Shown: in pieces, positions 1-64,000 of the stretch
Position numbering within the stretch: the first letter of the stretch is position 1
How the letters are laid out: each line of letters begins with the position of its first letter
Assembly (NCBI GenBank): GCA_017475265.1
Contig: JAFVFY010000001.1
Location: forward strand, 1 to 64,000
Origin: Prevotella sp.
GTDB taxonomy: Bacteria > Bacteroidota > Bacteroidia > Bacteroidales > Bacteroidaceae
Direction: 5' to 3'
Length of the DNA: 64,000 nucleotides
The notes under the pieces: generated by a model
What the model saw: only the letters and a program-made list of their open reading frames with translations
What the model was told of the DNA's origin: nothing
Database searches by the model: none
Position numbers and translations under genes: made by a program

Positions 1-3000
1 ATCACCGGCACGGCCATCATCGACAACGTCCTCACCATGCCCGGCTACGACATCACCGTGAGCTTCAGCGGAGAGCCTATCGACTGGGCCAACGACGGAC
101 ACAGCGGCACCGAGACCGACCCCTATATCATCTATAACAAGGCTCAGCTCGACAAGCTGGCACAGCGCGTGAACAGCGGCGAGGGCGACGCCGCCACCGG
201 CTACAGCGGCAAGTACTTCAAGCTGGGAGCCGACATCATCTACGACACCGAGGGTATCGGCGCCACCGGGAGCAACTACACCGCCATCGGTAACAGCGGG
301 AACCCCTTCTGCGGCCACTTCGACGGCCAGGGCCACAGCGTCAGCGGCATCCGCATCTATAGCAACGCCGACAGCTACCAAGGACTCTTCGGCCAGACCG
401 GTACCGGCGCCTGCATCCAGGGCATTATCCTCACCGACGCCCGCATCACCGGCTACGCCAACACCGGCGGCATCGCTGGTAGCAACGGCGGCACACTGAG
501 CCATAACCGCGTCATCGGAGCCGTCGTGGCCGCCACCACCGACAACAACAACGGCGCCATCTGCGGCGAGAATGGCGGCACCCTTGAGAACAACTACTAC
601 CACGACTGCACCGTGGCCGGCGTGGAGAACGCCACCGGCAAGGGCTGCAACAATGCCGACGTCGACGACAACAACGGCGCCATGCCTGCCTTCCTCGTCA
701 CTCCCGGCGAAGGCATCACCATCCAGACCCCGATGGCCGACGACCTCGGCTTCAGCTACGACAGCGACGGCGACGGACAGGACGAGAACTACTGGCGCAA
801 GGGCGCACAGCTCATCCTCGCCAACCAGTTCGCCAACGTACCCGAAGGCTACGCCTCCTCCACCATCACCGTCACCAAGACCGCCAACGGCATCGACATC
901 ACCTCCAACGTCCTCAGCGGCACCACCCTCACCGTGCCCACCGCCGATGTCACCGTCACGGTGACACTGACACCCATCCCCTGGAGCGGCACGGGCACCA
1001 GGGACGATCCCTGGGTCATCAGCTATGCCAGCCAGCTCGACCTGCTGGCACAGCGCGTGAACAGCGCCACGGGCGACTATGAAGATTACGGCAACCGCGG
1101 GAAATACTACTACAAGTACAAGGGCAAGTACTTCGTGCTGGGAGCCGACATCACCTACAACCACGACGACGACGCGAACGATGCCGTATATGCGAGCAAC
1201 TACACCGCCATCGGCTGCGACTTCGGTAATCAAGTGTGCTTCTTCAGCGGCCACTTCGACGGCCGGGGCCACACCGTCAGCGGCATCCGCATCTATAAGG
1301 GCGCCTACAGCGCGTCCATTGACCAAGGCCTCTTCGGCCTGAGCGGCGGCAACATCCGTGGCATCACCCTCGCCGACGCACGCATCACCGGCTACGATAA
1401 CACCGGCGGCATCGTGGGCAACAACAAGGGCACCGTCAGCGACTGCCACATCGCAGCCGACGTCTATATCCACGCCGCCCAGTCCGGTGCTAACTACCAC
1501 GGCGGCATCGTGGGCGAAAACGGCGGCACCATCGACCAGTGTACCAGCGCCGCTACCCTCACCATCGCCGACGCCGACAACAGCTATTGCTACGGCGGCA
1601 TCGTGGGCGAAAACGGCGGCACCCTGCGCCACAACCTCGCCATCGGCGCCACCGTGCCCGCCGCCGCGGACAACACCTACGGCGCCATCTGCGGCGAGAA
1701 TGGCGGCACCCTTGAGAACAACTACTACCACGCCTGCACCGTAGCCGGTACAGAGAACGCCACCAGCGTGGGTTGCAACAAGGCCGACGTCACCGACGGC
1801 GCCGAGCCCGGCATCATCCTCTATGACCACTCATCGAGGACCGACATCAACAGCTATATCCTCACTAAGGTGGGCAACGTGGCCGTTCTCCGCGTCGCCC
1901 TCGCCGGCCGCACGCTCTACCAAGACGGCGACTGGAACACGCTGTGCCTGCCTTTCGACGTCGCGCTCGCGGGTTCACCCCTCGAGGGTGCCACCGTCAT
2001 GGAGCTGGACAACCATGAGGGCAGTGGCACGGGCTTCGATGCCACGACGGGCATCCTCACGCTCAACTTCGTCGATATTTCCCCTTCAGGGGAGCAAGTG
2101 GGGCTAATGACGGCTGGCCGGCCCTACATCGTGAAGTGGCCCTCATCCATAGCCCGCACCATCAGCTCGACGGACGACTGGCACGACTTCGCCGCCGCCG
2201 TAGCGGGTGGCAACACGTATGAGGGCAAGGTGGTAACGCTCGATGACGACATCAACGTCTCGGAGATGGTGGGCACGAGCGAGCACAAGTTCAAGGGCAC
2301 CTTCGACGGCCAGGGCCACACGCTGACGCTCAACGACCTGTCGGCCTCGGGAGAGGCCTGCGCCCCGTTCCGCTATGTAGAGGGGGCCACCATCGCCAAC
2401 CTGCACACCACAGGCTCCGTCATTGCCGACAAAAACGAAGCATCTAAGTTCCGCTCGGGGCTGGTAGGCCAGTCGGACGGCAACACCACCATCCTCAACA
2501 GCTGGAGCAGCGTGACCATCAGCAGCGGCATTTCGGGCGACGGCACCCACGGCGGCTTCATCGGCGTGTCGAGTTCCGGCGACGCCACCATCAGCAACTG
2601 CCGCTTCGACGGAAGCTTCAGTGGCAGCAGCACCAAGTGCTGGGGTGGCTTCGTGGGCTGGAGCAACAGCGCGACCAGCATCCGCAACAGCGTCTTTGCA
2701 CCCGAGGGCATCACGATAGATCAATCCGGCAGCACCACGTTCAGCCGCAATAAGGTGAAGACCACGAACTGCTACTACACCGTGGCTCTTAATGATTTCA
2801 CCAACGGTGCCACAGCCATCGGCACGACAAGTGCCGACGACCTGGCCGCCGACCTCGGTAGCGGATGGCAGGTGAAGGACGGAAAGGCCGTGCCCGTGAT
2901 CACCTCCATAGGCATCACCGACCCCGTATTCAGCACCGTCACCATCGACGACACCAACCGCGACGTGACCTTCACCGGCGGCAGCTTCAAGGGCACCTAC

Positions 3001-3324
3001 CAGACCATCGCCTTCGACAAGGAGGACCAGAGCATCCTCTTCCTCGGCGCGAAGAACACCCTCTACTATCCGCAGAAGGGCGCCACCATCAACGCCTTCC
3101 GCGCCTACTTCGACCTGACCGGCGGCGGCAAGGCCCGCCAGTTCGTGCTCAACTTCGGAGAGGACGGCGAGGCACAGGGAATCAAGGAAATTGACGATTT
3201 ACCGATTTACGATTTACGATTTGAGGCTGGCGCGTGGTACACCCTCGACGGCGTGAAGCTCGACGGGAAGCCGACGAAGAAGGGTCTCTACATCCACGGA
3301 GGCCGCAAGGTTGTGGTGAAGTAA
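1..3324 (+). CDS. GLUG-repeat surface protein, 5' end outside window
   Basis: The frame is open from base 1, so the N-terminus lies upstream; 1107 residues are visible. Modules of the form GHFDGQGHSVSGIRIY...GLFG...GGIAG repeat, which is the GLUG family pattern found in secreted or adhesin-like proteins. Two large modules are near-copies: bases 553-620 and 1681-1748 are almost identical, a 1128 bp (376 codon) period that suggests recent tandem duplication. A third diverged GLUG block lies near bases 2270-2750. The C-terminus (LDGKPTKKGLYIHGGRKVVVK region) resembles the short C-terminal tail of many Prevotella exported proteins, possibly a type IX-like sorting tail. A degenerate ATTTACG repeat is translated just before this tail (3190-3222). 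A surface location is inferred from family and tail; binding target unknown. Confidence 0.8.
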   Translation: MTGTAIIDNVLTMPGYDITVSFSGEPIDWANDGHSGTETDPYIIYNKAQLDKLAQRVNSGEGDAATGYSGKYFKLGADIIYDTEGIGATGSNYTAIGNSGNPFCGHFDGQGHSVSGIRIYSNADSYQGLFGQTGTGACIQGIILTDARITGYANTGGIAGSNGGTLSHNRVIGAVVAATTDNNNGAICGENGGTLENNYYHDCTVAGVENATGKGCNNADVDDNNGAMPAFLVTPGEGITIQTPMADDLGFSYDSDGDGQDENYWRKGAQLILANQFANVPEGYASSTITVTKTANGIDITSNVLSGTTLTVPTADVTVTVTLTPIPWSGTGTRDDPWVISYASQLDLLAQRVNSATGDYEDYGNRGKYYYKYKGKYFVLGADITYNHDDDANDAVYASNYTAIGCDFGNQVCFFSGHFDGRGHTVSGIRIYKGAYSASIDQGLFGLSGGNIRGITLADARITGYDNTGGIVGNNKGTVSDCHIAADVYIHAAQSGANYHGGIVGENGGTIDQCTSAATLTIADADNSYCYGGIVGENGGTLRHNLAIGATVPAAADNTYGAICGENGGTLENNYYHACTVAGTENATSVGCNKADVTDGAEPGIILYDHSSRTDINSYILTKVGNVAVLRVALAGRTLYQDGDWNTLCLPFDVALAGSPLEGATVMELDNHEGSGTGFDATTGILTLNFVDISPSGEQVGLMTAGRPYIVKWPSSIARTISSTDDWHDFAAAVAGGNTYEGKVVTLDDDINVSEMVGTSEHKFKGTFDGQGHTLTLNDLSASGEACAPFRYVEGATIANLHTTGSVIADKNEASKFRSGLVGQSDGNTTILNSWSSVTISSGISGDGTHGGFIGVSSSGDATISNCRFDGSFSGSSTKCWGGFVGWSNSATSIRNSVFAPEGITIDQSGSTTFSRNKVKTTNCYYTVALNDFTNGATAIGTTSADDLAADLGSGWQVKDGKAVPVITSIGITDPVFSTVTIDDTNRDVTFTGGSFKGTYQTIAFDKEDQSILFLGAKNTLYYPQKGATINAFRAYFDLTGGGKARQFVLNFGEDGEAQGIKEIDDLPIYDLRFEAGAWYTLDGVKLDGKPTKKGLYIHGGRKVVVK

Positions 3325-3389
3325 ATGACTATTTTCTTGGCGTTTCTGTTTTTTATACCAAAAAATTTCTTGGTTAGAGAATTATTCGT

Positions 3390-3397
3390 TATCTTTG
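3390..3397 (+). promoter_or_regulatory. Bacteroidetes -7 box TATCTTTG
   Basis: TATCTTTG fits the Bacteroidetes -7 consensus TAnnTTTG. It lies 25 bp before the ATG at 3423, with TTGG about 17 bp upstream, and would drive the unknown lipoprotein gene independently of the GLUG gene. Confidence 0.55.
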
Positions 3398-3422
3398 CCG
3401 CGTTTTTAAAACTATATTAATT

Positions 3423-4694
3423 ATGAAGAAGACTTTTATCCTTGCAATTAACACTATGGTATGCGCTGCGTTTATCGCATGCTCATCAAATGACAACCCG
3501 TCGTCTGCTATATACAACCCAGTGCCAAAGGAGCAATGGAGCCCCACGTACAAGGGCTCTGACTTCACCGTGCCACAGCTGCCCGACCTCTACGTGAACT
3601 ACTGGGAGTACAGCTACGATACTAAGGCGACCCCCAATATTATCCTGCGTATCTCGGGCGAGTTTCCCAAGTGCCGTTACTTTAGCTTCAGCACCTACAA
3701 CGATGACAACGGTATGGCCATCGGCGGTATGTCGGATTTCGAGATTCAGCCCGACGCTGGATGCGTGAACCCGTTCTTGAAAACCTCGACGGCTAAGAAC
3801 ACTTACACCGTCTATATCGTTCCTGAGTCGGCCACGGCCCAACAAATTGCCAATCTCCCGAGTAAGAACATCATTCTGCTGAGCGACACAATCGAGCATA
3901 CCTGTATGATTATTCGCCAGTATCTGGGCATCGACGAATATGGCGGAGTCGACATGCCTGCTATCCAGGCCTTCGAGCTGGAGAGCATGAAGGAAGTGCC
4001 TGCCCCCAAACGTAATGAGAGTAATATCTGGGCTGTAATCGACCCCAACGCCTTCAAGCCCATTTGGTCTGACAGCATCACCGACGTGCCTTTCATGAGG
4101 GCAACGAAAGGCAGTTTCTATCCTAACAACGCCACTGACTACCTGTACTGCCGCACGGCCATCGAAGACGACCAGGTGCTGACATATAGCTTCATCCCTT
4201 CGCCCCATCCGAAGCGTGTGGAGGACAATGTGGGTGCTCCCTGCCGTTACTGGTCCATGTGCTTTGGCACTCAGCTCGACACTCGTTCCTATTACTCTGT
4301 CTACGACGAGCAGGCAGGCGTGCCCGACGGCGAGAAGGTGACCTTCGTGGTTTGCATGAAGCAGAATCCCCGGCTGGCAGATATCGAGGCTGCCGTCAGA
4401 ACTGCCAAGGCGAATGGACAGTACATCGAGCTTATAGCATGGGATCGCGAGCGCCCGTCCTACTTCGGCCCGACAATCCCTATCGGCAATACCATCACCG
4501 TGATGTACCGCAACATCCTGCCCAACGAGAAATGGCAGTACTCGATGGCAAAGATGACACCGACGCCCTACGGCGACCCTGTCACAACATCGCAAAAGAA
4601 TCCCAAGACCATGCAGGCCGATTTGGCCCTGGGCGAGTACGGTCCCCGAGGCAAGAAAGTCACTACCCAGGAGTTTTTAGAGAGCATGAAATAA
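3423..4694 (+). CDS. Putative lipoprotein of unknown function
   Basis: 423 residues. The N-terminus is a lipoprotein signal: two lysines, a hydrophobic stretch and a lipobox ending AFIAC, with the acylated Cys at about residue 20. I do not recognise the mature domain. It is acidic and aromatic-rich, with a run near residue 80 (RYFSFSTYNDDNG) that looks like a beta-rich fold, and no glycosidase or protease motif stands out. It has its own -7 promoter and is separated by about 100 bp from the GLUG gene and 460 bp from the GH2 gene, so it looks monocistronic. A periplasmic or outer-membrane-anchored location is inferred from the lipobox alone. Confidence 0.75.
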   Translation: MKKTFILAINTMVCAAFIACSSNDNPSSAIYNPVPKEQWSPTYKGSDFTVPQLPDLYVNYWEYSYDTKATPNIILRISGEFPKCRYFSFSTYNDDNGMAIGGMSDFEIQPDAGCVNPFLKTSTAKNTYTVYIVPESATAQQIANLPSKNIILLSDTIEHTCMIIRQYLGIDEYGGVDMPAIQAFELESMKEVPAPKRNESNIWAVIDPNAFKPIWSDSITDVPFMRATKGSFYPNNATDYLYCRTAIEDDQVLTYSFIPSPHPKRVEDNVGAPCRYWSMCFGTQLDTRSYYSVYDEQAGVPDGEKVTFVVCMKQNPRLADIEAAVRTAKANGQYIELIAWDRERPSYFGPTIPIGNTITVMYRNILPNEKWQYSMAKMTPTPYGDPVTTSQKNPKTMQADLALGEYGPRGKKVTTQEFLESMK

Positions 4695-5127
4695 GCGGCC
4701 TTTTAATAACCCCATAATTCAAGCTAAGGAATTTAGGTGCTCAGCCCAAAGGGACGCTAGTGTGACGGACACGGCTTTCCTTGCAAAGGTGCAAGGGAGG
4801 CCGTAGTGTTTCTTGTGAGTATTCATCAGAAATAACGAAATAATATTCTAAGGAGTCAAGGAGTGGCTACGCGCAGCTTCCTAAATTCCCAGATTCCTTA
4901 GACAAATACCCCGCAGGGAAAAACTCCTAAACTCCTGAACTCCTTAGAAAGATTATGGTCCGTAGCGTGAAGTGAACATGAATTTCCGTGTAATCCGTTA
5001 TTGAAAAGAGTATGGATAATCCAAGATGAAGTGGAGCGTATTATCAGATAATCGAAGCAGTGAGAGGCGACGGGTAGGCGACGGCGTTATATTTGCTTCC
5101 TTTTTTACTTATTTAAAAGGGAATTAG
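4695..5127. other. Gene-free stretch with degenerate repeats
   Basis: No convincing gene or tRNA seen. It holds degenerate tandem words built on AACTCCT/AGGAGT (about 4850-4950), a palindromic patch near 4745-4812 that includes CCCAAAGGGACGCT (similar wording recurs at 56794-56812), and an AATCCGT word near 4995. It resembles the other repeat-laden spacers of this window. Confidence 0.5.
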
Positions 5128-5135
5128 TAACTTTG
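5128..5135 (+). promoter_or_regulatory. -7 box TAACTTTG that fixes the GH2 start
   Basis: TAACTTTG matches TAnnTTTG. It overlaps the upstream in-frame GTG at 5135, so that codon would lie at or before the transcription start. The usable starts are therefore the ATGs at 5153 or 5162. Confidence 0.6.
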
Positions 5136-5152
5136 TGCCCAAAATCAGACTT

Positions 5153-7519
5153 ATGAGCAATATGAAAAGTAATTGGTTTTTAGCTTTTGGCCTATGGCTC
5201 CTGGCTTTTGGTGCTTCGGCACAGACACAAAGGCAGCTGTTCGATGACGGCTGGCAGTTTACCCATGATGGCAAGACCATCAACGTAGATTTACCCCACG
5301 ACTGGGCAATTGCATACGCCCCCGACCCAGCAACTGGTGCCAGCGGTACCGATGGCGGTTGGTATCCTGGTGGCAAGGGCGAATATCGCAAGACGTTTGC
5401 CACACCCAAGGGCGAGGTAGTAAAACTGCACTTCGAGGGTGTGTATCAGAAGGCCGAGGTATTCGTCAATGGCCAGAAAGCCGGGCAGCATGCATACGGT
5501 TACACACCATTTACCGTAGACGTAACGCCTTATTTGGCCTCACCCCTGACCCCTCTCCAAGAGGCGAGGGGAACTTTGGGGAAGAGAGGAGGAATGAATA
5601 CTAATGAGGTTGTCGTCAAGGTTGACAACTCTGAACAGCCTAATTGTCGTTGGTATACAGGCTCGGGCATCTACCGTCATGTATGGCTTGAGACGATGCC
5701 CGCCCTGCATATTGCCGAGAATGGTGTGTTTGTAACTACGCCCGAGGTATCGTCTGACAAGGCTGTCGTAAAGGTTGATGTGACGGTGCAGAATGAGGAC
5801 AGTAATGACCAGCAAGGCACCGTGGAGGTGGAAGGTCAACAGAAAGAAGTATCGCTGAAAGCCGGTGAGAGCAAGGCCGTTAGCTTTACCTACACCATCA
5901 ACAATCCCAAGCTCTGGTCGCCAGAGTCACCATACTTGTACACCGTGAGTGTTGCACTTAAGAACAATTCGTTAAATTCGTGTAATTCAAAAATCAAATT
6001 CGGAGTGCGTTCGTTCTCTTTCGATGCCGAGAAGGGTTTTGTGCTCAACGGTAAGCCGTTGCTCATCAACGGGGCCTGCGTACACCACGACGACGGCGTA
6101 CTGGGCGCTATGGCCTTCGATGCTGCCGAGATACGCAAGGTTCGTCAGATGAAGGATGCTGGTTTCAATCTTATCCGCACCAGTCATAATCCCACCACCC
6201 GTGCCTTCCTCGATGCCTGCGACTCACTGGGTATGCTGGTCATCGGCGAGGCCTTCGACGGATGGCGCACAGCCAAGAAGCCATACGACTATTCTACGCT
6301 CATCGATTCGTGCTATCGAGAGGATATACGTGCGATGGTGGAGCGTGACCGCAACCATCCAAGCATCATCTGCTGGAGCATCGGCAACGAGGTGATAGAG
6401 CGTAAGGACATCCGCGTCATCCATACGGCAAAGATGCTGAAACAGGCTATCTTGGACTACGACCAGACACGTCCTGTGACCGAGGCTCTCTGCGCCTGGG
6501 ACAGCGATTGGGAAATCTATGACCCGCACTTCGACGTGCTGGACATCGGCGGATATAACTATATGATATTCAAGCACGCCAGCGATCATCAGCGTAATCC
6601 TAAACGAGTGATGTGGCAGACAGAGAGCTATCCGCGCGATGCTTTCAAGAACTGGGCACTCGTAAACGACTATCCTTACATCATCGGCGACATCGTTTGG
6701 ACGGGGCTCGACTATCTTGGTGAGTCGGGCATTGGTCGTAACTACTACGATGGCGAGACGCCAGGCGAACACTGGCGCGATGGTGGTGTGCCCGACTGGC
6801 ACGGAGCCTATTGCGGTGACGTCGACATCACTGGTTGGCGCAAACCCATCAGTCATTACCGAGAGATGCTTTGGAACAATACTCAGGATCTATACATGGC
6901 CGTACGCGAACCCGATGGCTATCGTGGTAAGATCAACACGACATCCTGGAGCGTATGGCCCACCTGGGAGAGCTGGAACTGGCAAGGCTGGGAAGGCAAA
7001 CCCGTTGAAGTGGAGGTCTACACCAAAAAGCCAAACGTCAGTCTCTATCTGAACGACAGGTGTGTAGGTCTCAAGCTTGTTAACAACCAACAAACGGAGT
7101 ACAAGGCCGTCTTTAAGGTCGACTACGAGCCTGGCACACTTCGTGCTGAGGCCGGTGGTAAGTCCGTTACACTATGTACAGCCGGCGAGCCTGCCCGACT
7201 TCGCCTTACTGCCGACAAGCCTGCACTCAAGGCCGATGGTCAGGATTTGGCCTATATTACTATTGAGGTTGTCGATAGCGAAGGTCGTGTCTGTCCCGAT
7301 GCTGCTATCCCCTGCGAGGCTATTGTAAAGGGACAAGGCCAACTGATGGCCTTCGCCACTGCCGATCTCACTGACCGCGAGCCCAAGACCTCGCCCCGCG
7401 TCACCACATGGAAGGGGCGTGCCCTGCTCGTGGTACGCAGCGGCAAGTCCAAAGGAAAAGCACAGGTGATCATCAAAAGCACTCTGCCCACCGCCAACCT
7501 TACCATTAAAACGAAATGA
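5153..7519 (+). CDS. GH2 family glycosidase (beta-galactosidase-like), secreted
   Basis: About 788 residues. A signal peptide (MKSNWFLAFGLWLLAFGASA) directs export. The order is that of GH2: sugar-binding jelly-roll (DDGWQFTHDGK, LPHDWAIA), immunoglobulin-like domain, then a TIM barrel with acid/base Glu in CWSIGNEV (about E413) and nucleophile Glu in MWQTESYP (about E491), followed by C-terminal DUF4982-like and invasin/Big-like domains. Likely a periplasmic exo-glycosidase acting on beta-galactosides, though GH2 also includes glucuronidases and mannosidases. Two repeat insertions are translated in frame: a C-rich palindrome at 5539-5590 and AATTCGT words at 5963-6003 inside the immunoglobulin-like domain. 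Start chosen because the promoter box overlaps the upstream GTG. Confidence 0.88.
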   Translation: MSNMKSNWFLAFGLWLLAFGASAQTQRQLFDDGWQFTHDGKTINVDLPHDWAIAYAPDPATGASGTDGGWYPGGKGEYRKTFATPKGEVVKLHFEGVYQKAEVFVNGQKAGQHAYGYTPFTVDVTPYLASPLTPLQEARGTLGKRGGMNTNEVVVKVDNSEQPNCRWYTGSGIYRHVWLETMPALHIAENGVFVTTPEVSSDKAVVKVDVTVQNEDSNDQQGTVEVEGQQKEVSLKAGESKAVSFTYTINNPKLWSPESPYLYTVSVALKNNSLNSCNSKIKFGVRSFSFDAEKGFVLNGKPLLINGACVHHDDGVLGAMAFDAAEIRKVRQMKDAGFNLIRTSHNPTTRAFLDACDSLGMLVIGEAFDGWRTAKKPYDYSTLIDSCYREDIRAMVERDRNHPSIICWSIGNEVIERKDIRVIHTAKMLKQAILDYDQTRPVTEALCAWDSDWEIYDPHFDVLDIGGYNYMIFKHASDHQRNPKRVMWQTESYPRDAFKNWALVNDYPYIIGDIVWTGLDYLGESGIGRNYYDGETPGEHWRDGGVPDWHGAYCGDVDITGWRKPISHYREMLWNNTQDLYMAVREPDGYRGKINTTSWSVWPTWESWNWQGWEGKPVEVEVYTKKPNVSLYLNDRCVGLKLVNNQQTEYKAVFKVDYEPGTLRAEAGGKSVTLCTAGEPARLRLTADKPALKADGQDLAYITIEVVDSEGRVCPDAAIPCEAIVKGQGQLMAFATADLTDREPKTSPRVTTWKGRALLVVRSGKSKGKAQVIIKSTLPTANLTIKTK

Positions 7520-7572
7520 TGATGACAAGAAGTCTCCTCTAGTTCATACCTGCGAAATAAAGAAGGATGACT

Positions 7573-8487
7573 TCAGACATCAAAAACCTGCATTTCGCGG
7601 GTCAGATGGCTTTCGGGGAATACTTCGCGGGCTTCGTCCAGCAGGATGTTCTCGTCGATGTAACGAGAGCTGAAATGGCCAAGGAGCAGTTTGCCGACAT
7701 GTGCCTCACGGGCTACGGTGGCGGCCTGTACGGCAGTAGAGTGGAAGTATTTCTCGGCCATGACTAAGTTGTCGGCGGCATAGGTAGCCTCGTGGTAGAG
7801 GGTGCTGACGCCCTGTAGTTGCTTCGCCAGTGCGGGCATGTAGCGCGTGTCGGAACAGTAGGCATAGCTGCGCGGAGGCTCGGCAGGAGTGACGAGACGC
7901 TCATGGGGAATGACGGTGCCATCCTCGCAAGTGAAATCCTGTCCGGCCTTGATGTTGTTGATTTGCGACATGGGAATCTGATAGAAGTCTATCATGTCGC
8001 GGCGGATATGCGGCAGCGACGGTTTCTCACGGAAGAGGAATCCGCAACAGGGCACGCGGTGCTCCAGGGGGATGGTCTCGACGGTGAGCGAACGGTCATC
8101 GTAGATGACGGTCTGGCGAGTAGTGTCAACAGGGTGGAACTCCACCTCATAGCCCAGGTCATGGCAGAAGAAACGCATCTGCATGTCGAGCATCGACTGC
8201 AAGTCAGCAGGGGCATAGACATGAAGCGTCGCCGTGCGCCCCAAAAGTCCAATCGACGAGATGAGCCCCATGAGGCCGAAGCAGTGGTCACCATGAAGAT
8301 GGGAGATAAAGACATGCCCCAGTTTGCCAAACGACAGGCTGGCACGGCGCACCTGCAGCTGTGCGCCCTCGCCGCAGTCGACCATAAACAGCTTGCCACG
8401 ACACTCTACCACCTGCATCGACGGGTAATGGCGCGTCGTGGGTAGCGCACTGCTGCAGCCCAGGACATGTACTCTGAAAGGCTCCAT
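7573..8487 (-). CDS. rnz: Ribonuclease Z
   Basis: 304 residues, the usual short-form length. It processes tRNA 3' ends as a cytoplasmic zinc-dependent endoribonuclease. The metallo-beta-lactamase signature HLHGDH is at residues 63-68, preceded by VDCGEGAQ. Further metal-binding histidines appear in YHEATYA and in GHFSSRY. It is the last gene of a minus-strand group mazG, lipocalin-like lipoprotein, rnz; the 46 bp gap before it is filled by GATTGAAGATTGA word repeats. Nothing essential is missing. Confidence 0.92.
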   Translation of the reverse strand: MEPFRVHVLGCSSALPTTRHYPSMQVVECRGKLFMVDCGEGAQLQVRRASLSFGKLGHVFISHLHGDHCFGLMGLISSIGLLGRTATLHVYAPADLQSMLDMQMRFFCHDLGYEVEFHPVDTTRQTVIYDDRSLTVETIPLEHRVPCCGFLFREKPSLPHIRRDMIDFYQIPMSQINNIKAGQDFTCEDGTVIPHERLVTPAEPPRSYAYCSDTRYMPALAKQLQGVSTLYHEATYAADNLVMAEKYFHSTAVQAATVAREAHVGKLLLGHFSSRYIDENILLDEAREVFPESHLTREMQVFDV

Positions 8488-8494
8488 CCCTTAT

Positions 8495-8527
8495 ATTGAG
8501 GATTGAAGATTGAAGATTGAGGATTGG
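8495..8527. repeat. Tandem ATTGAGG/ATTGAAG words
   Basis: About four degenerate copies of a 7-8 bp word (ATTGAGG, ATTGAAG) occupy most of the spacer between the lipocalin-like gene and rnz, just upstream of the rnz start codon in transcription order. One of many such word repeats in this window. Confidence 0.8.
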
Positions 8528-8533
8528 GTAGGA

Positions 8534-9184
8534 TTACAGGAAGAAATCATCCATTCCGTCATCCAGTTCGATGTCCAAGCCGTCATCGACTTCCAATTTC
8601 TGACGGCCATATTCCTGGATTTCATCATCGCCGGAGATAATCAGCGAGTCACGGTTCAGCCTTATGATAGAGAACACATGTGCCTCGTCACTACCGATGC
8701 CGTCCTCGAGCGTCACCATGAAAATCAGCTTGCCGTTGAACAGTCGCCACGACTTATAGACAAGCTCGCTCTGGTCTATGCTCTCTGCCGTGCCACCCTT
8801 CTGTATGCTTACGCCCATGAATGAGCTTCCGTCGATGGGATTTGGCGTCACCCAGTTGCCCAGCAAGACCGACCTGTTAACAATCATTGTTGCGGCAGTG
8901 GTGTCGGCGTTCACCGTGACAGCCAGCTCGTCGCCCAGGTTATAGCCACCCTTTATCAGGCTGTCTCTGCGTGCCGTACTGACATCGAGCTTCAGGGTGT
9001 CTCCCGCATCGGTGACGAGTTGGAGTGTGTTGAGGTCGGAACCTCGTGAACAGAAGCCATAAATCATGGTGTCACGAACTACGGTGTCCATGTTCACTTC
9101 TTCAAAGGGCACGTTCTGGCTCTTATTTACGCAAGCAGCCAGCATGGTCAGGGCTGCGATTGCAAGGAATACGATTCTTTTCAT
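8534..9184 (-). CDS. Lipocalin-like lipoprotein
   Basis: 216 residues. Lipoprotein signal MKRIVFLAIAALTMLAAC with the acylated Cys at 18. The body contains LLGNWVTPNPIDGSSFMGVSIQ, the start of a lipocalin-like domain seen in many Bacteroidales lipoproteins (W after a short Gly/Asn turn, beta strands to the end). The ligand is unknown. The C-terminus is strongly acidic (DDGLDIELDDGMDD). It starts 13 bp after the mazG stop and is probably co-transcribed with mazG and rnz. Confidence 0.75.
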   Translation of the reverse strand: MKRIVFLAIAALTMLAACVNKSQNVPFEEVNMDTVVRDTMIYGFCSRGSDLNTLQLVTDAGDTLKLDVSTARRDSLIKGGYNLGDELAVTVNADTTAATMIVNRSVLLGNWVTPNPIDGSSFMGVSIQKGGTAESIDQSELVYKSWRLFNGKLIFMVTLEDGIGSDEAHVFSIIRLNRDSLIISGDDEIQEYGRQKLEVDDGLDIELDDGMDDFFL

Positions 9185-9197
9185 AGTCTATTTTTAT

Positions 9198-10094
9198 TTA
9201 AGGGTTTTCTGTCTTTTTCGCTTCATTCCAAAGCTGGTCCATCTCCTCGAGCGTCATCTCGTTGAGGGGACGACCGGCGCGGATGCTATGTTCTTCTATG
9301 TAGCCGAAGCGGCGGATGAACTTCTGGTTGGTATGCTCCAGGGCGTTCTCAGGGTTGAGGTGGTACAGTCGGGCAGCATTGATGACAGAGAAGAGGAAGT
9401 CGCCTAGCTCCGACTCTTGGGCAGCCTTGAGGCTGGCTTTCTGCTCGTCGGTGGCATCGGCGGGAAGCTCACGGCGAAGCTCTGTCTCCAGCTCGCCCAG
9501 TTCCTCGCGTACCTTGTCCCACACATCCTCTTTTTTCTCCCAGTCGAAACCCACGTTGCGGGCCTTGTCCTGTATGCGATACGCCTTGATGAGCGAGGGC
9601 AGCGACGCGGGCACACCGCTGAGCACGGTCTTGTTGCCGTCCTTCTCCTTCAGTTTTATCTGTTCCCAGTTCTTCAGCACCTCCCCACTGGTTTCCGCCT
9701 TTGAGAAATCGTCGGCGGTCTGGTAGCCCTCAGGAACGTAGGGCAGCGGACGCGGATGCTCCTGCCCCACCTGACTGTGATGGTAGACGTGGGGATGGCG
9801 GAAGATGAGCTTGTCGGCCTCAGTGTTCAGCACGTCGGCAATGTCATAAAGCCCTTGTTCACGGGCAATCATGGCATAGAAGAGGGTGTGCATGAGCACG
9901 TCGCCCAGCTCCTTCATCATGTCGTGGGTGTCATTGCGCATGATGGCGTCGCACAGCTCGTAGGTCTCCTCAATGGTGTTAGGGCGCAGGCTCTCGTTAG
10001 TCTGCTTCTTGTCCCAGGGGCACTTCTGCCGCAGCTCGTCGAGCACGTCAAGCAGCCGCCCGAAGGCCTGCATCTGTTCTTCTCGTGTATGCAT
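9198..10094 (-). CDS. mazG: Nucleoside triphosphate pyrophosphohydrolase MazG
   Basis: 298 residues from the ATG at 10094. It hydrolyses NTPs and dNTPs to NMP and PPi, a cytoplasmic house-cleaning enzyme. The first MazG domain shows CPWDKKQTNESLRPNTIEE and the metal-binding pattern EETYEL...KELGDVLMHTLF; a second MazG half follows (VREELGELETEL...ESELGDFLFSVINAARL). An in-frame ATG at 10124 lies inside the -7 promoter box, so the start at 10094 is preferred. First gene of the mazG, lipoprotein, rnz group. Confidence 0.9.
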   Translation of the reverse strand: MHTREEQMQAFGRLLDVLDELRQKCPWDKKQTNESLRPNTIEETYELCDAIMRNDTHDMMKELGDVLMHTLFYAMIAREQGLYDIADVLNTEADKLIFRHPHVYHHSQVGQEHPRPLPYVPEGYQTADDFSKAETSGEVLKNWEQIKLKEKDGNKTVLSGVPASLPSLIKAYRIQDKARNVGFDWEKKEDVWDKVREELGELETELRRELPADATDEQKASLKAAQESELGDFLFSVINAARLYHLNPENALEHTNQKFIRRFGYIEEHSIRAGRPLNEMTLEEMDQLWNEAKKTENP

Positions 10095-10121
10095 ATCTAT
10101 TAATAATGTGCAATTACGCGG

Positions 10122-10129
10122 CAAAGATA
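10122..10129 (-). promoter_or_regulatory. -7 box TATCTTTG for mazG group
   Basis: The minus-strand read is TATCTTTG, matching TAnnTTTG, 27 bp before the mazG ATG. It overlaps the longer possible start at 10124 and so rules it out. Confidence 0.6.
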
Positions 10130-10173
10130 TGAAAAAAATATGAGATGGATGCGCAAATTATAGAACATTAACG

Positions 10174-12159
10174 CTAACCCTGTAAAGCCTCCAAGTCTTC
10201 CGACAGTTTCTCCCACCGCTCCACTTCCTCGTCCATCTGCCGTTTCGTGTCGGTGTATTCGGTGACGAGCATCATGTCCGAGGCGTTCTTTGGGTCAGAG
10301 AGCAGCTGGTCCAATTCCTTCAGCCGTTGCTCCATGCGGGCGATTTTCTTCTCCGATTCCTCGACGGCCTTCTCGGCTTTCTTGAGTTGTTTTTGTTGTT
10401 CCTTGCGGGCAGCGTAGGCGTTTTCTTTGGGGAGTGAAGGGGGAGTGATGGGGGAGTGAAAGGGAAGTGAAGGGGACTTTACCTTTTCTGATTGCATGAC
10501 ATTCGTCCCTTTCACTCCCCTTTCACTTCCATTCACTCCCCCTTCACTCCCCTTGTCTGAGGAGGCCTGTAGCCAGTCGTATATTCCTCCCAAGTGTTCC
10601 CTTACCCGTCCACCTCCGAACTCGAAGACCTTGGTGACCAAGCCGTCGAGGAACTCACGGTCGTGGCTGACGATGATGGCCGTACCGTCGAAGGCGCGAA
10701 TGGCCTCCTTCAGCACGTCCTTCGAGGGCATGTCGAGGTGGTTGGTCGGCTCGTCGAGGATAAGCAGGTTTACTGGCTCGAGCAACAGGCGAATCATGGC
10801 CAGACGACTGCGCTCACCACCGCTCAATACAAGCACCTTCTTGTCGGCAGCCTCTCCACCGAACATGAACGCACCGAGGATGTCGTTGATACGCAGACGA
10901 ATCTCACCACGCGCCACACGGTCAATCGTGTCGCGCACCGTCAGGCTCTCGTCGAGCAGCTGTGCCTGGTTCTGGGCGAAGTAGCCTATTTGAACGTTAT
11001 GGCCAATTTTCAACGTGCCGTCGAAGGGAATCTCGCCCATGATGCACTTCACCAGCGTTGACTTTCCCTCGCCGTTCTTTCCCACAAAGGCCACTTTCTC
11101 GCCACGCTTGATAGTAAGGTTCACGTTAGCAAACACATTGTGCTCGCCATAACTCTTCGCCACCTCGTCGCAGATGACGGGGTAGTCGCCACTTCTAAGA
11201 CAGGGCGGGAACTTCAGGTGCATGGCCGAGTTGTCGACCTCGTCGACCTCGATGGGCACGATTTTCTCCAGCTGCTTCACCTTCTGCTGCACCTGCACGG
11301 CCTTCGTGGCCTTGTAGCGGAAACGCTCGATGAAGTCCTTCATCTCGGCGATTTCCTTCTGCTGGTTCTCGTAGGCCCGCAGCTGCTGTTCGCGGCGCTC
11401 CTTGCGCAGCATGACGTACTCATTATATTTTACACGATAATCGATAACCCGTCCGCAAGAGATTTCCAGCGTACGGTTCGACACATTATTTATAAAGGCA
11501 CGGTCGTGGCTGACGAGCACCACTGCCCCACTCCACTGTGCGAGCAGCTGCTCCAGCCACTGTATGGACTCAATGTCGAGGTGGTTCGTCGGCTCGTCGA
11601 GCAACAGCACGTCGGGTCTCCTGAGCAGAATCTTGGCCAGCTCTATACGCATACGCCAACCTCCGGAGAACTCCCGTGTGGGGCGCTCAAAGTCGGTACG
11701 CAAGAATCCCAGACCCATGAGCGTCCGCTCCAGCTCGGCCTCCTGACTCTCAGCACCCGCCATGAGCAACCGCTCATGCTCATTGGTGTAGCGTTCCACG
11801 AGAGCCATATACTCCTCGCTCTCGTAGTCGGTGCGCTCACTCATCTGACGCTGCAGCCGCTCTACGCGATCCTTCAGCTGTGCCGTATCGGCGAAGGCTT
11901 TCTGTGCCTCCTCGCGCACGGTCGTGGAGTCCTGCAGGTTCATCACCTGCGGCAGGTAACCTATGGTGGTGTCTTGTGCCGTGGCAACGGTGCCGCTCGT
12001 TGGGTGCTCCAGGCCACACAGTATCTTCAACAAGGTACTCTTTCCCGCCCCGTTCTTGCCCACCAAGGCGATGCGGTCGCGGTCGTTGATGACGAAGCTA
12101 GCCTCGGCAAAGAGCGGCTTAACGCCGAACTCCACCTTTAAGTTTTCTACCGAAATCAT
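10174..12159 (-). CDS. ABC-F family ATPase (ribosome-associated)
   Basis: 661 residues, no membrane segments. Two ABC cassettes: Walker A GKNGAGKST (about 35-43), signature FSGGWRMRI and Walker B LLLDEPTNHLD in the first; GKNGEGKST, LSGGERSRL and LILDEPTNHLD in the second. The interdomain linker is charged and helical, and the C-terminus is a predicted coiled coil. ABC-F proteins act on the ribosomal E-site in translation or antibiotic protection; the subclass cannot be fixed by eye. Between the second cassette and the coiled coil lies a Ser/Gly/Pro-rich stretch encoded by GGGGAGTGAA tandem repeats. Its ATG overlaps the stop of the preceding gene (TAATG), implying translational coupling. Confidence 0.9.
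   Translation of the reverse strand: MISVENLKVEFGVKPLFAEASFVINDRDRIALVGKNGAGKSTLLKILCGLEHPTSGTVATAQDTTIGYLPQVMNLQDSTTVREEAQKAFADTAQLKDRVERLQRQMSERTDYESEEYMALVERYTNEHERLLMAGAESQEAELERTLMGLGFLRTDFERPTREFSGGWRMRIELAKILLRRPDVLLLDEPTNHLDIESIQWLEQLLAQWSGAVVLVSHDRAFINNVSNRTLEISCGRVIDYRVKYNEYVMLRKERREQQLRAYENQQKEIAEMKDFIERFRYKATKAVQVQQKVKQLEKIVPIEVDEVDNSAMHLKFPPCLRSGDYPVICDEVAKSYGEHNVFANVNLTIKRGEKVAFVGKNGEGKSTLVKCIMGEIPFDGTLKIGHNVQIGYFAQNQAQLLDESLTVRDTIDRVARGEIRLRINDILGAFMFGGEAADKKVLVLSGGERSRLAMIRLLLEPVNLLILDEPTNHLDMPSKDVLKEAIRAFDGTAIIVSHDREFLDGLVTKVFEFGGGRVREHLGGIYDWLQASSDKGSEGGVNGSERGVKGTNVMQSEKVKSPSLPFHSPITPPSLPKENAYAARKEQQKQLKKAEKAVEESEKKIARMEQRLKELDQLLSDPKNASDMMLVTEYTDTKRQMDEEVERWEKLSEDLEALQG
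10438..10556. repeat. In-frame GGAGTGAA/TTCACTCC repeats inside ABC-F gene
   Basis: Degenerate copies of GGGGAGTGAAGG on the plus strand followed by their inverse (TTTCACTCCCC) give a translated low-complexity linker (SEGGVNGSERGVKG, then SPSLPFHSPITPPSLP) before the coiled coil. The two halves are roughly complementary, so the transcript could fold. Confidence 0.8.
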
Positions 12160-13079
12160 TATTTTGTTACAGGACGCACACTAAGTCCTGCAGCGATATC
12201 CTTGTAAGTAATCACCTTGAAGGGCGAGGAATTGGTGATGTACAGGCAGTAAGCACGATAGGAATAGTTCATGTCTACGGAAGACGACCAGTAGTAGCCA
12301 GTCGTTCCCACGCCATCTTCAGTAGCACCTCCAAACCACATGCCAGCGGCTGGCAGGAAAATGGAGCCTCCGTTGCTGCCAGTGAACTTCATGCCATTCA
12401 TACCGTTCTGTGTCGTCCAGACAGCCGTCGTGTTCTCGTAGAGTTCCTTGAATTGCTCAAACGTGGGTGTGTACCACTGTGTGTTCACGTTGAGCGTGGC
12501 GGCGTCATAGGCCGTCTTGCAAATGCTGAGGCCAATGTCATGACAAGAGTATAAATCACCGTCACAATGGACGTATGATGCCCATGTGTATTCATCCTTC
12601 GGCTTTATCTCACCCCAGGCGAAGTAGTCGCCAGTGCCTTCCGGAAGCAAGGCACCGACGTTGCAGCAAGCCCATTTCGTTTTACTGGGAAGTCCGAGGT
12701 CAATCAGGTGTGGATGGTCACCGTTAGGACACTGTTTGTAAGCCAATTCAGAGCTTTCCTCGCCAGACATGATGTCGATGACGGCAGCGATGTCGGCCAC
12801 GTCGATGGCACCATCGCTGTTCACGTCGCCACGCTTACCACCTCCCTTGAAGTCGATGCTACGAATGTCGCTTCGTTCATACTGCACGGTGTTGCCGTCG
12901 GGCATGGTAACGACGGTCAGATCGCCAATGAAGGCCATTCTAAACTTGCTGTTCATTTCTATGTCCAAGGTACTGCCATCGGACAGGTGCAACACCAGGA
13001 TTTGCGCGTCGGCCGTCTGGCAGCCGATAACGGCCATCAACATGAAGATGGCACGTAGTAGTAATTGTTTAGTTTTCAT
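12159..13079 (-). CDS. Secreted protein with dockerin-like motif and FISUMP-like domain
   Basis: 306 residues. Signal peptide (MKTKQLLLRAIFMLMAVIGCQTADA; the Cys could also act as a lipobox). Residues about 84-106 carry a single dockerin-like calcium loop, GDVNSDGAIDVADIAAVI, the same wording as in the PL11 lyase and the LRR protein of this window but here near the N-terminus. The remainder (LIDLGLPSKTKWACCNVGA...YFAWGE...YYWSSS...SVRPV) is the domain often called FISUMP/DUF1566-like in Bacteroidales exported proteins. Function unknown, probably surface or periplasmic. It starts 11 bp after trpS and overlaps the ABC-F start by one base, so it sits in an operon with two translation genes, which is an odd partnership. 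Confidence 0.75.
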   Translation of the reverse strand: MKTKQLLLRAIFMLMAVIGCQTADAQILVLHLSDGSTLDIEMNSKFRMAFIGDLTVVTMPDGNTVQYERSDIRSIDFKGGGKRGDVNSDGAIDVADIAAVIDIMSGEESSELAYKQCPNGDHPHLIDLGLPSKTKWACCNVGALLPEGTGDYFAWGEIKPKDEYTWASYVHCDGDLYSCHDIGLSICKTAYDAATLNVNTQWYTPTFEQFKELYENTTAVWTTQNGMNGMKFTGSNGGSIFLPAAGMWFGGATEDGVGTTGYYWSSSVDMNYSYRAYCLYITNSSPFKVITYKDIAAGLSVRPVTK

Positions 13080-13090
13080 AAGCTTATAAA

Positions 13091-14216
<1,126 letters not shown>

Positions 14217-14231
14217 GTATAGATTGGGGTG

Positions 14232-14239
14232 CAAAGGTA
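14232..14239 (-). promoter_or_regulatory. -7 box TACCTTTG for trpS
   Basis: Minus-strand TACCTTTG fits TAnnTTTG, 52 bp before the trpS ATG, with a TTGG-type element further upstream in an AT-rich region. Confidence 0.55.
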
Positions 14240-14337
14240 CTAATAATCAGCCGAATATTTTGCCAACCAAAACCCGAAATAACATTTTTTAATGTATAAG
14301 CCGGGAAAGATTCCCGACAAACTTTTCCACCGTTTTC

Positions 14338-14368
14338 TTTGCTGTTTGCAGGAATTATCGTAATTTTG
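14338..14368 (+). promoter_or_regulatory. Promoter of HD phosphohydrolase gene
   Basis: TTTG at 14338-14341, 19 bp spacer, TAATTTTG at 14361-14368: a complete Bacteroidetes -33/-7 pair, 43 bp before the ATG at 14412. Confidence 0.65.
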
Positions 14369-14385
14369 CACCCACTTTTACGGAG

Positions 14386-14403
14386 CGCGGGCGTTCTCGC
14401 CCG
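14386..14403. repeat. GC-rich palindrome in HD gene leader
   Basis: GCGGGCGTTCTCGCCCGC can form a 7 bp stem with a short loop. It lies between the promoter and the start codon at 14412, so the mRNA would carry this hairpin near its 5' end. The stem wording GCGGGCG recurs in the 18673-18713 hairpin. Confidence 0.6.
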
Positions 14404-14411
14404 CACAATTT

Positions 14412-15638
14412 ATGAACGAAGCAAAGATTATCAACGACCCGGTATTCGGGTTCATCAAGATTCCGCGAGGGCCACTCTACGACATTGTGCGCCACCCGCT
14501 GTTCCAGCGTCTGAACCGTATCAACCAGCTAGGCCTGGCCTCGGTAGTCTATCCCGGTGCCCGGCATACCCGCTTCCAGCATTCCCTGGGAGCCTTTTAT
14601 CTGATGAGCGAGGCCATCTTCTCGCTGCAGCAGAAGGGAGTCTTCATCTTCGACTCTGAGGCCGAGGCCGTGGAGGCCGCCATCCTCATGCACGACATCG
14701 GCCACGGCCCGTTCTCACACGTGTTGGAGAACACGCTCATCAGCGGCATCAGCCACGAGGACATCTCGATGATGATGATGGAGCGCATCAACCACGACCT
14801 GGGTCAGCAGCTGGGCATGGCCATCGCCATCTTCCGCGATCAGTACCCCAAGCGGTTCCTCCACCAGCTCATCTCCAGCCAGCTCGACATGGACCGCCTG
14901 GACTACCTGCGCCGCGACTCGTTCTTCACGGGTGTCACCGAAGGAAACATCGGGTCGGCACGCATCATCAAGATGCTCAATGTGGTAGACGACCGCCTCG
15001 TCGTAGAGCAGAAGGGAATCTACTCCATCGAGACCTACCTCACATCGCGCCGTCTGATGTACTGGCAAGTGTACATGCACAAGACGGCGGTGGCCTACGA
15101 GAAGGTGCTGGTGAACGTGCTCACACGGGCCAAGAACCTCGCCCGGCAGGGGCGCGACATCTTCGCCTCGCCGTCGCTGATGTACTTCCTGCTGAACGAC
15201 GTGGACCACCAGTGGTTCGACACCCACGAGGCGGAAGCCCTGCAGATGTACAGCGACCTCGACGACTCCGACATCTGGAGCGCGCTGAAGGTATGGCGCC
15301 ACAACGACGACAAGATTCTCTCCACCCTGGCCACCGACATGCTCGACCGCAACATCTTTAGATGTACCGTCAGTGAGGAGCCCTTCACCGAGGCCGACGT
15401 CGCCGAGAAGGCAGAGCACATCGCCACTGCCATGAACATCAGTCAGGCCGATGCCCGCCGCTACATGATGAGCCTGGGCACCATGCAGAAGGATATGTAC
15501 TCTGTCGACGACGACTCGATAGACATCCTCTACAAGGACGGCACCATCCGCAACATCCTCGATGCCTCGGAAATCCTCAACGTCCAGTTACTATCGCGCA
15601 AAGTCCGCAAGTATTACCTCTGCTACCACCGAGTGTAA
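14412..15638 (+). CDS. HD-domain phosphohydrolase (SAMHD1/dNTPase-like)
   Basis: 408 residues, cytoplasmic. HD superfamily metal ligands are visible: RHTRFQHSLGA (first His), LMHDIGHGPFSH (His-Asp pair) and SQLDMDRLDYL (distal Asp). The N-terminus (IINDPVFGFIKIP) matches the family of predicted dNTP triphosphohydrolases related to SAMHD1 and YdhB-type proteins. Substrate not proven from sequence. It has its own promoter and is followed by AATTCGTG repeats and nudC on the same strand. A canonical dGTPase is also present at 53900, so this would be a second HD nucleotide hydrolase. Confidence 0.85.
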   Translation: MNEAKIINDPVFGFIKIPRGPLYDIVRHPLFQRLNRINQLGLASVVYPGARHTRFQHSLGAFYLMSEAIFSLQQKGVFIFDSEAEAVEAAILMHDIGHGPFSHVLENTLISGISHEDISMMMMERINHDLGQQLGMAIAIFRDQYPKRFLHQLISSQLDMDRLDYLRRDSFFTGVTEGNIGSARIIKMLNVVDDRLVVEQKGIYSIETYLTSRRLMYWQVYMHKTAVAYEKVLVNVLTRAKNLARQGRDIFASPSLMYFLLNDVDHQWFDTHEAEALQMYSDLDDSDIWSALKVWRHNDDKILSTLATDMLDRNIFRCTVSEEPFTEADVAEKAEHIATAMNISQADARRYMMSLGTMQKDMYSVDDDSIDILYKDGTIRNILDASEILNVQLLSRKVRKYYLCYHRV

Positions 15639-15710
15639 TTCGTGCAATTCGCAATTCGTGCAATTCGCAATTCGTGTAATTCGTGCAATTCGTGCAATTC
15701 GTGTAATTCG
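15634..15710. repeat. AATTCGTG/AATTCGC tandem array
   Basis: Roughly nine degenerate copies of an 8 bp word (AATTCGTG, with AATTCGC and AATTCGTGC variants) fill the spacer between the HD gene stop and nudC. They are open in the nudC frame and would be read as Asn-Ser-Cys repeats if translation began at 15642, but the ATG at 15720 is the better start. Confidence 0.88.
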
Positions 15711-15719
15711 TTGTTGAAA

Positions 15720-16565
<846 letters not shown>

Positions 16566-16624
16566 CTGGCACATTGATATATATGGAGACATTCATACTA
16601 TTCCCGAAAAATTAGACAGGGTTG

Positions 16625-16656
16625 TTTGGTAGTGTGAAATATTCTTTGTAATTTTG
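16625..16656 (+). promoter_or_regulatory. Promoter of dapA
   Basis: TTTG at 16625-16628, a 20 bp spacer and TAATTTTG at 16649-16656, 23 bp before the dapA ATG: one of the cleanest Bacteroidetes -33/-7 promoters here. Confidence 0.7.
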
Positions 16657-16679
16657 CAGCCGAAATTGACTAGACCCGT

Positions 16680-17567
16680 ATGTATTACAATATTTTCAAA
16701 GGACTGGGCATCGCCCTTGTCACTCCCTTCCAGCAGGACGGGCAGGTTGACTATGAGGCTCTTATGCGCCTCGTGGACTATCAGCTGAACAATGGTGCCG
16801 ACTTTTTCTGCATCCTGGCCACCACAGGCGAGACCCCCACGCTTACACCCACAGAGAAACAACGTATCAAAGACCTTGTCGTAGAGAAGGTGCAGGGCCG
16901 CGTGCCCATCCTGATGGGTTGCGGGGGCTATAACACCGCCGCCGTGGTGGAGGAGCTGAAGAACGGCGACTTCAAGGGCATCGATGGAGTGCTCAGCGTC
17001 TGCCCCTATTACAACAAGCCGTCGCAGGAAGGTCTTTATCAGCATTTCAAGGCCATCGCCGCCGCCACGCAGTTGCCCGTGGTGCTCTACAACGTGCCCG
17101 GCCGGACAGGTGTGAACATGAAGGCGGAGACAACTGTACGCCTGGCCCGCGACTGCCAGAACATCGTGGCCATCAAGGAGGCCAGCGGCAACCTGGAGCA
17201 GGTAGACGAGATTATCAAGAACAAGCCGCGCGACTTCGACGTCATCTCTGGCGATGACTCCCTGACGTTCCCCATGGTTTCATGTGGCGCAGTAGGGGTT
17301 ATCAGCGTCATTGGCAACGCCCTGCCCAAGGAGTTCTCAAAAATGATTCGGCTACAGATGCGTGGTGAGTACGACCCTGCGCGGAAGATTCACCACCGCT
17401 TCACAGACCTTTTCTCGCTGCTCTTCGTCGACGGCAACCCCGCCGGCGTGAAGGCGATGCTCCATGAGATGGGTTTCATCGAGAACGTGCTGCGTCTGCC
17501 TCTCGTTCCCACCCGCATCTCCACAAAGCAGCGCATGAGCGAACTGCTTAGGGAGCTGAAAATCTAG
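16680..17567 (+). CDS. dapA: 4-hydroxy-tetrahydrodipicolinate synthase
   Basis: 295 residues, standard length. It condenses pyruvate with aspartate semialdehyde in lysine and diaminopimelate synthesis. The TIM-barrel family signature is intact: GIALVTPF, TTGETPTL, LYNVPGRTGVN (catalytic Tyr) and the Schiff-base Lys in VVAIKEASGN, with SGDDSLTFP near the end. It has its own promoter. The next gene starts 9 bp after its stop and may be co-transcribed although functionally unrelated. Confidence 0.95.
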   Translation: MYYNIFKGLGIALVTPFQQDGQVDYEALMRLVDYQLNNGADFFCILATTGETPTLTPTEKQRIKDLVVEKVQGRVPILMGCGGYNTAAVVEELKNGDFKGIDGVLSVCPYYNKPSQEGLYQHFKAIAAATQLPVVLYNVPGRTGVNMKAETTVRLARDCQNIVAIKEASGNLEQVDEIIKNKPRDFDVISGDDSLTFPMVSCGAVGVISVIGNALPKEFSKMIRLQMRGEYDPARKIHHRFTDLFSLLFVDGNPAGVKAMLHEMGFIENVLRLPLVPTRISTKQRMSELLRELKI

Positions 17568-17575
17568 TTTTTTTT

Positions 17576-18661
17576 ATGTATCCTTCAATCCGCAGCGATA
17601 AAAGATTAATGAACAGGGTTCTTAGTTGGACGTTCGTTGCTGTCATCACTCTTTGCGCCTTCATTCTGACAGGGTGCTCGACAGACAACGAAGAAAATAC
17701 GGTTGACACACAGGAATACACGGGTGTGCCACTGATCATCCTCGACACCGACATAGGTTCCTCCACCGACGACCTCTTCACGCTGGAGTTGCTCTATGAC
17801 TATCAGCAGCAGGGACGGTGCAAGCTGCTCGGCGTGGTGGTGGACCGCGAGGGCGAGGACTGCGCCGCCTGTGCCGATGTGATGAATATGTATTTCCATC
17901 ACGGCGAAGTGCCCATAGGCTTGGAGCGCGATGGCATCAAGAACCCGACGGTGTGGATTGACTACAAGGCGCTGCCCACCTACACGAAAGCCGACGGCAC
18001 ACCAATGTTCGCCCACAGCATCGACGACTACTCGGCGCTGCCCGACGGCTGGCAACTCTACCGCCGTCTGCTCGCCGCGCAGCCCGACCACTCGGTGAGC
18101 ATCTGCTCCATCGGCTTCACTTCCTGCCTCGCCCAGTTGCTGGAGTCCGCCGGCGACGCCTATTCCCCGCTGTCGGGCGTCGAGCTGGTGCGACGCAAGG
18201 TGAAGTGCCTTTACATCCAGGGCGGCTCCTACGGCCTGTCACCCGAGCCCGACTACAACTTCCTTCAGGGCATTGGCTTTGCCAAGACGTTCTTCCGCCT
18301 CTGGCCCTCCAACGTCGACATCATCTTCAGCCCCATGGAGACGGGCAACGGCATCGAGTACTTGCCTGAGCAGGTCATCAGCGATGTCTCATGGACCGAC
18401 TATCACCCCGTCAAGCAAGTCTATATGACCTGCAACTGCAACACCGGCCAGAAGATGTGGGACCCGCTGACCGTCATCAACGCCGTGGAGGGCGACGGCC
18501 TCTTCTCGCTGACTGAGCGCGGCAACGTGGTGCTCAACGACGACGGGGCGGCCTACTTCACCCTTTCGGCCACGGGCAACAGCCGTGTACAAATACCCGG
18601 CGACGACGCCTGGTGCTCCGCCATGCTGGAGAAAATCCGCAACGTGAACAAGGTACATTAA
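17576..18661 (+). CDS. Nucleoside hydrolase-like lipoprotein
   Basis: 361 residues. N-terminal hydrophobic segment with lipobox LTGC suggests a lipoprotein; an alternative start at ATG 17609 would give a more typical short signal. The mature start IILDTDIGSSTDDLFTLELL is the inosine-uridine nucleoside hydrolase Ca-binding motif (family DTDxGxDD, here with a Ser-Thr insertion), and GVVVDREG and the later SICSIGF block fit the fold. Such enzymes split ribonucleosides to base and ribose. The altered aspartate spacing makes activity uncertain. It lies 9 bp downstream of dapA and ends before a perfect hairpin. Confidence 0.75.
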   Translation: MYPSIRSDKRLMNRVLSWTFVAVITLCAFILTGCSTDNEENTVDTQEYTGVPLIILDTDIGSSTDDLFTLELLYDYQQQGRCKLLGVVVDREGEDCAACADVMNMYFHHGEVPIGLERDGIKNPTVWIDYKALPTYTKADGTPMFAHSIDDYSALPDGWQLYRRLLAAQPDHSVSICSIGFTSCLAQLLESAGDAYSPLSGVELVRRKVKCLYIQGGSYGLSPEPDYNFLQGIGFAKTFFRLWPSNVDIIFSPMETGNGIEYLPEQVISDVSWTDYHPVKQVYMTCNCNTGQKMWDPLTVINAVEGDGLFSLTERGNVVLNDDGAAYFTLSATGNSRVQIPGDDAWCSAMLEKIRNVNKVH

Positions 18662-18672
18662 GAAATTAACTG

Positions 18673-18713
18673 ACTCGCCCGCCTCCATGCAGATACTCAG
18701 GATGCGGGCGAGT
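18673..18713. terminator. Perfect 10 bp stem between convergent genes
   Basis: ACTCGCCCGC at 18673 pairs perfectly with GCGGGCGAGT ending at 18713 around a 21 nt loop. It sits between the nucleoside hydrolase gene and the convergent AlbA_2 gene, so it could end transcription in both directions, although there is no U tract on either side. Confidence 0.5.
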
Positions 18714-18797
18714 TCATAATATGTTGACAAGACAGCCATAATAGCCACCACACACCATGCTCGTTTTTCTGCCGTTATTTCTATTTTTCCATATCAT

Positions 18798-20222
18798 CTA
18801 ATTAATTAACAGCACCCAGTGACCTGCACTTGTATTGCCCTCTCGAACCAAAACGCCCATCTTTTGCATGGCAGAAAGGTCACGTTCAACGGTTCTCTTA
18901 ACTACCGACAAAACTACCGACATTTGCTGCGTGGAGATGAAAGGGTTCTCTTTAATCAAATTGACTATATCTTTCTGTCTTTCAGTTAATTGAACTACCG
19001 ACAAACTACCGACATTACTGGTGACATCACTACCGACATCACTACCGACATTACTGGTGACATCACTGGTGACATCACGCCCTTTTTGTATCGCCAAGAA
19101 CCGCTCTCGTTTGACGGTTGCCATGAATCCGCCACGCACCTCCTCAAACACGGGCATCTCTAGATTCTCGGCTTTGAAGGCATCGTGAATCTTCTCGTAA
19201 CCACGGCCCCACGCCTCTATGAATCCTGCCAAATAGAACACGTTTGCAATAAGTTTGTTGCGGGGACGAGACTCATGGCGCTTAAACAGTGTCTTAACCG
19301 TGAAATTGGCGGGCAGGGTACCGTCGTTCCACAGTGTAATGGAATCGCCGTACACCCTCATCTGTGTAAAAGTGCCCGTATAGTTCTTGTGGACTATCGA
19401 GTTACAGACCATCTCCCTCAGCGCGTCCTCTGGAATCTCCAACGGTTCTTTGCGTCTCAGGCCTTCATAATGAATCGGCGACACCAGATATTTGGTTCTC
19501 AGCGTGTCGATAACCGTGTCTGGCATCATGATCAGCGGGCATACAATCCTGTCTTGAAGTATCAGGTCTGCGTCGCTATAGCCGAACCGCCCGATGCGGA
19601 AAGCCACCGACAGGTTCCATCGCTCCACGTCCTTGCCGAAAAGCAACAGCGCAGCCATCGTCAACAAACCGCTTTTCTCATCTATCAGATGCAGTTTGCG
19701 GAGTAACTGCTCCATGCTGTCCTTTCTGGCTGAAGCGCTGATACGCCCTTCCTCGATGGCCGCATCAAGGAAATACTTCACTGCCGAGCGGTCAATGTCT
19801 TTCAGCGTGGCTGCGGGCACCGTCGTCGCATCCCAGGTCACGTTCAGCTTTCGCATCAGGAAGTCAGTCAATGCCGGCCCTGTCAGTTCCTGCATAGTGC
19901 TGCCTGAGCGGTAATAGTACTTCCCTTTATAGCTGATAGGCACATTACTCGGCTCAATCACCGCTTCGATATATTCCAGTCCGTCCTGCTCGCATAGGTT
20001 CACGTCCACGACAATCCCCATAGCGTTGACTATCTTGTTCGGGATGTCCTCCAGCAGTTTCTCCGTCTGCTTAAGCCCCACCACCTCATGGTCATCGTTC
20101 ACTCCGAAATACATCACCGCCCCCTGTGCATTCGCGAATCCGCAAACCCACTTCAGGTATTCATCCTGCCAGCTCCGCTTATACTCCACGTTCTGACATT
20201 CCTTTGGTTCTATCTTGCTCAT
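18798..20222 (-). CDS. AlbA_2 (Schlafen-type) ATP-binding regulator with wHTH
   Basis: 474 residues. The N-terminal AlbA_2 domain is marked by VEYKRSWQDEYLKWVCGFANAQGAV and FGVNDDHEVVG. A middle helicase-like/HATPase_c_4 region contains LREMVCNSIVHKNYTG and a GxGxxK-like ending (EAWGRGYEKI). The C-terminal winged helix (TERQKDIVNLIKEN...VERDLSAMQKMGVL) implies DNA binding. Such proteins are predicted transcriptional regulators, often in accessory DNA. A tandem Asp-Val-Thr/Gly-Ser linker joins the ATPase to the winged helix, encoded by repeats at 18994-19077. A broken relative lies at 61057-61915. Confidence 0.82.
   Translation of the reverse strand: MSKIEPKECQNVEYKRSWQDEYLKWVCGFANAQGAVMYFGVNDDHEVVGLKQTEKLLEDIPNKIVNAMGIVVDVNLCEQDGLEYIEAVIEPSNVPISYKGKYYYRSGSTMQELTGPALTDFLMRKLNVTWDATTVPAATLKDIDRSAVKYFLDAAIEEGRISASARKDSMEQLLRKLHLIDEKSGLLTMAALLLFGKDVERWNLSVAFRIGRFGYSDADLILQDRIVCPLIMMPDTVIDTLRTKYLVSPIHYEGLRRKEPLEIPEDALREMVCNSIVHKNYTGTFTQMRVYGDSITLWNDGTLPANFTVKTLFKRHESRPRNKLIANVFYLAGFIEAWGRGYEKIHDAFKAENLEMPVFEEVRGGFMATVKRERFLAIQKGRDVTSDVTSNVGSDVGSDVTSNVGSLSVVQLTERQKDIVNLIKENPFISTQQMSVVLSVVKRTVERDLSAMQKMGVLVREGNTSAGHWVLLIN
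18994..19077. repeat. Tandem 12 bp repeats encoding DVxS linker
   Basis: About seven copies of a 12 bp unit, CTACCGACATCA or CTGGTGACATCA on the plus strand, encode alternating DVGS and DVTS steps in the AlbA_2 regulator. The unit length is a multiple of three, so copy changes keep the frame. Confidence 0.85.
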
Positions 20223-20337
20223 AACTATATAACGTCTTTGATAAAGTCTCTATTGTTTGTTGGAATTATCTATCCTAAGTATCAGGCTATAACCTTTCTC
20301 CTTAAAAGAAAACAAGAATAGATCTTCCGCTGAGATA

Positions 20338-21159
20338 TTAGTCTTCAAGTCCCAATTCTAATCGGCTATATCCTTCGTATGCAATATCGGTAGCTTCGGC
20401 CAATTCTCGTCTCGTCCATCCCCGAAAACCGTCTTTGTCAATAGTTGTAAGTTGGTCTTTCTTTTTATCGTAGCGATACTCATATCTTCTTGTTTTTGCT
20501 ATCAGAATATTTTCGTTATTACTTTGTTCCAATTCACGAAAATGTTCCAAACCATCCCTTATACGAATACGGTAATCATCCGTTTCCTTATTGAAATACA
20601 CCAAACTTGAATTTGCTGAACGGGTATAATTTGAAATATCCCAAATGCTTCCTGAGTCATTTACTACCAACTTCGAATCTAGAATTACCCCGCTTTTCCA
20701 TAAATATTCTATTGATTCATAATTATATGGTCCGAAAGAGAATTTGCTGTCTAACAATGAGTAGATAGAATATATTCTATTCTGTTTGTTATGAAGCCTT
20801 ACGAAAAGGTCTTCTTTGAATTTAGAATTAACGACAGAACCTATACAACAGGTCATAACATAGTCATCAAACAGGAACCCAGACCAGATAGTTACGCCAT
20901 CAGGCAACCTAACTATTTTCCCGTCGCCATTTTTCTTTTTTAGAACAATATATGTATTTACTTCGTCACCTAATATGTCATAACCGTGAAATGTTTTAGC
21001 ATCCACATAGTCTCCAGGAATCAAGACAGCATCATTGTAATCATTCCTCTGATGACAGTCATGAATCATGACTTGAATGTAGCTATTACTTTTATTGACA
21101 TAAATACTTACATCATTATCTTTATATACGATGTGTTTTTTTAAAGTATGTAATTCCAT
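20338..21159 (-). CDS. Hypothetical AT-rich protein
   Basis: 273 residues, not recognised. No signal peptide or membrane segment. Rich in Tyr, Asp, Asn and Lys, with beta-strand-like alternation (VYKDNDVSIYVNKSNSYIQVMIHD) and a hydrophilic C-terminus containing RRYEYRYDKKKDQLTTIDKDGFRGWTRRELAE. The AT-rich composition differs from flanking housekeeping genes and suggests acquisition. It is 115 bp upstream of the AlbA_2 gene on the same strand. Confidence 0.65.
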   Translation of the reverse strand: MELHTLKKHIVYKDNDVSIYVNKSNSYIQVMIHDCHQRNDYNDAVLIPGDYVDAKTFHGYDILGDEVNTYIVLKKKNGDGKIVRLPDGVTIWSGFLFDDYVMTCCIGSVVNSKFKEDLFVRLHNKQNRIYSIYSLLDSKFSFGPYNYESIEYLWKSGVILDSKLVVNDSGSIWDISNYTRSANSSLVYFNKETDDYRIRIRDGLEHFRELEQSNNENILIAKTRRYEYRYDKKKDQLTTIDKDGFRGWTRRELAEATDIAYEGYSRLELGLED

Positions 21160-21389
21160 AAAAGTGTTAATTCTGGATGTTTTCGATACTATTTCATGTA
21201 TTGTAAAGACTATATCACGAACTATTTTTAGTTCCTTGACAATCTTAGGGCATATAATTTGCTGTTCTGATAAAGTCCTCAGATAATTACCGCTTGTCCA
21301 TAGTTTTCTTCTGCCGACTTGATGGATTATATGTGTTCTGTGACAAAAATATAATATTTATTTGTAATTCACTTGTTTCGGAAAAAGGA

Positions 21390-21411
21390 GGGCAGGCAGA
21401 AATACCTGCCC
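21390..21411 (-). terminator. Hairpin followed by T-rich tract
   Basis: On the minus strand GGGCAGG pairs with CCTGCCC around an 8 nt loop and is followed by TCCTTTTTCC, a plausible intrinsic terminator downstream of the 5S gene and the remnant. Confidence 0.5.
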
Positions 21412-21423
21412 CAAAGCAAGCCA

Positions 21424-21552
21424 TCAGAGTAAGGCAATAAGCCCGGTTGCTATGAATGTCGCAACACCGATTACAGTCTATACATACGATTGAGTAAGTT
21501 GTTTCTTACTAATCATTAAAGACAGCCTCTCGTACTCTGTCAGACTTTGCAT
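21424..21552 (-). pseudogene. Small hydrophobic-tail peptide remnant with internal TAG
   Basis: Reads MQSLTEYERLSLM...KKQLTQSYV, then a TAG stop, then TVIGVATFIATGLIALL and a final stop. The polar head with a hydrophobic tail looks like a small membrane peptide split by one nonsense codon. Family not recognised; it may also be chance. Confidence 0.25.
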
Positions 21553-21701
21553 TTTTGCTTCGTTAGATTGACTTGGCTTTGTATTACCAAGTACAACCTA
21601 AACATTCAAATTAATGTTTAAAAACATAATCATCTTGTTTTTAATTATACAATGGTGCGTCCGTACCATTTTACGTCCACACAGACACTTTGCAGACGCC
21701 A

Positions 21702-21812
21702 TCTGGCAGCGACCTACTCTCCCACATTTCTATGCAGTACCATCGGCTCTGAGGCATTTAACTTCTCTGTTCGGTATGGGAAGAGGTTATTGACCTTGAT
21801 ATAGCTACCGTG
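21702..21812 (-). rRNA. rrf: 5S ribosomal RNA, orphan copy
   Basis: The minus strand carries the conserved 5S core: CCTCTTCCCATACCGAACAG, then AGAAGTTAA, then CCGATGGTACTGC, then GGGAGAGTAGGTCGCTGCC. The terminal helix can form (GGTAGC with GCTGCC, one G-U pair). Length about 110 nt. No 23S or 16S rRNA precedes it; protein-coding genes lie immediately upstream on the same strand. It is thus an orphan copy, perhaps from partial loss or recombination at an rrn operon. Confidence 0.85.
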
Positions 21813-21825
21813 TGGATTCCATATT

Positions 21826-22014
21826 TTATACTTTCTTCTCTATTATGAAATCAGGACTAACATCTGTAAGTCCATCTTCATTTAGCATTTTTCTAATATG
21901 TCTTTTGCATGAAGCAATTTGTTCGTATTCTTCAGTTCCTATATACCTATCTACTTCGCTACGGTAAACATTGCCGTTTACTTCTGCTTTTACAATAATT
22001 GTCGTATTATTCAT
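21826..22014 (-). CDS. Small hypothetical protein (62 aa)
   Basis: 62 residues starting MNNTTIIVKAEVNGNVYRSE, with no recognised domain. The alternation TIIVKAEVNGNVY suggests a beta hairpin followed by a helix (TEEYEQIASCKRHIRKML). It begins 23 bp after the kinase-LRR stop on the same strand, so it may be a co-transcribed accessory or partner. It ends 13 bp before the 5S gene. Confidence 0.55.
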   Translation of the reverse strand: MNNTTIIVKAEVNGNVYRSEVDRYIGTEEYEQIASCKRHIRKMLNEDGLTDVSPDFIIEKKV

Positions 22015-22037
22015 ATTTACTCTACATTAAAGTTTTT

Positions 22038-23981
22038 TTACTCATCTACTTCTTCGACTACCATACCACATTCCACTCGTTTCTGCGCCCAACTCAACCT
22101 CCCTTTAGAAACCAATATCTTCATAACATATCCTTCATAACAGAATCCGTCAAATGCATTATACCCCATGTATGTAATATTGTCGTGAATATATAATTCC
22201 CTAAACATACAACCATTAAACGAATAACACCCAATATAATTGACTTCCTTTGGAATCTCGAAAGACTGTTTTCTTGAAAAACATGAAATCAAAATGCTTT
22301 TACCTATGGAATATAGAGTATCATTTTCAATTTCAAATAATGGAGATTTGCAAATCAGTGATAGATTATCTATATACATAAATGGATTTGCTCCTATACT
22401 AATAACTGATTCGGGTATTGTTAAAGTTTTAATCGAATGACACCATGCGAATGCCCTATCTCCAATGGTTACAACACTATCAGGAATAACAATATTGTTT
22501 AGTTGCCCGCAACCATAAAAAGCTCCTGTCCCAATATGCCTTAAAGAATTAGGGATGACAACATTCTCTAAATTATTACAATCCGCAAATGAAAATTCTC
22601 CAATTTGTACTACCGTCGGTGGTAACTTTATACATTTCAACCGATTCTTTCCGGCAAATGCATAACCGCCAATATACTTAACTCCTTCTGGTATTTCAAA
22701 ACAGTCTATATTATCTCCATAATAACAAATTAACAACTCTTTGTTCTGTGTATATAACGCATCATTCTCGACAATAAAAGATGATGAAAGATTAACGATT
22801 TTTGTGTTCTGTAAAGCAAAAGGATTGCGACCAATTACTTTTACGTTTTCTGGAATAACAACAACTTTCAAATTGTTCCCATTTGTGAAAAAAGAAGAAA
22901 AAGCATCATTACAGACAACTTCTGCGTCTGTAGATATTTCATATATGCCACATACATTAGAACCGCTAAGAAGCCTCTTTTTGTCTTTACTATATCTGCC
23001 CCCGCTATTATCCGTAAAATAATTGTTCAAATCACTCTGAAATACTCTTGTATAAAACAACAATCCTGATAAAGTCAAATTACAATGCAAAAGATTAACA
23101 TCAATAATAAAATAATTATGCTGTAATAAAGAATTCAAAAATAGAGAATACAGTATTGCAATATTCTTTACTGTTACCATATATAACATATGATGTATTA
23201 GCTTGGACTCTGCAACTAATCTATAATCTATTTCAGCGAATAACAGTCTGCCTTTTGCACCATATTCTAACAGCAATAGAGGTTTAAATGAAATGGCTTT
23301 TAGTGAAAGCAGTATTGACACCAATGGAAAATCATCAATGTGCTCATCAAAATCATTCTCTGTTCGTAATGGATGGCGGAAATCGGGGGAACCGAGTTCG
23401 CGGGCCTTTTGGCCTTTCATGGAGGGAACATACATTCCGTCGTAATCGACGAGGACGAGGGTGCCGTCTTCACGAACCAAGATATTGTCTGGCTTCAGGT
23501 CACCATGGGCGAAGGGCTGGGGGATGAGCCACTGCGCCAACTGACTGAAACGATAGGCCAGCATTTCGAGGGCATACTTGTCGTCAAGGTTCTCGCGCAG
23601 GTATTTGTCGAGCGTCTTGCCTTCCACCCAGTCCATCAGCAGCACAGGGAACTCCGTTTCCGCAGTCTGGTCAGTATCAACAAACAGCTCCTTCTCCAAA
23701 TAGCGGATAGAGACAAGATAAGGCGACGAGACGTCCTTCAGTTCCTTCGCAATCTCACGATAAGCCTCAGCCCGTCTTTCCTGCTCCTTTGTGAAGCACT
23801 TCACGGCATGCAGTTTCCCGCTCTGCTCGTCCTTCATCTTAAAGACCACGGCAAAGTTGCCGCTGGTCATCACAGGCTCACCATTCTCACCCAACACAGG
23901 ACGAAGATGGTTCAGCTGGTCAAAGTTGTCTTCAGCAGCTTTGATAGCTTCAACGTATTCAGATATCAGCGGATAGTTCAT
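22038..23981 (-). CDS. Protein kinase-like domain fused to BspA-type leucine-rich repeats
   Basis: 647 residues with no signal peptide. The N-terminal Hanks-type kinase has a glycine-loop-like TSGNFAVVFK, candidate ATP-binding Lys61 in HAVKCF, catalytic loop HGDLKPDN (159-166) and DYDG (179-182) in place of DFG. From about residue 350 come LRR_5/BspA repeats (IPEGVKYIGGYAFAG, IPNSLRHIGTGAFYGC, IPDSVVTIGDRAFAWC). Eukaryote-like kinases phosphorylate Ser/Thr; the LRR part would bind a partner, presumably in the cytoplasm. Base composition changes inside the gene: DNA before about 23370 (plus coordinates) is AT-rich, the kinase end is GC-richer, as if two sources were joined. The following 62 aa gene may belong with it. 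Confidence 0.78.
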   Translation of the reverse strand: MNYPLISEYVEAIKAAEDNFDQLNHLRPVLGENGEPVMTSGNFAVVFKMKDEQSGKLHAVKCFTKEQERRAEAYREIAKELKDVSSPYLVSIRYLEKELFVDTDQTAETEFPVLLMDWVEGKTLDKYLRENLDDKYALEMLAYRFSQLAQWLIPQPFAHGDLKPDNILVREDGTLVLVDYDGMYVPSMKGQKARELGSPDFRHPLRTENDFDEHIDDFPLVSILLSLKAISFKPLLLLEYGAKGRLLFAEIDYRLVAESKLIHHMLYMVTVKNIAILYSLFLNSLLQHNYFIIDVNLLHCNLTLSGLLFYTRVFQSDLNNYFTDNSGGRYSKDKKRLLSGSNVCGIYEISTDAEVVCNDAFSSFFTNGNNLKVVVIPENVKVIGRNPFALQNTKIVNLSSSFIVENDALYTQNKELLICYYGDNIDCFEIPEGVKYIGGYAFAGKNRLKCIKLPPTVVQIGEFSFADCNNLENVVIPNSLRHIGTGAFYGCGQLNNIVIPDSVVTIGDRAFAWCHSIKTLTIPESVISIGANPFMYIDNLSLICKSPLFEIENDTLYSIGKSILISCFSRKQSFEIPKEVNYIGCYSFNGCMFRELYIHDNITYMGYNAFDGFCYEGYVMKILVSKGRLSWAQKRVECGMVVEEVDE

Positions 23982-23994
23982 AATCTGTCAGCAT

Positions 23995-24237
23995 TTATTT
24001 AGCAAAATTACTACTTATCCCTAAGAAAGAAAAATTATTTCTCATAAAAATGTATTCACAAGGCTTGTGACGCCTTAATTTTGTGATACAACGCTGAGTC
24101 ACCTCCGGAAAACCATCATCATATAGCATGGTGTTCACTCGCTCCGTCAGGTCGAGAATGTCATAGTAGTGGTGGTAGTCAGATAGAAGTCTGTCCAGAT
24201 ACTTGTAGTGTATGAGTGCGTTCTTGTTTGTAGGCAT
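23995..24237 (-). pseudogene. Truncated WYL-type regulator N-terminus
   Basis: 80 residues starting MPTNKNALIHYKYLDRLLSD and continuing DLTERVNTMLYDDGFPEVTQRCI. This matches the N-terminal helix-turn-helix portion of Bacteroidales WYL-domain regulators, which normally run to about 300 residues. After VTQRCI the expected sequence is lost and an unrelated AT-rich tail ends the frame. The WYL sensor domain is missing, so this is probably a dead fragment. It lies just upstream of the kinase-LRR gene. Confidence 0.55.
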
Positions 24238-24335
24238 TTATTTGATATTTGCTGCATAAGTAACATGTCTTCACGAACAGTATGTTCGTAATGTAGATTA
24301 TTTTATTTCATCGTGAAACGGTACTGATGTTGTTC

Positions 24336-24524
24336 TTATTTCTCATCATTATGTTTTTCTATTTCGTCCAACAAGAACTTTTCAAGTATACTCTTATCCG
24401 GGAGTTGGAGCATATAGGTGGAGACAAAGAGTTGGTTGTCCATGCCAGCAAGGGCGTATTCCACCATCTTCTTGTCTTTGCGGGTGCAGAGCAGTATACC
24501 GATGGGAGGGTTGTCACCATCGCG
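24336..24524 (-). pseudogene. C-terminal remnant of DUF1016/YhcG nuclease
   Basis: The minus-strand frame after a TAG reads GDNPPIGILLCTRKDKKMVE, then YALAGMDNQLFVSTYMLQLP and ends DEIEKHNDEK. This is the C-terminal end of the PDDEXK nuclease family DUF1016 (YhcG), where NPPIGILLC carries the conserved Cys near the nuclease core. The N-terminal 250 or so residues are absent. A hairpin repeat (24540-24566) lies right at the break. Confidence 0.6.
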
Positions 24525-24539
24525 CTACTGCTTTCCGAG

Positions 24540-24566
24540 AATTCATCCGACGGTGTCGGACGAATT
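24540..24566. repeat. Palindromic hairpin at DUF1016 break
   Basis: AATTCATCCGAC and GTCGGACGAATT form a 12 bp stem with one mismatch around GGT. It lies immediately beyond the truncation point of the DUF1016 remnant, as if the element marked or caused the break. Confidence 0.65.
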
Positions 24567-24935
24567 GAGGAGCAGCCAATAAGCCAATTGAGTAAAGTGG
24601 TCGTTAGCGACTCAGGAGTTGATTCTGTATAGTTTTGTATCTCCATATCGGTTTTAGTTACTCTATCCCAACATCGGGCGTTCTGTGCGCAAATATAATC
24701 AAAAAAATCGAGGATATGATGAATCGTGAACATAAATTAAGAAAAAAGCAATCATTTCCCTTGGCACAGCAATATTCCGCATAGATTCCTGCTTGCAATG
24801 CCATAGAAGGGTGTAGCCTAATTCACCGCCGTAGACGATGGGGGCCGTTATTACTTTCAAACAATTTCTCAAAAAAAATTTGAAAAATAGGCTCAAGCCA
24901 TCATTCCTATAGTTATATCATTGGCTTACAAAATG

Positions 24936-25277
24936 TTATCCTATGACGGCTTACCTTTTAAGCCATCATATAGCCGTCATATAGCCCTCATTTTTGTTGG
25001 ATAAGTAGTCAAAAATACAGGAAATAGTAAGGTAACTTACTGGTTTAAACGGTGTTTCATGATAACAATAATAACGGAAACAAATTGTTTCCATTGGAGA
25101 AACAGTTTGTTTCTCCCATGGAAACTATTAGTTTCCTCCGTTTTTACTATGGGGAACTGCCGTTCTGATGACGAGAGAGAACGGCTATGATGGTAGGAGA
25201 AAGGTAAGGAAAGCAGGAATTATGACGGTTATATGACGGCTATATGACGGCTTCAGAGGTAAGCCATCATAGGATAA
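24936..25277. mobile_element. 342 bp element with 56 bp inverted ends (MITE-like)
   Basis: Bases 24936-24991 and the reverse complement of 25222-25277 match at 50 of 56 positions, both beginning TTATCCTATGA and containing repeated ATATAGCCGTC words. The interior has no ORF but holds three hairpins (25076-25136). No clear target duplication is visible at the ends. Small size, long inverted ends and no coding capacity suggest a non-autonomous mobile element or a structured RNA gene. Confidence 0.6.
25076..25136. repeat. Three consecutive GGAAAC...GTTTCC hairpins
   Basis: Stem-loops at 25076-25092 (GGAAAC/AAATT/GTTTCC), 25096-25116 (GGAGAAAC/AGTTT/GTTTCTCC) and 25120-25136 (GGAAAC/TATTA/GTTTCC). 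All stems are perfect, all loops are 5 nt and all spacers 3 nt. Arms of neighbouring hairpins can also cross-pair. Confidence 0.85.
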
Positions 25278-25386
25278 TCTTCTGGTATTCTGCAAGTTAA
25301 TACTAAAGATGATGGCTGACGGCACTTTTTAAGATTTTTAGTGAGTAAAGTCGGTTAGATTGACTTAATTAAATAATGATAAGATA

Positions 25387-25418
25387 TTTGGCCGTTACGG
25401 GAATTATCCGTATCTTTG
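25387..25418 (+). promoter_or_regulatory. Promoter of AAA/nuclease gene
   Basis: TTTG at 25387-25390, a 20 bp spacer and TATCTTTG at 25411-25418. The transcript would begin within the hairpin that follows. Confidence 0.7.
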
Positions 25419-25450
25419 CACCTGCGTTGGCAAACATGCCGACGCAGGTG
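25419..25450 (+). promoter_or_regulatory. 14 bp stem-loop at the 5' end of the AAA gene mRNA
   Basis: CACCTGCGTTGGCA pairs with TGCCGACGCAGGTG (one G-T position) around a 4 nt AACA loop. It starts one base after the -7 box and ends 19 bp before the ATG at 25470. It could stabilise the mRNA, hide the start region or act as an operator. Confidence 0.65.
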
Positions 25451-25469
25451 CAATTTTAATACAATTAAT

Positions 25470-27053
25470 ATGGGAGTATTTATCAATAGAGACAATGACG
25501 GCTTCAGGAGATATGCCAATGGCGAGTATGTCGACAAGACCAGCCTCATCAGCTACATCAATTCCACCATCAGCAAACCGACGATGCTCACCTGCGTCAC
25601 CCGTCCGCGACGCTTCGGCAAGACGGCGGCTGCGCAGATGCTCTACGCCTATTACGACAAGTCATCGGACAGCCGCGAGCTGTTCAGCAAGTACAACATA
25701 AGTCAAGACAAAACATTCGAGGAGCACCTGAACAACTATCCTGCCATCTACCTTGATGTTACCGACTTCACCACCCGATATGCGGGAAGGGAGGATATAG
25801 TCGATTTGATGCAGAAGGAAATCATGGAAGACATAGCCGAGGACTACCCCGACATAGAGGTAAAAGACAATGACGACCTGATGGCATTGCTGCTCAGGAT
25901 TACCATGAAGAAAGGCGAGACTTTCGTGATGATCATCGACGAGTGGGATGCGATATGCCGTGAGGCTGCCGACAAGCCTAGTCTGATGGACAAATACGTG
26001 AACTTCCTCCGCCGTATGTTCAAAGGCGGCAATACCGCCAAGGTGTTCGCCTGTGTGTATATGACTGGCATCCTGCCCATCAAGCGCTATGGCACGCAGT
26101 CGGCTCTGAACGACTTCCAGGAGTTCTCCATGACAAAGCCCAGACAGTTGGCGGGGCTTTTCGGCTTTACAGAAGCTGAGGTAAGGCATTTGTGCGACAA
26201 GTATGGCATGGACTACGAAGAAATGAAAGGGTGGTACGACGGTTACAGATTCGGCCCGAACCATCCTTCTGTATTCAACCCCAACTCAGTGATGATTGCC
26301 TGCAGCAGCCATGAATACGGCAACTACTGGGGCAGGACATCTGCCTTTGAAGCCCTTCAGCGATATATCGACCTCGACATGAATGGCGTGCAGGAGAGCC
26401 TTGAAAAGCTGCTGCGCGGCGAGCGGCAGGAAGTGAAGGCACTGCGCTTCGGCTTCGACGTCAGCTCTATAGGCAGCGACGATGAACTGCTCACACTTTT
26501 CATCCATTTGGGCTATCTGTCGTATAACGTTGAAGAAGAGACCGCGACCGTACCCAACAAGGAAATACGTATAGAGTTCGTCGAGGCCCTGCGCGGCAGC
26601 AAGACGCACAAAAAGCTGTCGGCTATGGTGAAGCTTTCCGACCGTCTGATGAGAGCCACCCTCGACGGCGACGAGCAACAGGTGGCAGAGGTGATAGAGC
26701 ACTTGCATCAGGAGGAGACCTCCCCGCAGTTCTACAACAATGAACAGGCGTTGCGCTCCGTGCTTAAGCTGGGCTATATCAGTGCCATTGACAAATACAT
26801 ATCCATTCAGGAACTGCCGACCGGCAAGGGCTATGCCGACCTGGTGTTCATTCCTCGGACAGGCGGTTACTTGCCCGCCGTCGTGGTTGAGCTGAAATGG
26901 AACAAGACCGAGCATGCCGCCATCGAGCAGATTAAGGAGCGCAATTATCCCGACGTGCTGAAGCGCTTCACCGACAATATTCTCCTCGTAGGCATCAGTT
27001 ATGACGAGACCACGAAGCAGCATACGTGCAAGATTGAGAAATATGCTGGGTAG
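25470..27053 (+). CDS. AAA-ATPase-like / PD-(D/E)XK nuclease-family protein
   Basis: 527 residues from ATG 25470; the frame extends to 25416 but that part lies in the leader hairpin. The N-terminus shows DNDGFRRYANGEYVDKTSLI and the P-loop-like RPRRFGKTAAAQML, then FVMIIDEWDAIC as Walker B. The C-terminus GKGYADLVFIPRTGGYLPAVVVELKW is a PD-(D/E)XK nuclease core (D, then ELK), the DUF1703-type arrangement. This family is multicopy in Prevotella and Bacteroides; its role is unknown, with proposals around mobile DNA or defence. A different AAA protein is cut by the window end at 63618. Confidence 0.85.
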   Translation: MGVFINRDNDGFRRYANGEYVDKTSLISYINSTISKPTMLTCVTRPRRFGKTAAAQMLYAYYDKSSDSRELFSKYNISQDKTFEEHLNNYPAIYLDVTDFTTRYAGREDIVDLMQKEIMEDIAEDYPDIEVKDNDDLMALLLRITMKKGETFVMIIDEWDAICREAADKPSLMDKYVNFLRRMFKGGNTAKVFACVYMTGILPIKRYGTQSALNDFQEFSMTKPRQLAGLFGFTEAEVRHLCDKYGMDYEEMKGWYDGYRFGPNHPSVFNPNSVMIACSSHEYGNYWGRTSAFEALQRYIDLDMNGVQESLEKLLRGERQEVKALRFGFDVSSIGSDDELLTLFIHLGYLSYNVEEETATVPNKEIRIEFVEALRGSKTHKKLSAMVKLSDRLMRATLDGDEQQVAEVIEHLHQEETSPQFYNNEQALRSVLKLGYISAIDKYISIQELPTGKGYADLVFIPRTGGYLPAVVVELKWNKTEHAAIEQIKERNYPDVLKRFTDNILLVGISYDETTKQHTCKIEKYAG

Positions 27054-27124
27054 ATTTGAAAAAAATACGGGCGAGTAAAAGTGTTCCGGCTACGTGGAAC
27101 TGACCAAGAAACTATATAAACTAT

Positions 27125-29569
27125 ATGAAAATCAAGTACATCATGTTGACGGCTGCGGTGGCAATTGCCTTGGCAGCCACTGCACAGACCAGTTTCAGTG
27201 AGGCGACTGAGGTGTTCGTCATCCACAGCAGCGGAAACCATATAGAGATGGGCACCGACGGCGGCGGATGGATAGAGGCGTCGACGAAAAGCAATCCGCA
27301 GAAGCTGACGTTCATCCCCGACGGTCAGGGCTACTACAACATCAAGGCCGACGGGCAGGAAAAATACCTCGCCCAGAGCGGGCAGTGGAACACGTCGTTC
27401 GTGACCGACCCGACGGGCGATGTGGCCAAGTTTACCATCGAAGCCGCCCAGAGCCAGTACGTCAAGCTGCGCTGCAAGGCCAACAACCGGTACTTGGGCA
27501 CCGACAGCAACGACGCCCACCAGAAGGTGTATTCCGACAAGGACGGCAACGACATGAAGCACCAGTGGTTCTTCAGCCAGCAGGTGAACGCCCCGCTGCC
27601 CACCGACACCGTGAGCTATATGGTCTGCCCGCAGGTGGTGATGCAGCACTTCAACGGGTGGGGCGTGTCGCTGTGCTGGTGGGCAGGGCAGTGCGGCAAG
27701 TGGTCGGACGCGAAGATTGACGAGATCATCGACTGGCTCGTCAGTCCGACGGGGCTTAACTACAGTCACTTCCGCTATAACATCGGCGGTGGCGACGACC
27801 CGCAGAACCGCCACTGCGACCCGCACCACATGGGCAACGGCAAGGGCCTGCGCGCCGAGATGGAGGGCTTCAAGGACTTCAGCGGCGACGATTACCACTG
27901 GGAGCGCGACGCGGCGCAGAGAAAAATCATGCTGAAGATCAAGGAAAAGCGTCCCGACGCCGTCTTTGAGGCGTTCAGCAACTCGTGCCCCTACTACATG
28001 ACCTACAGCGGCTGCGTCAGCGGCAACACCGACGGCGGCAAGGACAACCTGAAACCGGAATATTACGAGGAGTTTGCCCACTACCTCGTCGATGTGTGCA
28101 AGCACTACAAGGACGAGTATGGCATCGAGTTCAAGACCCTGGAGCCGTTCAACGAGGCGGTCACCAACTTCTGGTATGCCAACGGGCCGCAGGAGGGCTG
28201 CCACTTCGACTACCAGTCGCAGGTGGAGTTCATCCGCGTGCTGGAGCCTATCCTGCGGGCTTCGGGACTGAGCACCGTCATCTCCGCCTCCGACGAGACC
28301 AATGTGGGTCTGGCCGTCAGCGGATTCCAAGAATACCAGAAAGCGGGCATTCTCTCGATGGTGGGGCAGTGGAACACCCACACCTACTCGGGCAGCAATG
28401 CCGACCGCGCCAAGCTGGCCATGCTGGCCCACGAGGCCGACATGCCGCTGTGGATGAGCGAGACGGGCAGCGGCGGCAGCGGCATCGGCGGCAACCTCGC
28501 CCTGGCGCAGCGACTCATCGACGACATGCGCTACCTGCAGCCCGAGACGTGGATTGACTGGCAGTACATGGAGGAGGCCAACGACCAGTGGTGCACCATC
28601 CGAGGCAGCTTTGCCAACCAGACCTACCAGAAGGTGAAGAACTACTACGTGCGGCAGCAGTGCTCGCGCTTCATCGGCCGGGGTTACGACATCATCGCCT
28701 CGCCCTGCCGCAATTCGCTGGCCGCCGTCAATGCCGCACGCGACACGCTGGTGCTCGTGGTGCTCAACGAGGGGGCGAAGGCCGTACACCGCATCGACCT
28801 CTCGCTGTTTGGCCAAATGCCCGACCGCAGTACTATCAAAGCCTATCGCACGTCGGCCAGCGGTAATCTCAGCAACGCCCTCGCCAGTGTGGTCGTCGGT
28901 TCCGCCGACGACGCCAGCCGTTCCCTCCTCACGCTTACCGTTCCCGCACAGAGCATCACTACCCTGCTTATCCCCATAGGCAGCGAGGCCCTGACGCCAG
29001 CAGAACTAGTCTGCGACGGCGGCGACTACCTCATCATCCCCCGCCTGGAGACGGGCCGCGCCCTGACGGCCACGGGCAGCAAGGTGACCATTCAGGACAT
29101 CGACTACGGCGAGGCCCAGCGCTGGCACCTCGCCGATGCCGGCAGCGGAACCTTCAGCCTCCAGAACGGCCTGGGACTGCGGCTCACGGCCCATCGCGCC
29201 TCGGGCAGCTCGTCGCTCACCGCCCAGACCGCCACCGCCGCCGAGCAGAACTTCTATATCGACGAGGCCGACTATCCGTTCTTCAAGATCCTGGCCAGCC
29301 GTGGGCGCAGCCACGGACTAGACCTGAACAACGTCTCGACCGCCAACGGCACCGCCATCAATATCTGGCAATATCAGGACGGCACCCTGCCCGTGCACCG
29401 ACAGTGGCTGCTGCTGCCCCTCAACGCATCGCAACTTGATACGGGAATCAAGGACAATAACCGTGAAACAATAACCAATAACCGTTATTACGACTTGCAG
29501 GGCCGTCGCCTCGCCCGCCCTGTGAAGGGAATCTACATCGTTAACGGGCGGAAGGTAGTCATAAAGTAA
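27125..29569 (+). CDS. GH30-family endo-beta-1,6-galactanase-like enzyme, ricin-type modules
   Basis: 814 residues, signal peptide to about residue 21. An N-terminal beta-trefoil-like module (YYNIKADGQEKYLAQ, RCKANNRYLGTD), then a GH30 barrel: QHFNGWGVSLCWWAG, HFRYNIGGGDDP, acid/base Glu344 in LEPFNEAV and nucleophile Glu446 in WMSETGSG. The wording fits GH30 beta-1,6-galactanases acting on arabinogalactan side chains. A second ricin-like module (WHLADAGSGTFSLQNGLGL, FFKILASRGRSHGLDL) follows, and the tail YYDLQGRR...KGIYIVNGRKVVIK is the common Prevotella C-terminal export tail. Transcribed alone; 70 bp gap upstream. Substrate is inferred. Confidence 0.85.
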   Translation: MKIKYIMLTAAVAIALAATAQTSFSEATEVFVIHSSGNHIEMGTDGGGWIEASTKSNPQKLTFIPDGQGYYNIKADGQEKYLAQSGQWNTSFVTDPTGDVAKFTIEAAQSQYVKLRCKANNRYLGTDSNDAHQKVYSDKDGNDMKHQWFFSQQVNAPLPTDTVSYMVCPQVVMQHFNGWGVSLCWWAGQCGKWSDAKIDEIIDWLVSPTGLNYSHFRYNIGGGDDPQNRHCDPHHMGNGKGLRAEMEGFKDFSGDDYHWERDAAQRKIMLKIKEKRPDAVFEAFSNSCPYYMTYSGCVSGNTDGGKDNLKPEYYEEFAHYLVDVCKHYKDEYGIEFKTLEPFNEAVTNFWYANGPQEGCHFDYQSQVEFIRVLEPILRASGLSTVISASDETNVGLAVSGFQEYQKAGILSMVGQWNTHTYSGSNADRAKLAMLAHEADMPLWMSETGSGGSGIGGNLALAQRLIDDMRYLQPETWIDWQYMEEANDQWCTIRGSFANQTYQKVKNYYVRQQCSRFIGRGYDIIASPCRNSLAAVNAARDTLVLVVLNEGAKAVHRIDLSLFGQMPDRSTIKAYRTSASGNLSNALASVVVGSADDASRSLLTLTVPAQSITTLLIPIGSEALTPAELVCDGGDYLIIPRLETGRALTATGSKVTIQDIDYGEAQRWHLADAGSGTFSLQNGLGLRLTAHRASGSSSLTAQTATAAEQNFYIDEADYPFFKILASRGRSHGLDLNNVSTANGTAINIWQYQDGTLPVHRQWLLLPLNASQLDTGIKDNNRETITNNRYYDLQGRRLARPVKGIYIVNGRKVVIK

Positions 29570-29595
29570 CTACATTATATATAATAGAAGGGAAG

Positions 29596-30915
29596 TTATT
29601 TTATCGTCTGTTTCTCCAGGAATTCCTGCCAGTGGGTTTCATAGCCGTTGAAGACGTTGAGGTCTACATGGCCGCGAATACCCGCCACGCGACCGTCGGA
29701 ACTGAGCTGCCACAGAGCAAGGTGGACGTCGGGCTTATACTCCCCATAGCGGGCTATCCAGAAGTGATAGCCCGCTTTTAGGTCGGGAGCCTGGTTCAGG
29801 TATTTGTTTACGAATCGCTGGTTGACGTAGAGCAATGGACGAGCGCCGGAGATGCTCTCCACGGTAGTCAGCCAGCGCCTTATCTGCCTGAACATCTCGT
29901 CAACGCCACCCATGTCGGCAATCTGCTGGTCAGTAGGTTCGATGTCTAGCACCGGCGGCAGGTCACCACGTCCAAGGTGAGTGTTGGTCAGAAAGAATAT
30001 CGCCTGTTCGTCCCCACTACATTTCGTGGAAAAGAAATGGTAAGCCCCGACGCGGATGCCGGCGCGGAGGCATCCCTGGCGGTCGGCGGCGTAATATTTG
30101 TTCTTGATGGTGATGCCCTGCGTTGACTTGATGTAGGCGAAGCGCACGGGGTAGTCTACGGTGTCGATGACGCGCTGGTCGCTGATGCGTCGCCCCAGGT
30201 TGGTGATGCACAGCTGTCGCCAGCGTATGGGATAGACCCTGCGGCCCTGCTCGTGCTGGTAGCGCGAGATGTCGATGCCGTAGATGCGCTCGCTGGTGTA
30301 GCGCATACGCTCGCCGCGGAAGAGCCCCTCGTGCCACCATCCCGCCCGCAGGTTATCCAGCGAGACGCAGAATCCGAAGCCCTCGCGGCGGTCGTTCTGC
30401 CAGTGGCCCTCGTAGTAGCTGCCATCGCGGCCCCGATAGGAGCCGTGGCCGCTGGCCTCCATGTCGCGGTTGAACATCCCCGCGTAGATGCCGTCATGGT
30501 CGAGACGCAGACCGCTGACCAGTGTGTCGGCATGGAAGGTTCCAACGATGATGCGTCCGTAGTCGTCGGTCACGATGCCCTTCCCTTCGCGGCTGATGCC
30601 GCGCCAATGGATGCTGTTCAGTGGCTTGGCAGGGCCTTCGGGAAGATAGGCCGCCAGCGTGGAGTCGCCCTCAACGCTGTAACGGGCCACCATGTCGTAG
30701 CCCTCGTCGCGCACGTCGTGGCGCTCCAGGTAGTAGCGCAGCTCGGCCTGAATCTTCGCCTGGCGGTCGAGGAGCTCGGAATCTGGAACGGCAAGAGAAG
30801 GAAGAAACGCGTCGGGCGGCGCTGGCAACTGACGGGGAGCATCGTCGTGGCAGGCGCAAAGAAGGAGCATCGCCAAAAGCAATGCCCAGAGAGAAGTATG
30901 TGTAAGTCCACGCAT
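29596..30915 (-). CDS. GH25 lysozyme lipoprotein with MORN repeats
   Basis: 439 residues from ATG 30915; a possible start at 30927 overlaps the -7 box. Lipobox LLLCAC anchors it. The N-terminal half has MORN-type repeats (GMFNRDMEASGHGSYRGRDG, YYEGHWQNDRREGFG). The C-terminal half is GH25: YGIDISRYQ, VRFAYIKSTQG, GAYHFFS and the catalytic DIE in PPVLDIEPTD. GH25 enzymes cleave the beta-1,4 bond of peptidoglycan. Anchored in the periplasm or outer membrane, it may act in wall turnover or in attack on other bacteria. Convergent with the GH30 gene (26 bp gap). Confidence 0.88.
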   Translation of the reverse strand: MRGLTHTSLWALLLAMLLLCACHDDAPRQLPAPPDAFLPSLAVPDSELLDRQAKIQAELRYYLERHDVRDEGYDMVARYSVEGDSTLAAYLPEGPAKPLNSIHWRGISREGKGIVTDDYGRIIVGTFHADTLVSGLRLDHDGIYAGMFNRDMEASGHGSYRGRDGSYYEGHWQNDRREGFGFCVSLDNLRAGWWHEGLFRGERMRYTSERIYGIDISRYQHEQGRRVYPIRWRQLCITNLGRRISDQRVIDTVDYPVRFAYIKSTQGITIKNKYYAADRQGCLRAGIRVGAYHFFSTKCSGDEQAIFFLTNTHLGRGDLPPVLDIEPTDQQIADMGGVDEMFRQIRRWLTTVESISGARPLLYVNQRFVNKYLNQAPDLKAGYHFWIARYGEYKPDVHLALWQLSSDGRVAGIRGHVDLNVFNGYETHWQEFLEKQTIK

Positions 30916-30924
30916 ATCCAGCAA

Positions 30925-30956
30925 CAAAAGTACACAATATTCTACACATCGCCCAA
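30925..30956 (-). promoter_or_regulatory. Promoter of GH25 lysozyme
   Basis: Minus-strand TTGG, exactly 20 bp, then TACTTTTG. It fixes the lysozyme start at 30915 by overlapping the upstream ATG. Confidence 0.65.
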
Positions 30957-31042
30957 CAGCGGGGAGCTATTACAACAATCTTTAACCTTCATTGTATTTG
31001 CTCAAATAAAGTGAAATATTCTTGTATCTTACTTTTTTTTAC

Positions 31043-31050
31043 TACCTTTG
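31043..31050 (+). promoter_or_regulatory. -7 box TACCTTTG for asparaginase
   Basis: TACCTTTG fits TAnnTTTG, with TTG about 18 bp upstream; 22 bp before the ATG at 31073. Divergent from the lysozyme promoter. Confidence 0.6.
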
Positions 31051-31072
31051 CCCCCGCAAAACCGTTTCTGAT

Positions 31073-32116
31073 ATGACGAAAAGCAAGGTACTGCTCATCT
31101 ACACCGGCGGAACGATAGGCATGAAGCGCAACAGAGAGACCGGCGCGCTGGAACCGTTCGACTTCGACCAGCTGCTTACGCGCATGCCGGAGTTGCAGGA
31201 GCTGCCCGTAGAGACTGCCTCCCGACAGTTCGACCCACCGATAGACAGCAGCGACATGTCGCCGCGGCTGTGGACGGAGCTGGCCGGCATCATCGCCAAC
31301 AGCTACGCCGACTACGACGGCTTCGTCATCCTGCACGGCACCGACACGATGGCCTACACGGCATCGGCACTCTCCTTCCTGCTCGAAGGACTGACGAAGC
31401 CCGTCATACTCACCGGCTCGCAACTGCCCATCGGACAGCTGCGCACCGACGGGAAGGAGAACATCATCACCGCCATAGAAATCGCCGCGACGCGCAAGGC
31501 CGACGGGACGGCAAGAGTGCCGGAGGTGTGCATCTACTTCAACGGGCACCTCATGCGCGGCAACCGCACCACGAAACTCAGCGCCGACGATTTCAACGCC
31601 TTCGAGTCGTTCAACTATCCCCACCTTGCCGATGCGGGAGTGAACATCATCTACCACGATGAGCATTTCCTCAAACCCCTCACCGTGAAAGGGGATTTGC
31701 AATCCCCGCCCCCCTTGCTTCTGGACGACAACGTCATCATCTTCTCGCTCTTCCCTGGTGTGCGAGAAGACCTCATACGCCACATTATCGATACGCCCCA
31801 ACTGAAGAGCATCGTCATGCGCACCTTCGGCTCTGGTAACGCGCCCCACAGCCAGTGGCTGATGGACACCCTGCGCGAAGGCACCCGCCGCGGCCTGGTG
31901 ATAGTCAACGTGAGCCAATGCCTGAGGGGTTGCGTGGAGATGGGACGCTATGCCGCCGGGCATCAGCTGCAGGAGGCCGGCGTGGTGAGCGGCTACGATG
32001 CCACCGTGGAGGCTACGGTAACAAAATTAATGTACCTTCAGGCACGATACGATGACCCTCAGACCGTGCGGCAGCTAATGGAAAGAAGCATAAGAGGGGA
32101 AATCAGTGAGAGTTGA
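31073..32116 (+). CDS. Type I L-asparaginase
   Basis: 347 residues, no signal peptide, so cytoplasmic type. It hydrolyses asparagine to aspartate and ammonia. Both catalytic threonine motifs are intact: YTGGTIGM near the N-terminus and LHGTDTMAYTASALS. TGSQLPIGQLRTDGKENI and YFNGHLMRGNRTTK also match the family. The start is placed after the -7 box at 31043. A 17 bp palindrome GGGGATTTGCAATCCCC at 31691 is translated in frame (GDLQSP), and a near-identical one occurs in the Crp/Fnr gene. Followed by GAGAGTT repeats and an unknown gene. Confidence 0.92.
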   Translation: MTKSKVLLIYTGGTIGMKRNRETGALEPFDFDQLLTRMPELQELPVETASRQFDPPIDSSDMSPRLWTELAGIIANSYADYDGFVILHGTDTMAYTASALSFLLEGLTKPVILTGSQLPIGQLRTDGKENIITAIEIAATRKADGTARVPEVCIYFNGHLMRGNRTTKLSADDFNAFESFNYPHLADAGVNIIYHDEHFLKPLTVKGDLQSPPPLLLDDNVIIFSLFPGVREDLIRHIIDTPQLKSIVMRTFGSGNAPHSQWLMDTLREGTRRGLVIVNVSQCLRGCVEMGRYAAGHQLQEAGVVSGYDATVEATVTKLMYLQARYDDPQTVRQLMERSIRGEISES

Positions 32117-32147
32117 GAGTTGAGAGTTGAGAGATTAGAGTTGAGAG
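32108..32147. repeat. GAGAGTT tandem words
   Basis: About five copies of GAGAGTT(GA) overlap the asparaginase stop and run to the next start codon. Confidence 0.8.
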
Positions 32148-32954
32148 ATGGAGATAACGACGAGAAATCTGTTTCGCCTGCTGCGTGCAGGTGTGCTTGG
32201 CCGCCAGGAGGCGGTGGAGCCTATGTCGGCATGGAAATGGAGCCGTGTCTACGGTCTGTCGATGGTTCACGACGTGGAGGCCGAGACGTGGGCAGGCATA
32301 GGACTGCTGAAAGACCAGTTCTTCATGAGGCTTCCCAATGCATTGCGCCAGCAGTGGGAGCAGAGCGCCGCCAACGCCCGTCCGGCACCGCGCACGCCAC
32401 TAACGCCACGCCTGGCAAAACGGCTTGAACGTCTGGAGGACGAAGCCGACCGCCCTGCCGATGCCACCCTCAGCGTGCTGCGCAGCATGGTGACACTTTC
32501 GCAGAGCCTCCTCACCGCCGACCGATGGGTGCGACAGCTGCTATCCCTGGCGACGCTGCTCTCTCCTCCCGCCACTCACCACACACCACCAAGGATAGAC
32601 CGCGAACAGCTGGAGGAATGGCTTGGAGAACTCGACATGGAGCGCATGGCACAACTGGAGTGCGTCCTGCTCATGCACCTGCTCCACATCGACGAGAAGC
32701 GTCTGCCCATCATGCTGAAGCTCAGCGAGGAACAGCAACAGGAGAAGGTGGAGGAGATTGTGGCCACCATCGAAGCCACCACCCACCAGTGGCAGTTCTC
32801 ACAGGGCAGTAAAATATTCGTACACAACAGCAGCTCCTCAGCCATGTACTGGCAGGCTCGCCACTCCGTCCGCTACCTGAAGTATCATCCCAAGGAAAGC
32901 CTCAGTTCCTTCTTCAACTCCTTTGTACAGTCACTAACCAAAATCGAAGAATAA
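32148..32954 (+). CDS. Hypothetical helical protein
   Basis: 268 residues, not recognised. Mostly alpha-helical and charged by eye (ITTRNLFRLLRAGVLGRQEA, RLERLEDEADRP, LKLSEEQQQEKVEEIVATIE). No signal peptide, transmembrane segment or catalytic motif. The opening resembles small Bacteroidales proteins of unknown role. It follows asparaginase by 31 bp, mostly repeat DNA, and precedes the PL11 gene. Confidence 0.7.
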   Translation: MEITTRNLFRLLRAGVLGRQEAVEPMSAWKWSRVYGLSMVHDVEAETWAGIGLLKDQFFMRLPNALRQQWEQSAANARPAPRTPLTPRLAKRLERLEDEADRPADATLSVLRSMVTLSQSLLTADRWVRQLLSLATLLSPPATHHTPPRIDREQLEEWLGELDMERMAQLECVLLMHLLHIDEKRLPIMLKLSEEQQQEKVEEIVATIEATTHQWQFSQGSKIFVHNSSSSAMYWQARHSVRYLKYHPKESLSSFFNSFVQSLTKIEE

Positions 32955-32959
32955 AGACA

Positions 32960-33003
32960 TTTACTATTTGACTATTTACTAATTAACTATTTAACTATTT
33001 ACA
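32960..33003. repeat. ATTTGACT/ATTTACT words before PL11 gene
   Basis: Degenerate (T)ATTTGACT and ATTAACT words fill the spacer up to the PL11 start; same word as in the trpS leader at 14181. Confidence 0.75.
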
Positions 33004-33005
33004 AA

Positions 33006-35381
33006 ATGAAAAACTACTTACCACTTATCACTTTTCTCTTATCACTCCTCACCATGCTGCCGGCCAGCGCACAGATTACTCCACGCAGCCAGATGGAACA
33101 GCTGGACCGTGGACTGGTAGCAGTGCCAACAAACATTACGGGCACATCGAACTTCGTCAGCTGGCGACTGCTGGGCACCGACCGAAAGGCCAACACCACC
33201 TTCGACCTACTGCGCGATGGAGAGGTGATTGCCGCCGACCTCGCAAAAACCAACTACTCGGACACAAAGGGCAGCAAGACGGCACAGTACCGCGTGGTAA
33301 CGAAAGTGAAGGGCATCCCCCGCGACACCTCGGAAGCCGTAAGCCCCTGGGGCCAGAAGTTTCTCACCCTGCAGCTCGACCGTCCGGCAGGAGGCATCCA
33401 CAAGTCATGGGACGGCGGCACCAATGTGCCCTACGCCTACTACCCCAACGACATGTCGGTGGGCGATGTCGATGGTGACGGACAGTACGAGCTCATCCTG
33501 AAATGGGAGTCAACCCACGGCCAGGACAACAGCTACAGCAAGGGACAGACAGGCAACACCTACATCGACTGCTACAAACTTGACGTCGCAGCCCAAATCG
33601 AAAATGGTCAATCGTCAAATTGTAAATTGCTCTGGCGTATCGACCTCGGCCCCAACATCCGCGACGGAGCACATTACACCCAGTTCATGGTCTACGACTT
33701 CGACGGCGACGGTCGTGCAGAGATGATGTGCAAGACGGCTACTGGCTCGAAGGACGGCCAGGGAAACTACGTGAACCAGGCGGCCACCGACGCTTCCATC
33801 CTCGCCCACCCCAACGACAAAGACTACCGCAACAGCGGCGGACACATCCTCAGTGGTCCTGAGTATCTGACTGTCTTCAACGGAGAGACCGGTGCCGCCA
33901 TCCACACCACATGGTATCTGCCCGGACGCGCCGGCACAGGTTCAAAGAATCCCACCAGCGGTGCCAGCACCACCGAGGGAGGCTCAGAGCTGGGCAAGGT
34001 GAGCAGCTATCCCGACAAGAGTTTCTGGGGCGACAACTATGGCAACCGCTCGGAACGCTTCCTCGCCGCCGTGGCCTACATCAACGGTGCCGACAAGCCC
34101 GCCTGCGGTATCTTCTGCCGAGGTTACTACACCAAGGCATACGTCTGGGCAGTGAGCTTCGACGGCACACGCCTGCACACCGAGTGGCTGCACGCATCGC
34201 CAAGCGCCACGCAGTCGCTCGTATTCAACAAGACCAACACCACCACCATCAAAGTTGAAGTAGACGGCGAGACCCTCGTGCGCGGTGGCTTGAAATCTGC
34301 TCGTGCCAACACCGGCGGCGTGAAGAGCTCCGACGGCAGCGGAGTAGGCAGCAACACCCTCTACGGCAACGGAAACCACAACCTCAGCATCGCCGATGTC
34401 GACGGAGACGGATGCGACGAGATTCTTTGGGGCGCGGCAGCACTCGACAACGACGGCACAATCCTCTACGCCACAGGCTACGGCCACGGCGATGCCATGC
34501 ACGTAGGAAAGATGATTCCCGACTCGGCCGACCTCTATGTCTTCGATGTGCACGAGGGGAAGCTCAATGCCACCCACGGCTCCTGGGACCTGCACAACGC
34601 CCGCACAGGACGTGTCATCTGGCACGGAGGCTCTGCCGACAAGGACAACGGACGAGGCATGGCAGCGGCACTCATCAGCGGGATACGCAGCTACCAGTTC
34701 TGGTCGAGCGACGAGCGATACCCCAAGTCGGCCGTCACGGGCAAGCAGGCCATCGGCAAGTCGTGCTCCGTGAACTACCGCATCTACTGGGACGGTTCCT
34801 ACCAGGACCAGCTCTTCGACGGAGCCTACAAGACCAACGACACATCGCCACAAGAATCGCACGCCGAACCCGTCATACAGAAATGGAACGGCTCGAGCTT
34901 CGCCAATGTACAGACGTTCTACTCCTCCACTTACAACTACGCCCAGACCTGCAACACCACCAAGGCCACACCCTGTCTGCAGGCCGACATACTAGGTGAC
35001 TGGCGTGAGGAGCTGGTGATGTGGAACAAGAAAGACTCCTCGCAGGTGATGCTCTACACCACATGGACACCCACCACCTACGCCGTGCCCACCCTGATGC
35101 ACGACCACACCTACCGCATGGGCATTGCCTGGCAGAACACCGCCTACAACCAGCCGCCACACCTGGGCTACTTCCTGAAAGACTACATTGACGGAAAGCT
35201 CGACACTGGCATCGAAGGCGACGTGAATGGCGACGGAACGGTTGACGTGGCCGATGTCTCATCCATCATCTCCGTCATGGCCGGCGAGACGGACAACGAC
35301 TACGATGCCGACGTGAACGGCGACGGAACGGTCGATGTAGCCGACATAGCGGCCGTCATCAGCATCATGGCTGAATCCTGA
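33006..35381 (+). CDS. PL11 rhamnogalacturonan lyase with dockerin-like tail
   Basis: 791 residues with a signal peptide (MKNYLPLITFLLSLLTMLPASA). It cleaves the rhamnogalacturonan I backbone by beta-elimination, with calcium. Family features: MEQLDRGLVAVPT, WRLLGTD, GDVDGDGQYELILKWE, VYDFDGDGRAEMMCKTA, DVDGDGCDEILWG and the closing HDHTYRMGIAWQN. The last 50 residues hold two dockerin-like calcium loops (DVNGDGTVDVADVSSII, DVNGDGTVDVADIAAVI). A short AATTGTAAATTG repeat at 33600-33630 is translated. Together with GH30, GH95 and GH43-like genes it points to pectin use. Confidence 0.92.
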   Translation: MKNYLPLITFLLSLLTMLPASAQITPRSQMEQLDRGLVAVPTNITGTSNFVSWRLLGTDRKANTTFDLLRDGEVIAADLAKTNYSDTKGSKTAQYRVVTKVKGIPRDTSEAVSPWGQKFLTLQLDRPAGGIHKSWDGGTNVPYAYYPNDMSVGDVDGDGQYELILKWESTHGQDNSYSKGQTGNTYIDCYKLDVAAQIENGQSSNCKLLWRIDLGPNIRDGAHYTQFMVYDFDGDGRAEMMCKTATGSKDGQGNYVNQAATDASILAHPNDKDYRNSGGHILSGPEYLTVFNGETGAAIHTTWYLPGRAGTGSKNPTSGASTTEGGSELGKVSSYPDKSFWGDNYGNRSERFLAAVAYINGADKPACGIFCRGYYTKAYVWAVSFDGTRLHTEWLHASPSATQSLVFNKTNTTTIKVEVDGETLVRGGLKSARANTGGVKSSDGSGVGSNTLYGNGNHNLSIADVDGDGCDEILWGAAALDNDGTILYATGYGHGDAMHVGKMIPDSADLYVFDVHEGKLNATHGSWDLHNARTGRVIWHGGSADKDNGRGMAAALISGIRSYQFWSSDERYPKSAVTGKQAIGKSCSVNYRIYWDGSYQDQLFDGAYKTNDTSPQESHAEPVIQKWNGSSFANVQTFYSSTYNYAQTCNTTKATPCLQADILGDWREELVMWNKKDSSQVMLYTTWTPTTYAVPTLMHDHTYRMGIAWQNTAYNQPPHLGYFLKDYIDGKLDTGIEGDVNGDGTVDVADVSSIISVMAGETDNDYDADVNGDGTVDVADIAAVISIMAES

Positions 35382-35573
35382 ACTTACTTAACTTGGATTA
35401 TTCATACTCTTTCTAACAACGGATTTTACGGATTACACGGATGATACAGATTATAATGGATTTCACAGATTTCTTCCAGATTAGATGGTATGATAATTAA
35501 AAAATCCGTGAAAATCCGTGAAATCAGTTTTAATCCGTTGTTTTATCAATTGCCATGAATAATTTAGGTTAAA
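35382..35573. repeat. Spacer of AATCCGTGAA words between convergent genes
   Basis: Degenerate GGATTTTACGG/AATCCGTGAAAATCC words run through the gap between the PL11 gene and the convergent MG2-like gene. No gene or clear terminator seen. Confidence 0.7.
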
Positions 35574-38429
35574 TCACCTTCGCATGACAGAGTGTAACAA
35601 CTGTCCACTGGTAGTAACACTGGCGGCCGTCATTTTGACGCGGGTTTCCTTGCCGTTGTTGAAGAAGTTGGCGGTGAAGCGTCCCTGCTCGTCGCAGACG
35701 GCGTTGGGATTCCAGTAGAGCGTGCGGCGGTAGTCGGCGGGTAGGCTGTCAGGCACACAGTTGCTATAGTCGGGCTGGTAGAATTCCTCAGCCATATTGA
35801 CACCGTGGAAGATGAGGTGTCGGTCGCGGAAGGTGGGCTGCACACCATCGTCGGGAATGTTCACCATGTCGACGGTGGCATCGGCAGAGAGTGACTCTTG
35901 AACCATGAGTGAGTCTTCGGTGCGCGGCTCGAAGTCGCTGAACACACGTATGTCCTGAAGACGCTTCAGGTGTAACTGGTTGTAAATCCACGTCCCCGTA
36001 CGGTTGGCGCGGAACAGTCCAGCCGCCTCTGCCTCACTGTTGGCATTGCCACTCAGCGGCGAGTAGTTTCGCCAATAGGTATGACCTTGCAGACGGCCAT
36101 CAACGTTGTAGGTGATATAGCGGTTCATGTTGCCATAGAGCAGGTGACACACCTGGAGGGGGAACTGGCGCATGTCGTACTTGCCGAATGAGAGTCCACG
36201 GTCGGTAATCTCGTTGTAGACCTCGTAGGCATCGAGCACGAAGGCGGGTTTCTTCCAGTCTATCCTGCGGCGGCCACGGCGCCGGCCTTTCACGTCGACG
36301 TTGCCCAACTGGTGCACATCGTTCTCCATCGACCACTCGGAGAGGGTGTCGATGAGCATCTCCTCGCTGTAGTCGGGCTGGTGCTTCTCGTAGTAGGTGT
36401 AGTCGTGGGTGAATACTGGCCAGAAGAGGTCGCGCTTGACGTAGAAGTCGGGGAAGGCCTTCTCATCGGCGACGCTCTTGTCTTTATGCGAAGCCATGTT
36501 CTTCTTGATGGAGTCGTTCTCCTTGTAGGCCTTAATGTTGAGGTAAGCATTGCCATAGAAGGGTGGCACCTGGAAAAGGAAGCGGCCTTTCTCCGTCTTC
36601 TGCACACCACCGACGAATACTCCGTCGACGGAGATTTCAGCCTCGACGAGCACCTCATGTTTCAGGTTGCCGTGGTTCACACCCAGATGGGCATTGGCAT
36701 CACCAATGCCGCCAAAATCTATGCTGCTGATGTCGGTAGTTCCTGTGTTATCCGATACAGAGTTTTCCCATGAATTACCTACCATAACGGTCTCGCTGGA
36801 GGCTGCGTCTGAGAACGCAGACGTAGGGTCCTCAAGGTCTTCAGGGCTTTTGTTGCCTACCATTCCCACTCCATCCTGCCAGTTTTCTATCTCGTCGGGT
36901 TCCACGTCGTAGATGCCTAGCGTCTTATAGACGGCTCCCTCTATGGTCATGGTGGTCTCAGGCTTGTAGCGCATCTCGCGGGTGGTGTCGGCCAGTTCCT
37001 GCCACTTGTACTTGCGCCATCCCTGTACCATCATCAACAGGTCGAGGTGGCGGCGGTGCAAGGAATCGTCGGACTCGAAGTAATGGGCAGGACGAGCCAC
37101 GAAGCCACTTAAGTCGCTGGAGAGCAGGAGGTCGGTCATCAGGTTGCCGTCGTCGTAGGTGGGCTCGTCAGTGTTGGTGTCGTGGATGGAGAGTGAGAAG
37201 GTGGTAGGCTCAGAGACACCATGCAGTTGCACCTCGACAGAAGCCTTCTCGTAGGGAGCGTAGGTGTGGGTGGAGGTGATGTCGGAGGTGATGAGCAGCG
37301 AGTCGTGGTCGTGGTTGTTGACGAAGAAGAGACGGTCGGCCCAGATGCGGCCATCGCTGTCGAAGAGGGTCAGCTCGTTGATGCCAGTGGGAAGGGTGTT
37401 GGGCAATTTACTATTTGACAATTTACTATTTGACAATTCCCAGCGGGTAAAAAAGACGAGGCGGCCGCGGCACATCACAGAGAGGCCGTACTCCTTATCC
37501 TGGGGCAGATTCTGGGTGAGGATATTCAGCTGTCCACCTTCGTCGAGGCGGAAGGCAGCCCCCTGCTCTTCAGCCTTCGGCAGGTCGGCAGTCCATTCCT
37601 TGTCGCGCCAGGTGAAGCGAGCCTTCAGGCGCTTCGATGAGGGGGTGACGAGAAAAGAGCCTCGCCCCATGTACTCGGTCTTGACAGCAATGGTCTTGCC
37701 GTCGTCGGTCTCTATGGTGCCCGTAATGGCGACGGCCTCGCCGTGCTGGTCGGTGACCTCGAAGGCCACACGGTTCTCCACGCCCTGCACCAAGTGTCCA
37801 CCCTCGGGATAGAAGTTCACTACAAGATCGTCCTTCTTCTGACGGGGCAGACGGGTCTTGGGACGCTGGTACATACGACGGGCATCGTAGTCGCCAGGTG
37901 TCTCAGGCTTGCTGTATATGGGGAATACACGGGAGTAGAGGCCATCCCAGATGCGGAAGTAGTCGGCGGCCATCTGCTTGTTGTAGAACCACCAGGTGTC
38001 ATCTCGACGGTAACGGTGGTGGCGCACGTTGAAGTTGAGCATCCAGCGGGTATAGGCCCGCAGCTCATAATATCCGCTGTAAAGCGAGTCGCGCAGGGTG
38101 AACTGCCCACAGGTGAAGCCCTTTGGACTGATGATAATGGTCTGTCGCTCCACGAGCAGACCGTCGGGCGAGAGCAGCTCCACATAGAGCAGACGGCTCA
38201 TGTCGGTAGGCTTTAGGTCGTCGGCACGCACTACGTAGGCCTTGTACCACAAGGTGTCGCCCACAAAGTAGCATTGGTTATCGGTGTGCACGTAGACCTT
38301 CTCCTGCACCTGCGAGGCACTGCCCTGTTCCAAAGCCTGACGAAGGTCATCGATACTGCCAGCAGAAACGGTGCCGACAGACGTGAAGATGCTCAATAGA
38401 GTCAGATAAAAAAGTCGCTTCATTGTCAT
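35574..38429 (-). CDS. Large exported MG2/macroglobulin-like protein
   Basis: 951 residues with signal peptide (MKRLFYLTLLSIFTSVGTVSA). The region VYVHTDNQCYFVGDTLWYKAYV begins an MG2 macroglobulin-like beta domain, followed by further beta domains (FYPEGGHLVQGVENRVAFEV). No transmembrane anchor or thioester motif. Bacteroidales relatives sit near TonB-linked systems; function unknown. Three repeat insertions are translated: ATTTGACAATTT words (37403-37442, encoding ELSNSKLSNSKLP), a palindromic CTGCGTCTGAGAACGCAGAC at 36803, and a Gly/Asp stretch nearby. Last gene of the minus-strand CAZyme run, 14 bp after GH95. Confidence 0.75.
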   Translation of the reverse strand: MTMKRLFYLTLLSIFTSVGTVSAGSIDDLRQALEQGSASQVQEKVYVHTDNQCYFVGDTLWYKAYVVRADDLKPTDMSRLLYVELLSPDGLLVERQTIIISPKGFTCGQFTLRDSLYSGYYELRAYTRWMLNFNVRHHRYRRDDTWWFYNKQMAADYFRIWDGLYSRVFPIYSKPETPGDYDARRMYQRPKTRLPRQKKDDLVVNFYPEGGHLVQGVENRVAFEVTDQHGEAVAITGTIETDDGKTIAVKTEYMGRGSFLVTPSSKRLKARFTWRDKEWTADLPKAEEQGAAFRLDEGGQLNILTQNLPQDKEYGLSVMCRGRLVFFTRWELSNSKLSNSKLPNTLPTGINELTLFDSDGRIWADRLFFVNNHDHDSLLITSDITSTHTYAPYEKASVEVQLHGVSEPTTFSLSIHDTNTDEPTYDDGNLMTDLLLSSDLSGFVARPAHYFESDDSLHRRHLDLLMMVQGWRKYKWQELADTTREMRYKPETTMTIEGAVYKTLGIYDVEPDEIENWQDGVGMVGNKSPEDLEDPTSAFSDAASSETVMVGNSWENSVSDNTGTTDISSIDFGGIGDANAHLGVNHGNLKHEVLVEAEISVDGVFVGGVQKTEKGRFLFQVPPFYGNAYLNIKAYKENDSIKKNMASHKDKSVADEKAFPDFYVKRDLFWPVFTHDYTYYEKHQPDYSEEMLIDTLSEWSMENDVHQLGNVDVKGRRRGRRRIDWKKPAFVLDAYEVYNEITDRGLSFGKYDMRQFPLQVCHLLYGNMNRYITYNVDGRLQGHTYWRNYSPLSGNANSEAEAAGLFRANRTGTWIYNQLHLKRLQDIRVFSDFEPRTEDSLMVQESLSADATVDMVNIPDDGVQPTFRDRHLIFHGVNMAEEFYQPDYSNCVPDSLPADYRRTLYWNPNAVCDEQGRFTANFFNNGKETRVKMTAASVTTSGQLLHSVMRR
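36803..36822. repeat. Palindrome in MG2-like gene
   Basis: CTGCGTCTGAGAACGCAGAC can fold into a 6 bp stem (CTGCGT/ACGCAG) and is read in frame as part of TSAFSDAASS on the minus strand. It resembles the other intragenic palindromes of this window. Confidence 0.55.
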
Positions 38430-38443
38430 AGTCCAGTATTGAT

Positions 38444-40981
38444 TTATCGGGATATAAGCTCGTAAGTATAGCCTGCCCTTGTCTGTATGTTATAAAGATA
38501 TGTATGGTTAAAGTTAGATTCCTTCTCAGCTTTAAGGCCCTTACCCTTCAAAGGTGTGGCGGTGCGAATACGACAGGGGCCTCCTATCTCAGAGCGTACA
38601 ACGGCACGAGTGAGACGTCCGTCCTTCCAGTACATGTCGACCTCAAAGCCACCACGGGCCCTCAGGCCTCGCACTGAGCCGTCCTTCCATGCTAAGGGCA
38701 GGGCGGGAAGGAGGTAAATGAAACCGTCGTGGCTCTGGAGCAGCATCTCGGCAATGCCAGCGGTGCAACCGAAGTTTCCATCAATCTGGAATGGCGGGTG
38801 AGCATCGAACATGTTGGGATAGGTGCCACCGCGCTGCTTCTGCGTGCCGAAGATGAGGAAAGTGTCGGCGGTGAGCGTCAGCTGGTCCTGAATGAGCTTG
38901 TAGGCATGTTCACCATCAAGCAGACGTGCCCAGCAGCAGACCTTCCAACCCATCGACCAACCAGTGCTGACATCACCTCGGGCTTCGAGCGAGGTGCGGG
39001 CGGCACGCCACAACTCCGGCGTGCGGAAGGGTGAGATTTGGTTGGAGGGGAAGAGACCATAGAGGTGGGAAAAGTGGCGGTGGTCATCCTTCGGATCATC
39101 GAGGTCATCGAGCCATTCCTGCAACTGTCCCCAACGGCCTATCTGCATCGGGGGCAAACGGGTGAGCTGGGTTTTGATTATTTCTATAGTCTCTATAGTG
39201 GCTATAGTATCTATAGCCTTTCTTGCCTCCAGTACATTGTGGAACAGCTCGGCGACGAGCTGATTGTCCATGGTCACTCCAGCATCAAGTGGAGAGGGGC
39301 GTCCCTTGCCACCATGCTCTGGAGACTCACCAGGACAGACGACAAGATAGGGCTTGCCTGTTGTGGGCAAGCAGTGCTTGGGGTCTTCTACCAGAATCTG
39401 CGAATAGAAACGAGCGGCATCGAGCATGATGGGGTAATACTGTCGCAGGAAGTCACGATTGCCAGTATAGAGCCAGTGCTCCCACAGGTGGCGGCAGAGC
39501 CAGGCAGCGCCCATAGGCCAGAGACCAGTAGCAGCACGGTCGATGGGACCAGTAACGCGCCACTGATCGGTGTTGTGGTGCAACACCCAACCGTCGGCAC
39601 CATACATGTCACGGGCGGTCTGACGACCTGTCTCACTCACCTCACGGATGAGGCGGAAGAGCGGGCCGTTCATCTCCGTAAGATTGCAGACCTCAGAAGG
39701 CCAGTAGTTCATCTCGAGGTTGATGTTGGTGGTGTACTTGGAGTCCCACGAAGGCAACATTTTCTCGTTCCAGATGCCCTGCAGGTTAGCAGGGTTGATG
39801 TTATCAGGCTGGGAAGAGCAGATGAGCAGGTAGCGGCCAAACTGGAAGTAGGTCTCCACGAGGTGGTTGTCAGTAGTAGGCAACGCTTCCGAGCGTTGCA
39901 TCTCCGTTCTTGCAAACTGAGCAATACGCTGACTGGTTGGCACACGGGGATAGAGGTCGGAGCCGAGGTCGAGCTTCACGCGGTCGTAAAGCTGATGATA
40001 GAACTGCTCGTGTCGCACCTTCAGACGTTCGTATCCCAGCGTCATGGCCTCCTGAAGTCGCTGCATGGCTTGTGCCTTCTCATCGCCAGTAATGTCCTTG
40101 TAGTTCACCACGTTGGTACCCACGGTGACATAGACGGTGGCCTCGTCGGCCCCAATGACCGACAGCTGGCCGTCGGCAGTACTGATATAATGGGCAACGT
40201 TTCCAAGCGTTGCGGCAGCCTCGGCATCGGCACGCTGGGAAGCGTGCCCTACTACGGCCTGCACCGCCATCAGTCCCATGAAACGTACCTTGCCCTTTAG
40301 GTTCTCGTGTTTCCCCGACACGCCATGTAGATAGGCGTAGCCACTTCCCACCCCTGTAGGGGAGGGGTTGGGGGTGGGGTCACTGCCAGTCAGCACGTCG
40401 CTATGAGGCGAGGTGAACGAAGCCGTGAACGAAATGCGTCCTGGCTCCGAAGCGGTGAGGTGTATGGCGACCACCTTGCTGCCCAGCGGGGCAATGGTCT
40501 CACGCTCATACTTTACTCCGTCCACTTCATAGCGAACGATGCTTAGGGCGTTGTCAATATCAAGCAACCGCTCATAGTTGCTATAGTCTGCATGGCCGGG
40601 CATGGCGATATACAAGTCGCCAAAAGGCTGGTAAGGCATTCCCATGTTCTGCCCCGCTCCAAAGGGCATCACCTTCTCGTTGGCCAACTGTTCCGCCTCC
40701 TTATAGCGACCCTCGAAGATGAGCTGACGCACCTTTGGCAGGTACTCCTTCGCTTCGGGATTCATCACCTGATTAGGTTGACCGGCCCAGATGGTCTCTT
40801 CGTTCAGCTGTATGCGCTCCACGGCAGGCGTACCATACACCATACCACCCATCGTACCATTACCGATGGGCAGAGCCTGTGTCCATGTCTGCGCTGGACG
40901 GTCGTACCATAGACGGTGTTCCTGCGCCATCGCAACGACACAAAGATTAATCAAAAGGCTTAGTATGATTAATTTCTTCAT
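38444..40981 (-). CDS. GH95 alpha-L-fucosidase/galactosidase
   Basis: 845 residues, signal peptide [21 protein letters not shown]95 enzymes release terminal alpha-1,2-L-fucose (or L-galactose) from xyloglucan, pectin or glycans. Family landmarks: [65 protein letters not shown] and [18 protein letters not shown]. Three translated insertions: a REP/BIME-like element at 40192-40254 (residues about 243-264, VVGHASQR...TLGNVAHY), a half-element at 39873-39900 in another frame ([10 protein letters not shown]), and CTATAGT words at 39174-39222; a C-rich palindrome lies at 40341-40380. Starts 3 bp after the esterase stop. Confidence 0.9.
39873..39900. repeat. Half REP-like element in GH95
   Basis: GTAGTAGG followed by CAACGCTTCCGAGCGTTG. 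It equals one arm of the paired elements at 40192, 46450 and 46945 but is read in a different frame ([10 protein letters not shown]). Confidence 0.75.
40192..40254. repeat. REP/BIME-like paired palindrome, copy A (in GH95)
   Basis: Two hairpins, GCAACGTTTCCAAGCGTTGC and GCACGCTGGGAAGCGTGC, separated by 14 nt and ending CCCTACTAC. Read in frame on the minus strand as VVGHASQR...TLGNVAHY. Confidence 0.85.
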
Positions 40982-40984
40982 CGC

Positions 40985-42313
40985 CTATGGTTTAGCAATT
41001 TTAGTCTGCATAGTCTCAGGGCTTTCTATTGTGACCTTCGACTCGTCAATCATCTCACGGTCTAGGCCGAAGACATCAGCAAAGAACTCGTAGACGGCCT
41101 GGCGCTTGTTAGGGCCGAAGTCGTGACGCTCATCGGGAAGATGGACGTTGCGGACGTTTGCTTTGGCATCGTAGAAGCCGAAGATTCGCTGAATGAAAGG
41201 GTACTCCAGCTCAGGGTTGGTGTGCGTCCAGTCGCCGCCGTCGCTGACAAGAAGGAGAGGCTTGGGGGCGATGATGGCAGCCAGTTCGGCTTCGCAGGTA
41301 CCACCACCAGCAAGTTGCACAGGCATACCACTCTCGCAAGGACAGCCACCATCGAAGTGACTAGCAACATGGACTACAGGAGCAGAGGCGGTGATGCGAT
41401 TATCAAGCAGGGCGAGGAGCACGGTATGAGTGCCGCCTCCACTGCCACCATTGGCGGCAACCCGGGTAGTATCGATGTCTGTTCTGTTCTTCAACATCCA
41501 GTCGAGGAGCTTCAGCCCACAGGCGGCCTGAAAGATATGGGCGCGGGCGGTATGGTGGTCGCCCACCTCGGCAGCCGACTGGCTGTAGCCGTAGAGGTCG
41601 AAGTCTACGCAGATGGCACCCATGCGGGCCAGGGTAGCGAGGCGCTGCTGCTCGTCATCGCGGTAACGGGAAGGCCAATGGCCATCGGGGCAGATGATTA
41701 AAGGTTTGAGATTTGAGGTTTGAGATTTGAGGTTTGATTTATTTCGGGAAGGGGAATAGATGGTGCCGAAGACATGCTGGCCGGGCGTCAGCTCCAAGCA
41801 GATGTTCTGGGTGGTGTAGCCATCGTGCTTCCTTATCTTGGAAAGGATGGCAGGTTTATCCTTTACACAGGAATCAAGGAAAGCATCAATCTGCAGACGT
41901 TCGCGTACCTCTTTTATTAATATAGCACGGCGCTGCTCCCACTCATCCTTGTTGCTGTACTTCGAGGAGAGCCAGTCGAGCATCTGCCGGCCTTCATCAT
42001 CGTGACGACGGGGGTATTCGTAGAGCTTAATCTTGTAAGTATTTTCGTTCTGCTTCCACCAGTTCCAGTCGTAGTATTTGCAGATGTTGTCGAGCGTCTG
42101 TTCCAAGGAATAGGGGCGAACACGGAAATCGGCGTAGGGCAGCATCACGCCGACAGTATCTACATTGCTGTCGAACTTCAGCTTCACGCCAAAGCGCTTA
42201 CTGACATCCAGCATGATGTCGTGCACAGGACGGGCATAGCGGGTCTCGAAGGACTGCGATTTTGCGCTTACGCAAAATAATAATGAATAAAGTATAAAGG
42301 CAATTTCTCTCAT
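40985..42313 (-). CDS. Exported alpha/beta-hydrolase (acetyl xylan esterase-like) with STN-like N-terminus
   Basis: 442 residues with signal peptide. The first 90 residues after it (RPVHDIMLDVSKRFGVKLKFD...LEQTLDNICKYYDWNWW) look like an STN domain, common at the N-terminus of TonB receptors and secretins, unusual on an esterase. Then an alpha/beta-hydrolase: GQHVFGTIYSP, LIICPDGHWPSRY, nucleophile Ser in GGSGGGTHT, Asp in LLVSDGGDWTH and His in LPDERHDFG. Likely removes acetyl or similar esters from plant polysaccharide. TTTGAGA word repeats at 41702-41738 are translated (NKSNLKSQTSNLKP). Confidence 0.78.
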   Translation of the reverse strand: MREIAFILYSLLFCVSAKSQSFETRYARPVHDIMLDVSKRFGVKLKFDSNVDTVGVMLPYADFRVRPYSLEQTLDNICKYYDWNWWKQNENTYKIKLYEYPRRHDDEGRQMLDWLSSKYSNKDEWEQRRAILIKEVRERLQIDAFLDSCVKDKPAILSKIRKHDGYTTQNICLELTPGQHVFGTIYSPSRNKSNLKSQTSNLKPLIICPDGHWPSRYRDDEQQRLATLARMGAICVDFDLYGYSQSAAEVGDHHTARAHIFQAACGLKLLDWMLKNRTDIDTTRVAANGGSGGGTHTVLLALLDNRITASAPVVHVASHFDGGCPCESGMPVQLAGGGTCEAELAAIIAPKPLLLVSDGGDWTHTNPELEYPFIQRIFGFYDAKANVRNVHLPDERHDFGPNKRQAVYEFFADVFGLDREMIDESKVTIESPETMQTKIAKP

Positions 42314-42400
42314 CGTTGTTATTTCGTTATCTCGTTATTTCGTTATAACGTTATTTCGTTATTACGCCATTTCGCCATTTCGTCATTTCATCATAGCTCT
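42314..42400. repeat. CGTTATTT tandem words
   Basis: Ten or so degenerate copies of CGTTATTT, CGCCATTT and TCGTCATT fill the gap between the four-helix protein gene and the esterase gene. Confidence 0.85.
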
Positions 42401-42409
42401 CTGCATTCC

Positions 42410-43150
42410 CTAAATAATATTTCTCACTCCATTGCATTGCGGATAGGCGGAGCAGCTCCAGAATTCCTTGCCGGCATTCACTCTTTTCTTAGCCACCCGC
42501 TTAATCATAGGCTTACCGCATAAGGGGCAGACAGGAGCATCATTTTGCTTGCTCACCTCTGTACGGTGGGCAAGACGCTCCGCTGTAAGTGCCTCAGTGA
42601 ATCCACCCTCCTCACGAAATATTGATAACTGGCTCTCAATCTGTTTGCCCAGCATCAGGATGAGGCGGTTGCAAAGCACCAACATACAGTTGGCCGCCAT
42701 CATCGAATCGTCTGAAAGCAGCCAAACATCAAAAAGATGCTTCTGTCTCAGAATGTGTATGCTGCTTTGGTGAAGCACATCGTCTTGATAGTTAGGTTTC
42801 TCAAACCGCATATTGGCTACCTGCGCGTATTCTGCTGAGTGTATAGACCAAGGAATCTGTTCGTGTCGAAGCAGCCAGTTCGTGTAGTCATTGGCAAGTT
42901 CGGCCAGGGTGGCGCGGGCTACGTCGGTAAGTCTCATCTCTGTTTCCTTCGAGGTGGAGTGACGGGAGTTGCCCTCGGCGATATTGGCAGGAGCAGCCCG
43001 GGCGGCTATTGTCATCTGGTCAAACTGGCGTCCATAGGGGTCGTTGGTGCGGTTGAGGAACCGACCGCAGAAATCTTGCGTCGCCAATTGTATCACGTTG
43101 GCCATCACCCAGGTGTCAAGCCAGAAATATCCGAAATGTGAGATTTGCAT
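42410..43150 (-). CDS. Four-helix-bundle protein with topoisomerase-type zinc ribbon
   Basis: 246 residues, no signal peptide. The N-terminal 180 residues match the four-helix-bundle (23S rRNA intervening-sequence protein-like) suffix family: RTNDPYGRQFDQMTIAARAAPANIAEGNSR, then helical repeats. The C-terminus is a CPLCGKPMIKR...FWSCSAYPQCNG ribbon like those ending topoisomerase I. The family's role is unknown; such proteins are thought to bind nucleic acid or partners. It lies inside a CAZyme run between repeat spacers, with no clear link to its neighbours. Confidence 0.85.
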   Translation of the reverse strand: MQISHFGYFWLDTWVMANVIQLATQDFCGRFLNRTNDPYGRQFDQMTIAARAAPANIAEGNSRHSTSKETEMRLTDVARATLAELANDYTNWLLRHEQIPWSIHSAEYAQVANMRFEKPNYQDDVLHQSSIHILRQKHLFDVWLLSDDSMMAANCMLVLCNRLILMLGKQIESQLSIFREEGGFTEALTAERLAHRTEVSKQNDAPVCPLCGKPMIKRVAKKRVNAGKEFWSCSAYPQCNGVRNII

Positions 43151-43163
43151 GTTTTTCTTTTTA

Positions 43164-43274
43164 TTGTCGTTATTTCGTTATTACGTTTTTTCGTCATCTC
43201 GTTGTTACGTTAATACGTTATAACGCTGTCACGGGATTTCGTTATAACGTTATCACGGGTTAACGTTATAACGC
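43164..43274. repeat. CGTTATAACG word array forming a gene's 3' end
   Basis: Degenerate CGTTATTTCG/CGTTATAACG words run from the spacer into the end of the large GH43-like gene and encode its C-terminal residues (VITLTRDNVITKSRDSVITY). Confidence 0.85.
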
Positions 43275-46200
43275 CTAAACCCTTTCTGTTCGCCACAGGG
43301 CGGCCATCAACCATGAGGGTGAGGCCTACGCCCTGATGGTAGTGCTGGCCATCCTCGTCCCAAATGATAGTGATGATGTGACCGCGATAGCTGATGCCGT
43401 CGAGGCAGAAATAAGGCCAAGTATCCTTTGGCATGAGCGGGTTAATGACGATGCTGCCGTCAATCTGGGGACGGAGGCCGCAGATGCCGGTAATGATGAG
43501 GTCGTTGTAAGTGGAGTGGTTGTAGTAGCGGCTGCGCTCTCGGTCACCCATAAGCCAGGCGCCGGTCTTCTCGTCTAGGTATTCGCCGATGTAGGGGCGG
43601 CCACGATGGTGCTGACTCTCGGTGTAGAGCTGCATCTGGCGGAAGAACACGGAGTCGCGAATAATAGGATACGGATAGTTGTTCATATAGTTAGCCAGCG
43701 CCGTCAGCGTCTGACTTGTAGCGAAGGGCCAGATGGCTCCGTCCCATTCACACTTACCCACGCCGTGGGAACGGAACTCCGGGTGACGGCGCTCAGCTGT
43801 GGTGAGGCCGTAAGGGGCAGAAAAGCCTTGTTCGTCTTTTATTTGAAGCCATGCTTCATCATGAATGATGTCTTGGCGGTAAGAAACCATATATAATAAA
43901 GAATCATTTGCCGGCAGGTTAAAGTACCATGGAATAAAGCCGATGGCCTCGCGTACCTGTGCCAAAGTATCGCCACGCAGGGTCTCGTAGAACTGGTGCT
44001 TCTTGTTCCATAGTTTGGTCTCGATGAGGTTGCGCAACGTGTCAGCCTTTTGCTCATAGAGGCGGGCCTTATCAGTCTCTCCAGTCAAAGTGTTGATAAA
44101 GGCGAGTGCCTCGGCGTTGCCATACATATAGCTGTTGATGGTGGGACGGGCGTATTGTTTCTTTCGACCGCCGCTGATGCTCTCCTCCATGCCGTCCTGC
44201 ACGTCACCCTGCCAGTAGAGACCCGAGGGCAGACGGTTGGTGCGCTCCCAGCGTTCGTACTCCTCTTCGAGACGGGGTTTTAAGGAGAGAAGGAAAGCGG
44301 TATCGCCCTCCACCTTGAAGAGTTCCTGCACGGCATAGGGGTTCCAAGAGGAGAACTTGTTCATCTTCGTCATGGGCTGGCCGTCGTTGCCGAAGTACCA
44401 GGTGCGGAGAATCTGGTGGAGGTAGGTGGTGTCGCGCAGCCAACGGCTCTCCATGATGTGGTGACCGATGGCACAGGCGATAAGGTTGTACTTGTCCGCG
44501 TAGCTACGGTCGACAAGGAACTCGGTCATGCCATAGCCCACAGGCGTACGCTTGATGTGCTTGCGCAACGTCCACCAGCGGTAGTAGTACATCTCGCGCA
44601 TCTGCTCGTCGGGACAGTCGAAGAGGGGAATGTTCTCACGCATCCACTCAGCGGCCTGGGAGTTGGGGATGGTGGTGACGATGTTCTCGTCCTCCATGGA
44701 GTTGAAGCGGGAGACGTAGTGGGAAATGAGAACCTCACCCCCACCCCCTCTCCCAAGGAGAGGGGCGTAGTTACCTTTATCTCCGTCTTGGCTACAGACA
44801 TTGGCCAGAGAGAACCTGGCCAGGCGACCGATGGTGTCGGCAAGGGGCTGGTCGAAAAGCTGGTCGGCGGGGGTGTCGGTATTTGGTTCTTTAAAGAGCG
44901 GGCCAGTGCGGAAGACGAGGCGCGAGATGCTCTCCACAGGGGTGTCAAACTGGCGGGTGCATTTCCCGGCGTCAGAACCGCCGGGCACAGTAACAATATA
45001 GACGGCGCGGTGCAGCTCGCAGGAGAGCTTTGCGGTGATGTGATAGGTCACGCCCGGCTCGTACTTCTTGAGCAGAGTGCCGTAGCGGGCACCGCCTTTT
45101 ACGCGGATGGCTCCCGTGCTATCGGCAACGATACGTGAACAGACGGTGCCGACATCATCGACGAACTCGATGTCAAGCTCACCATGGTCAGCTTGGTCAA
45201 AACGGAGGTCAAACTCTACCTGCAGCTCCTTCGTGTTGGGGATAATGCGCTCGACCTTAGCATAATCATAAGGGTCGCTGTCGCTGAGGGTAAGCCATTG
45301 TCCGTCGAGGGCGACGGGAGCGAGGAGGGGTGAATAGATGTTCCAGTCGGTCATGTCGGCGAGCTTCGCGTATTGCGTGAACGAGCCGCTGGCATGAGTA
45401 GTGGCATCGAGACGCACGGGCACGGGAATGAGGGAGACCCAGATATCCTCCTTGTTGTTGCTGTAGGTGACCCAGAAAGGAGCCCCCCCTTCGGCCCCCG
45501 AGGGGGCTTCAATTCCTCGCACATACTGCGGGCCGTAACTCTTGTACTGGCCTCCATGGCGTAGGGGTGTCACCTCACCGTTGATAAGCGAGAGGGTGGT
45601 ATAGTCGAGACCGTCGGCAGAGAGGCTGATGGCCAAGGGCCAGCGGTACTCCGAGGGATTATAGACAGTGGCGTATGTGCCGTCGCTTAGGCGCTGCCCC
45701 CAGATCTTTGCATTGCTGTTGACGAAGCCGGGAGCACGGTCGCAGCCCAGTTTGCCGTCAACATTGGTCAGTCGCCAGGTGTTGCCACCGTCTGTGGAAA
45801 GACTCGTTACAGCGTGCTTCCACAGCGCCACCTTTCGCCCATCGGACAGGGTGTAGCCGCAGAAGGCTTTGTAGGGCTTGTCGAGGGGGATGAGCGGGTC
45901 GTTACGGTCGGCCTCCTCCACCCATTGCATGCGCTGCATGGGGTCGGCGAGCATCTGTTCGACAGCCTTCACCAAGGCTTTGTCCTTGCTTTTCTTATAG
46001 TAGGGGTAGATGGTATTCTTCTCGGAGAAACCGTGGTTGTAGTAAATAAAGTAAATAGGGCCAAGGGTACCGTCCTCGAAGACACGACGCACCACGCGGC
46101 CGATACCGTTACCGTCGTTGGGATCATCCTTCATGGTAAGACAGATGCCGTAGTTGCCAGTAGCGAGAAGGATGCCAGAATCTCTAGAAGAGACATACCA

Positions 46201-47592
46201 GCCGACGCGCTGATGCATGACAGCCTTGAGATTATGGGCAGGGGGGAAGTCCTTGCCCTCCTTCGTCCAGCCTTCAGGGACGGGATATTCGGGGAATAGT
46301 TCGGTGGGGGAAGACCAGGTGTAGCCGTCAGTCGATATCTGGAACATGGTCTTGCCGGGAGCTTCATGTTCATGACGTGGGTCGGTGAGATAGTGCAGCC
46401 AGAAACGGCCCTGCCAGTAGGCAAGCATGGGCTGGTGGTTATAGGTCCAGTAGTTGGCAACGCCTCCGAGCGTTGCATCCTCGGAGCTGGCACGCTGGGA
46501 AGCGTGCCCTACTACGGTGCCGCCGCGCATGGTCTGGATGGTATGCACACCGACCACAGGCTTCAAACCTCCATCGTGACGCTCGGAGCGGGCAATGGTC
46601 TTGCCGCTGTAGTGAACGACATCGCGGTTATATTTGATAAGACCCCCCACTAGTTCTTCAGGAGCCATGAATACCGTACCGTGCTTATGACCCACGGGAA
46701 AGGATACGGCCCCAGTCTGGTCCTGGAAGGTTTTGAAATCCTTGGTGCGATGGGCACCATAGATTTTATGCTGATAGGAATCGTAATAGATATACCACCA
46801 CTCCCCTACCCTAGCCGTCGATGGACCCTCAGTGAAGTTCTCCGTAAACGGTTCGGAGGCTTCGCTCCACGGACCGTAGGGCGACGAGGCGAAAGCCACC
46901 TTGATGTTGCGCATAGGGCGGGTGTTATCCTTAAGCACCATGACGTAATAGGCCACGCTTCCCAGCGTGGCAACTTTGGTATCGACACGCTGGGAAGCGT
47001 GCCCTACTACTTTCACCAGGGTGGCGTCGATGACCGAGAATCCTGGATTATAGAAGAGCTGCGCCTTCGAGAACTTCTGGAAGTCCTTCGTCGTCATGTA
47101 ATAGAGGCGGTGATTGTTCTTATGGTCTTCCTGTCCGTCGGGAAAACGACCAGGGATGCAGGAGGCCCAAATGATGAGGAACTGCCGCTTCACATCGTCG
47201 TAGAACAGTTCCGGCGCCCAAGTGTTCACCGTCGTGGTGTCCATACCCGTAGGTATAAACCGCTGTTTACTCCAATGAATGAGATCTTTCGATGACGAGT
47301 AGCCGACCCCCCGGTCGCCCCTCCACGATGAAGTCCACACAAGATGGAACGTGCCGTCGGGGCCGCGCACAATGGACGGGTCGCGCATCACCTTCTGCTG
47401 CCCCACTTCCGGACGGAGGAAAACGCCCGTGATGCTGTCCCACCGAAGCCCGTCATGGCTGTAGATGAACCGCAGTCCCTCAGTAGCCGGCTCGTGGAAG
47501 GACGTGGAGACATAAATGTCTTTCGCCTCCATGGAAAGGCAGCTCCACGCAAGCAGCAGGAGCAGGAGGCAGCATTTCAGGTAGTAGTTCAT
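43210..47592 (-). CDS. Three-module GH43-like / sialidase-like / six-hairpin glycosidase
   Basis: 1460 residues, signal peptide. Module 1 (about 25-470) is GH43-like: DPSIVRGPDGTFHLVWTSSW, NTWAPELFYDD, DPRHEHEAPG. Module 2 (about 560-760) resembles a sialidase-type propeller (SLSTDGGNTWRL, ATVYNPSEYRWPLAISLS) and is followed by a beta-sandwich. Module 3 (about 960-1400) is an (alpha/alpha)6 MGH1/GH63-like barrel (YYRWWTLRKHIKRTPVGYGMTEFLV, LPSGLYWQGDVQDGM, ECEWDGAIWPFATSQ-like). The layout suggests an arabinosidase or multi-linkage pectin enzyme; a GH142-type assignment is a guess. Two REP-like elements are translated, replacing loops in module 1; C-rich palindromes at 44733 and 45481 and a repeat-coded C-terminus add to it. 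Confidence 0.78.
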   Translation of the reverse strand: MNYYLKCCLLLLLLAWSCLSMEAKDIYVSTSFHEPATEGLRFIYSHDGLRWDSITGVFLRPEVGQQKVMRDPSIVRGPDGTFHLVWTSSWRGDRGVGYSSSKDLIHWSKQRFIPTGMDTTTVNTWAPELFYDDVKRQFLIIWASCIPGRFPDGQEDHKNNHRLYYMTTKDFQKFSKAQLFYNPGFSVIDATLVKVVGHASQRVDTKVATLGSVAYYVMVLKDNTRPMRNIKVAFASSPYGPWSEASEPFTENFTEGPSTARVGEWWYIYYDSYQHKIYGAHRTKDFKTFQDQTGAVSFPVGHKHGTVFMAPEELVGGLIKYNRDVVHYSGKTIARSERHDGGLKPVVGVHTIQTMRGGTVVGHASQRASSEDATLGGVANYWTYNHQPMLAYWQGRFWLHYLTDPRHEHEAPGKTMFQISTDGYTWSSPTELFPEYPVPEGWTKEGKDFPPAHNLKAVMHQRVGWYVSSRDSGILLATGNYGICLTMKDDPNDGNGIGRVVRRVFEDGTLGPIYFIYYNHGFSEKNTIYPYYKKSKDKALVKAVEQMLADPMQRMQWVEEADRNDPLIPLDKPYKAFCGYTLSDGRKVALWKHAVTSLSTDGGNTWRLTNVDGKLGCDRAPGFVNSNAKIWGQRLSDGTYATVYNPSEYRWPLAISLSADGLDYTTLSLINGEVTPLRHGGQYKSYGPQYVRGIEAPSGAEGGAPFWVTYSNNKEDIWVSLIPVPVRLDATTHASGSFTQYAKLADMTDWNIYSPLLAPVALDGQWLTLSDSDPYDYAKVERIIPNTKELQVEFDLRFDQADHGELDIEFVDDVGTVCSRIVADSTGAIRVKGGARYGTLLKKYEPGVTYHITAKLSCELHRAVYIVTVPGGSDAGKCTRQFDTPVESISRLVFRTGPLFKEPNTDTPADQLFDQPLADTIGRLARFSLANVCSQDGDKGNYAPLLGRGGGGEVLISHYVSRFNSMEDENIVTTIPNSQAAEWMRENIPLFDCPDEQMREMYYYRWWTLRKHIKRTPVGYGMTEFLVDRSYADKYNLIACAIGHHIMESRWLRDTTYLHQILRTWYFGNDGQPMTKMNKFSSWNPYAVQELFKVEGDTAFLLSLKPRLEEEYERWERTNRLPSGLYWQGDVQDGMEESISGGRKKQYARPTINSYMYGNAEALAFINTLTGETDKARLYEQKADTLRNLIETKLWNKKHQFYETLRGDTLAQVREAIGFIPWYFNLPANDSLLYMVSYRQDIIHDEAWLQIKDEQGFSAPYGLTTAERRHPEFRSHGVGKCEWDGAIWPFATSQTLTALANYMNNYPYPIIRDSVFFRQMQLYTESQHHRGRPYIGEYLDEKTGAWLMGDRERSRYYNHSTYNDLIITGICGLRPQIDGSIVINPLMPKDTWPYFCLDGISYRGHIITIIWDEDGQHYHQGVGLTLMVDGRPVANRKGLGVITLTRDNVITKSRDSVITY
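46450..46515. repeat. REP/BIME-like paired palindrome, copy B
   Basis: Starts GTAGTTGG, arm GCAACGCCTCCGAGCGTTGC, then a 14 nt linker, arm GCACGCTGGGAAGCGTGC and end CCTACTAC. Translated in frame at about residues 360-380 of the large enzyme. Confidence 0.85.
46945..47010. repeat. REP/BIME-like paired palindrome, copy C
   Basis: Starts GTAATAGG, arm CCACGCTTCCCAGCGTGG, a linker, arm CACGCTGGGAAGCGTG and end CCCTACTAC. Translated at about residues 195-214 within a GH43-like loop (VVGHASQR...TLGSVAYY). Confidence 0.85.
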
Positions 47593-47620
47593 CGTTCAGT
47601 TTTAGGTTGGTATCCGATTT

Positions 47621-49129
47621 CTATTTGTCTGTAACCTCGGTGATTGCCTCGCCCGAACAAGCATTGGGCTGCTGAATGTGAAGCATCTGGCAGACAGTTG
47701 GGGCGATGTCATTGATATGCACCTCACGGCTAGTAGCGCCATGACTGACCTTCCAGCCGAAGAACAGCAGAGGTATGTGCGCGTCATAGGGGTTCCACTC
47801 GCCGTGGGTGGTATGCGTCGGTACCGTCTTTTCCCACCAGCTGTAGTGTTCTGGTTCGGGAATAAAGACGATGTCGCCAGAGCGACGCGGATGATAACCC
47901 ATCAGGACGCGGTCGAGGAGCAGCTGGGGTATTGCTGTCGTGCGGGCAGACTCATAGTCCACCGCCGTGACAATGCCGTCGTAGGCACGCAGATAATTTA
48001 CTATGACATCCTTAACTTGCTGAAGGTTAAGACCCTGCTCGCCGACACTCTTATGGTCGATAAATACCCGGTAGTCCATAATGTCCATGAGGACAGGCTT
48101 CGTGCTGCCCAGTTTTTCCTTGACACATTCCTCGATGGACTTCTTGAGATTTTCAATATAAAGCGGTCCACCGGGCAGCCTATGCTCGTTCATGAATTTC
48201 CAATTGTGAGCTGCTCCGTGGTCGGCAGAAAGGAAAAGCAGATAGTTTCCCTGTCCCACCTGCTGGTCAAGCGCCGTGAGCAGCCGTGCGAGGTCTTTAT
48301 CCAGTTCCAGGTAGGCAGCATCGGTATGCTCGCCACGTGTGCCCCATTCATGACCGATGACATCAGTCTCAGAGTAGCTTACACAGAGCATGTCCGTGGC
48401 CTCGCCGCGTCCAAGGTTCTCACCCTGCAGGGCGGCAATAGCCATGTCGGTGGTCAACGTACCGCAGAGGGGAGTGTAACCAATGCGCTCACCAGCTTTC
48501 TGCGCCTCCTTGTTCTTCGCGATGGCAGCGTTCACCTCCTTGGCATAAGCAGGCAACTCCTGCATGTAATAGGTACTGCTGACGAAGCAGAGGTTCTTCG
48601 TGTCGAGCCAATAGGCCGCGTTGGCACTATGTCCGGCAGGCAGGATGGCAGCACGGTCCTTATAGCTCACACCTACAACCTTAGAACGGAAGTCGGTGTG
48701 CAGCCTCAGCTGGTCGCCAATGGTGGTGGAAAGCATGTTGTGGGGCGAGTGCATGCCGCGCTTACTCTGTGAGCCTACGGTCTGTACAGTACTATCGGCA
48801 GTACAATAGACCTTTTGTCCGTCGATGGTAAAACTGTTGCCACAGATGCCATGGAAGGCTGGCGTGGTGCCAGTATAGATTGACGTGTGGCCGATGGCCG
48901 TAATCGTGGGGACATAGTTGATGAGGCAATTGTTACATGAATAGCCCTGGTCTATGAGACGACGGAAGCCACCATCGGTGAACTGCTCATAGTAGCGCGA
49001 AAGGTAGTCCCAGCGCATTTGGTCAACGACGACGCCCACGACAAGACGTGGACGCTCACCAAACTGTGGCTGTGCCTGCAAACAGAGCGACAGGGTTAGG
49101 AGACAGAGGATTGTAAAATACTTTTTCAT
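47621..49129 (-). CDS. PafA-like alkaline phosphatase / phosphodiesterase
   Basis: 502 residues, signal peptide MKKYFTILCLLTLSLCLQAQ. Alkaline phosphatase superfamily: first metal Asp in VVVDQMRWDYL, nucleophile Thr in NYVPTITAIGHTSIYTG, GHEWGTRGEHTDAA, LFLSADHGAAHNW and THGEWNPYDAHIPLLFFG supply metal ligands. Relatives such as PafA are broad periplasmic phosphomonoesterases. It heads the minus-strand CAZyme run and may free phosphate from substrates. Starts at 49141 (MSNK) or 49129; the latter gives the standard signal. Confidence 0.88.
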   Translation of the reverse strand: MKKYFTILCLLTLSLCLQAQPQFGERPRLVVGVVVDQMRWDYLSRYYEQFTDGGFRRLIDQGYSCNNCLINYVPTITAIGHTSIYTGTTPAFHGICGNSFTIDGQKVYCTADSTVQTVGSQSKRGMHSPHNMLSTTIGDQLRLHTDFRSKVVGVSYKDRAAILPAGHSANAAYWLDTKNLCFVSSTYYMQELPAYAKEVNAAIAKNKEAQKAGERIGYTPLCGTLTTDMAIAALQGENLGRGEATDMLCVSYSETDVIGHEWGTRGEHTDAAYLELDKDLARLLTALDQQVGQGNYLLFLSADHGAAHNWKFMNEHRLPGGPLYIENLKKSIEECVKEKLGSTKPVLMDIMDYRVFIDHKSVGEQGLNLQQVKDVIVNYLRAYDGIVTAVDYESARTTAIPQLLLDRVLMGYHPRRSGDIVFIPEPEHYSWWEKTVPTHTTHGEWNPYDAHIPLLFFGWKVSHGATSREVHINDIAPTVCQMLHIQQPNACSGEAITEVTDK

Positions 49130-49160
49130 TTTATTTGACATAAACCATATTATTCGACTG

Positions 49161-49168
49161 CAAAAGTA
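49161..49168 (-). promoter_or_regulatory. -7 box TACTTTTG for pafA-like gene
   Basis: Minus-strand TACTTTTG fits TAnnTTTG, 20-32 bp before the two possible start codons. It would drive the six-gene CAZyme run. Confidence 0.55.
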
Positions 49169-49264
49169 CACAATTATCTTTAATCTCTACTCTTAATTTC
49201 CCATAATTTCTTTCAAAATAAGAAAAAAGGGGGCGATTACAAAGGCTATGTGTTGAAAAATGCG

Positions 49265-49272
49265 TAATTTTG
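49265..49272 (+). promoter_or_regulatory. -7 box TAATTTTG for DUF4199 gene
   Basis: TAATTTTG lies 35 bp before the TTG start at 49307, with AATTCGT words in the leader between. Confidence 0.55.
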
Positions 49273-49306
49273 CACCAAATTCGTAATTCATAATTCGTAA
49301 AAACCT

Positions 49307-49876
49307 TTGACCGCACCAGAATATATTCAGCTTAAAGCCTTCGCCCGCATCGACGGCGTATGGCTGTCTTTGTTGTGGATGGCTGCCTTTGGCCTCTACA
49401 TTGTGGGCCTTCGCTCGCCGGGCTATGGCTTGGCGGCAATGATTCTTGCCGTCATCACTCCGTTCTTCGTTGGTAGCCGCCTTCGTCATTTTCGCGATGA
49501 GGGGCTGGCGGGCACCATCTCGTTCCTGCGTGGGTGGGCCTACACGGTCTATGTGTTCTTCTACGGCGGGTTGCTCTTCGCCCTGGCACAGTGGGCCTAT
49601 CTCACCTATTTAGACCAAGGCTACATGATGAGCACCATCACCGAAACCCTCTCAGTTCCAGAAACAGCCGAGGCCCTGCGGCAAATGGGCATGACGGAGA
49701 CCCTTGATGAGAGCCTTGCCATGCTGGGACAGATGCGCCCCATAGACCTCTCGCTCAATATGCTTACCACTAACATCATGCTTGGCATGTTGTTGGGACT
49801 GCCCATAGCGGCGATGATTCGTAAGTCCCCTAAGTTAGGGGGAGGAGGGTCTGAACGGACTTCAGCAAACGAATAG
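49307..49876 (+). CDS. DUF4199 membrane protein
   Basis: 189 residues with a TTG start (reads MTAPEYIQLKAFARIDGVWL). Four hydrophobic segments: about 15-35, 40-60, 80-100 and 155-175, as in DUF4199 inner-membrane proteins that precede GT2 genes in Bacteroidetes. Function unknown. The end (RKSPKLGGGGSERTSANE) is encoded by the palindrome CCCCTAAGTTAGGGG, whose inverse lies just before the next gene. Confidence 0.82.
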   Translation: MTAPEYIQLKAFARIDGVWLSLLWMAAFGLYIVGLRSPGYGLAAMILAVITPFFVGSRLRHFRDEGLAGTISFLRGWAYTVYVFFYGGLLFALAQWAYLTYLDQGYMMSTITETLSVPETAEALRQMGMTETLDESLAMLGQMRPIDLSLNMLTTNIMLGMLLGLPIAAMIRKSPKLGGGGSERTSANE

Positions 49877-49947
49877 TATTTTTAATCAATAACGTGGGGA
49901 AAGAACTTGCAAATCGTTCAGCCCCCCACCCCCTAACTTAGGGGTCA
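49826..49947. repeat. Inverted pair of CCCCTAAGTTAGGGG palindromes
   Basis: CCCCTAAGTTAGGGG at about 49828 and CCCCTAACTTAGGGG at about 49931 lie at the end of the DUF4199 gene and before the GT2 gene, about 100 bp apart. Confidence 0.75.
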
Positions 49948-49954
49948 TGACAAA

Positions 49955-50893
49955 ATGGACATATCAGTAGTCATACCATTATTTAATGAAGAGGAGTCCA
50001 TCGCCGAGCTGTTCGACTGGATAGAACGGGTAATGGACGAGCACCAATTCACCTACGAGGTTATCTTCATCAGCGACGGCTCGACTGACCGTTCTTGGGA
50101 CATCATCGAGGAGCTACACCAGCGGTCAAGTCACGTAAAGGGCATCAAGTTCCGCCGTAACTACGGCAAGAGCCCAGCCCTTTATTGCGGTTTCAAGGAG
50201 GCGCAGGGCGACGTGGTCATCACCATGGATGCCGACCTTCAGGACTCGCCCGACGAGATTCCCGACCTTTACCGTATGATTAAGGAGGAAAAGTACGACC
50301 TCGTCTCTGGTTACAAGCAGAAACGTTACGACCCGCTGTCGAAGACCCTACCCACAAAGCTCTTCAACGCCACGGCACGCAAGGTGAGCGGCATACAAAA
50401 CCTTCACGACTTCAACTGCGGACTGAAGGCCTATCGTCGCGATGTGGTGAAGAACATCGAGGTCTATGGCGAGATGCACCGTTATATCCCCTACCTGGCC
50501 AAACAGGCGGGCTTCGCCAAGATTGGCGAGAAGGTGGTGCAGCACCAGGCTCGCAAATATGGCGAGTCGAAGTTCATGGGCTGGAACCGCTTCGTCAACG
50601 GCTACCTCGACCTGCTCACGCTGTGGTTCCTCTCGACGTTTGGTAAAAAGCCCATGCACGTGTTCGGTTTCCTCGGCTCGCTCATGTTCTTCATAGGCTT
50701 CGTGGCCACGCTCATCCTGGCCATCGGTAAGATACTGGGCTTGCTCTGGATTACGGACTCGCCTTATTTCTACCTAGCTTTGACCACTATGATTATCGGC
50801 ACACAGTTCTTCCTTACGGGATTCCTGGGCGACCTCATCAGCCGCTCGTCACCAAACCGCAACGACTACCAAATAGAGGAAGTGATAGCATGA
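49955..50893 (+). CDS. GT2 family glycosyltransferase (dolichyl-phosphate mannosyltransferase/GtrB-like)
   Basis: 312 residues. Catalytic GT-A domain: VVIPLFNEEESIAELF, FISDGSTDRSWDI, DxD-like TMDADLQDSPDEIP, followed by two C-terminal transmembrane helices (about 230-255, 270-295). It probably transfers a sugar from a nucleotide sugar to a polyprenyl phosphate at the inner membrane. Paired with the DUF4199 gene and overlapping the DUF6452 gene by 4 bp (ATGA), a common Bacteroidetes neighbourhood. Confidence 0.92.
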   Translation: MDISVVIPLFNEEESIAELFDWIERVMDEHQFTYEVIFISDGSTDRSWDIIEELHQRSSHVKGIKFRRNYGKSPALYCGFKEAQGDVVITMDADLQDSPDEIPDLYRMIKEEKYDLVSGYKQKRYDPLSKTLPTKLFNATARKVSGIQNLHDFNCGLKAYRRDVVKNIEVYGEMHRYIPYLAKQAGFAKIGEKVVQHQARKYGESKFMGWNRFVNGYLDLLTLWFLSTFGKKPMHVFGFLGSLMFFIGFVATLILAIGKILGLLWITDSPYFYLALTTMIIGTQFFLTGFLGDLISRSSPNRNDYQIEEVIA

Positions 50894-51396
50894 GAATTAT
50901 ACTATTGTTAGGCATATTATTTCTGGTTGCCTGTTCGAGCATCGATTGTCCGGTGAAGAACACGGTGGCGGTCTATTATGACGTGAAGCAATACGACGAG
51001 GAAGGCGAGCTAGTGACCGACACGCTGAAGGATACGCTGTGGGTGTGGTCCCGGCGCGTCGACGGCCAGGACACGCTGCTGAACCGCCTGGTTGGCAATA
51101 CCCGCTTCTCGCTGCCCATCAGCTACCAGCAGCCTGAGGACACGTTAATATTTGCCATCAGGGACACATCGCTTGTGTTTACCCTCGACACGGTGTGGCT
51201 GAGGAAGGACGACATACCCCACTTCGAGTCGGTGGACTGCGCCGCACATTTCTTCCACGAGCTGACGGGCGTGCGCTGCACCCACAACGGCATCGACTCA
51301 CTGGTGCTTCACACCACCTCCGTGACTTACGACGACGGGGTGACTAACTTACGGATATTCTTCAAGGACCGTCAGCAGGTGACACCTTATTACTAA
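50890..51396 (+). CDS. DUF6452-type lipoprotein
   Basis: 168 residues, lipobox LVAC after MRIILLLGILF. Mature part begins SSIDCPVKNTVAVYYDVKQYD and contains beta-strand repeats (WVWSRRVDGQDTLLNRL, DDGVTNLRIFFKD) typical of DUF6452. Function unknown. Starts 4 bp inside the GT2 gene (ATGA overlap). Confidence 0.8.
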   Translation: MRIILLLGILFLVACSSIDCPVKNTVAVYYDVKQYDEEGELVTDTLKDTLWVWSRRVDGQDTLLNRLVGNTRFSLPISYQQPEDTLIFAIRDTSLVFTLDTVWLRKDDIPHFESVDCAAHFFHELTGVRCTHNGIDSLVLHTTSVTYDDGVTNLRIFFKDRQQVTPYY

Positions 51397-51409
51397 ACCA
51401 ACGACACCC

Positions 51410-52084
51410 ATGAGGATACTGAAGAATAGAATCGCCCTTTGGCTGCTCGTCCTCCTGCTACCAGCACTGCCATCCAAGGCCCAAAACCCTCTGGACCAGG
51501 AACGTGACACGCTGCCCTTCTTCCGTGGCTTCGCCGTGTCAGGAGAGATTATTGGTGCCATGCAGATGATACTTGGCGACTATGGCCAGTATGAAGCTGC
51601 CTTGCGACTGAACCTCCGCAACCGCTACTTCCCTATCTTCGAGGTAGGCTACGGTAAGGCCAGCCATGAGGATGACGTCGTGACGGGCATCTCCTACCAT
51701 ACGAAAGCACCCTATTTCCGCGTGGGCTGCGACTTCAACGTGGCGAAGAACAAACGCTCGTCCAACCGAGTGTATGCCGGACTACGCTATGCCTATACAA
51801 ACTATAAGGTGGACATCTCCTGCCAGACTTTCCCAGACCCTACATGGAAGTGGCCCACTTCTTTCGATGTCAAGGACATTCCTTGCTGGCAGCACTGGGC
51901 AGAGGTGGTCTTCGGTGTCGATGCCCAGGTGTTCGGCCCACTGCATCTGGGGTGGAGCGTGCGCTACCGCCGCCGGCTATTCCACGAGGACGGCATAACA
52001 GGGAAGACATGGTACGTGCCGGGCTACGGGACACAGGATAGCTCCAACTTGGCCGCAACGTTTAATGTCATTGTGGACATCTAA
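51410..52084 (+). CDS. DUF6048 outer-membrane-like protein
   Basis: 224 residues. Signal peptide (MRILKNRIALWLLVLLLPALPSKA). The body is beta-rich with alternating aromatic strands (YFPIFEVGYGKASHEDD, AYTNYKVDIS, HLGWSVRYRRRLF), suggesting a small outer-membrane barrel. Matches the DUF6048 family found next to DUF6452 in Bacteroidales. Follows it by 13 bp. Confidence 0.78.
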   Translation: MRILKNRIALWLLVLLLPALPSKAQNPLDQERDTLPFFRGFAVSGEIIGAMQMILGDYGQYEAALRLNLRNRYFPIFEVGYGKASHEDDVVTGISYHTKAPYFRVGCDFNVAKNKRSSNRVYAGLRYAYTNYKVDISCQTFPDPTWKWPTSFDVKDIPCWQHWAEVVFGVDAQVFGPLHLGWSVRYRRRLFHEDGITGKTWYVPGYGTQDSSNLAATFNVIVDI

Positions 52085-52149
52085 AGGATTTACGATTTAC
52101 AGATTTTCGATTTACGAATTTACGAATTACGATTTTTCGATTTACGAAC
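52085..52149. repeat. ATTTACGA words
   Basis: Seven or so degenerate copies of ATTTACGA/ATTTTCGA fill the gap between the DUF6048 gene and apbE. The GLUG gene carries the same word at 3190. Confidence 0.8.
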
Positions 52150-52160
52150 TATAAGGGAAA

Positions 52161-53129
52161 ATGATTCCAAAGAAAATACTGCTCTGGCTGCTGCCACTTA
52201 TGGCCATCGTCGTATTCGTTCTGATTATGTCGAGGGGTCAGGTCGAGGGCAAGACTGGCGCATGGCAGCACGATGAGGGTTTCATCTTCGGCACCATCTA
52301 TAACATCACCTACCAGTATGGCGTAGACTTGCAGGCTGAGATAGAGTCAGAGCTGAAAAAGGTAGACCAGGAGTTCTCCATGTTCAACGAAGAGTCTACC
52401 GTGGCCCGTATCAACCGTGGCGATAGCCTTGTGGAGCGTAGCGATATGTTCAACGAGGTCTACACCCTGGCCATGCAGGTAAACGCCGACACCCACGGTG
52501 CCTTCGACATCACCGTCGCCCCGCTGGTTAACGCCTGGGGCTTCGGTTTCAAGCACGAACAGATGCCCACGCCAGAACAGGTGGACAGCCTGCTACAGAT
52601 ACGTTCGCAAATGGACTTCGCTGCTATTGCCAAAGGCTATGGCTGCGACGTGGTGGCCCGGCTACTGGAGAGCCATGACATTGTCAACTACATGGTGGAG
52701 ATAGGCGGTGAGGTGGCCATGCGCGGCATGAACCAACGGGAAGAGCCTTGGCGCATAGGCGTGAACAAGCCCGTGGACGATTCGCTGTCCGTAAACGGTG
52801 AACTACAGGCCGTGCTCAAGGCTACCGATATATGTCTAGCTACGAGCGGTAACTACCGTAACTTCTATTACAAAGGCGGGCGCAAATATGCCCACACCAT
52901 CGACCCGCGTACCGGCTACCCCGTACAGCACGAGCTGCTCTCGGCAACGGTGCTGGCCAAGGATTGTGCCACTGCCGATGCCTACGCCACATCCTTCATG
53001 GTGTTGGGCCTCGACAGCGCACGCCTGCTCCTAGACCGTCATCCAGAAATGAAGGCCTATCTCATCTACTCCGACGAGAAAGACGAATATAGCGTGTGGC
53101 ACTCGCCGGGAATGGACATTGAGCCGTGA
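52161..53129 (+). CDS. apbE: FAD:protein FMN transferase
   Basis: 322 residues with an N-terminal transmembrane or signal anchor (KILLWLLPLMAIVVFVLIM). It attaches FMN to threonines of Na+-NQR/RNF-type subunits in the periplasm. Motifs: GTIYNITYQYG, EFSMFNEESTVARIN, DITVAPLVNAWGFG, DFAAIAKGYGCD, EIGGEVAMRG, THTIDPRTGYPV-like (AHTIDPRTGYPV) and AYATSFMVLG. The stop overlaps the next start (GTGA). Confidence 0.92.
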   Translation: MIPKKILLWLLPLMAIVVFVLIMSRGQVEGKTGAWQHDEGFIFGTIYNITYQYGVDLQAEIESELKKVDQEFSMFNEESTVARINRGDSLVERSDMFNEVYTLAMQVNADTHGAFDITVAPLVNAWGFGFKHEQMPTPEQVDSLLQIRSQMDFAAIAKGYGCDVVARLLESHDIVNYMVEIGGEVAMRGMNQREEPWRIGVNKPVDDSLSVNGELQAVLKATDICLATSGNYRNFYYKGGRKYAHTIDPRTGYPVQHELLSATVLAKDCATADAYATSFMVLGLDSARLLLDRHPEMKAYLIYSDEKDEYSVWHSPGMDIEP

Positions 53130-53809
53130 GGATTTACGACCATCTGCTTCAGTTTTCCCTGTTCCAGGGTCTCAGCCGTTCGGAGTTGCTCCAGATGGCT
53201 GGCAACACAAAGTTTGGTTTCCTGAAGTTGCCCGCAGGCAAGACAATCGTCAGCGACGGTGACCTGTGTACCCAGCTTTTTTTCCTCATCAGTGGTAGCC
53301 TGAAGCTCTCCACCAGCAGTGATGACCATGGTTACTCTGTCACCGAACAGCTGTCGGCACCGTGGCTGCTCCAGCCAGAGTCACTCTTTGGCCTTTCGCC
53401 ACGTTACAGCTGTACGGCCATCGTTGTTAGTGGGGATTCGCAATCCCCGGCCGAGGCACATTTCATCACACTTTCGAAAGACGAGGTGCTACGCCTCACC
53501 GACGATTTCCTCATTATCCGTCTGAACTACCTGAACCTCATGGCCACGCTCACGCAGCGTCGTACACGTCAGGCCTGGCACCGCAGCCCTACAGACCTGC
53601 GCCAGCGCATAGCACGCTTTCTCACCGACCACTGCACCTATCCCGCTGGCCGCAAGACGATACACATTCTCATGGAGCGCCTCGCACAGGAGGTGAACGA
53701 CAACCGCCTTCACGTGTCGCAAGCCTTGAAAGCCATGCAGGCTGACGGACTGCTAACACTCCACCGGGGACGCATAGAGGTACCATCGCTGGAGCGACTA
53801 TTTATGTAA
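53126..53809 (+). CDS. Crp/Fnr-family transcriptional regulator
   Basis: 227 residues, GTG start overlapping the apbE stop. N-terminal cyclic-nucleotide-binding-like barrel (LFQGLSRSELLQMAGNTKF, LFFLISGSLKLS), C-terminal Crp winged helix (LRQRIARFLTDH, LMERLAQEVNDNRLHVSQALKAMQADGLL). No Cys cluster typical of Fnr. Effector and targets are unknown. A 17 bp palindrome GGGGATTCGCAATCCCC at 53432-53448 is translated in the barrel (GDSQSP), nearly the same as in asparaginase. Confidence 0.85.
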   Translation: MRIYDHLLQFSLFQGLSRSELLQMAGNTKFGFLKLPAGKTIVSDGDLCTQLFFLISGSLKLSTSSDDHGYSVTEQLSAPWLLQPESLFGLSPRYSCTAIVVSGDSQSPAEAHFITLSKDEVLRLTDDFLIIRLNYLNLMATLTQRRTRQAWHRSPTDLRQRIARFLTDHCTYPAGRKTIHILMERLAQEVNDNRLHVSQALKAMQADGLLTLHRGRIEVPSLERLFM

Positions 53810-53814
53810 AGCAT

Positions 53815-53894
53815 CTTCAATCTTCAATCCTCAAATCTCACATCTCAAATCTCAATCCTCAAATCTCAATCCTCAAATCTCAATCCTCAATACC
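53815..53894. repeat. AATCTCA/AATCCTC words
   Basis: Eight to nine degenerate copies of TCAATCCTCAAATC/AAATCTCA fill the gap between the Crp gene and dgt. Confidence 0.85.
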
Positions 53895-53899
53895 CCACA

Positions 53900-55237
53900 A
53901 TGGACTGGAACAAGTTGATATCCAATTGCCGCCTCGGCCAGGAGCATCGCCATCCTGAGCGTCACGACGACCGCACGGAGTTCAAGCGCGACTACGACCG
54001 TCTGATATTCTCGGCACCCTTTCGCCGCCTTCAGAACAAGACGCAGGTGTTCCCCCTGCCGGGCAGCGTCTTTGTACACAACCGTCTAACGCACTCGCTA
54101 GAGGTGGCCAGTGTGGGCATGTCGCTGGGCAGCGACGTTGCTACGGCCATACGCCATCGGCCGGAGTTAGAAGGCAACCCGCTACTTCAGGAACTGGGAC
54201 AGATAGTCGCGTCGGCATGTCTGGCCCACGACCTCGGCAACCCGCCGTTCGGACATTCTGGCGAGAAGGCCATCCAGACATTCTTCACCGAGGGCAAGGG
54301 TATGAGCCTCAAAGAGAAAGTGTCGCCGACATTCTGGGATGACATCACCCACTTCGAGGGCAATGCTAACGCCTTCCGCCTGCTCACTCACCAGTTCAAG
54401 GGTCGTCGGCCTGGAGGCTTTGTCATGACCTACTCCACACTGGCCAGCATTGTGAAATATCCCCATGCATCTTCGTTGGCGGGTAAGAAGGGGAAGTTCG
54501 GTTTTTTCAACAGCGAGGCTCCCATCTACGAGCGTATCGCTGAGGAAATGGGCATCCTACGTCTCTCGGAACCGGGACAGCCGCTGCGCTACGCCCGTCA
54601 TCCGCTGGTCTACCTTGTTGAGGCCGCCGATGACATCTGTTACGAAATCATGGACTTGGAAGATGCCCACAAGTTGAAGATTCTCTCCTTTAACGAGACG
54701 GAAGACCTCATGCTCGGCTTCTTCGACGAAGTGAACCGAGGCCGCATCATGCAGCGCATCATCGACGAGCAGCTGACAGACCCGAATGAGAAGATCCAAT
54801 ATCTGCGTGCCTGTGTCATTGGCAAGTTGGAGAACGAGTGTGTGGAGGTCTTCCTCCGCCATGAGGAGGAGATTCTTGCAGGACAACTGGAGGGTTCGCT
54901 CATTGACCACATCAGCGAGCTGCCGCGTAGTGCATATAAAGAATGTACGCGTGTGTCAAAGAAACGTATCTACAAAAGCCAACCTGTACTCGACGTGGAA
55001 CTGTCGGGTTATCGCATCATGGCCACGCTGATGGAGCTGATGGTCGAGGCCATTGAGCACCCCGAGCGTTACTATAGCCAGCAACTCATAGGCCGGGTAA
55101 GTAGTCAGTACGACATAGAAAATGACGACCTGGAGACTCGACTCATGGCCGTCATAGACTATATCAGCGGCATGACAGATGTCTATGCCCTCGATGTCTA
55201 CCAGAAGATTTGTGGCATTTCCCTGCCGATAGTGTAG
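53900..55237 (+). CDS. dgt: Deoxyguanosinetriphosphate triphosphohydrolase
   Basis: 445 residues. Hydrolyses dGTP (and other dNTPs) to deoxynucleoside and triphosphate. HD metal site intact: RRLQNKTQVFPLPG, NRLTHSLEVASVG (His), CLAHDLGNPPFGHSGE (His-Asp) and the distal Asp in EAADDICYEIMDLED. A second HD enzyme is encoded at 14412. Preceded by word repeats; convergent with the oxidoreductase gene with a gap of 9 bp. Confidence 0.92.
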   Translation: MDWNKLISNCRLGQEHRHPERHDDRTEFKRDYDRLIFSAPFRRLQNKTQVFPLPGSVFVHNRLTHSLEVASVGMSLGSDVATAIRHRPELEGNPLLQELGQIVASACLAHDLGNPPFGHSGEKAIQTFFTEGKGMSLKEKVSPTFWDDITHFEGNANAFRLLTHQFKGRRPGGFVMTYSTLASIVKYPHASSLAGKKGKFGFFNSEAPIYERIAEEMGILRLSEPGQPLRYARHPLVYLVEAADDICYEIMDLEDAHKLKILSFNETEDLMLGFFDEVNRGRIMQRIIDEQLTDPNEKIQYLRACVIGKLENECVEVFLRHEEEILAGQLEGSLIDHISELPRSAYKECTRVSKKRIYKSQPVLDVELSGYRIMATLMELMVEAIEHPERYYSQQLIGRVSSQYDIENDDLETRLMAVIDYISGMTDVYALDVYQKICGISLPIV

Positions 55238-55246
55238 TCGTTAAGC

Positions 55247-56746
55247 TCAAAACAGAATACCGGGAATAAGTTCACTACACGTGACCATCGTGCCTACAAT
55301 AACGCCCTGCATGCCGTGTGAGTTGATATTCTGACCGGTCTGTAGCAGATTGGGAATCTTCGTACGGTGAGGCACACGGCCGGCGGGACCCAAGCCGATA
55401 TCCTTGGCGATGCCGTACATGCTACCCCCCTCGGTGCCTGTATAGTCGCGATAGGTGAGCGGCGTAGATGTATAGTAGTGTTCAATAGCCTGTGCCGTTC
55501 CAGGGATATGCTTGTCCAGCGAGGCGATGAGTTTCTCGGCCTTGCGTTGCTTGAAGTCCTCGTAGTCCTGTCCACGGTGGCCAACAGTGGTACCCGCCCA
55601 CCTTTCCACGTCGCTCCATTGCATATAAGAGAGGATGACGCCAGTGCGGGCGAACGGACATTGACCATGAACCATTGACCATTGACCATTATCCGTATAC
55701 CTGTCGCAGAAGTGCATGTAGAGAAAGCCCTTGGGCCACGACTGCTCATCGTAGAACTCACAGCCCCAAGGCGTGTCGGTGTTGTAGCCGTAGTAGTTGT
55801 GGTTCATATAGGGCAGAGTGTTCTCGCGGAACTGGAGGTAGACGGCAAACACGCCTACGGTCTGCTTCATGGCGTTTACCCTCTGGCGGAAAGCAGGACG
55901 GATGAGATGGGAGTCGGTCAGCTCCAAGGTGCGCATGGGGTGTGCGTCACTAATGACGTAGTCAGCAGAGTAATAATCACCAGTGGCAGTCTCCACGCCT
56001 GTAGCATGAGTGTCATCGCAGACAATTTTGACAGCCCGTTGCCGTGTGAGCACCTGTCCGCCATATCGTTCTATGGTCCTAACCAGCGAGTGGGCTATGG
56101 CATCACTGCCGCCGACAATGCGAAAGGCGCTCTGGTTGTAGAAGTCCATCACGAAGGCATGGGTGGCAAAGGGTGTCTTGTCACGCTCGGCAGCATAGAG
56201 CGGCAGGTTGCCCACAAGCACTTTGGCCAGCTGCGGGTCGGTAATCAGCTCATCGATGACGCTATTGATGCTCCGCAACTGATGCTCTGCATGAAGGGCA
56301 GCAGTGCTACTGACATTACGCATCGAGGCGAGCGACGACGCATGGGCAACGTCCTCCACGGCATCGAAATACCGCTCAAGATTGTCCCTCTGGTGGGGAA
56401 AACAACTGACCAACTGCTCGATGAACGCCTCACGGCCATTGGCAAAGCGGTATTGCTGCCCACCGAGGCCGATGACTTCGTAGCCAGTGGTATCGAGCTG
56501 CGACAGACGGACATCGTCGGTCATCTCCAGATAGCTCATGATGCGGTGCATGGTCTGCCCCTCGGCTGCACTGCCTATGAAGTGCATACCCGTCTCGAAG
56601 CGGGCACCACGACGAGTGAAACACTGCAGACAGCCGCCCACCTGCACACCCTGCTCCAGCACCGTCACCTCATAGCCATTCTTCGCCAGAATGACGCCAC
56701 ATGTCAGACCACCAAGGCCACTACCGATGACACATACTTTCATCAT
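55247..56746 (-). CDS. FAD-dependent oxidoreductase (CrtI/retinol saturase-like)
   Basis: 499 residues; start at ATG 56746 or 56743. Rossmann FAD fold VCVIGSGLGGLTCGVILAKNG and VTVLEQGVQVGGCL, with a C-terminal block (GSMYGIAKDIG, LLQTGQNINSHGMQG). Resembles carotenoid isomerase/phytoene desaturase and all-trans-retinol 13,14-reductase relatives in Bacteroidales. Substrate unknown; no carotenoid genes nearby. ACCATTGACC words at 55659-55692 are translated (NGQWSMVHGQ). Confidence 0.85.
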   Translation of the reverse strand: MMKVCVIGSGLGGLTCGVILAKNGYEVTVLEQGVQVGGCLQCFTRRGARFETGMHFIGSAAEGQTMHRIMSYLEMTDDVRLSQLDTTGYEVIGLGGQQYRFANGREAFIEQLVSCFPHQRDNLERYFDAVEDVAHASSLASMRNVSSTAALHAEHQLRSINSVIDELITDPQLAKVLVGNLPLYAAERDKTPFATHAFVMDFYNQSAFRIVGGSDAIAHSLVRTIERYGGQVLTRQRAVKIVCDDTHATGVETATGDYYSADYVISDAHPMRTLELTDSHLIRPAFRQRVNAMKQTVGVFAVYLQFRENTLPYMNHNYYGYNTDTPWGCEFYDEQSWPKGFLYMHFCDRYTDNGQWSMVHGQCPFARTGVILSYMQWSDVERWAGTTVGHRGQDYEDFKQRKAEKLIASLDKHIPGTAQAIEHYYTSTPLTYRDYTGTEGGSMYGIAKDIGLGPAGRVPHRTKIPNLLQTGQNINSHGMQGVIVGTMVTCSELIPGILF

Positions 56747-56763
56747 TGGCCATTGAACAACTC

Positions 56764-57609
56764 TCAACCCTCAATTCTCAATTCTCCGCTCGGCCCAACG
56801 GGACGCTTGCCCAAGCAAGAACTCTCAATTCTCATAACGGGAAAGGTGAAGTAAGTATCGGGGAAGGGTTCATCCTTCAGCGTGAAGTGCCACCACTCCG
56901 AATCGAGAGCTTTGAAGCCGTGGCGAAGCATGGCTTGGCGCAAAATCATGCGATGGGCGAACTGCTCGGCGGTGATGGAGCGATTGGCAGGCGATTTACT
57001 GTTATCGCCCGTATACTCACCCGTCTCAGGATTGCCGCAGAAGTCGGGATGGCTCTCTGGGCCGAACCAGTCAAAGGTGCCGCCCATGTCAAGTTCCTTT
57101 TCGGTCTGCATGTCAAAGAGCGTCAGGTCGACGGTGCTGCCACGTGTGTGACCGCTCTTCTCGTAGATGTACTCCTGCTCAAAGAGCACACTCTTGTCGA
57201 GGTCGGGATAGAAGTATTGCTTCATGAGCGTATCAGGGATATTCGCTGCCCAGCGCACGAAGTGGTCTACGCCTTTCTGCGGACGATAGGCATCGTAGAT
57301 TTTCAGGCGATAACCCTGCTTGATGACATCGTCGCTCACGGCACGGAGGCTGTCTGCCGCCTGTTTGGTAAGTAGTGCTGTCGGCTCTTCATAACCATCG
57401 ATACGCGTGCCTACGAAGTTGTAAGTACCGTAGTAGCGTATCTCCAAAATAGCATCGGGAACAGCGTCGGTTAGGGTTACAAATTGACTGGCATCGTCAG
57501 TAGCGCTAACCGTCACATTCTTCCTACTTTCTGAGAAGCAGGAAACCATAGTCATGCCGCAAATAAAGATGGCGGCGAACATCCATGTATTTCGCAGTTT
57601 CATTGTCAA
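56764..57609 (-). CDS. D-alanyl-D-alanine dipeptidase (M15, VanX-like) lipoprotein
   Basis: 281 residues with lipobox MVSC. Zinc peptidase M15D: VPDAILEIRYYGTYNFVG, KIYDAYRPQKG, zinc ligands in SGHTRGSTVDLTLF (His, Asp) and catalytic Glu plus His in DSEWWHF. It cleaves D-Ala-D-Ala in peptidoglycan recycling. The C-terminal 20 or so residues (IESSCLGKRPVGPSGELRIEG) are encoded by palindromic and TCAATTC repeat DNA (56758-56838), so the native tail was probably replaced. Confidence 0.88.
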   Translation of the reverse strand: MTMKLRNTWMFAAIFICGMTMVSCFSESRKNVTVSATDDASQFVTLTDAVPDAILEIRYYGTYNFVGTRIDGYEEPTALLTKQAADSLRAVSDDVIKQGYRLKIYDAYRPQKGVDHFVRWAANIPDTLMKQYFYPDLDKSVLFEQEYIYEKSGHTRGSTVDLTLFDMQTEKELDMGGTFDWFGPESHPDFCGNPETGEYTGDNSKSPANRSITAEQFAHRMILRQAMLRHGFKALDSEWWHFTLKDEPFPDTYFTFPVMRIESSCLGKRPVGPSGELRIEG

Positions 57610-57648
57610 TTCTCAATTCTTAATTCTCAATTCTCAATTCTCAATTTC
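57605..57648. repeat. TCAATTC words spanning a gene end
   Basis: About six copies of TCAATTC(T) run from the M15 start codon region into the last codons of the Xpt-PreA gene, where they encode the terminal LRIEN. Confidence 0.85.
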
Positions 57649-59708
57649 TTTATACGCTTTGTAGTTCCGATGGCACCTGCCGGACATACGAGGCGGCAGA
57701 GATGACAGCCTACACACTTGGTTCCGACAAGCCGTGGACGGCGGGTTTCGTAATTGAAGACAATGGCCTGATGACCTCCATCATTGCACGACACCTGGCA
57801 GCGGCCGCACCCTACGCACAGCTCTTGGTCAAACTTGGGATAGATGATGGTCTTGCGGTCTAAGTTGTCAGGATTCAGGAACTTCGGTATCTGTTCACCT
57901 ACGAGCTGGCTGAGTTCCGTGACACCGCGCTTGATCATATATCGTTGGAGGCCAAGAATGAGGTCGTCGATAATGCGATAGCCATACTGCATGACGGCAG
58001 TACAAACCTGCACATTGCTGCAACCCAGCTGGATAAACTCCAAAGCATCACGCCATGTCTCGATACCGCCGATGCCGCTGAGTTCAATCTTCAAACTTCC
58101 ATTTTCAATCTGTGCAAGTTCCAGGATATGCCGCAGGGCAATGGGGCGCACGGCACGACCAGAATAGCCTGAGATGGTGCGCTGTCCAGCCACCTCCGCA
58201 TCGGCATCCATCGTCACTGACTTAATGGTATTGATGGCCGAAATGGCATCGGCACCAGCCTCTACACAGGCTGCGGCAGGTTCGGCAATATGGGTGATGT
58301 TGGGCGTCATCTTGGAAATGACAGGAATCTTCACACTTCTTTTTACACAGGCGGTATAGGCCTTCACCAACTCAGGACTCTGACCAACGTCGCTACCCAT
58401 ACCTTTGTGTGTCATCTGAGGACACGAGAAGTTCAGCTCCACGCCATCGCAACCTGCCTCCTCCGCCATCTTTGCCAGCGTCATCCACTCTTCCTCAGTC
58501 TGACCCATAATAGAGGCCACCACCACCTTTGTGGGATAGTCCTGCTTCAATCTGTGGAGGATATCGAAATCCATCTCCAGGGGATTCTCGCTGAGCTGCT
58601 CCATGTTGCGGAAACCATAGAAGTCGCCGTGCGTCGCATTGCTGTGCATGGCATCAAAGCGTGGCGACACCTCCTTAATCTCCTGCATGCAGATGGTCTT
58701 ATAGAACACACCTGCCCAACCGGCATCAAAGGCACGCGCCACCATCTCGTAGTTGGTGCATACTGCCGACGAAGCCAGGAAGAACGGATTCTCGCAGCGG
58801 ATGCCGCAGAACGTGATGCCGGGCGAAGGAGCATTGGCTATCGACCACTCACCATTAACCATCGACCATTGAAGATCCACGTCGTCCTTACTGATGCTGT
58901 GCATCATCTCCTTGATACGGATAGGCCAGTTGTAGTGGATGCAGGCTTGCTCTGCCCGCTCCAGGTCACCATCGCTGCAATCCTTCACCCAGTGCAGGGC
59001 AGGCTTGTGGTTGTCGAAACGGATGGCACGGATGGCACGTGCAGGGTCGCCCGTCTTACAGGCTTTGGTGCAAGGCGCGTCCTGACAGAGCAGACAACGG
59101 TTAGCCTCTTCATAGATATTCACCTTCCTCGTCTTCACCCCCTTCAGCTTAACCTTGCCGCTCTCCAGCGACTCAATGACCGCCAGCGACTCAATGTGCT
59201 TCACGCCAGCATCCGTCAAAACCTGACGTCCGTTCTGGAACTCCTTCTCAATAATGAATCCCATGCCTACAATCTCCGCACCAGCCTGTTGACAGAGGTC
59301 TATGATGCCTAGCCCCGCATTGCCGAAAGCCAGGAAGTCATCGATGAACAGCACACGGTCTTCATCAGAGAGATACTCACGGCTGATGATCAGCGGATAG
59401 TCTCTTTGCTTCGTAAACGAGCGAACCTTTGTCGTATAGAAATCGCTCATCGTCGCCGGTTGTTTCTTCTTGGCAAACACCACGGGCAGCTCCATCAGAT
59501 AGCCCAGCATCACCGCCGGAGCAATACCCGAAGCCTCCACAGTCAGAATCTTCGTGGGCTTCGCACTGGCAAAGCAATTCATAAACTCTACCGCTACCTG
59601 CTTCATCAGGTAGGGATCCATCTGGTGGTTAATAAACCTATCCACCTTCAGGATGCCACCGTCCAGACAGCGGCCATCCTGGATAATACGATTAATAAGT
59701 GGTTTCAT
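57627..59708 (-). CDS. Fusion of xanthine phosphoribosyltransferase and PreA-like dihydropyrimidine dehydrogenase
   Basis: 693 residues in one uninterrupted frame. Residues 1-190 are a complete Xpt (salvage of xanthine to XMP): [35 protein letters not shown], the PRPP loop [14 protein letters not shown]. At about 195-270 comes the iron-sulfur-rich dehydrogenase N-domain ([18 protein letters not shown]), then at about 300-610 the PreA flavin barrel ([24 protein letters not shown] with the likely active Cys), and finally two 4Fe-4S motifs ([29 protein letters not shown]). PreA reduces uracil/thymine with PreT. A fused purine salvage and pyrimidine reduction protein is unusual. A translated ACCATTGACC-like repeat lies at 58841-58873. 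Own promoter upstream. Confidence 0.88.
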
Positions 59709-59727
59709 ATCATACTAGATTTGGCTG

Positions 59728-59758
59728 CAAATTTACACATAAAAGCTGAAAGCGCAAA
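59728..59758 (-). promoter_or_regulatory. Promoter of the xpt-preA run
   Basis: On the minus strand TTTG, 19 bp, TAAATTTG, 20 bp before the ATG at 59708; drives the fusion gene, the dipeptidase and the oxidoreductase. Confidence 0.65.
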
Positions 59759-59810
59759 AACTTTCGACAGGAAATCTTCAATTTATGGAATGATTATCCG
59801 CTGATTCATA

Positions 59811-60986
59811 CTATTTGAACAGATACTGTGCAAACTCGTGCAACGACTTGCGCCACACCTGCCATTCATGGTCACCGGGATAGGAGTTGAAACGTACATC
59901 GACACCCTTGTCACGCATTTGCTTCACAATGTTGCGGGTGTATTCAATACGCGGGTCTTGCTCACCGCAAGTCATAAAGAACACGTCAAAGTTTTTGTTG
60001 AACGTAGGTGTATCGGTCAGGATGCCTGGCACCTCTTTCTCTAAGTCGAAGTCAGATGCGCCACGGATGCCGCCGAACATACCCGTTGAGAACACACCAA
60101 CGTTGGCAAACACATCTAGGTCGCGCAAGCCGATATAGAACGACTGGCCGCCGCCCATCGACAATCCGCACATCGCACGCCCCTTGCGGTCTTTCCGCAC
60201 CTTGTAGTTTTTCTCCACAAAGGGGATGATGTTTTCCAGCAGCTCCTCGCGGAAAGCCTGCATGCCCTGCCAGCTGTAACCGCCACCGAAACCGCCGTTG
60301 CGCGAGCGCACATTACTGTTCGAGCTCACCACGACCATAGGCCTCGCCTTGCCCGCCGCAATCAGGTTGTCCATAATCTGGGCGGTACGCCCCTGCTCCA
60401 TCCATCCGCGATGGTCCTCACCGCCACCGTGCTGGATATACACCACCGGGAGGTCTCCCTCAACCGCACTATAGTTGGCCGGAGTGTAAATCATCAACGG
60501 GCGCCACGACTCATCGACCTTACTATAATAATGGACTGTGCGCACCTCGCCGTGTGGCACATCCTGCACCTCGAAGTCATCCATACCCGTCTCCTTGATT
60601 TCTATGGCGCTCGACCATTGTCCGCATCCATAGAAAGTTTGACTGGCAGGGTCGGCCACCGACACGCCGTCGACTATCAGGAAATAGTAATGGAATCCCG
60701 GCACCTGCGGTTTCGTGGTCACCGTCCATGAGCCACCATCAGACTTCTGCATGTCATACTTCGTGCCGCACAGGTCTATTTGCACGCTCTGTGCCTGCGA
60801 CGCATTCACGCGGAACATCACGCTTCCGTCTGCCAACACCCGCGGATACCCACTTCGGTTAACGTTAGTCACTGGGGAGTAAGACCCTTCCGGGAAGCTC
60901 TCCCTCTGAAATCCCTGTGCAGCTGCCTGCATGCACACAACGGCCATCAATATCACGACCAAAATAGTCACTTTCTTTTTCATCAT
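59811..60986 (-). CDS. CE1-like esterase (feruloyl/acetyl esterase), secreted
   Basis: 391 residues, signal peptide (MMKKKVTILVVILMAVVCMQAAA). N-terminal CBM48/E-set-like domain (VMFRVNASQAQSVQIDLCGTK), then an esterase D/CE1 alpha/beta-hydrolase: VVYIQHGGGEDHRGW, nucleophile Ser in CGLSMGGGQS, TCGEQDPR with acid, and His in YPGDHEWQVW. Likely releases ferulate or acetyl groups from pectin or xylan. Separate from the fusion gene by 100 bp, with that gene's promoter between. Confidence 0.88.
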   Translation of the reverse strand: MMKKKVTILVVILMAVVCMQAAAQGFQRESFPEGSYSPVTNVNRSGYPRVLADGSVMFRVNASQAQSVQIDLCGTKYDMQKSDGGSWTVTTKPQVPGFHYYFLIVDGVSVADPASQTFYGCGQWSSAIEIKETGMDDFEVQDVPHGEVRTVHYYSKVDESWRPLMIYTPANYSAVEGDLPVVYIQHGGGEDHRGWMEQGRTAQIMDNLIAAGKARPMVVVSSNSNVRSRNGGFGGGYSWQGMQAFREELLENIIPFVEKNYKVRKDRKGRAMCGLSMGGGQSFYIGLRDLDVFANVGVFSTGMFGGIRGASDFDLEKEVPGILTDTPTFNKNFDVFFMTCGEQDPRIEYTRNIVKQMRDKGVDVRFNSYPGDHEWQVWRKSLHEFAQYLFK

Positions 60987-61056
60987 TATTATTCCTTTTT
61001 TTACTATTCTTTTGCCAATCGTATTAGCTTCATTTATCGTTTTCTCATGCTCATAA

Positions 61057-61915
61057 CTACTCCACTATCTCCCAATAACCTAATCTTGGTGAACCGACAC
61101 GTCGTATCAGCCCTAACTCTTTAAGCTTATTAATGTGTTTCTGAATGTTCTTTAGAGATATTCCTGTCAGATTAGCCAATTCATTCCTACTGATATTAGG
61201 ATTGTCCTTAATATGAGCATATATAACCTTAGCACTATCAGACACCCCATTAGGCACCCTATTAGACACCCCATCAGATACCCCCGTTATTGATGGCACT
61301 GGCAGCACAAGTTCTACCTCGTCAACATCCAATTTGTTCATCAGTTGTGGCTCACCCCAATTCGTTTCTTTCCATGCTGCAATAATCTTGGGGAAGCAAG
61401 AACCGACATTCTCACCAAAGCCAATCATGCGGAGCATATTCTGAATCTTTGGATTGCGAGCCTTTGAGTTACCACCTCGATAGATTGTAGTCACCTTCAT
61501 TGTTGCGCCTATACGTACCTTTATATACATTGCCGTTCAGATAGATAGGCTTCGCTCTCCAGTCTGCCTGAGGAACACGGATGCATACAATCTGCGCTCC
61601 ATCCAAATTCACCACTTCGACATCGTTGTCAAGAAGGATGTTCTCATTTACCTTGTCGCTGTTAAGGGTATACCAGAAGTCCGTGATAATCTTCATCGGT
61701 TCATCCACGCCAACTATCTGATAACGCTTCTGGATGTCCTTCTCCTGCATGTCTTCATTCACACCAAGCAGAATCAGTCCGCCAATAGTATTAGCAAAAG
61801 CCGAATAGGTCGCCCAAACCGACTTTGGCACCTCTGCCTTTGCCCATTTGCACTCCAGCGTCACCCGTTCACCCTTCCGTAGTGCTTCTTTTATCGTTTT
61901 CTCGTCCATACTCAT
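61057..61915 (-). pseudogene. Broken AlbA_2 regulator (internal deletion, frameshift)
   Basis: The 5' piece (61469-61915) holds AlbA_2: VTLECKWAKAEVPKSVWATY, GGLILLGVNEDMQEK, and stops at NEGDYNLSRW. The 3' piece (to 61057) resumes in another frame at RGGNSKARNPKIQNMLRM (the GGxxxxRNP block of these ATPases) and ends with a winged helix. The 200 or so residues between are missing, so an internal deletion plus frameshift has removed the ATPase core. A Val-Ser-Asp/Asn linker (GVSDGVSNRVPNGVSD), encoded by a repeat at about 61240-61290, echoes the linker of the intact gene at 18798. Confidence 0.7.
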
Positions 61916-61925
61916 ATTTCGCTTG

Positions 61926-61933
61926 CAAAATTA
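61926..61933 (-). promoter_or_regulatory. -7 box TAATTTTG before broken AlbA_2 gene
   Basis: Minus-strand TAATTTTG, 11 bp before the 61915 start codon; -33 element unclear. Confidence 0.45.
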
Positions 61934-61981
61934 ATCAATTTGATCAACAGATTCGTCACACTGATTCTTGCACATCTGTTC

Positions 61982-63385
61982 TTATTCATCCTCTTCTCCC
62001 TGACTCCTGGCCCGCGTGGCCATTTCGCTGATGACGGTGGCGATGTCGGCCACATCAACGGCTCCGTCATCGTTGACGTCACACTTATTGCCCGTAGCAG
62101 CATCAACGGTGATGTTCTTTACTTCCAGTCCTTTGTCGCTCCACGTCATCATGGCCGTCACCGTGTCGCTGTTCTCGTAGCCGTCGGCCTTGGCAAATAC
62201 AGTCAGCGTGTATGTCGGCACAAGGCTTATCTCATTGCCGTAGTGCGTCTTGACATTTCTGTCGCCTATGGAGGCCACACATTCCGCCCCCTCAGTATCA
62301 CAGGCGAAAGTCAACTTTCCCTTGGTGTAGCTGATAGTGGGAGTAGCACACTTAGGCTTTTCTGGAATGTCGGGGATGTCCTCAAAGTTATCGGTTTCGA
62401 CAATGGTGACGAAGTCTTTCCAACCAACAGATTCTGTATAAAGTGACTTTGTTCCAATTGGAACATACAGAGTCGCATTTAAGTAAACAATTCCAGGGAA
62501 AGTCAATTCTTCTATACTTGGGGGTGTAGTTGCTTTACAAAAGACCTGCGTTATTTTGGTACAATTCTGAAATGCTCCAGTGGAAATTGCCTCTATAGTA
62601 CTTGGGAATAGCAAAGACTTAATGGAAGTGCATCCTTCAAATGAATTCATTCCAATAGTTTTAAGACCTTCACTAAAAATAATGTCCTCCAACCCTGAGC
62701 ATTTTACGAAAACGTATTCACCAATGGCCGACACGTTCTCTGGGAATCTTATAGCTTTTAGACCTGTACATTCATAGAAAAGATAATTTCCTGTAACAGA
62801 GGTAATCTTGCTTCCAAATATCAGATTTGTCAAATTAGTTTTTCGATAAAAAGCACCATCATTGTAACCGTCACCGCCTTGATATATATTCCTACCTATA
62901 TAAGCGTTTTCTATTGGGCAACTAACATAATAGGCGCGGTTTCCCGAAACGCCAGAATTATAGGGAGACCAAAATGGTTCATCACTATCTTCATAGATGA
63001 TTTCCCGTAATCCGTAGCAGCCATTAAAACAGCAAACTCCCATCTGATTAACTTGAGAAGGTATCGTAAATGATGAAAGACTTGGACTATTTTGGAATAC
63101 GTGATGTCCTATCTCTCTAATTGAAAGAGGTAATGATATTGATGTTATCGTAGATGATTCAAAGGCATAATCTCCCAACCTTGTAACAGAGAATGTCTTA
63201 TTTGAATATTCTACTTCATTTGGGACTACAATTTCTCCACTATAAGGACTATCACCTTTTGTAACCTCTACGGTTTGCTTTTGAAGGGATGTAATATTAT
63301 AATACATTCCATTCTTTTCAAAGTCGAACGCATGTCCTGGCATATAAAGGATTGCGGCAAGCATAAAAGCAATTACTTTTTTCAT
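61982..63385 (-). CDS. Secreted BspA-like LRR_5 protein with dockerin-like tail
   Basis: 467 residues with a signal peptide (MKKVIAFMLAAILYMPGHA). LRR_5 repeats between about 75 and 320 (RLGDYAFESSTITSISLP, EIGHHVFQNSPSLSSFTIP, AIGEYVFVKCSGLEDIIF). Then a Big-like or Ig-like stretch (KCATPTISYTKGKLTFACD) and a C-terminal loop DVNDDGAVDVADIATVISEM, the third dockerin-like motif of this window. BspA-type proteins bind host or bacterial surfaces; partner unknown. AT-rich in the LRR part. Confidence 0.85.
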   Translation of the reverse strand: MKKVIAFMLAAILYMPGHAFDFEKNGMYYNITSLQKQTVEVTKGDSPYSGEIVVPNEVEYSNKTFSVTRLGDYAFESSTITSISLPLSIREIGHHVFQNSPSLSSFTIPSQVNQMGVCCFNGCYGLREIIYEDSDEPFWSPYNSGVSGNRAYYVSCPIENAYIGRNIYQGGDGYNDGAFYRKTNLTNLIFGSKITSVTGNYLFYECTGLKAIRFPENVSAIGEYVFVKCSGLEDIIFSEGLKTIGMNSFEGCTSIKSLLFPSTIEAISTGAFQNCTKITQVFCKATTPPSIEELTFPGIVYLNATLYVPIGTKSLYTESVGWKDFVTIVETDNFEDIPDIPEKPKCATPTISYTKGKLTFACDTEGAECVASIGDRNVKTHYGNEISLVPTYTLTVFAKADGYENSDTVTAMMTWSDKGLEVKNITVDAATGNKCDVNDDGAVDVADIATVISEMATRARSQGEEDE

Positions 63386-63498
63386 AATTCTTTAACATTT
63401 AATTTGTATTAAAACAATAGGCTATCGAATCAAAGGAACCTTTGTATAGCTGAATCTTCTGAATGTCCATATTTATGATATTATATTTGTTTTTTTCC

Positions 63499-63645
63499 TT
63501 ACAACTTGTACCTTCCCACATCCCCTTCCTTGCGAATCTCCTGGCGACGCTCACCGGGGGCGATACCGAACTCACACTTGTAAGTCAGATAGAGATTGTT
63601 GGTGATGCTCGTGTTAGTCAATACAACATCCCCACTATCCAGAGG
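63499..63645 (-). pseudogene. Orphan C-terminal coding fragment
   Basis: A minus-strand frame reads LDSGDVVLTNTSITNNLYLT, then YKCEFGIAPGERRQEI and a stop, with no start codon. It overlaps the end of the AAA ATPase in another frame, at the palindromic CCCCTCTGGATAGTGGGG. It may be the tail of a lost beta-rich gene to which the ATPase end was joined. Low certainty. Confidence 0.25.
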
Positions 63646-64000
63646 GGAAGTTTCTTGCCAATGGGAAATTCCATAGAATCAGCAAGGATATATGAGTTGG
63701 GGATGTCTGCTATCTGGTCGAAGGTCTTGTCTTGGCCCCCAACTTCTATGGTGATTTTGCCGTCTATCAGAAAGTCGCCCTGCGTCTTGCCGTATTCCAC
63801 GGTGTGGCTGACTGACAACTGGTTGACTGCAAAACACTCTCTTTGGGTGCCGACATTCAGGTTTGAACCCAGCGCACAAAGCATATTTGGATTATGAACA
63901 TATATCTTGTCGGGTTTCTGCATCTTGGTCACCGACTTGTTGTCTGCATAGAGCAGATGCAGCAATTCGGCTCTCTGCATGCTCGACAGATAACTCAAAA
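63618..64000 (-). CDS. AAA-family ATPase, C-terminal part (5' end outside window)
   Basis: The frame is open past the window end; 127 residues are visible. It reads NVGTQRECFAVNQLSVSHTV and IEVGGQDKTFDQIADIPN, ending IGKKLPLWIVGMLY. This is the C-terminal DUF4143-like end of ATPases common in Prevotella and Bacteroides, unrelated in sequence to the AAA/PD-(D/E)XK gene at 25470. Its end overlaps another frame at a palindrome. Confidence 0.7.
   Translation of the reverse strand, partial: LSYLSSMQRAELLHLLYADNKSVTKMQKPDKIYVHNPNMLCALGSNLNVGTQRECFAVNQLSVSHTVEYGKTQGDFLIDGKITIEVGGQDKTFDQIADIPNSYILADSMEFPIGKKLPLWIVGMLY

Follow-up and report, generated by a model that had tools for sequence, protein, structure and literature searches.

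The Rickettsia palindromic elements (RPE) raised the question of how a palindrome can enter a gene and leave it working, but did so in organisms that are hard to handle. The same question is posed by the window analysed here, a 64,000-nt stretch at the start of contig JAFVFY010000001.1 of a Prevotella sp. genome (GCA_017475265.1, here G000; 4.75 Mb in 135 contigs, 99.1% complete), in which hairpins of one design occur at four sites, as three pairs and one single unit, all of them inside two genes encoded on the minus strand. An earlier note, made from the sequence of the window, had described them as REP/BIME-like palindromes read in frame within two carbohydrate-active enzyme genes. The bulk of the evidence presented below comes from this one draft genome.

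The palindromes of the window and their host genes

Hairpins were recovered at all four places and coordinates given by the earlier note: two arm patterns each match the window four times, compared with no match in 100 dinucleotide-preserving shuffles. The host genes and repeat units are:

38444..40981, minus strand: host gene 1, GH95-type, 845 aa (ORF and Pfam match)
39873..39901, plus strand: single REP unit (the half element) in the GH95 gene; its minus-strand reading is 10 residues
40187..40215, plus strand: degenerate REP unit ATAATGGGCAACGTTTCCAAGCGTTGC with 3 mismatches, distal half of the first pair
40227..40255, minus strand: consensus REP unit in the GH95 gene, in-frame VVGHASQR
40351..40379, minus strand: copy of the C-rich repeat of the ACCCACCCCCAACCCCTCCC family in the same GH95 gene, in-frame DPTPNPSPT
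43210..47592, minus strand: host gene 2, BT_3657-like and BT_1020-like fusion, 1460 aa (ORF and Pfam match)
46450..46478, plus strand: distal unit of the second REP pair, its tag altered to GTAGTTGG
46486..46515, minus strand: consensus REP unit, VVGHASQR frame
46945..46973, plus strand: distal unit of the third REP pair, its tag altered to GTAATAGG
46982..47010, minus strand: consensus REP unit, VVGHASQR frame

The element boundaries proposed earlier hold overall, except that the first element is better delimited as 40187-40255. Outer GTAG-type tags had been ascribed to both ends of each pair; the full tag GTAGTAGG is present in one unit per pair, not in both, and the tag of the partner is altered to ATAATGGG at 40187, GTAGTTGG at 46450 and GTAATAGG at 46945. 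The half element is translated in a different frame, as the note had read it.

The assignment of the first host to GH95 was right. Its pair at 40187-40255 amounts to a net gain of 19 aa, and this insert, the residues of the half element and the C-rich copy at 40351..40379 are each missing from 13 of 13 GH95 orthologues in the alignment. At the half element, the loop is shorter by 10 aa in 11 of these orthologues and by 6 aa in two (L036 and L039).

The second host, described as a GH43 propeller gene, is instead a 1460-aa fusion of BT_3657-like and BT_1020-like parts, whose nearest solved chain is 5mqr, named beta-L-arabinobiosidase. The pair at 46450-46515 makes the BT_1020-like propeller about 21 aa longer. 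The pair at 46945-47010 lies within the BT_3657-like N-terminal part, beyond the end of the Pfam match, and adds 16 aa, replacing the codons of an RGKGD-type loop. Sixteen orthologue loci were tried and the longest forward-strand ORF was taken from each, which left four readable at the first insert and eight at the second; the first is absent from all four and the second from all eight, as well as from 5mqr. In some relatives the BT_3657-like and BT_1020-like parts are separate ORFs, and others have one stop codon within the homologous stretch.

In the window, arrays of degenerate 8-base TTTCGTTA-type repeats (42296-42411 and 43155-43290) also stand on both sides of a 246-aa ORF with sub-threshold matches to the family of 23S rRNA intervening-sequence proteins and to zinc ribbons.

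A REP family inside the genes of one genome

A search with the hairpin arms, as the note had advised, revealed a genome-wide family: the core ACGCTTCCNAGCGT has 118 exact copies in G000, and its reversed control has none. The unit is about 29-30 nt long and consists of (G)TAGTRGG, a hairpin and a few bases, the general design being TAGTRGG followed by the hairpin CACGCTTCCNAGCGTG. TAGTAG or TAGTGG stands in register at 100 of the 115 exact cores in the DNA fetched, where no tag was demanded; the leading base of the tag is G in 57% and A in 29% of 116 units. Three flanking stem pairs covary, being Watson-Crick in 111, 109 and 102 of 115 copies, each with at least two pair types. Because the tag is in register, the stem variation is compensatory and the copies are many, the palindromes of the window belong to one REP family of the GTAG superfamily.

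The likening to REP sequences thus stands, and the pairs of this genome do not look like BIMEs. The pairs were said to share a linker of about 14 nt; the 22 inverted-pair spacers in the DNA fetched from G000 range from 6 to 33 nt, reach a best pairwise similarity of 0.34, and have no common length or sequence. Pairs in this genome therefore lack the conserved spacer of a BIME or REPIN that moves as a unit.

Clusters of units were counted in 52 stretches around core or arm matches and one around the Y1 transposase gene L033; the regions, chosen around matches, contain 115 of the 118 exact cores, and ORFs were called by rule rather than by a gene finder. Counting only tagged units, an open ORF encloses 65 of 72 clusters with a margin of at least 30 nt; under a looser unit rule, 70 of 78 lie in ORFs. 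REPs are defined as mainly extragenic, and the population of G000 is not. Under neutrality, an in-gene share of 0.86 is expected if every placement preserves frame by its length, which the observed 0.90 does not exceed (p 0.17); it does exceed the 0.67 expected if only one third do (p 3e-6).

The 65 in-ORF clusters are spread over 54 ORFs of 171-1924 aa (median 793). Pfam matches at E 1e-3 were obtained for 49 of the 50 host ORFs scanned, in addition to both hosts of the window, which covers 52 of the 54. Among the hosts are adenylosuccinate synthetase (PurA), phosphoglycerate mutase (iPGM), anaerobic ribonucleotide reductase (NrdD), electron transfer flavoprotein alpha (EtfA), glutamate synthase (GltB), carbamoyl-phosphate synthase (CarA), several glycosidases and kinases, and a mostly cobalamin gene run on contig C103. 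In that run (L128 and L129, G000:C103:73206-86866), six ORFs hold eight in-frame REP clusters in about 14 kb (nine under the looser rule), several per gene, a crowding that could reflect a relaxation of selection or a spread within the locus. Only two of the 65 clusters fall within 60 aa of the ORF start, so that over-long ORFs do not account for the in-gene location.

Orthologues were checked, as had also been suggested, and those of 12 further genes lack the inserts just as those of the two window hosts do. A joint search with 14 gene segments gave orthologues of these 12 (the DUF2520 and SNF2 segments were left out), and none of the 40 orthologue sequences has the residues that the repeat encodes. 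Relative to orthologues, the net gain in G000 is 9 residues in PurA, 7 in iPGM, 25 in NrdD, 16 in GltB, 11 to 13 in CCG, 8 to 11 in CarA, 19 to 27 in apgM, 20 in GH127, 15 to 25 in DPPIV, 24 in OEP and 11 in GT2, with insert edges fixed by the alignments to within a few codons. The EtfA gene gains one residue relative to four orthologues, and 0 and 16 relative to two others; its repeat replaces about nine codons of a host loop and is therefore not a plain insertion. Loop codons are replaced in iPGM and GltB as well. Transposition by exact insertion in every case was accordingly rejected, the net gains ranging from 0 to 27 residues with loop codons replaced. The earlier note had named two observations that would weigh against its reading, and neither was made: the inserted residues were not seen conserved without the repeat in distant relatives in the alignments made to orthologues and solved chains (those to the GltB chains end before or at the site), and the palindromes are not confined to the window.

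The reading frame is strongly biased. Among 106 units, the frame that yields VVGHASQR (f0) is used by 60, r0 by 21, r2 by 12, f1 by 8 and r1 by 5, and the frame containing the TAG stop by none, as expected. The chi-square test over units gives p 2e-16, a value that is overstated since units within a cluster are not independent; single-unit clusters use f0 in 23 of 35 cases (p 4e-8). The five non-TAG frames are open in 79-104 of the 106 units, r1 in 104. The sequence upstream of the units carries the three-base composition rhythm of the host gene in phase with f0. Of the head-to-tail spacings, 21 of 22 in G000 are divisible by three, versus 17 of 32 in sister metagenome-assembled genomes (MAGs) among the matches listed.

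A second, C-rich palindromic repeat, ACCCACCCCCAACCCCTCCC, is unrelated to the REP family and has 64 copies in G000 at up to two mismatches (control 0). It lies in ORFs at 19 of the 23 sites examined, a small sample, with readings such as PTPNPSPGEG or PLPSGGVGGG (loci L342-L371). At least two of the copies (L347 and L365) presumably precede the true start codon, judging by the N-termini, and three similar copies are in what we take to be the signal-peptide region of SusD-like lipoproteins. Among the matches listed, only two copies occur in 526 kb of sister loci, one of them in an ORF. Since this unrelated repeat is also found in ORFs, a RAYT acting on the REP family does not by itself explain the in-gene habit, and the habit of the C-rich repeat points to the host lineage as the source of the cause.

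Sister genomes, the transposase and the probable origin of the in-gene units

The core is held by eight of 120 genomes of the genus, G000 included; single untagged cores in three genomes (G009, G102 and G121) and two in a fourth (G096) look like chance. The TAGTAGG form occurs in five of 398 genomes, and the tagged unit in G000 alone among 149 genomes from across the order, a sample nearly without other members of the genus. Matches listed in named genomes (80 of 93 stretches) are all from Prevotella sp., apart from one Bacteroidaceae record, and mostly from ruminant gut.

The location of the family differs sharply in these relatives. In the MAGs CAMORS, JAGBLC and CAJONO, 80 of the 94 clusters among the matches listed lie outside ORFs of at least 100 aa, and 11 of the 14 in-ORF clusters among them are in ORFs of just 100-189 aa; the in-gene share of G000 differs from that of these listed sister clusters with a Fisher p of 6e-24. 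This count leaves out 14 clusters at locus edges and four genomes with one or two clusters each (JAFSKJ, JAFSYY, JAFSZU and CAJOEC; one intergenic and four in-ORF clusters), inclusion of the latter would slightly lower the contrast. In the named loci, 34 of 51 inverted-pair spacers among the matches listed are exactly 32 nt long. Other genomes are varied: four of five clusters are intergenic, with another tag, in G073; G034 has one intergenic pair and G140 a copy in an ORF; three of five sites are in ORFs in G240; of nine tagged clusters in G096, three are intergenic and six in ORFs, one ORF being only 102 aa; and no full unit was found in G201.

The RAYT (Y1) transposase that the earlier note proposed to look for exists in sister genomes, flanked by the same family, whereas the search of G000 found none of the kind. 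The gene in G109 encodes 214 aa with the motifs NHVH and YINQNP, stands between REP pairs and matches the NCBIfam model of REP-associated transposases below its cut-off. Relatives of this gene are present in seven of 299 genomes of the genus and, in five of these seven, have this hairpin or a close relative of it on either side. A RAYT of this type was found neither in G000 at E 1e-15 nor among the 131 genomes of the genus with a completeness of at least 90% and a contamination of at most 5%.

Three Y1_Tnp genes of G000 (L031, L032 and L033) were considered as movers and rejected, the loci fetched around them containing none of these REPs. The motif of L031 is like that of subclass 1.2, and this 151-aa transposase is bracketed by a different REP-like paired palindrome, of the GCCCCGAAGGGGC and GGGGGTGCAAGCCCCC types. 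L033 has a motif like that of subclass 2.6, and the palindromes beside it did not recur elsewhere in 417 kb of G000. L032 is a RAYT-like fragment at the edge of contig C29, followed by an inverted repeat with GTCGTGGGGACAGG, an arrangement that resembles the TIR-type transposase elements outlined in PMC3733652.

G000 and G096 have an in-gene array in common at which the two sequences, identical apart from this, differ by 42 nt, exactly 14 codons. A protein kinase gene present in both genomes (L103 and L326) combines identical with diverged stretches in a mosaic and has an in-frame tandem REP pair in common; an extra REP is present in the G096 gene only, where G000 has a CTTCAATCTTCAA simple repeat.

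Taken together, the family is probably RAYT-derived, with a population that now resides in coding sequence and is kept there by selection for frame-preserving copies. The flanking of the sister-genome gene suggests that a Y1 transposase of the RAYT type, similar to that one, dispersed the founder REP; at an ancestral stage it would have carried inverted pairs through the intergenic DNA of the species group. Later, in the line leading to G000, the family would have settled inside genes, as single or loosely grouped units of about 29-30 nt, the in-gene state being observed and the process reconstructed from it. Placement may have been by insertion, often costing the host between a few and about nine codons, at sites in variable loops and between domains; the encoded loops would be exposed. 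Selection would retain placements that hold the frame, preserve the fold and avoid the TAG frame, and would favour the VVGHASQR reading; the peptides are probably made, and tolerated rather than useful. The pairs of G000 may have arisen mainly by separate neighbouring placements, and the head-to-tail arrays by in-frame tandem duplication, as seen once. The cognate RAYT was apparently lost from G000 or left unassembled. Several points count against this reading: no RAYT of this type was found in G000, the C-rich repeat too is mostly inside ORFs at the sites examined, and the in-gene share does not exceed the neutral expectation for placements that all keep frame by length. REP singlets are usually considered immobile on their own in the REPIN literature, and replacement of the EtfA loop, which left the protein at most one residue longer than in five of six orthologues, does not fit simple transposition.

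An alternative is a spread without any dedicated transposase, as in RPE, in which recombination, template switching or repair would copy hairpins and overwrite codons, and the RAYT would serve the intergenic branch only. No such RAYT was found in G000, its pairs have no conserved spacer, loop codons were replaced in EtfA, iPGM and GltB, and an unrelated C-rich repeat has the same in-gene habit, all of which fit this alternative; it is nevertheless rather unlikely, given that the units keep a GTAG-type tag in register, a tag that is part of RAYT recognition in known systems, and that this or a related hairpin flanks the RAYT in five of the seven genomes that bear one. It is possible, though doubtful, that in this Prevotella-like lineage a general process tied to no one transposase writes palindromes of at least two unrelated families, the GTAG REP and the C-rich repeat, into or over loop codons of ordinary proteins, core enzymes among them. 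If so, mobile palindromes would live chiefly in protein-coding DNA, with protein loops continually giving rise to them and taking them up.

Survivorship is a less probable explanation, and an unlikely one. A family once present everywhere could have lost its intergenic copies by decay and deletion while purifying selection shielded those in genes, as might be supposed from the RAYT not found in G000 and from the mostly intergenic copies of the sister MAGs among the matches listed. However, the copies in genes hardly differ from one another even at synonymous positions (an argument that is partly circular for units chosen by tag and core, although the same is seen without the tag filter), the inserts are absent in species whose GH95 protein is 73-79% identical, and two species differ by the 42-nt array step within otherwise identical stretches. 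Near-identical copies, close species free of inserts and the array difference all make the in-gene population look young.

Recruitment of useful peptides, as spacers or as binding or oligomerisation loops, would turn the frame bias into a mark of positive selection. The strong preference for one reading and the presence of the window inserts in polysaccharide-degrading enzymes agree with such a role, but it is very improbable for hosts as unrelated as PurA and kinases, with five frames used to give unrelated peptides, and with orthologues that manage without the inserts. An artefact, with intergenic repeats falling in genes through ORFs called too long or through misassembly, might be feared from mechanically called ORFs, a 135-contig draft and the C-rich copies L347 and L365 that presumably precede start codons, but is largely refuted by elements that lie inside or between Pfam domains, align inside orthologues and seldom approach ORF starts.

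Comparison with known systems

A protein-coding REP family would be new in Bacteroidota, to which G. forsetii belongs: no report of one was found in the literature searched, in which few subscription journals were covered. PMC3733652, in the sections consulted, names no Bacteroidota among its GTAG families and mentions G. forsetii for CGTC repeats. Most described REPs are stated there to be intergenic (Di Nocera et al. 2013, PMC3733652), and intragenic GTAG-tagged REPs are reported from several species, in the highest number from O. terrae, in dimers or groups that code for 20 to 30 aa. Like the GTAG REPs of that account, the family of G000 has a GTAG-type tag on a short hairpin, occurs as single or head-head units and has copies within genes of many kinds; unlike REPs as mostly described, it has 65 of 72 clusters in genes, a comparison that does not extend to the in-gene fraction of O. 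terrae. Intragenic GTAG REPs are thus already known; a mostly intragenic population of them is new.

The likeness to RPE drawn by the earlier note is borne out, the palindromes of G000 lying in frame inside unrelated conserved genes, with several families per genome, as is described for RPE in the parts of PMC3767692 and PMC2229807 consulted. RPE-4 and RPE-6 correspond to intragenic CGTC-type repeats of R. conorii (PMC3733652, in the passage seen). By size the family is not one of RPE, which are given as about 100-150 bp (PMC3767692, same sections): going by these descriptions, it departs from RPE in its unit of about 29-30 nt, its GTAG-type tag and a sister branch flanked by a RAYT.

In their conserved-spacer pairs and, in some genomes, a RAYT between REPs, the sister MAGs are like the REPINs and RAYT/REPtrons presented in the excerpts of PMC2817692 and PMC3116915, whereas the units of G000 stand alone or in groups with no spacer in common, and no RAYT of the kind turned up there. 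TnpA-REP subclasses 2.4 and 2.6 occur in Bacteroidetes, with REP insertions inside tnpA-REP genes of subclass 2.4 (PMC6006769, as far as its available text goes). The NHVH and YINQNP of the sister RAYT are close to the motifs of these two subclasses, a likeness of motif only, and in-frame spread through unrelated genes, a feature of G000, is not described for them in the same text.

One genus thus presents two states, intergenic pairs in the sisters, some with a RAYT, versus in-gene units in G000, in which the RAYT was not found, so that the switch can be tested by comparison of genomes and by biochemistry. Dozens of natural insertions in well-known enzymes have a cost that is measurable. By anatomy a GTAG REP, by habit Rickettsia-like and no longer extragenic, the family offers a tractable case of mobile DNA becoming protein sequence.
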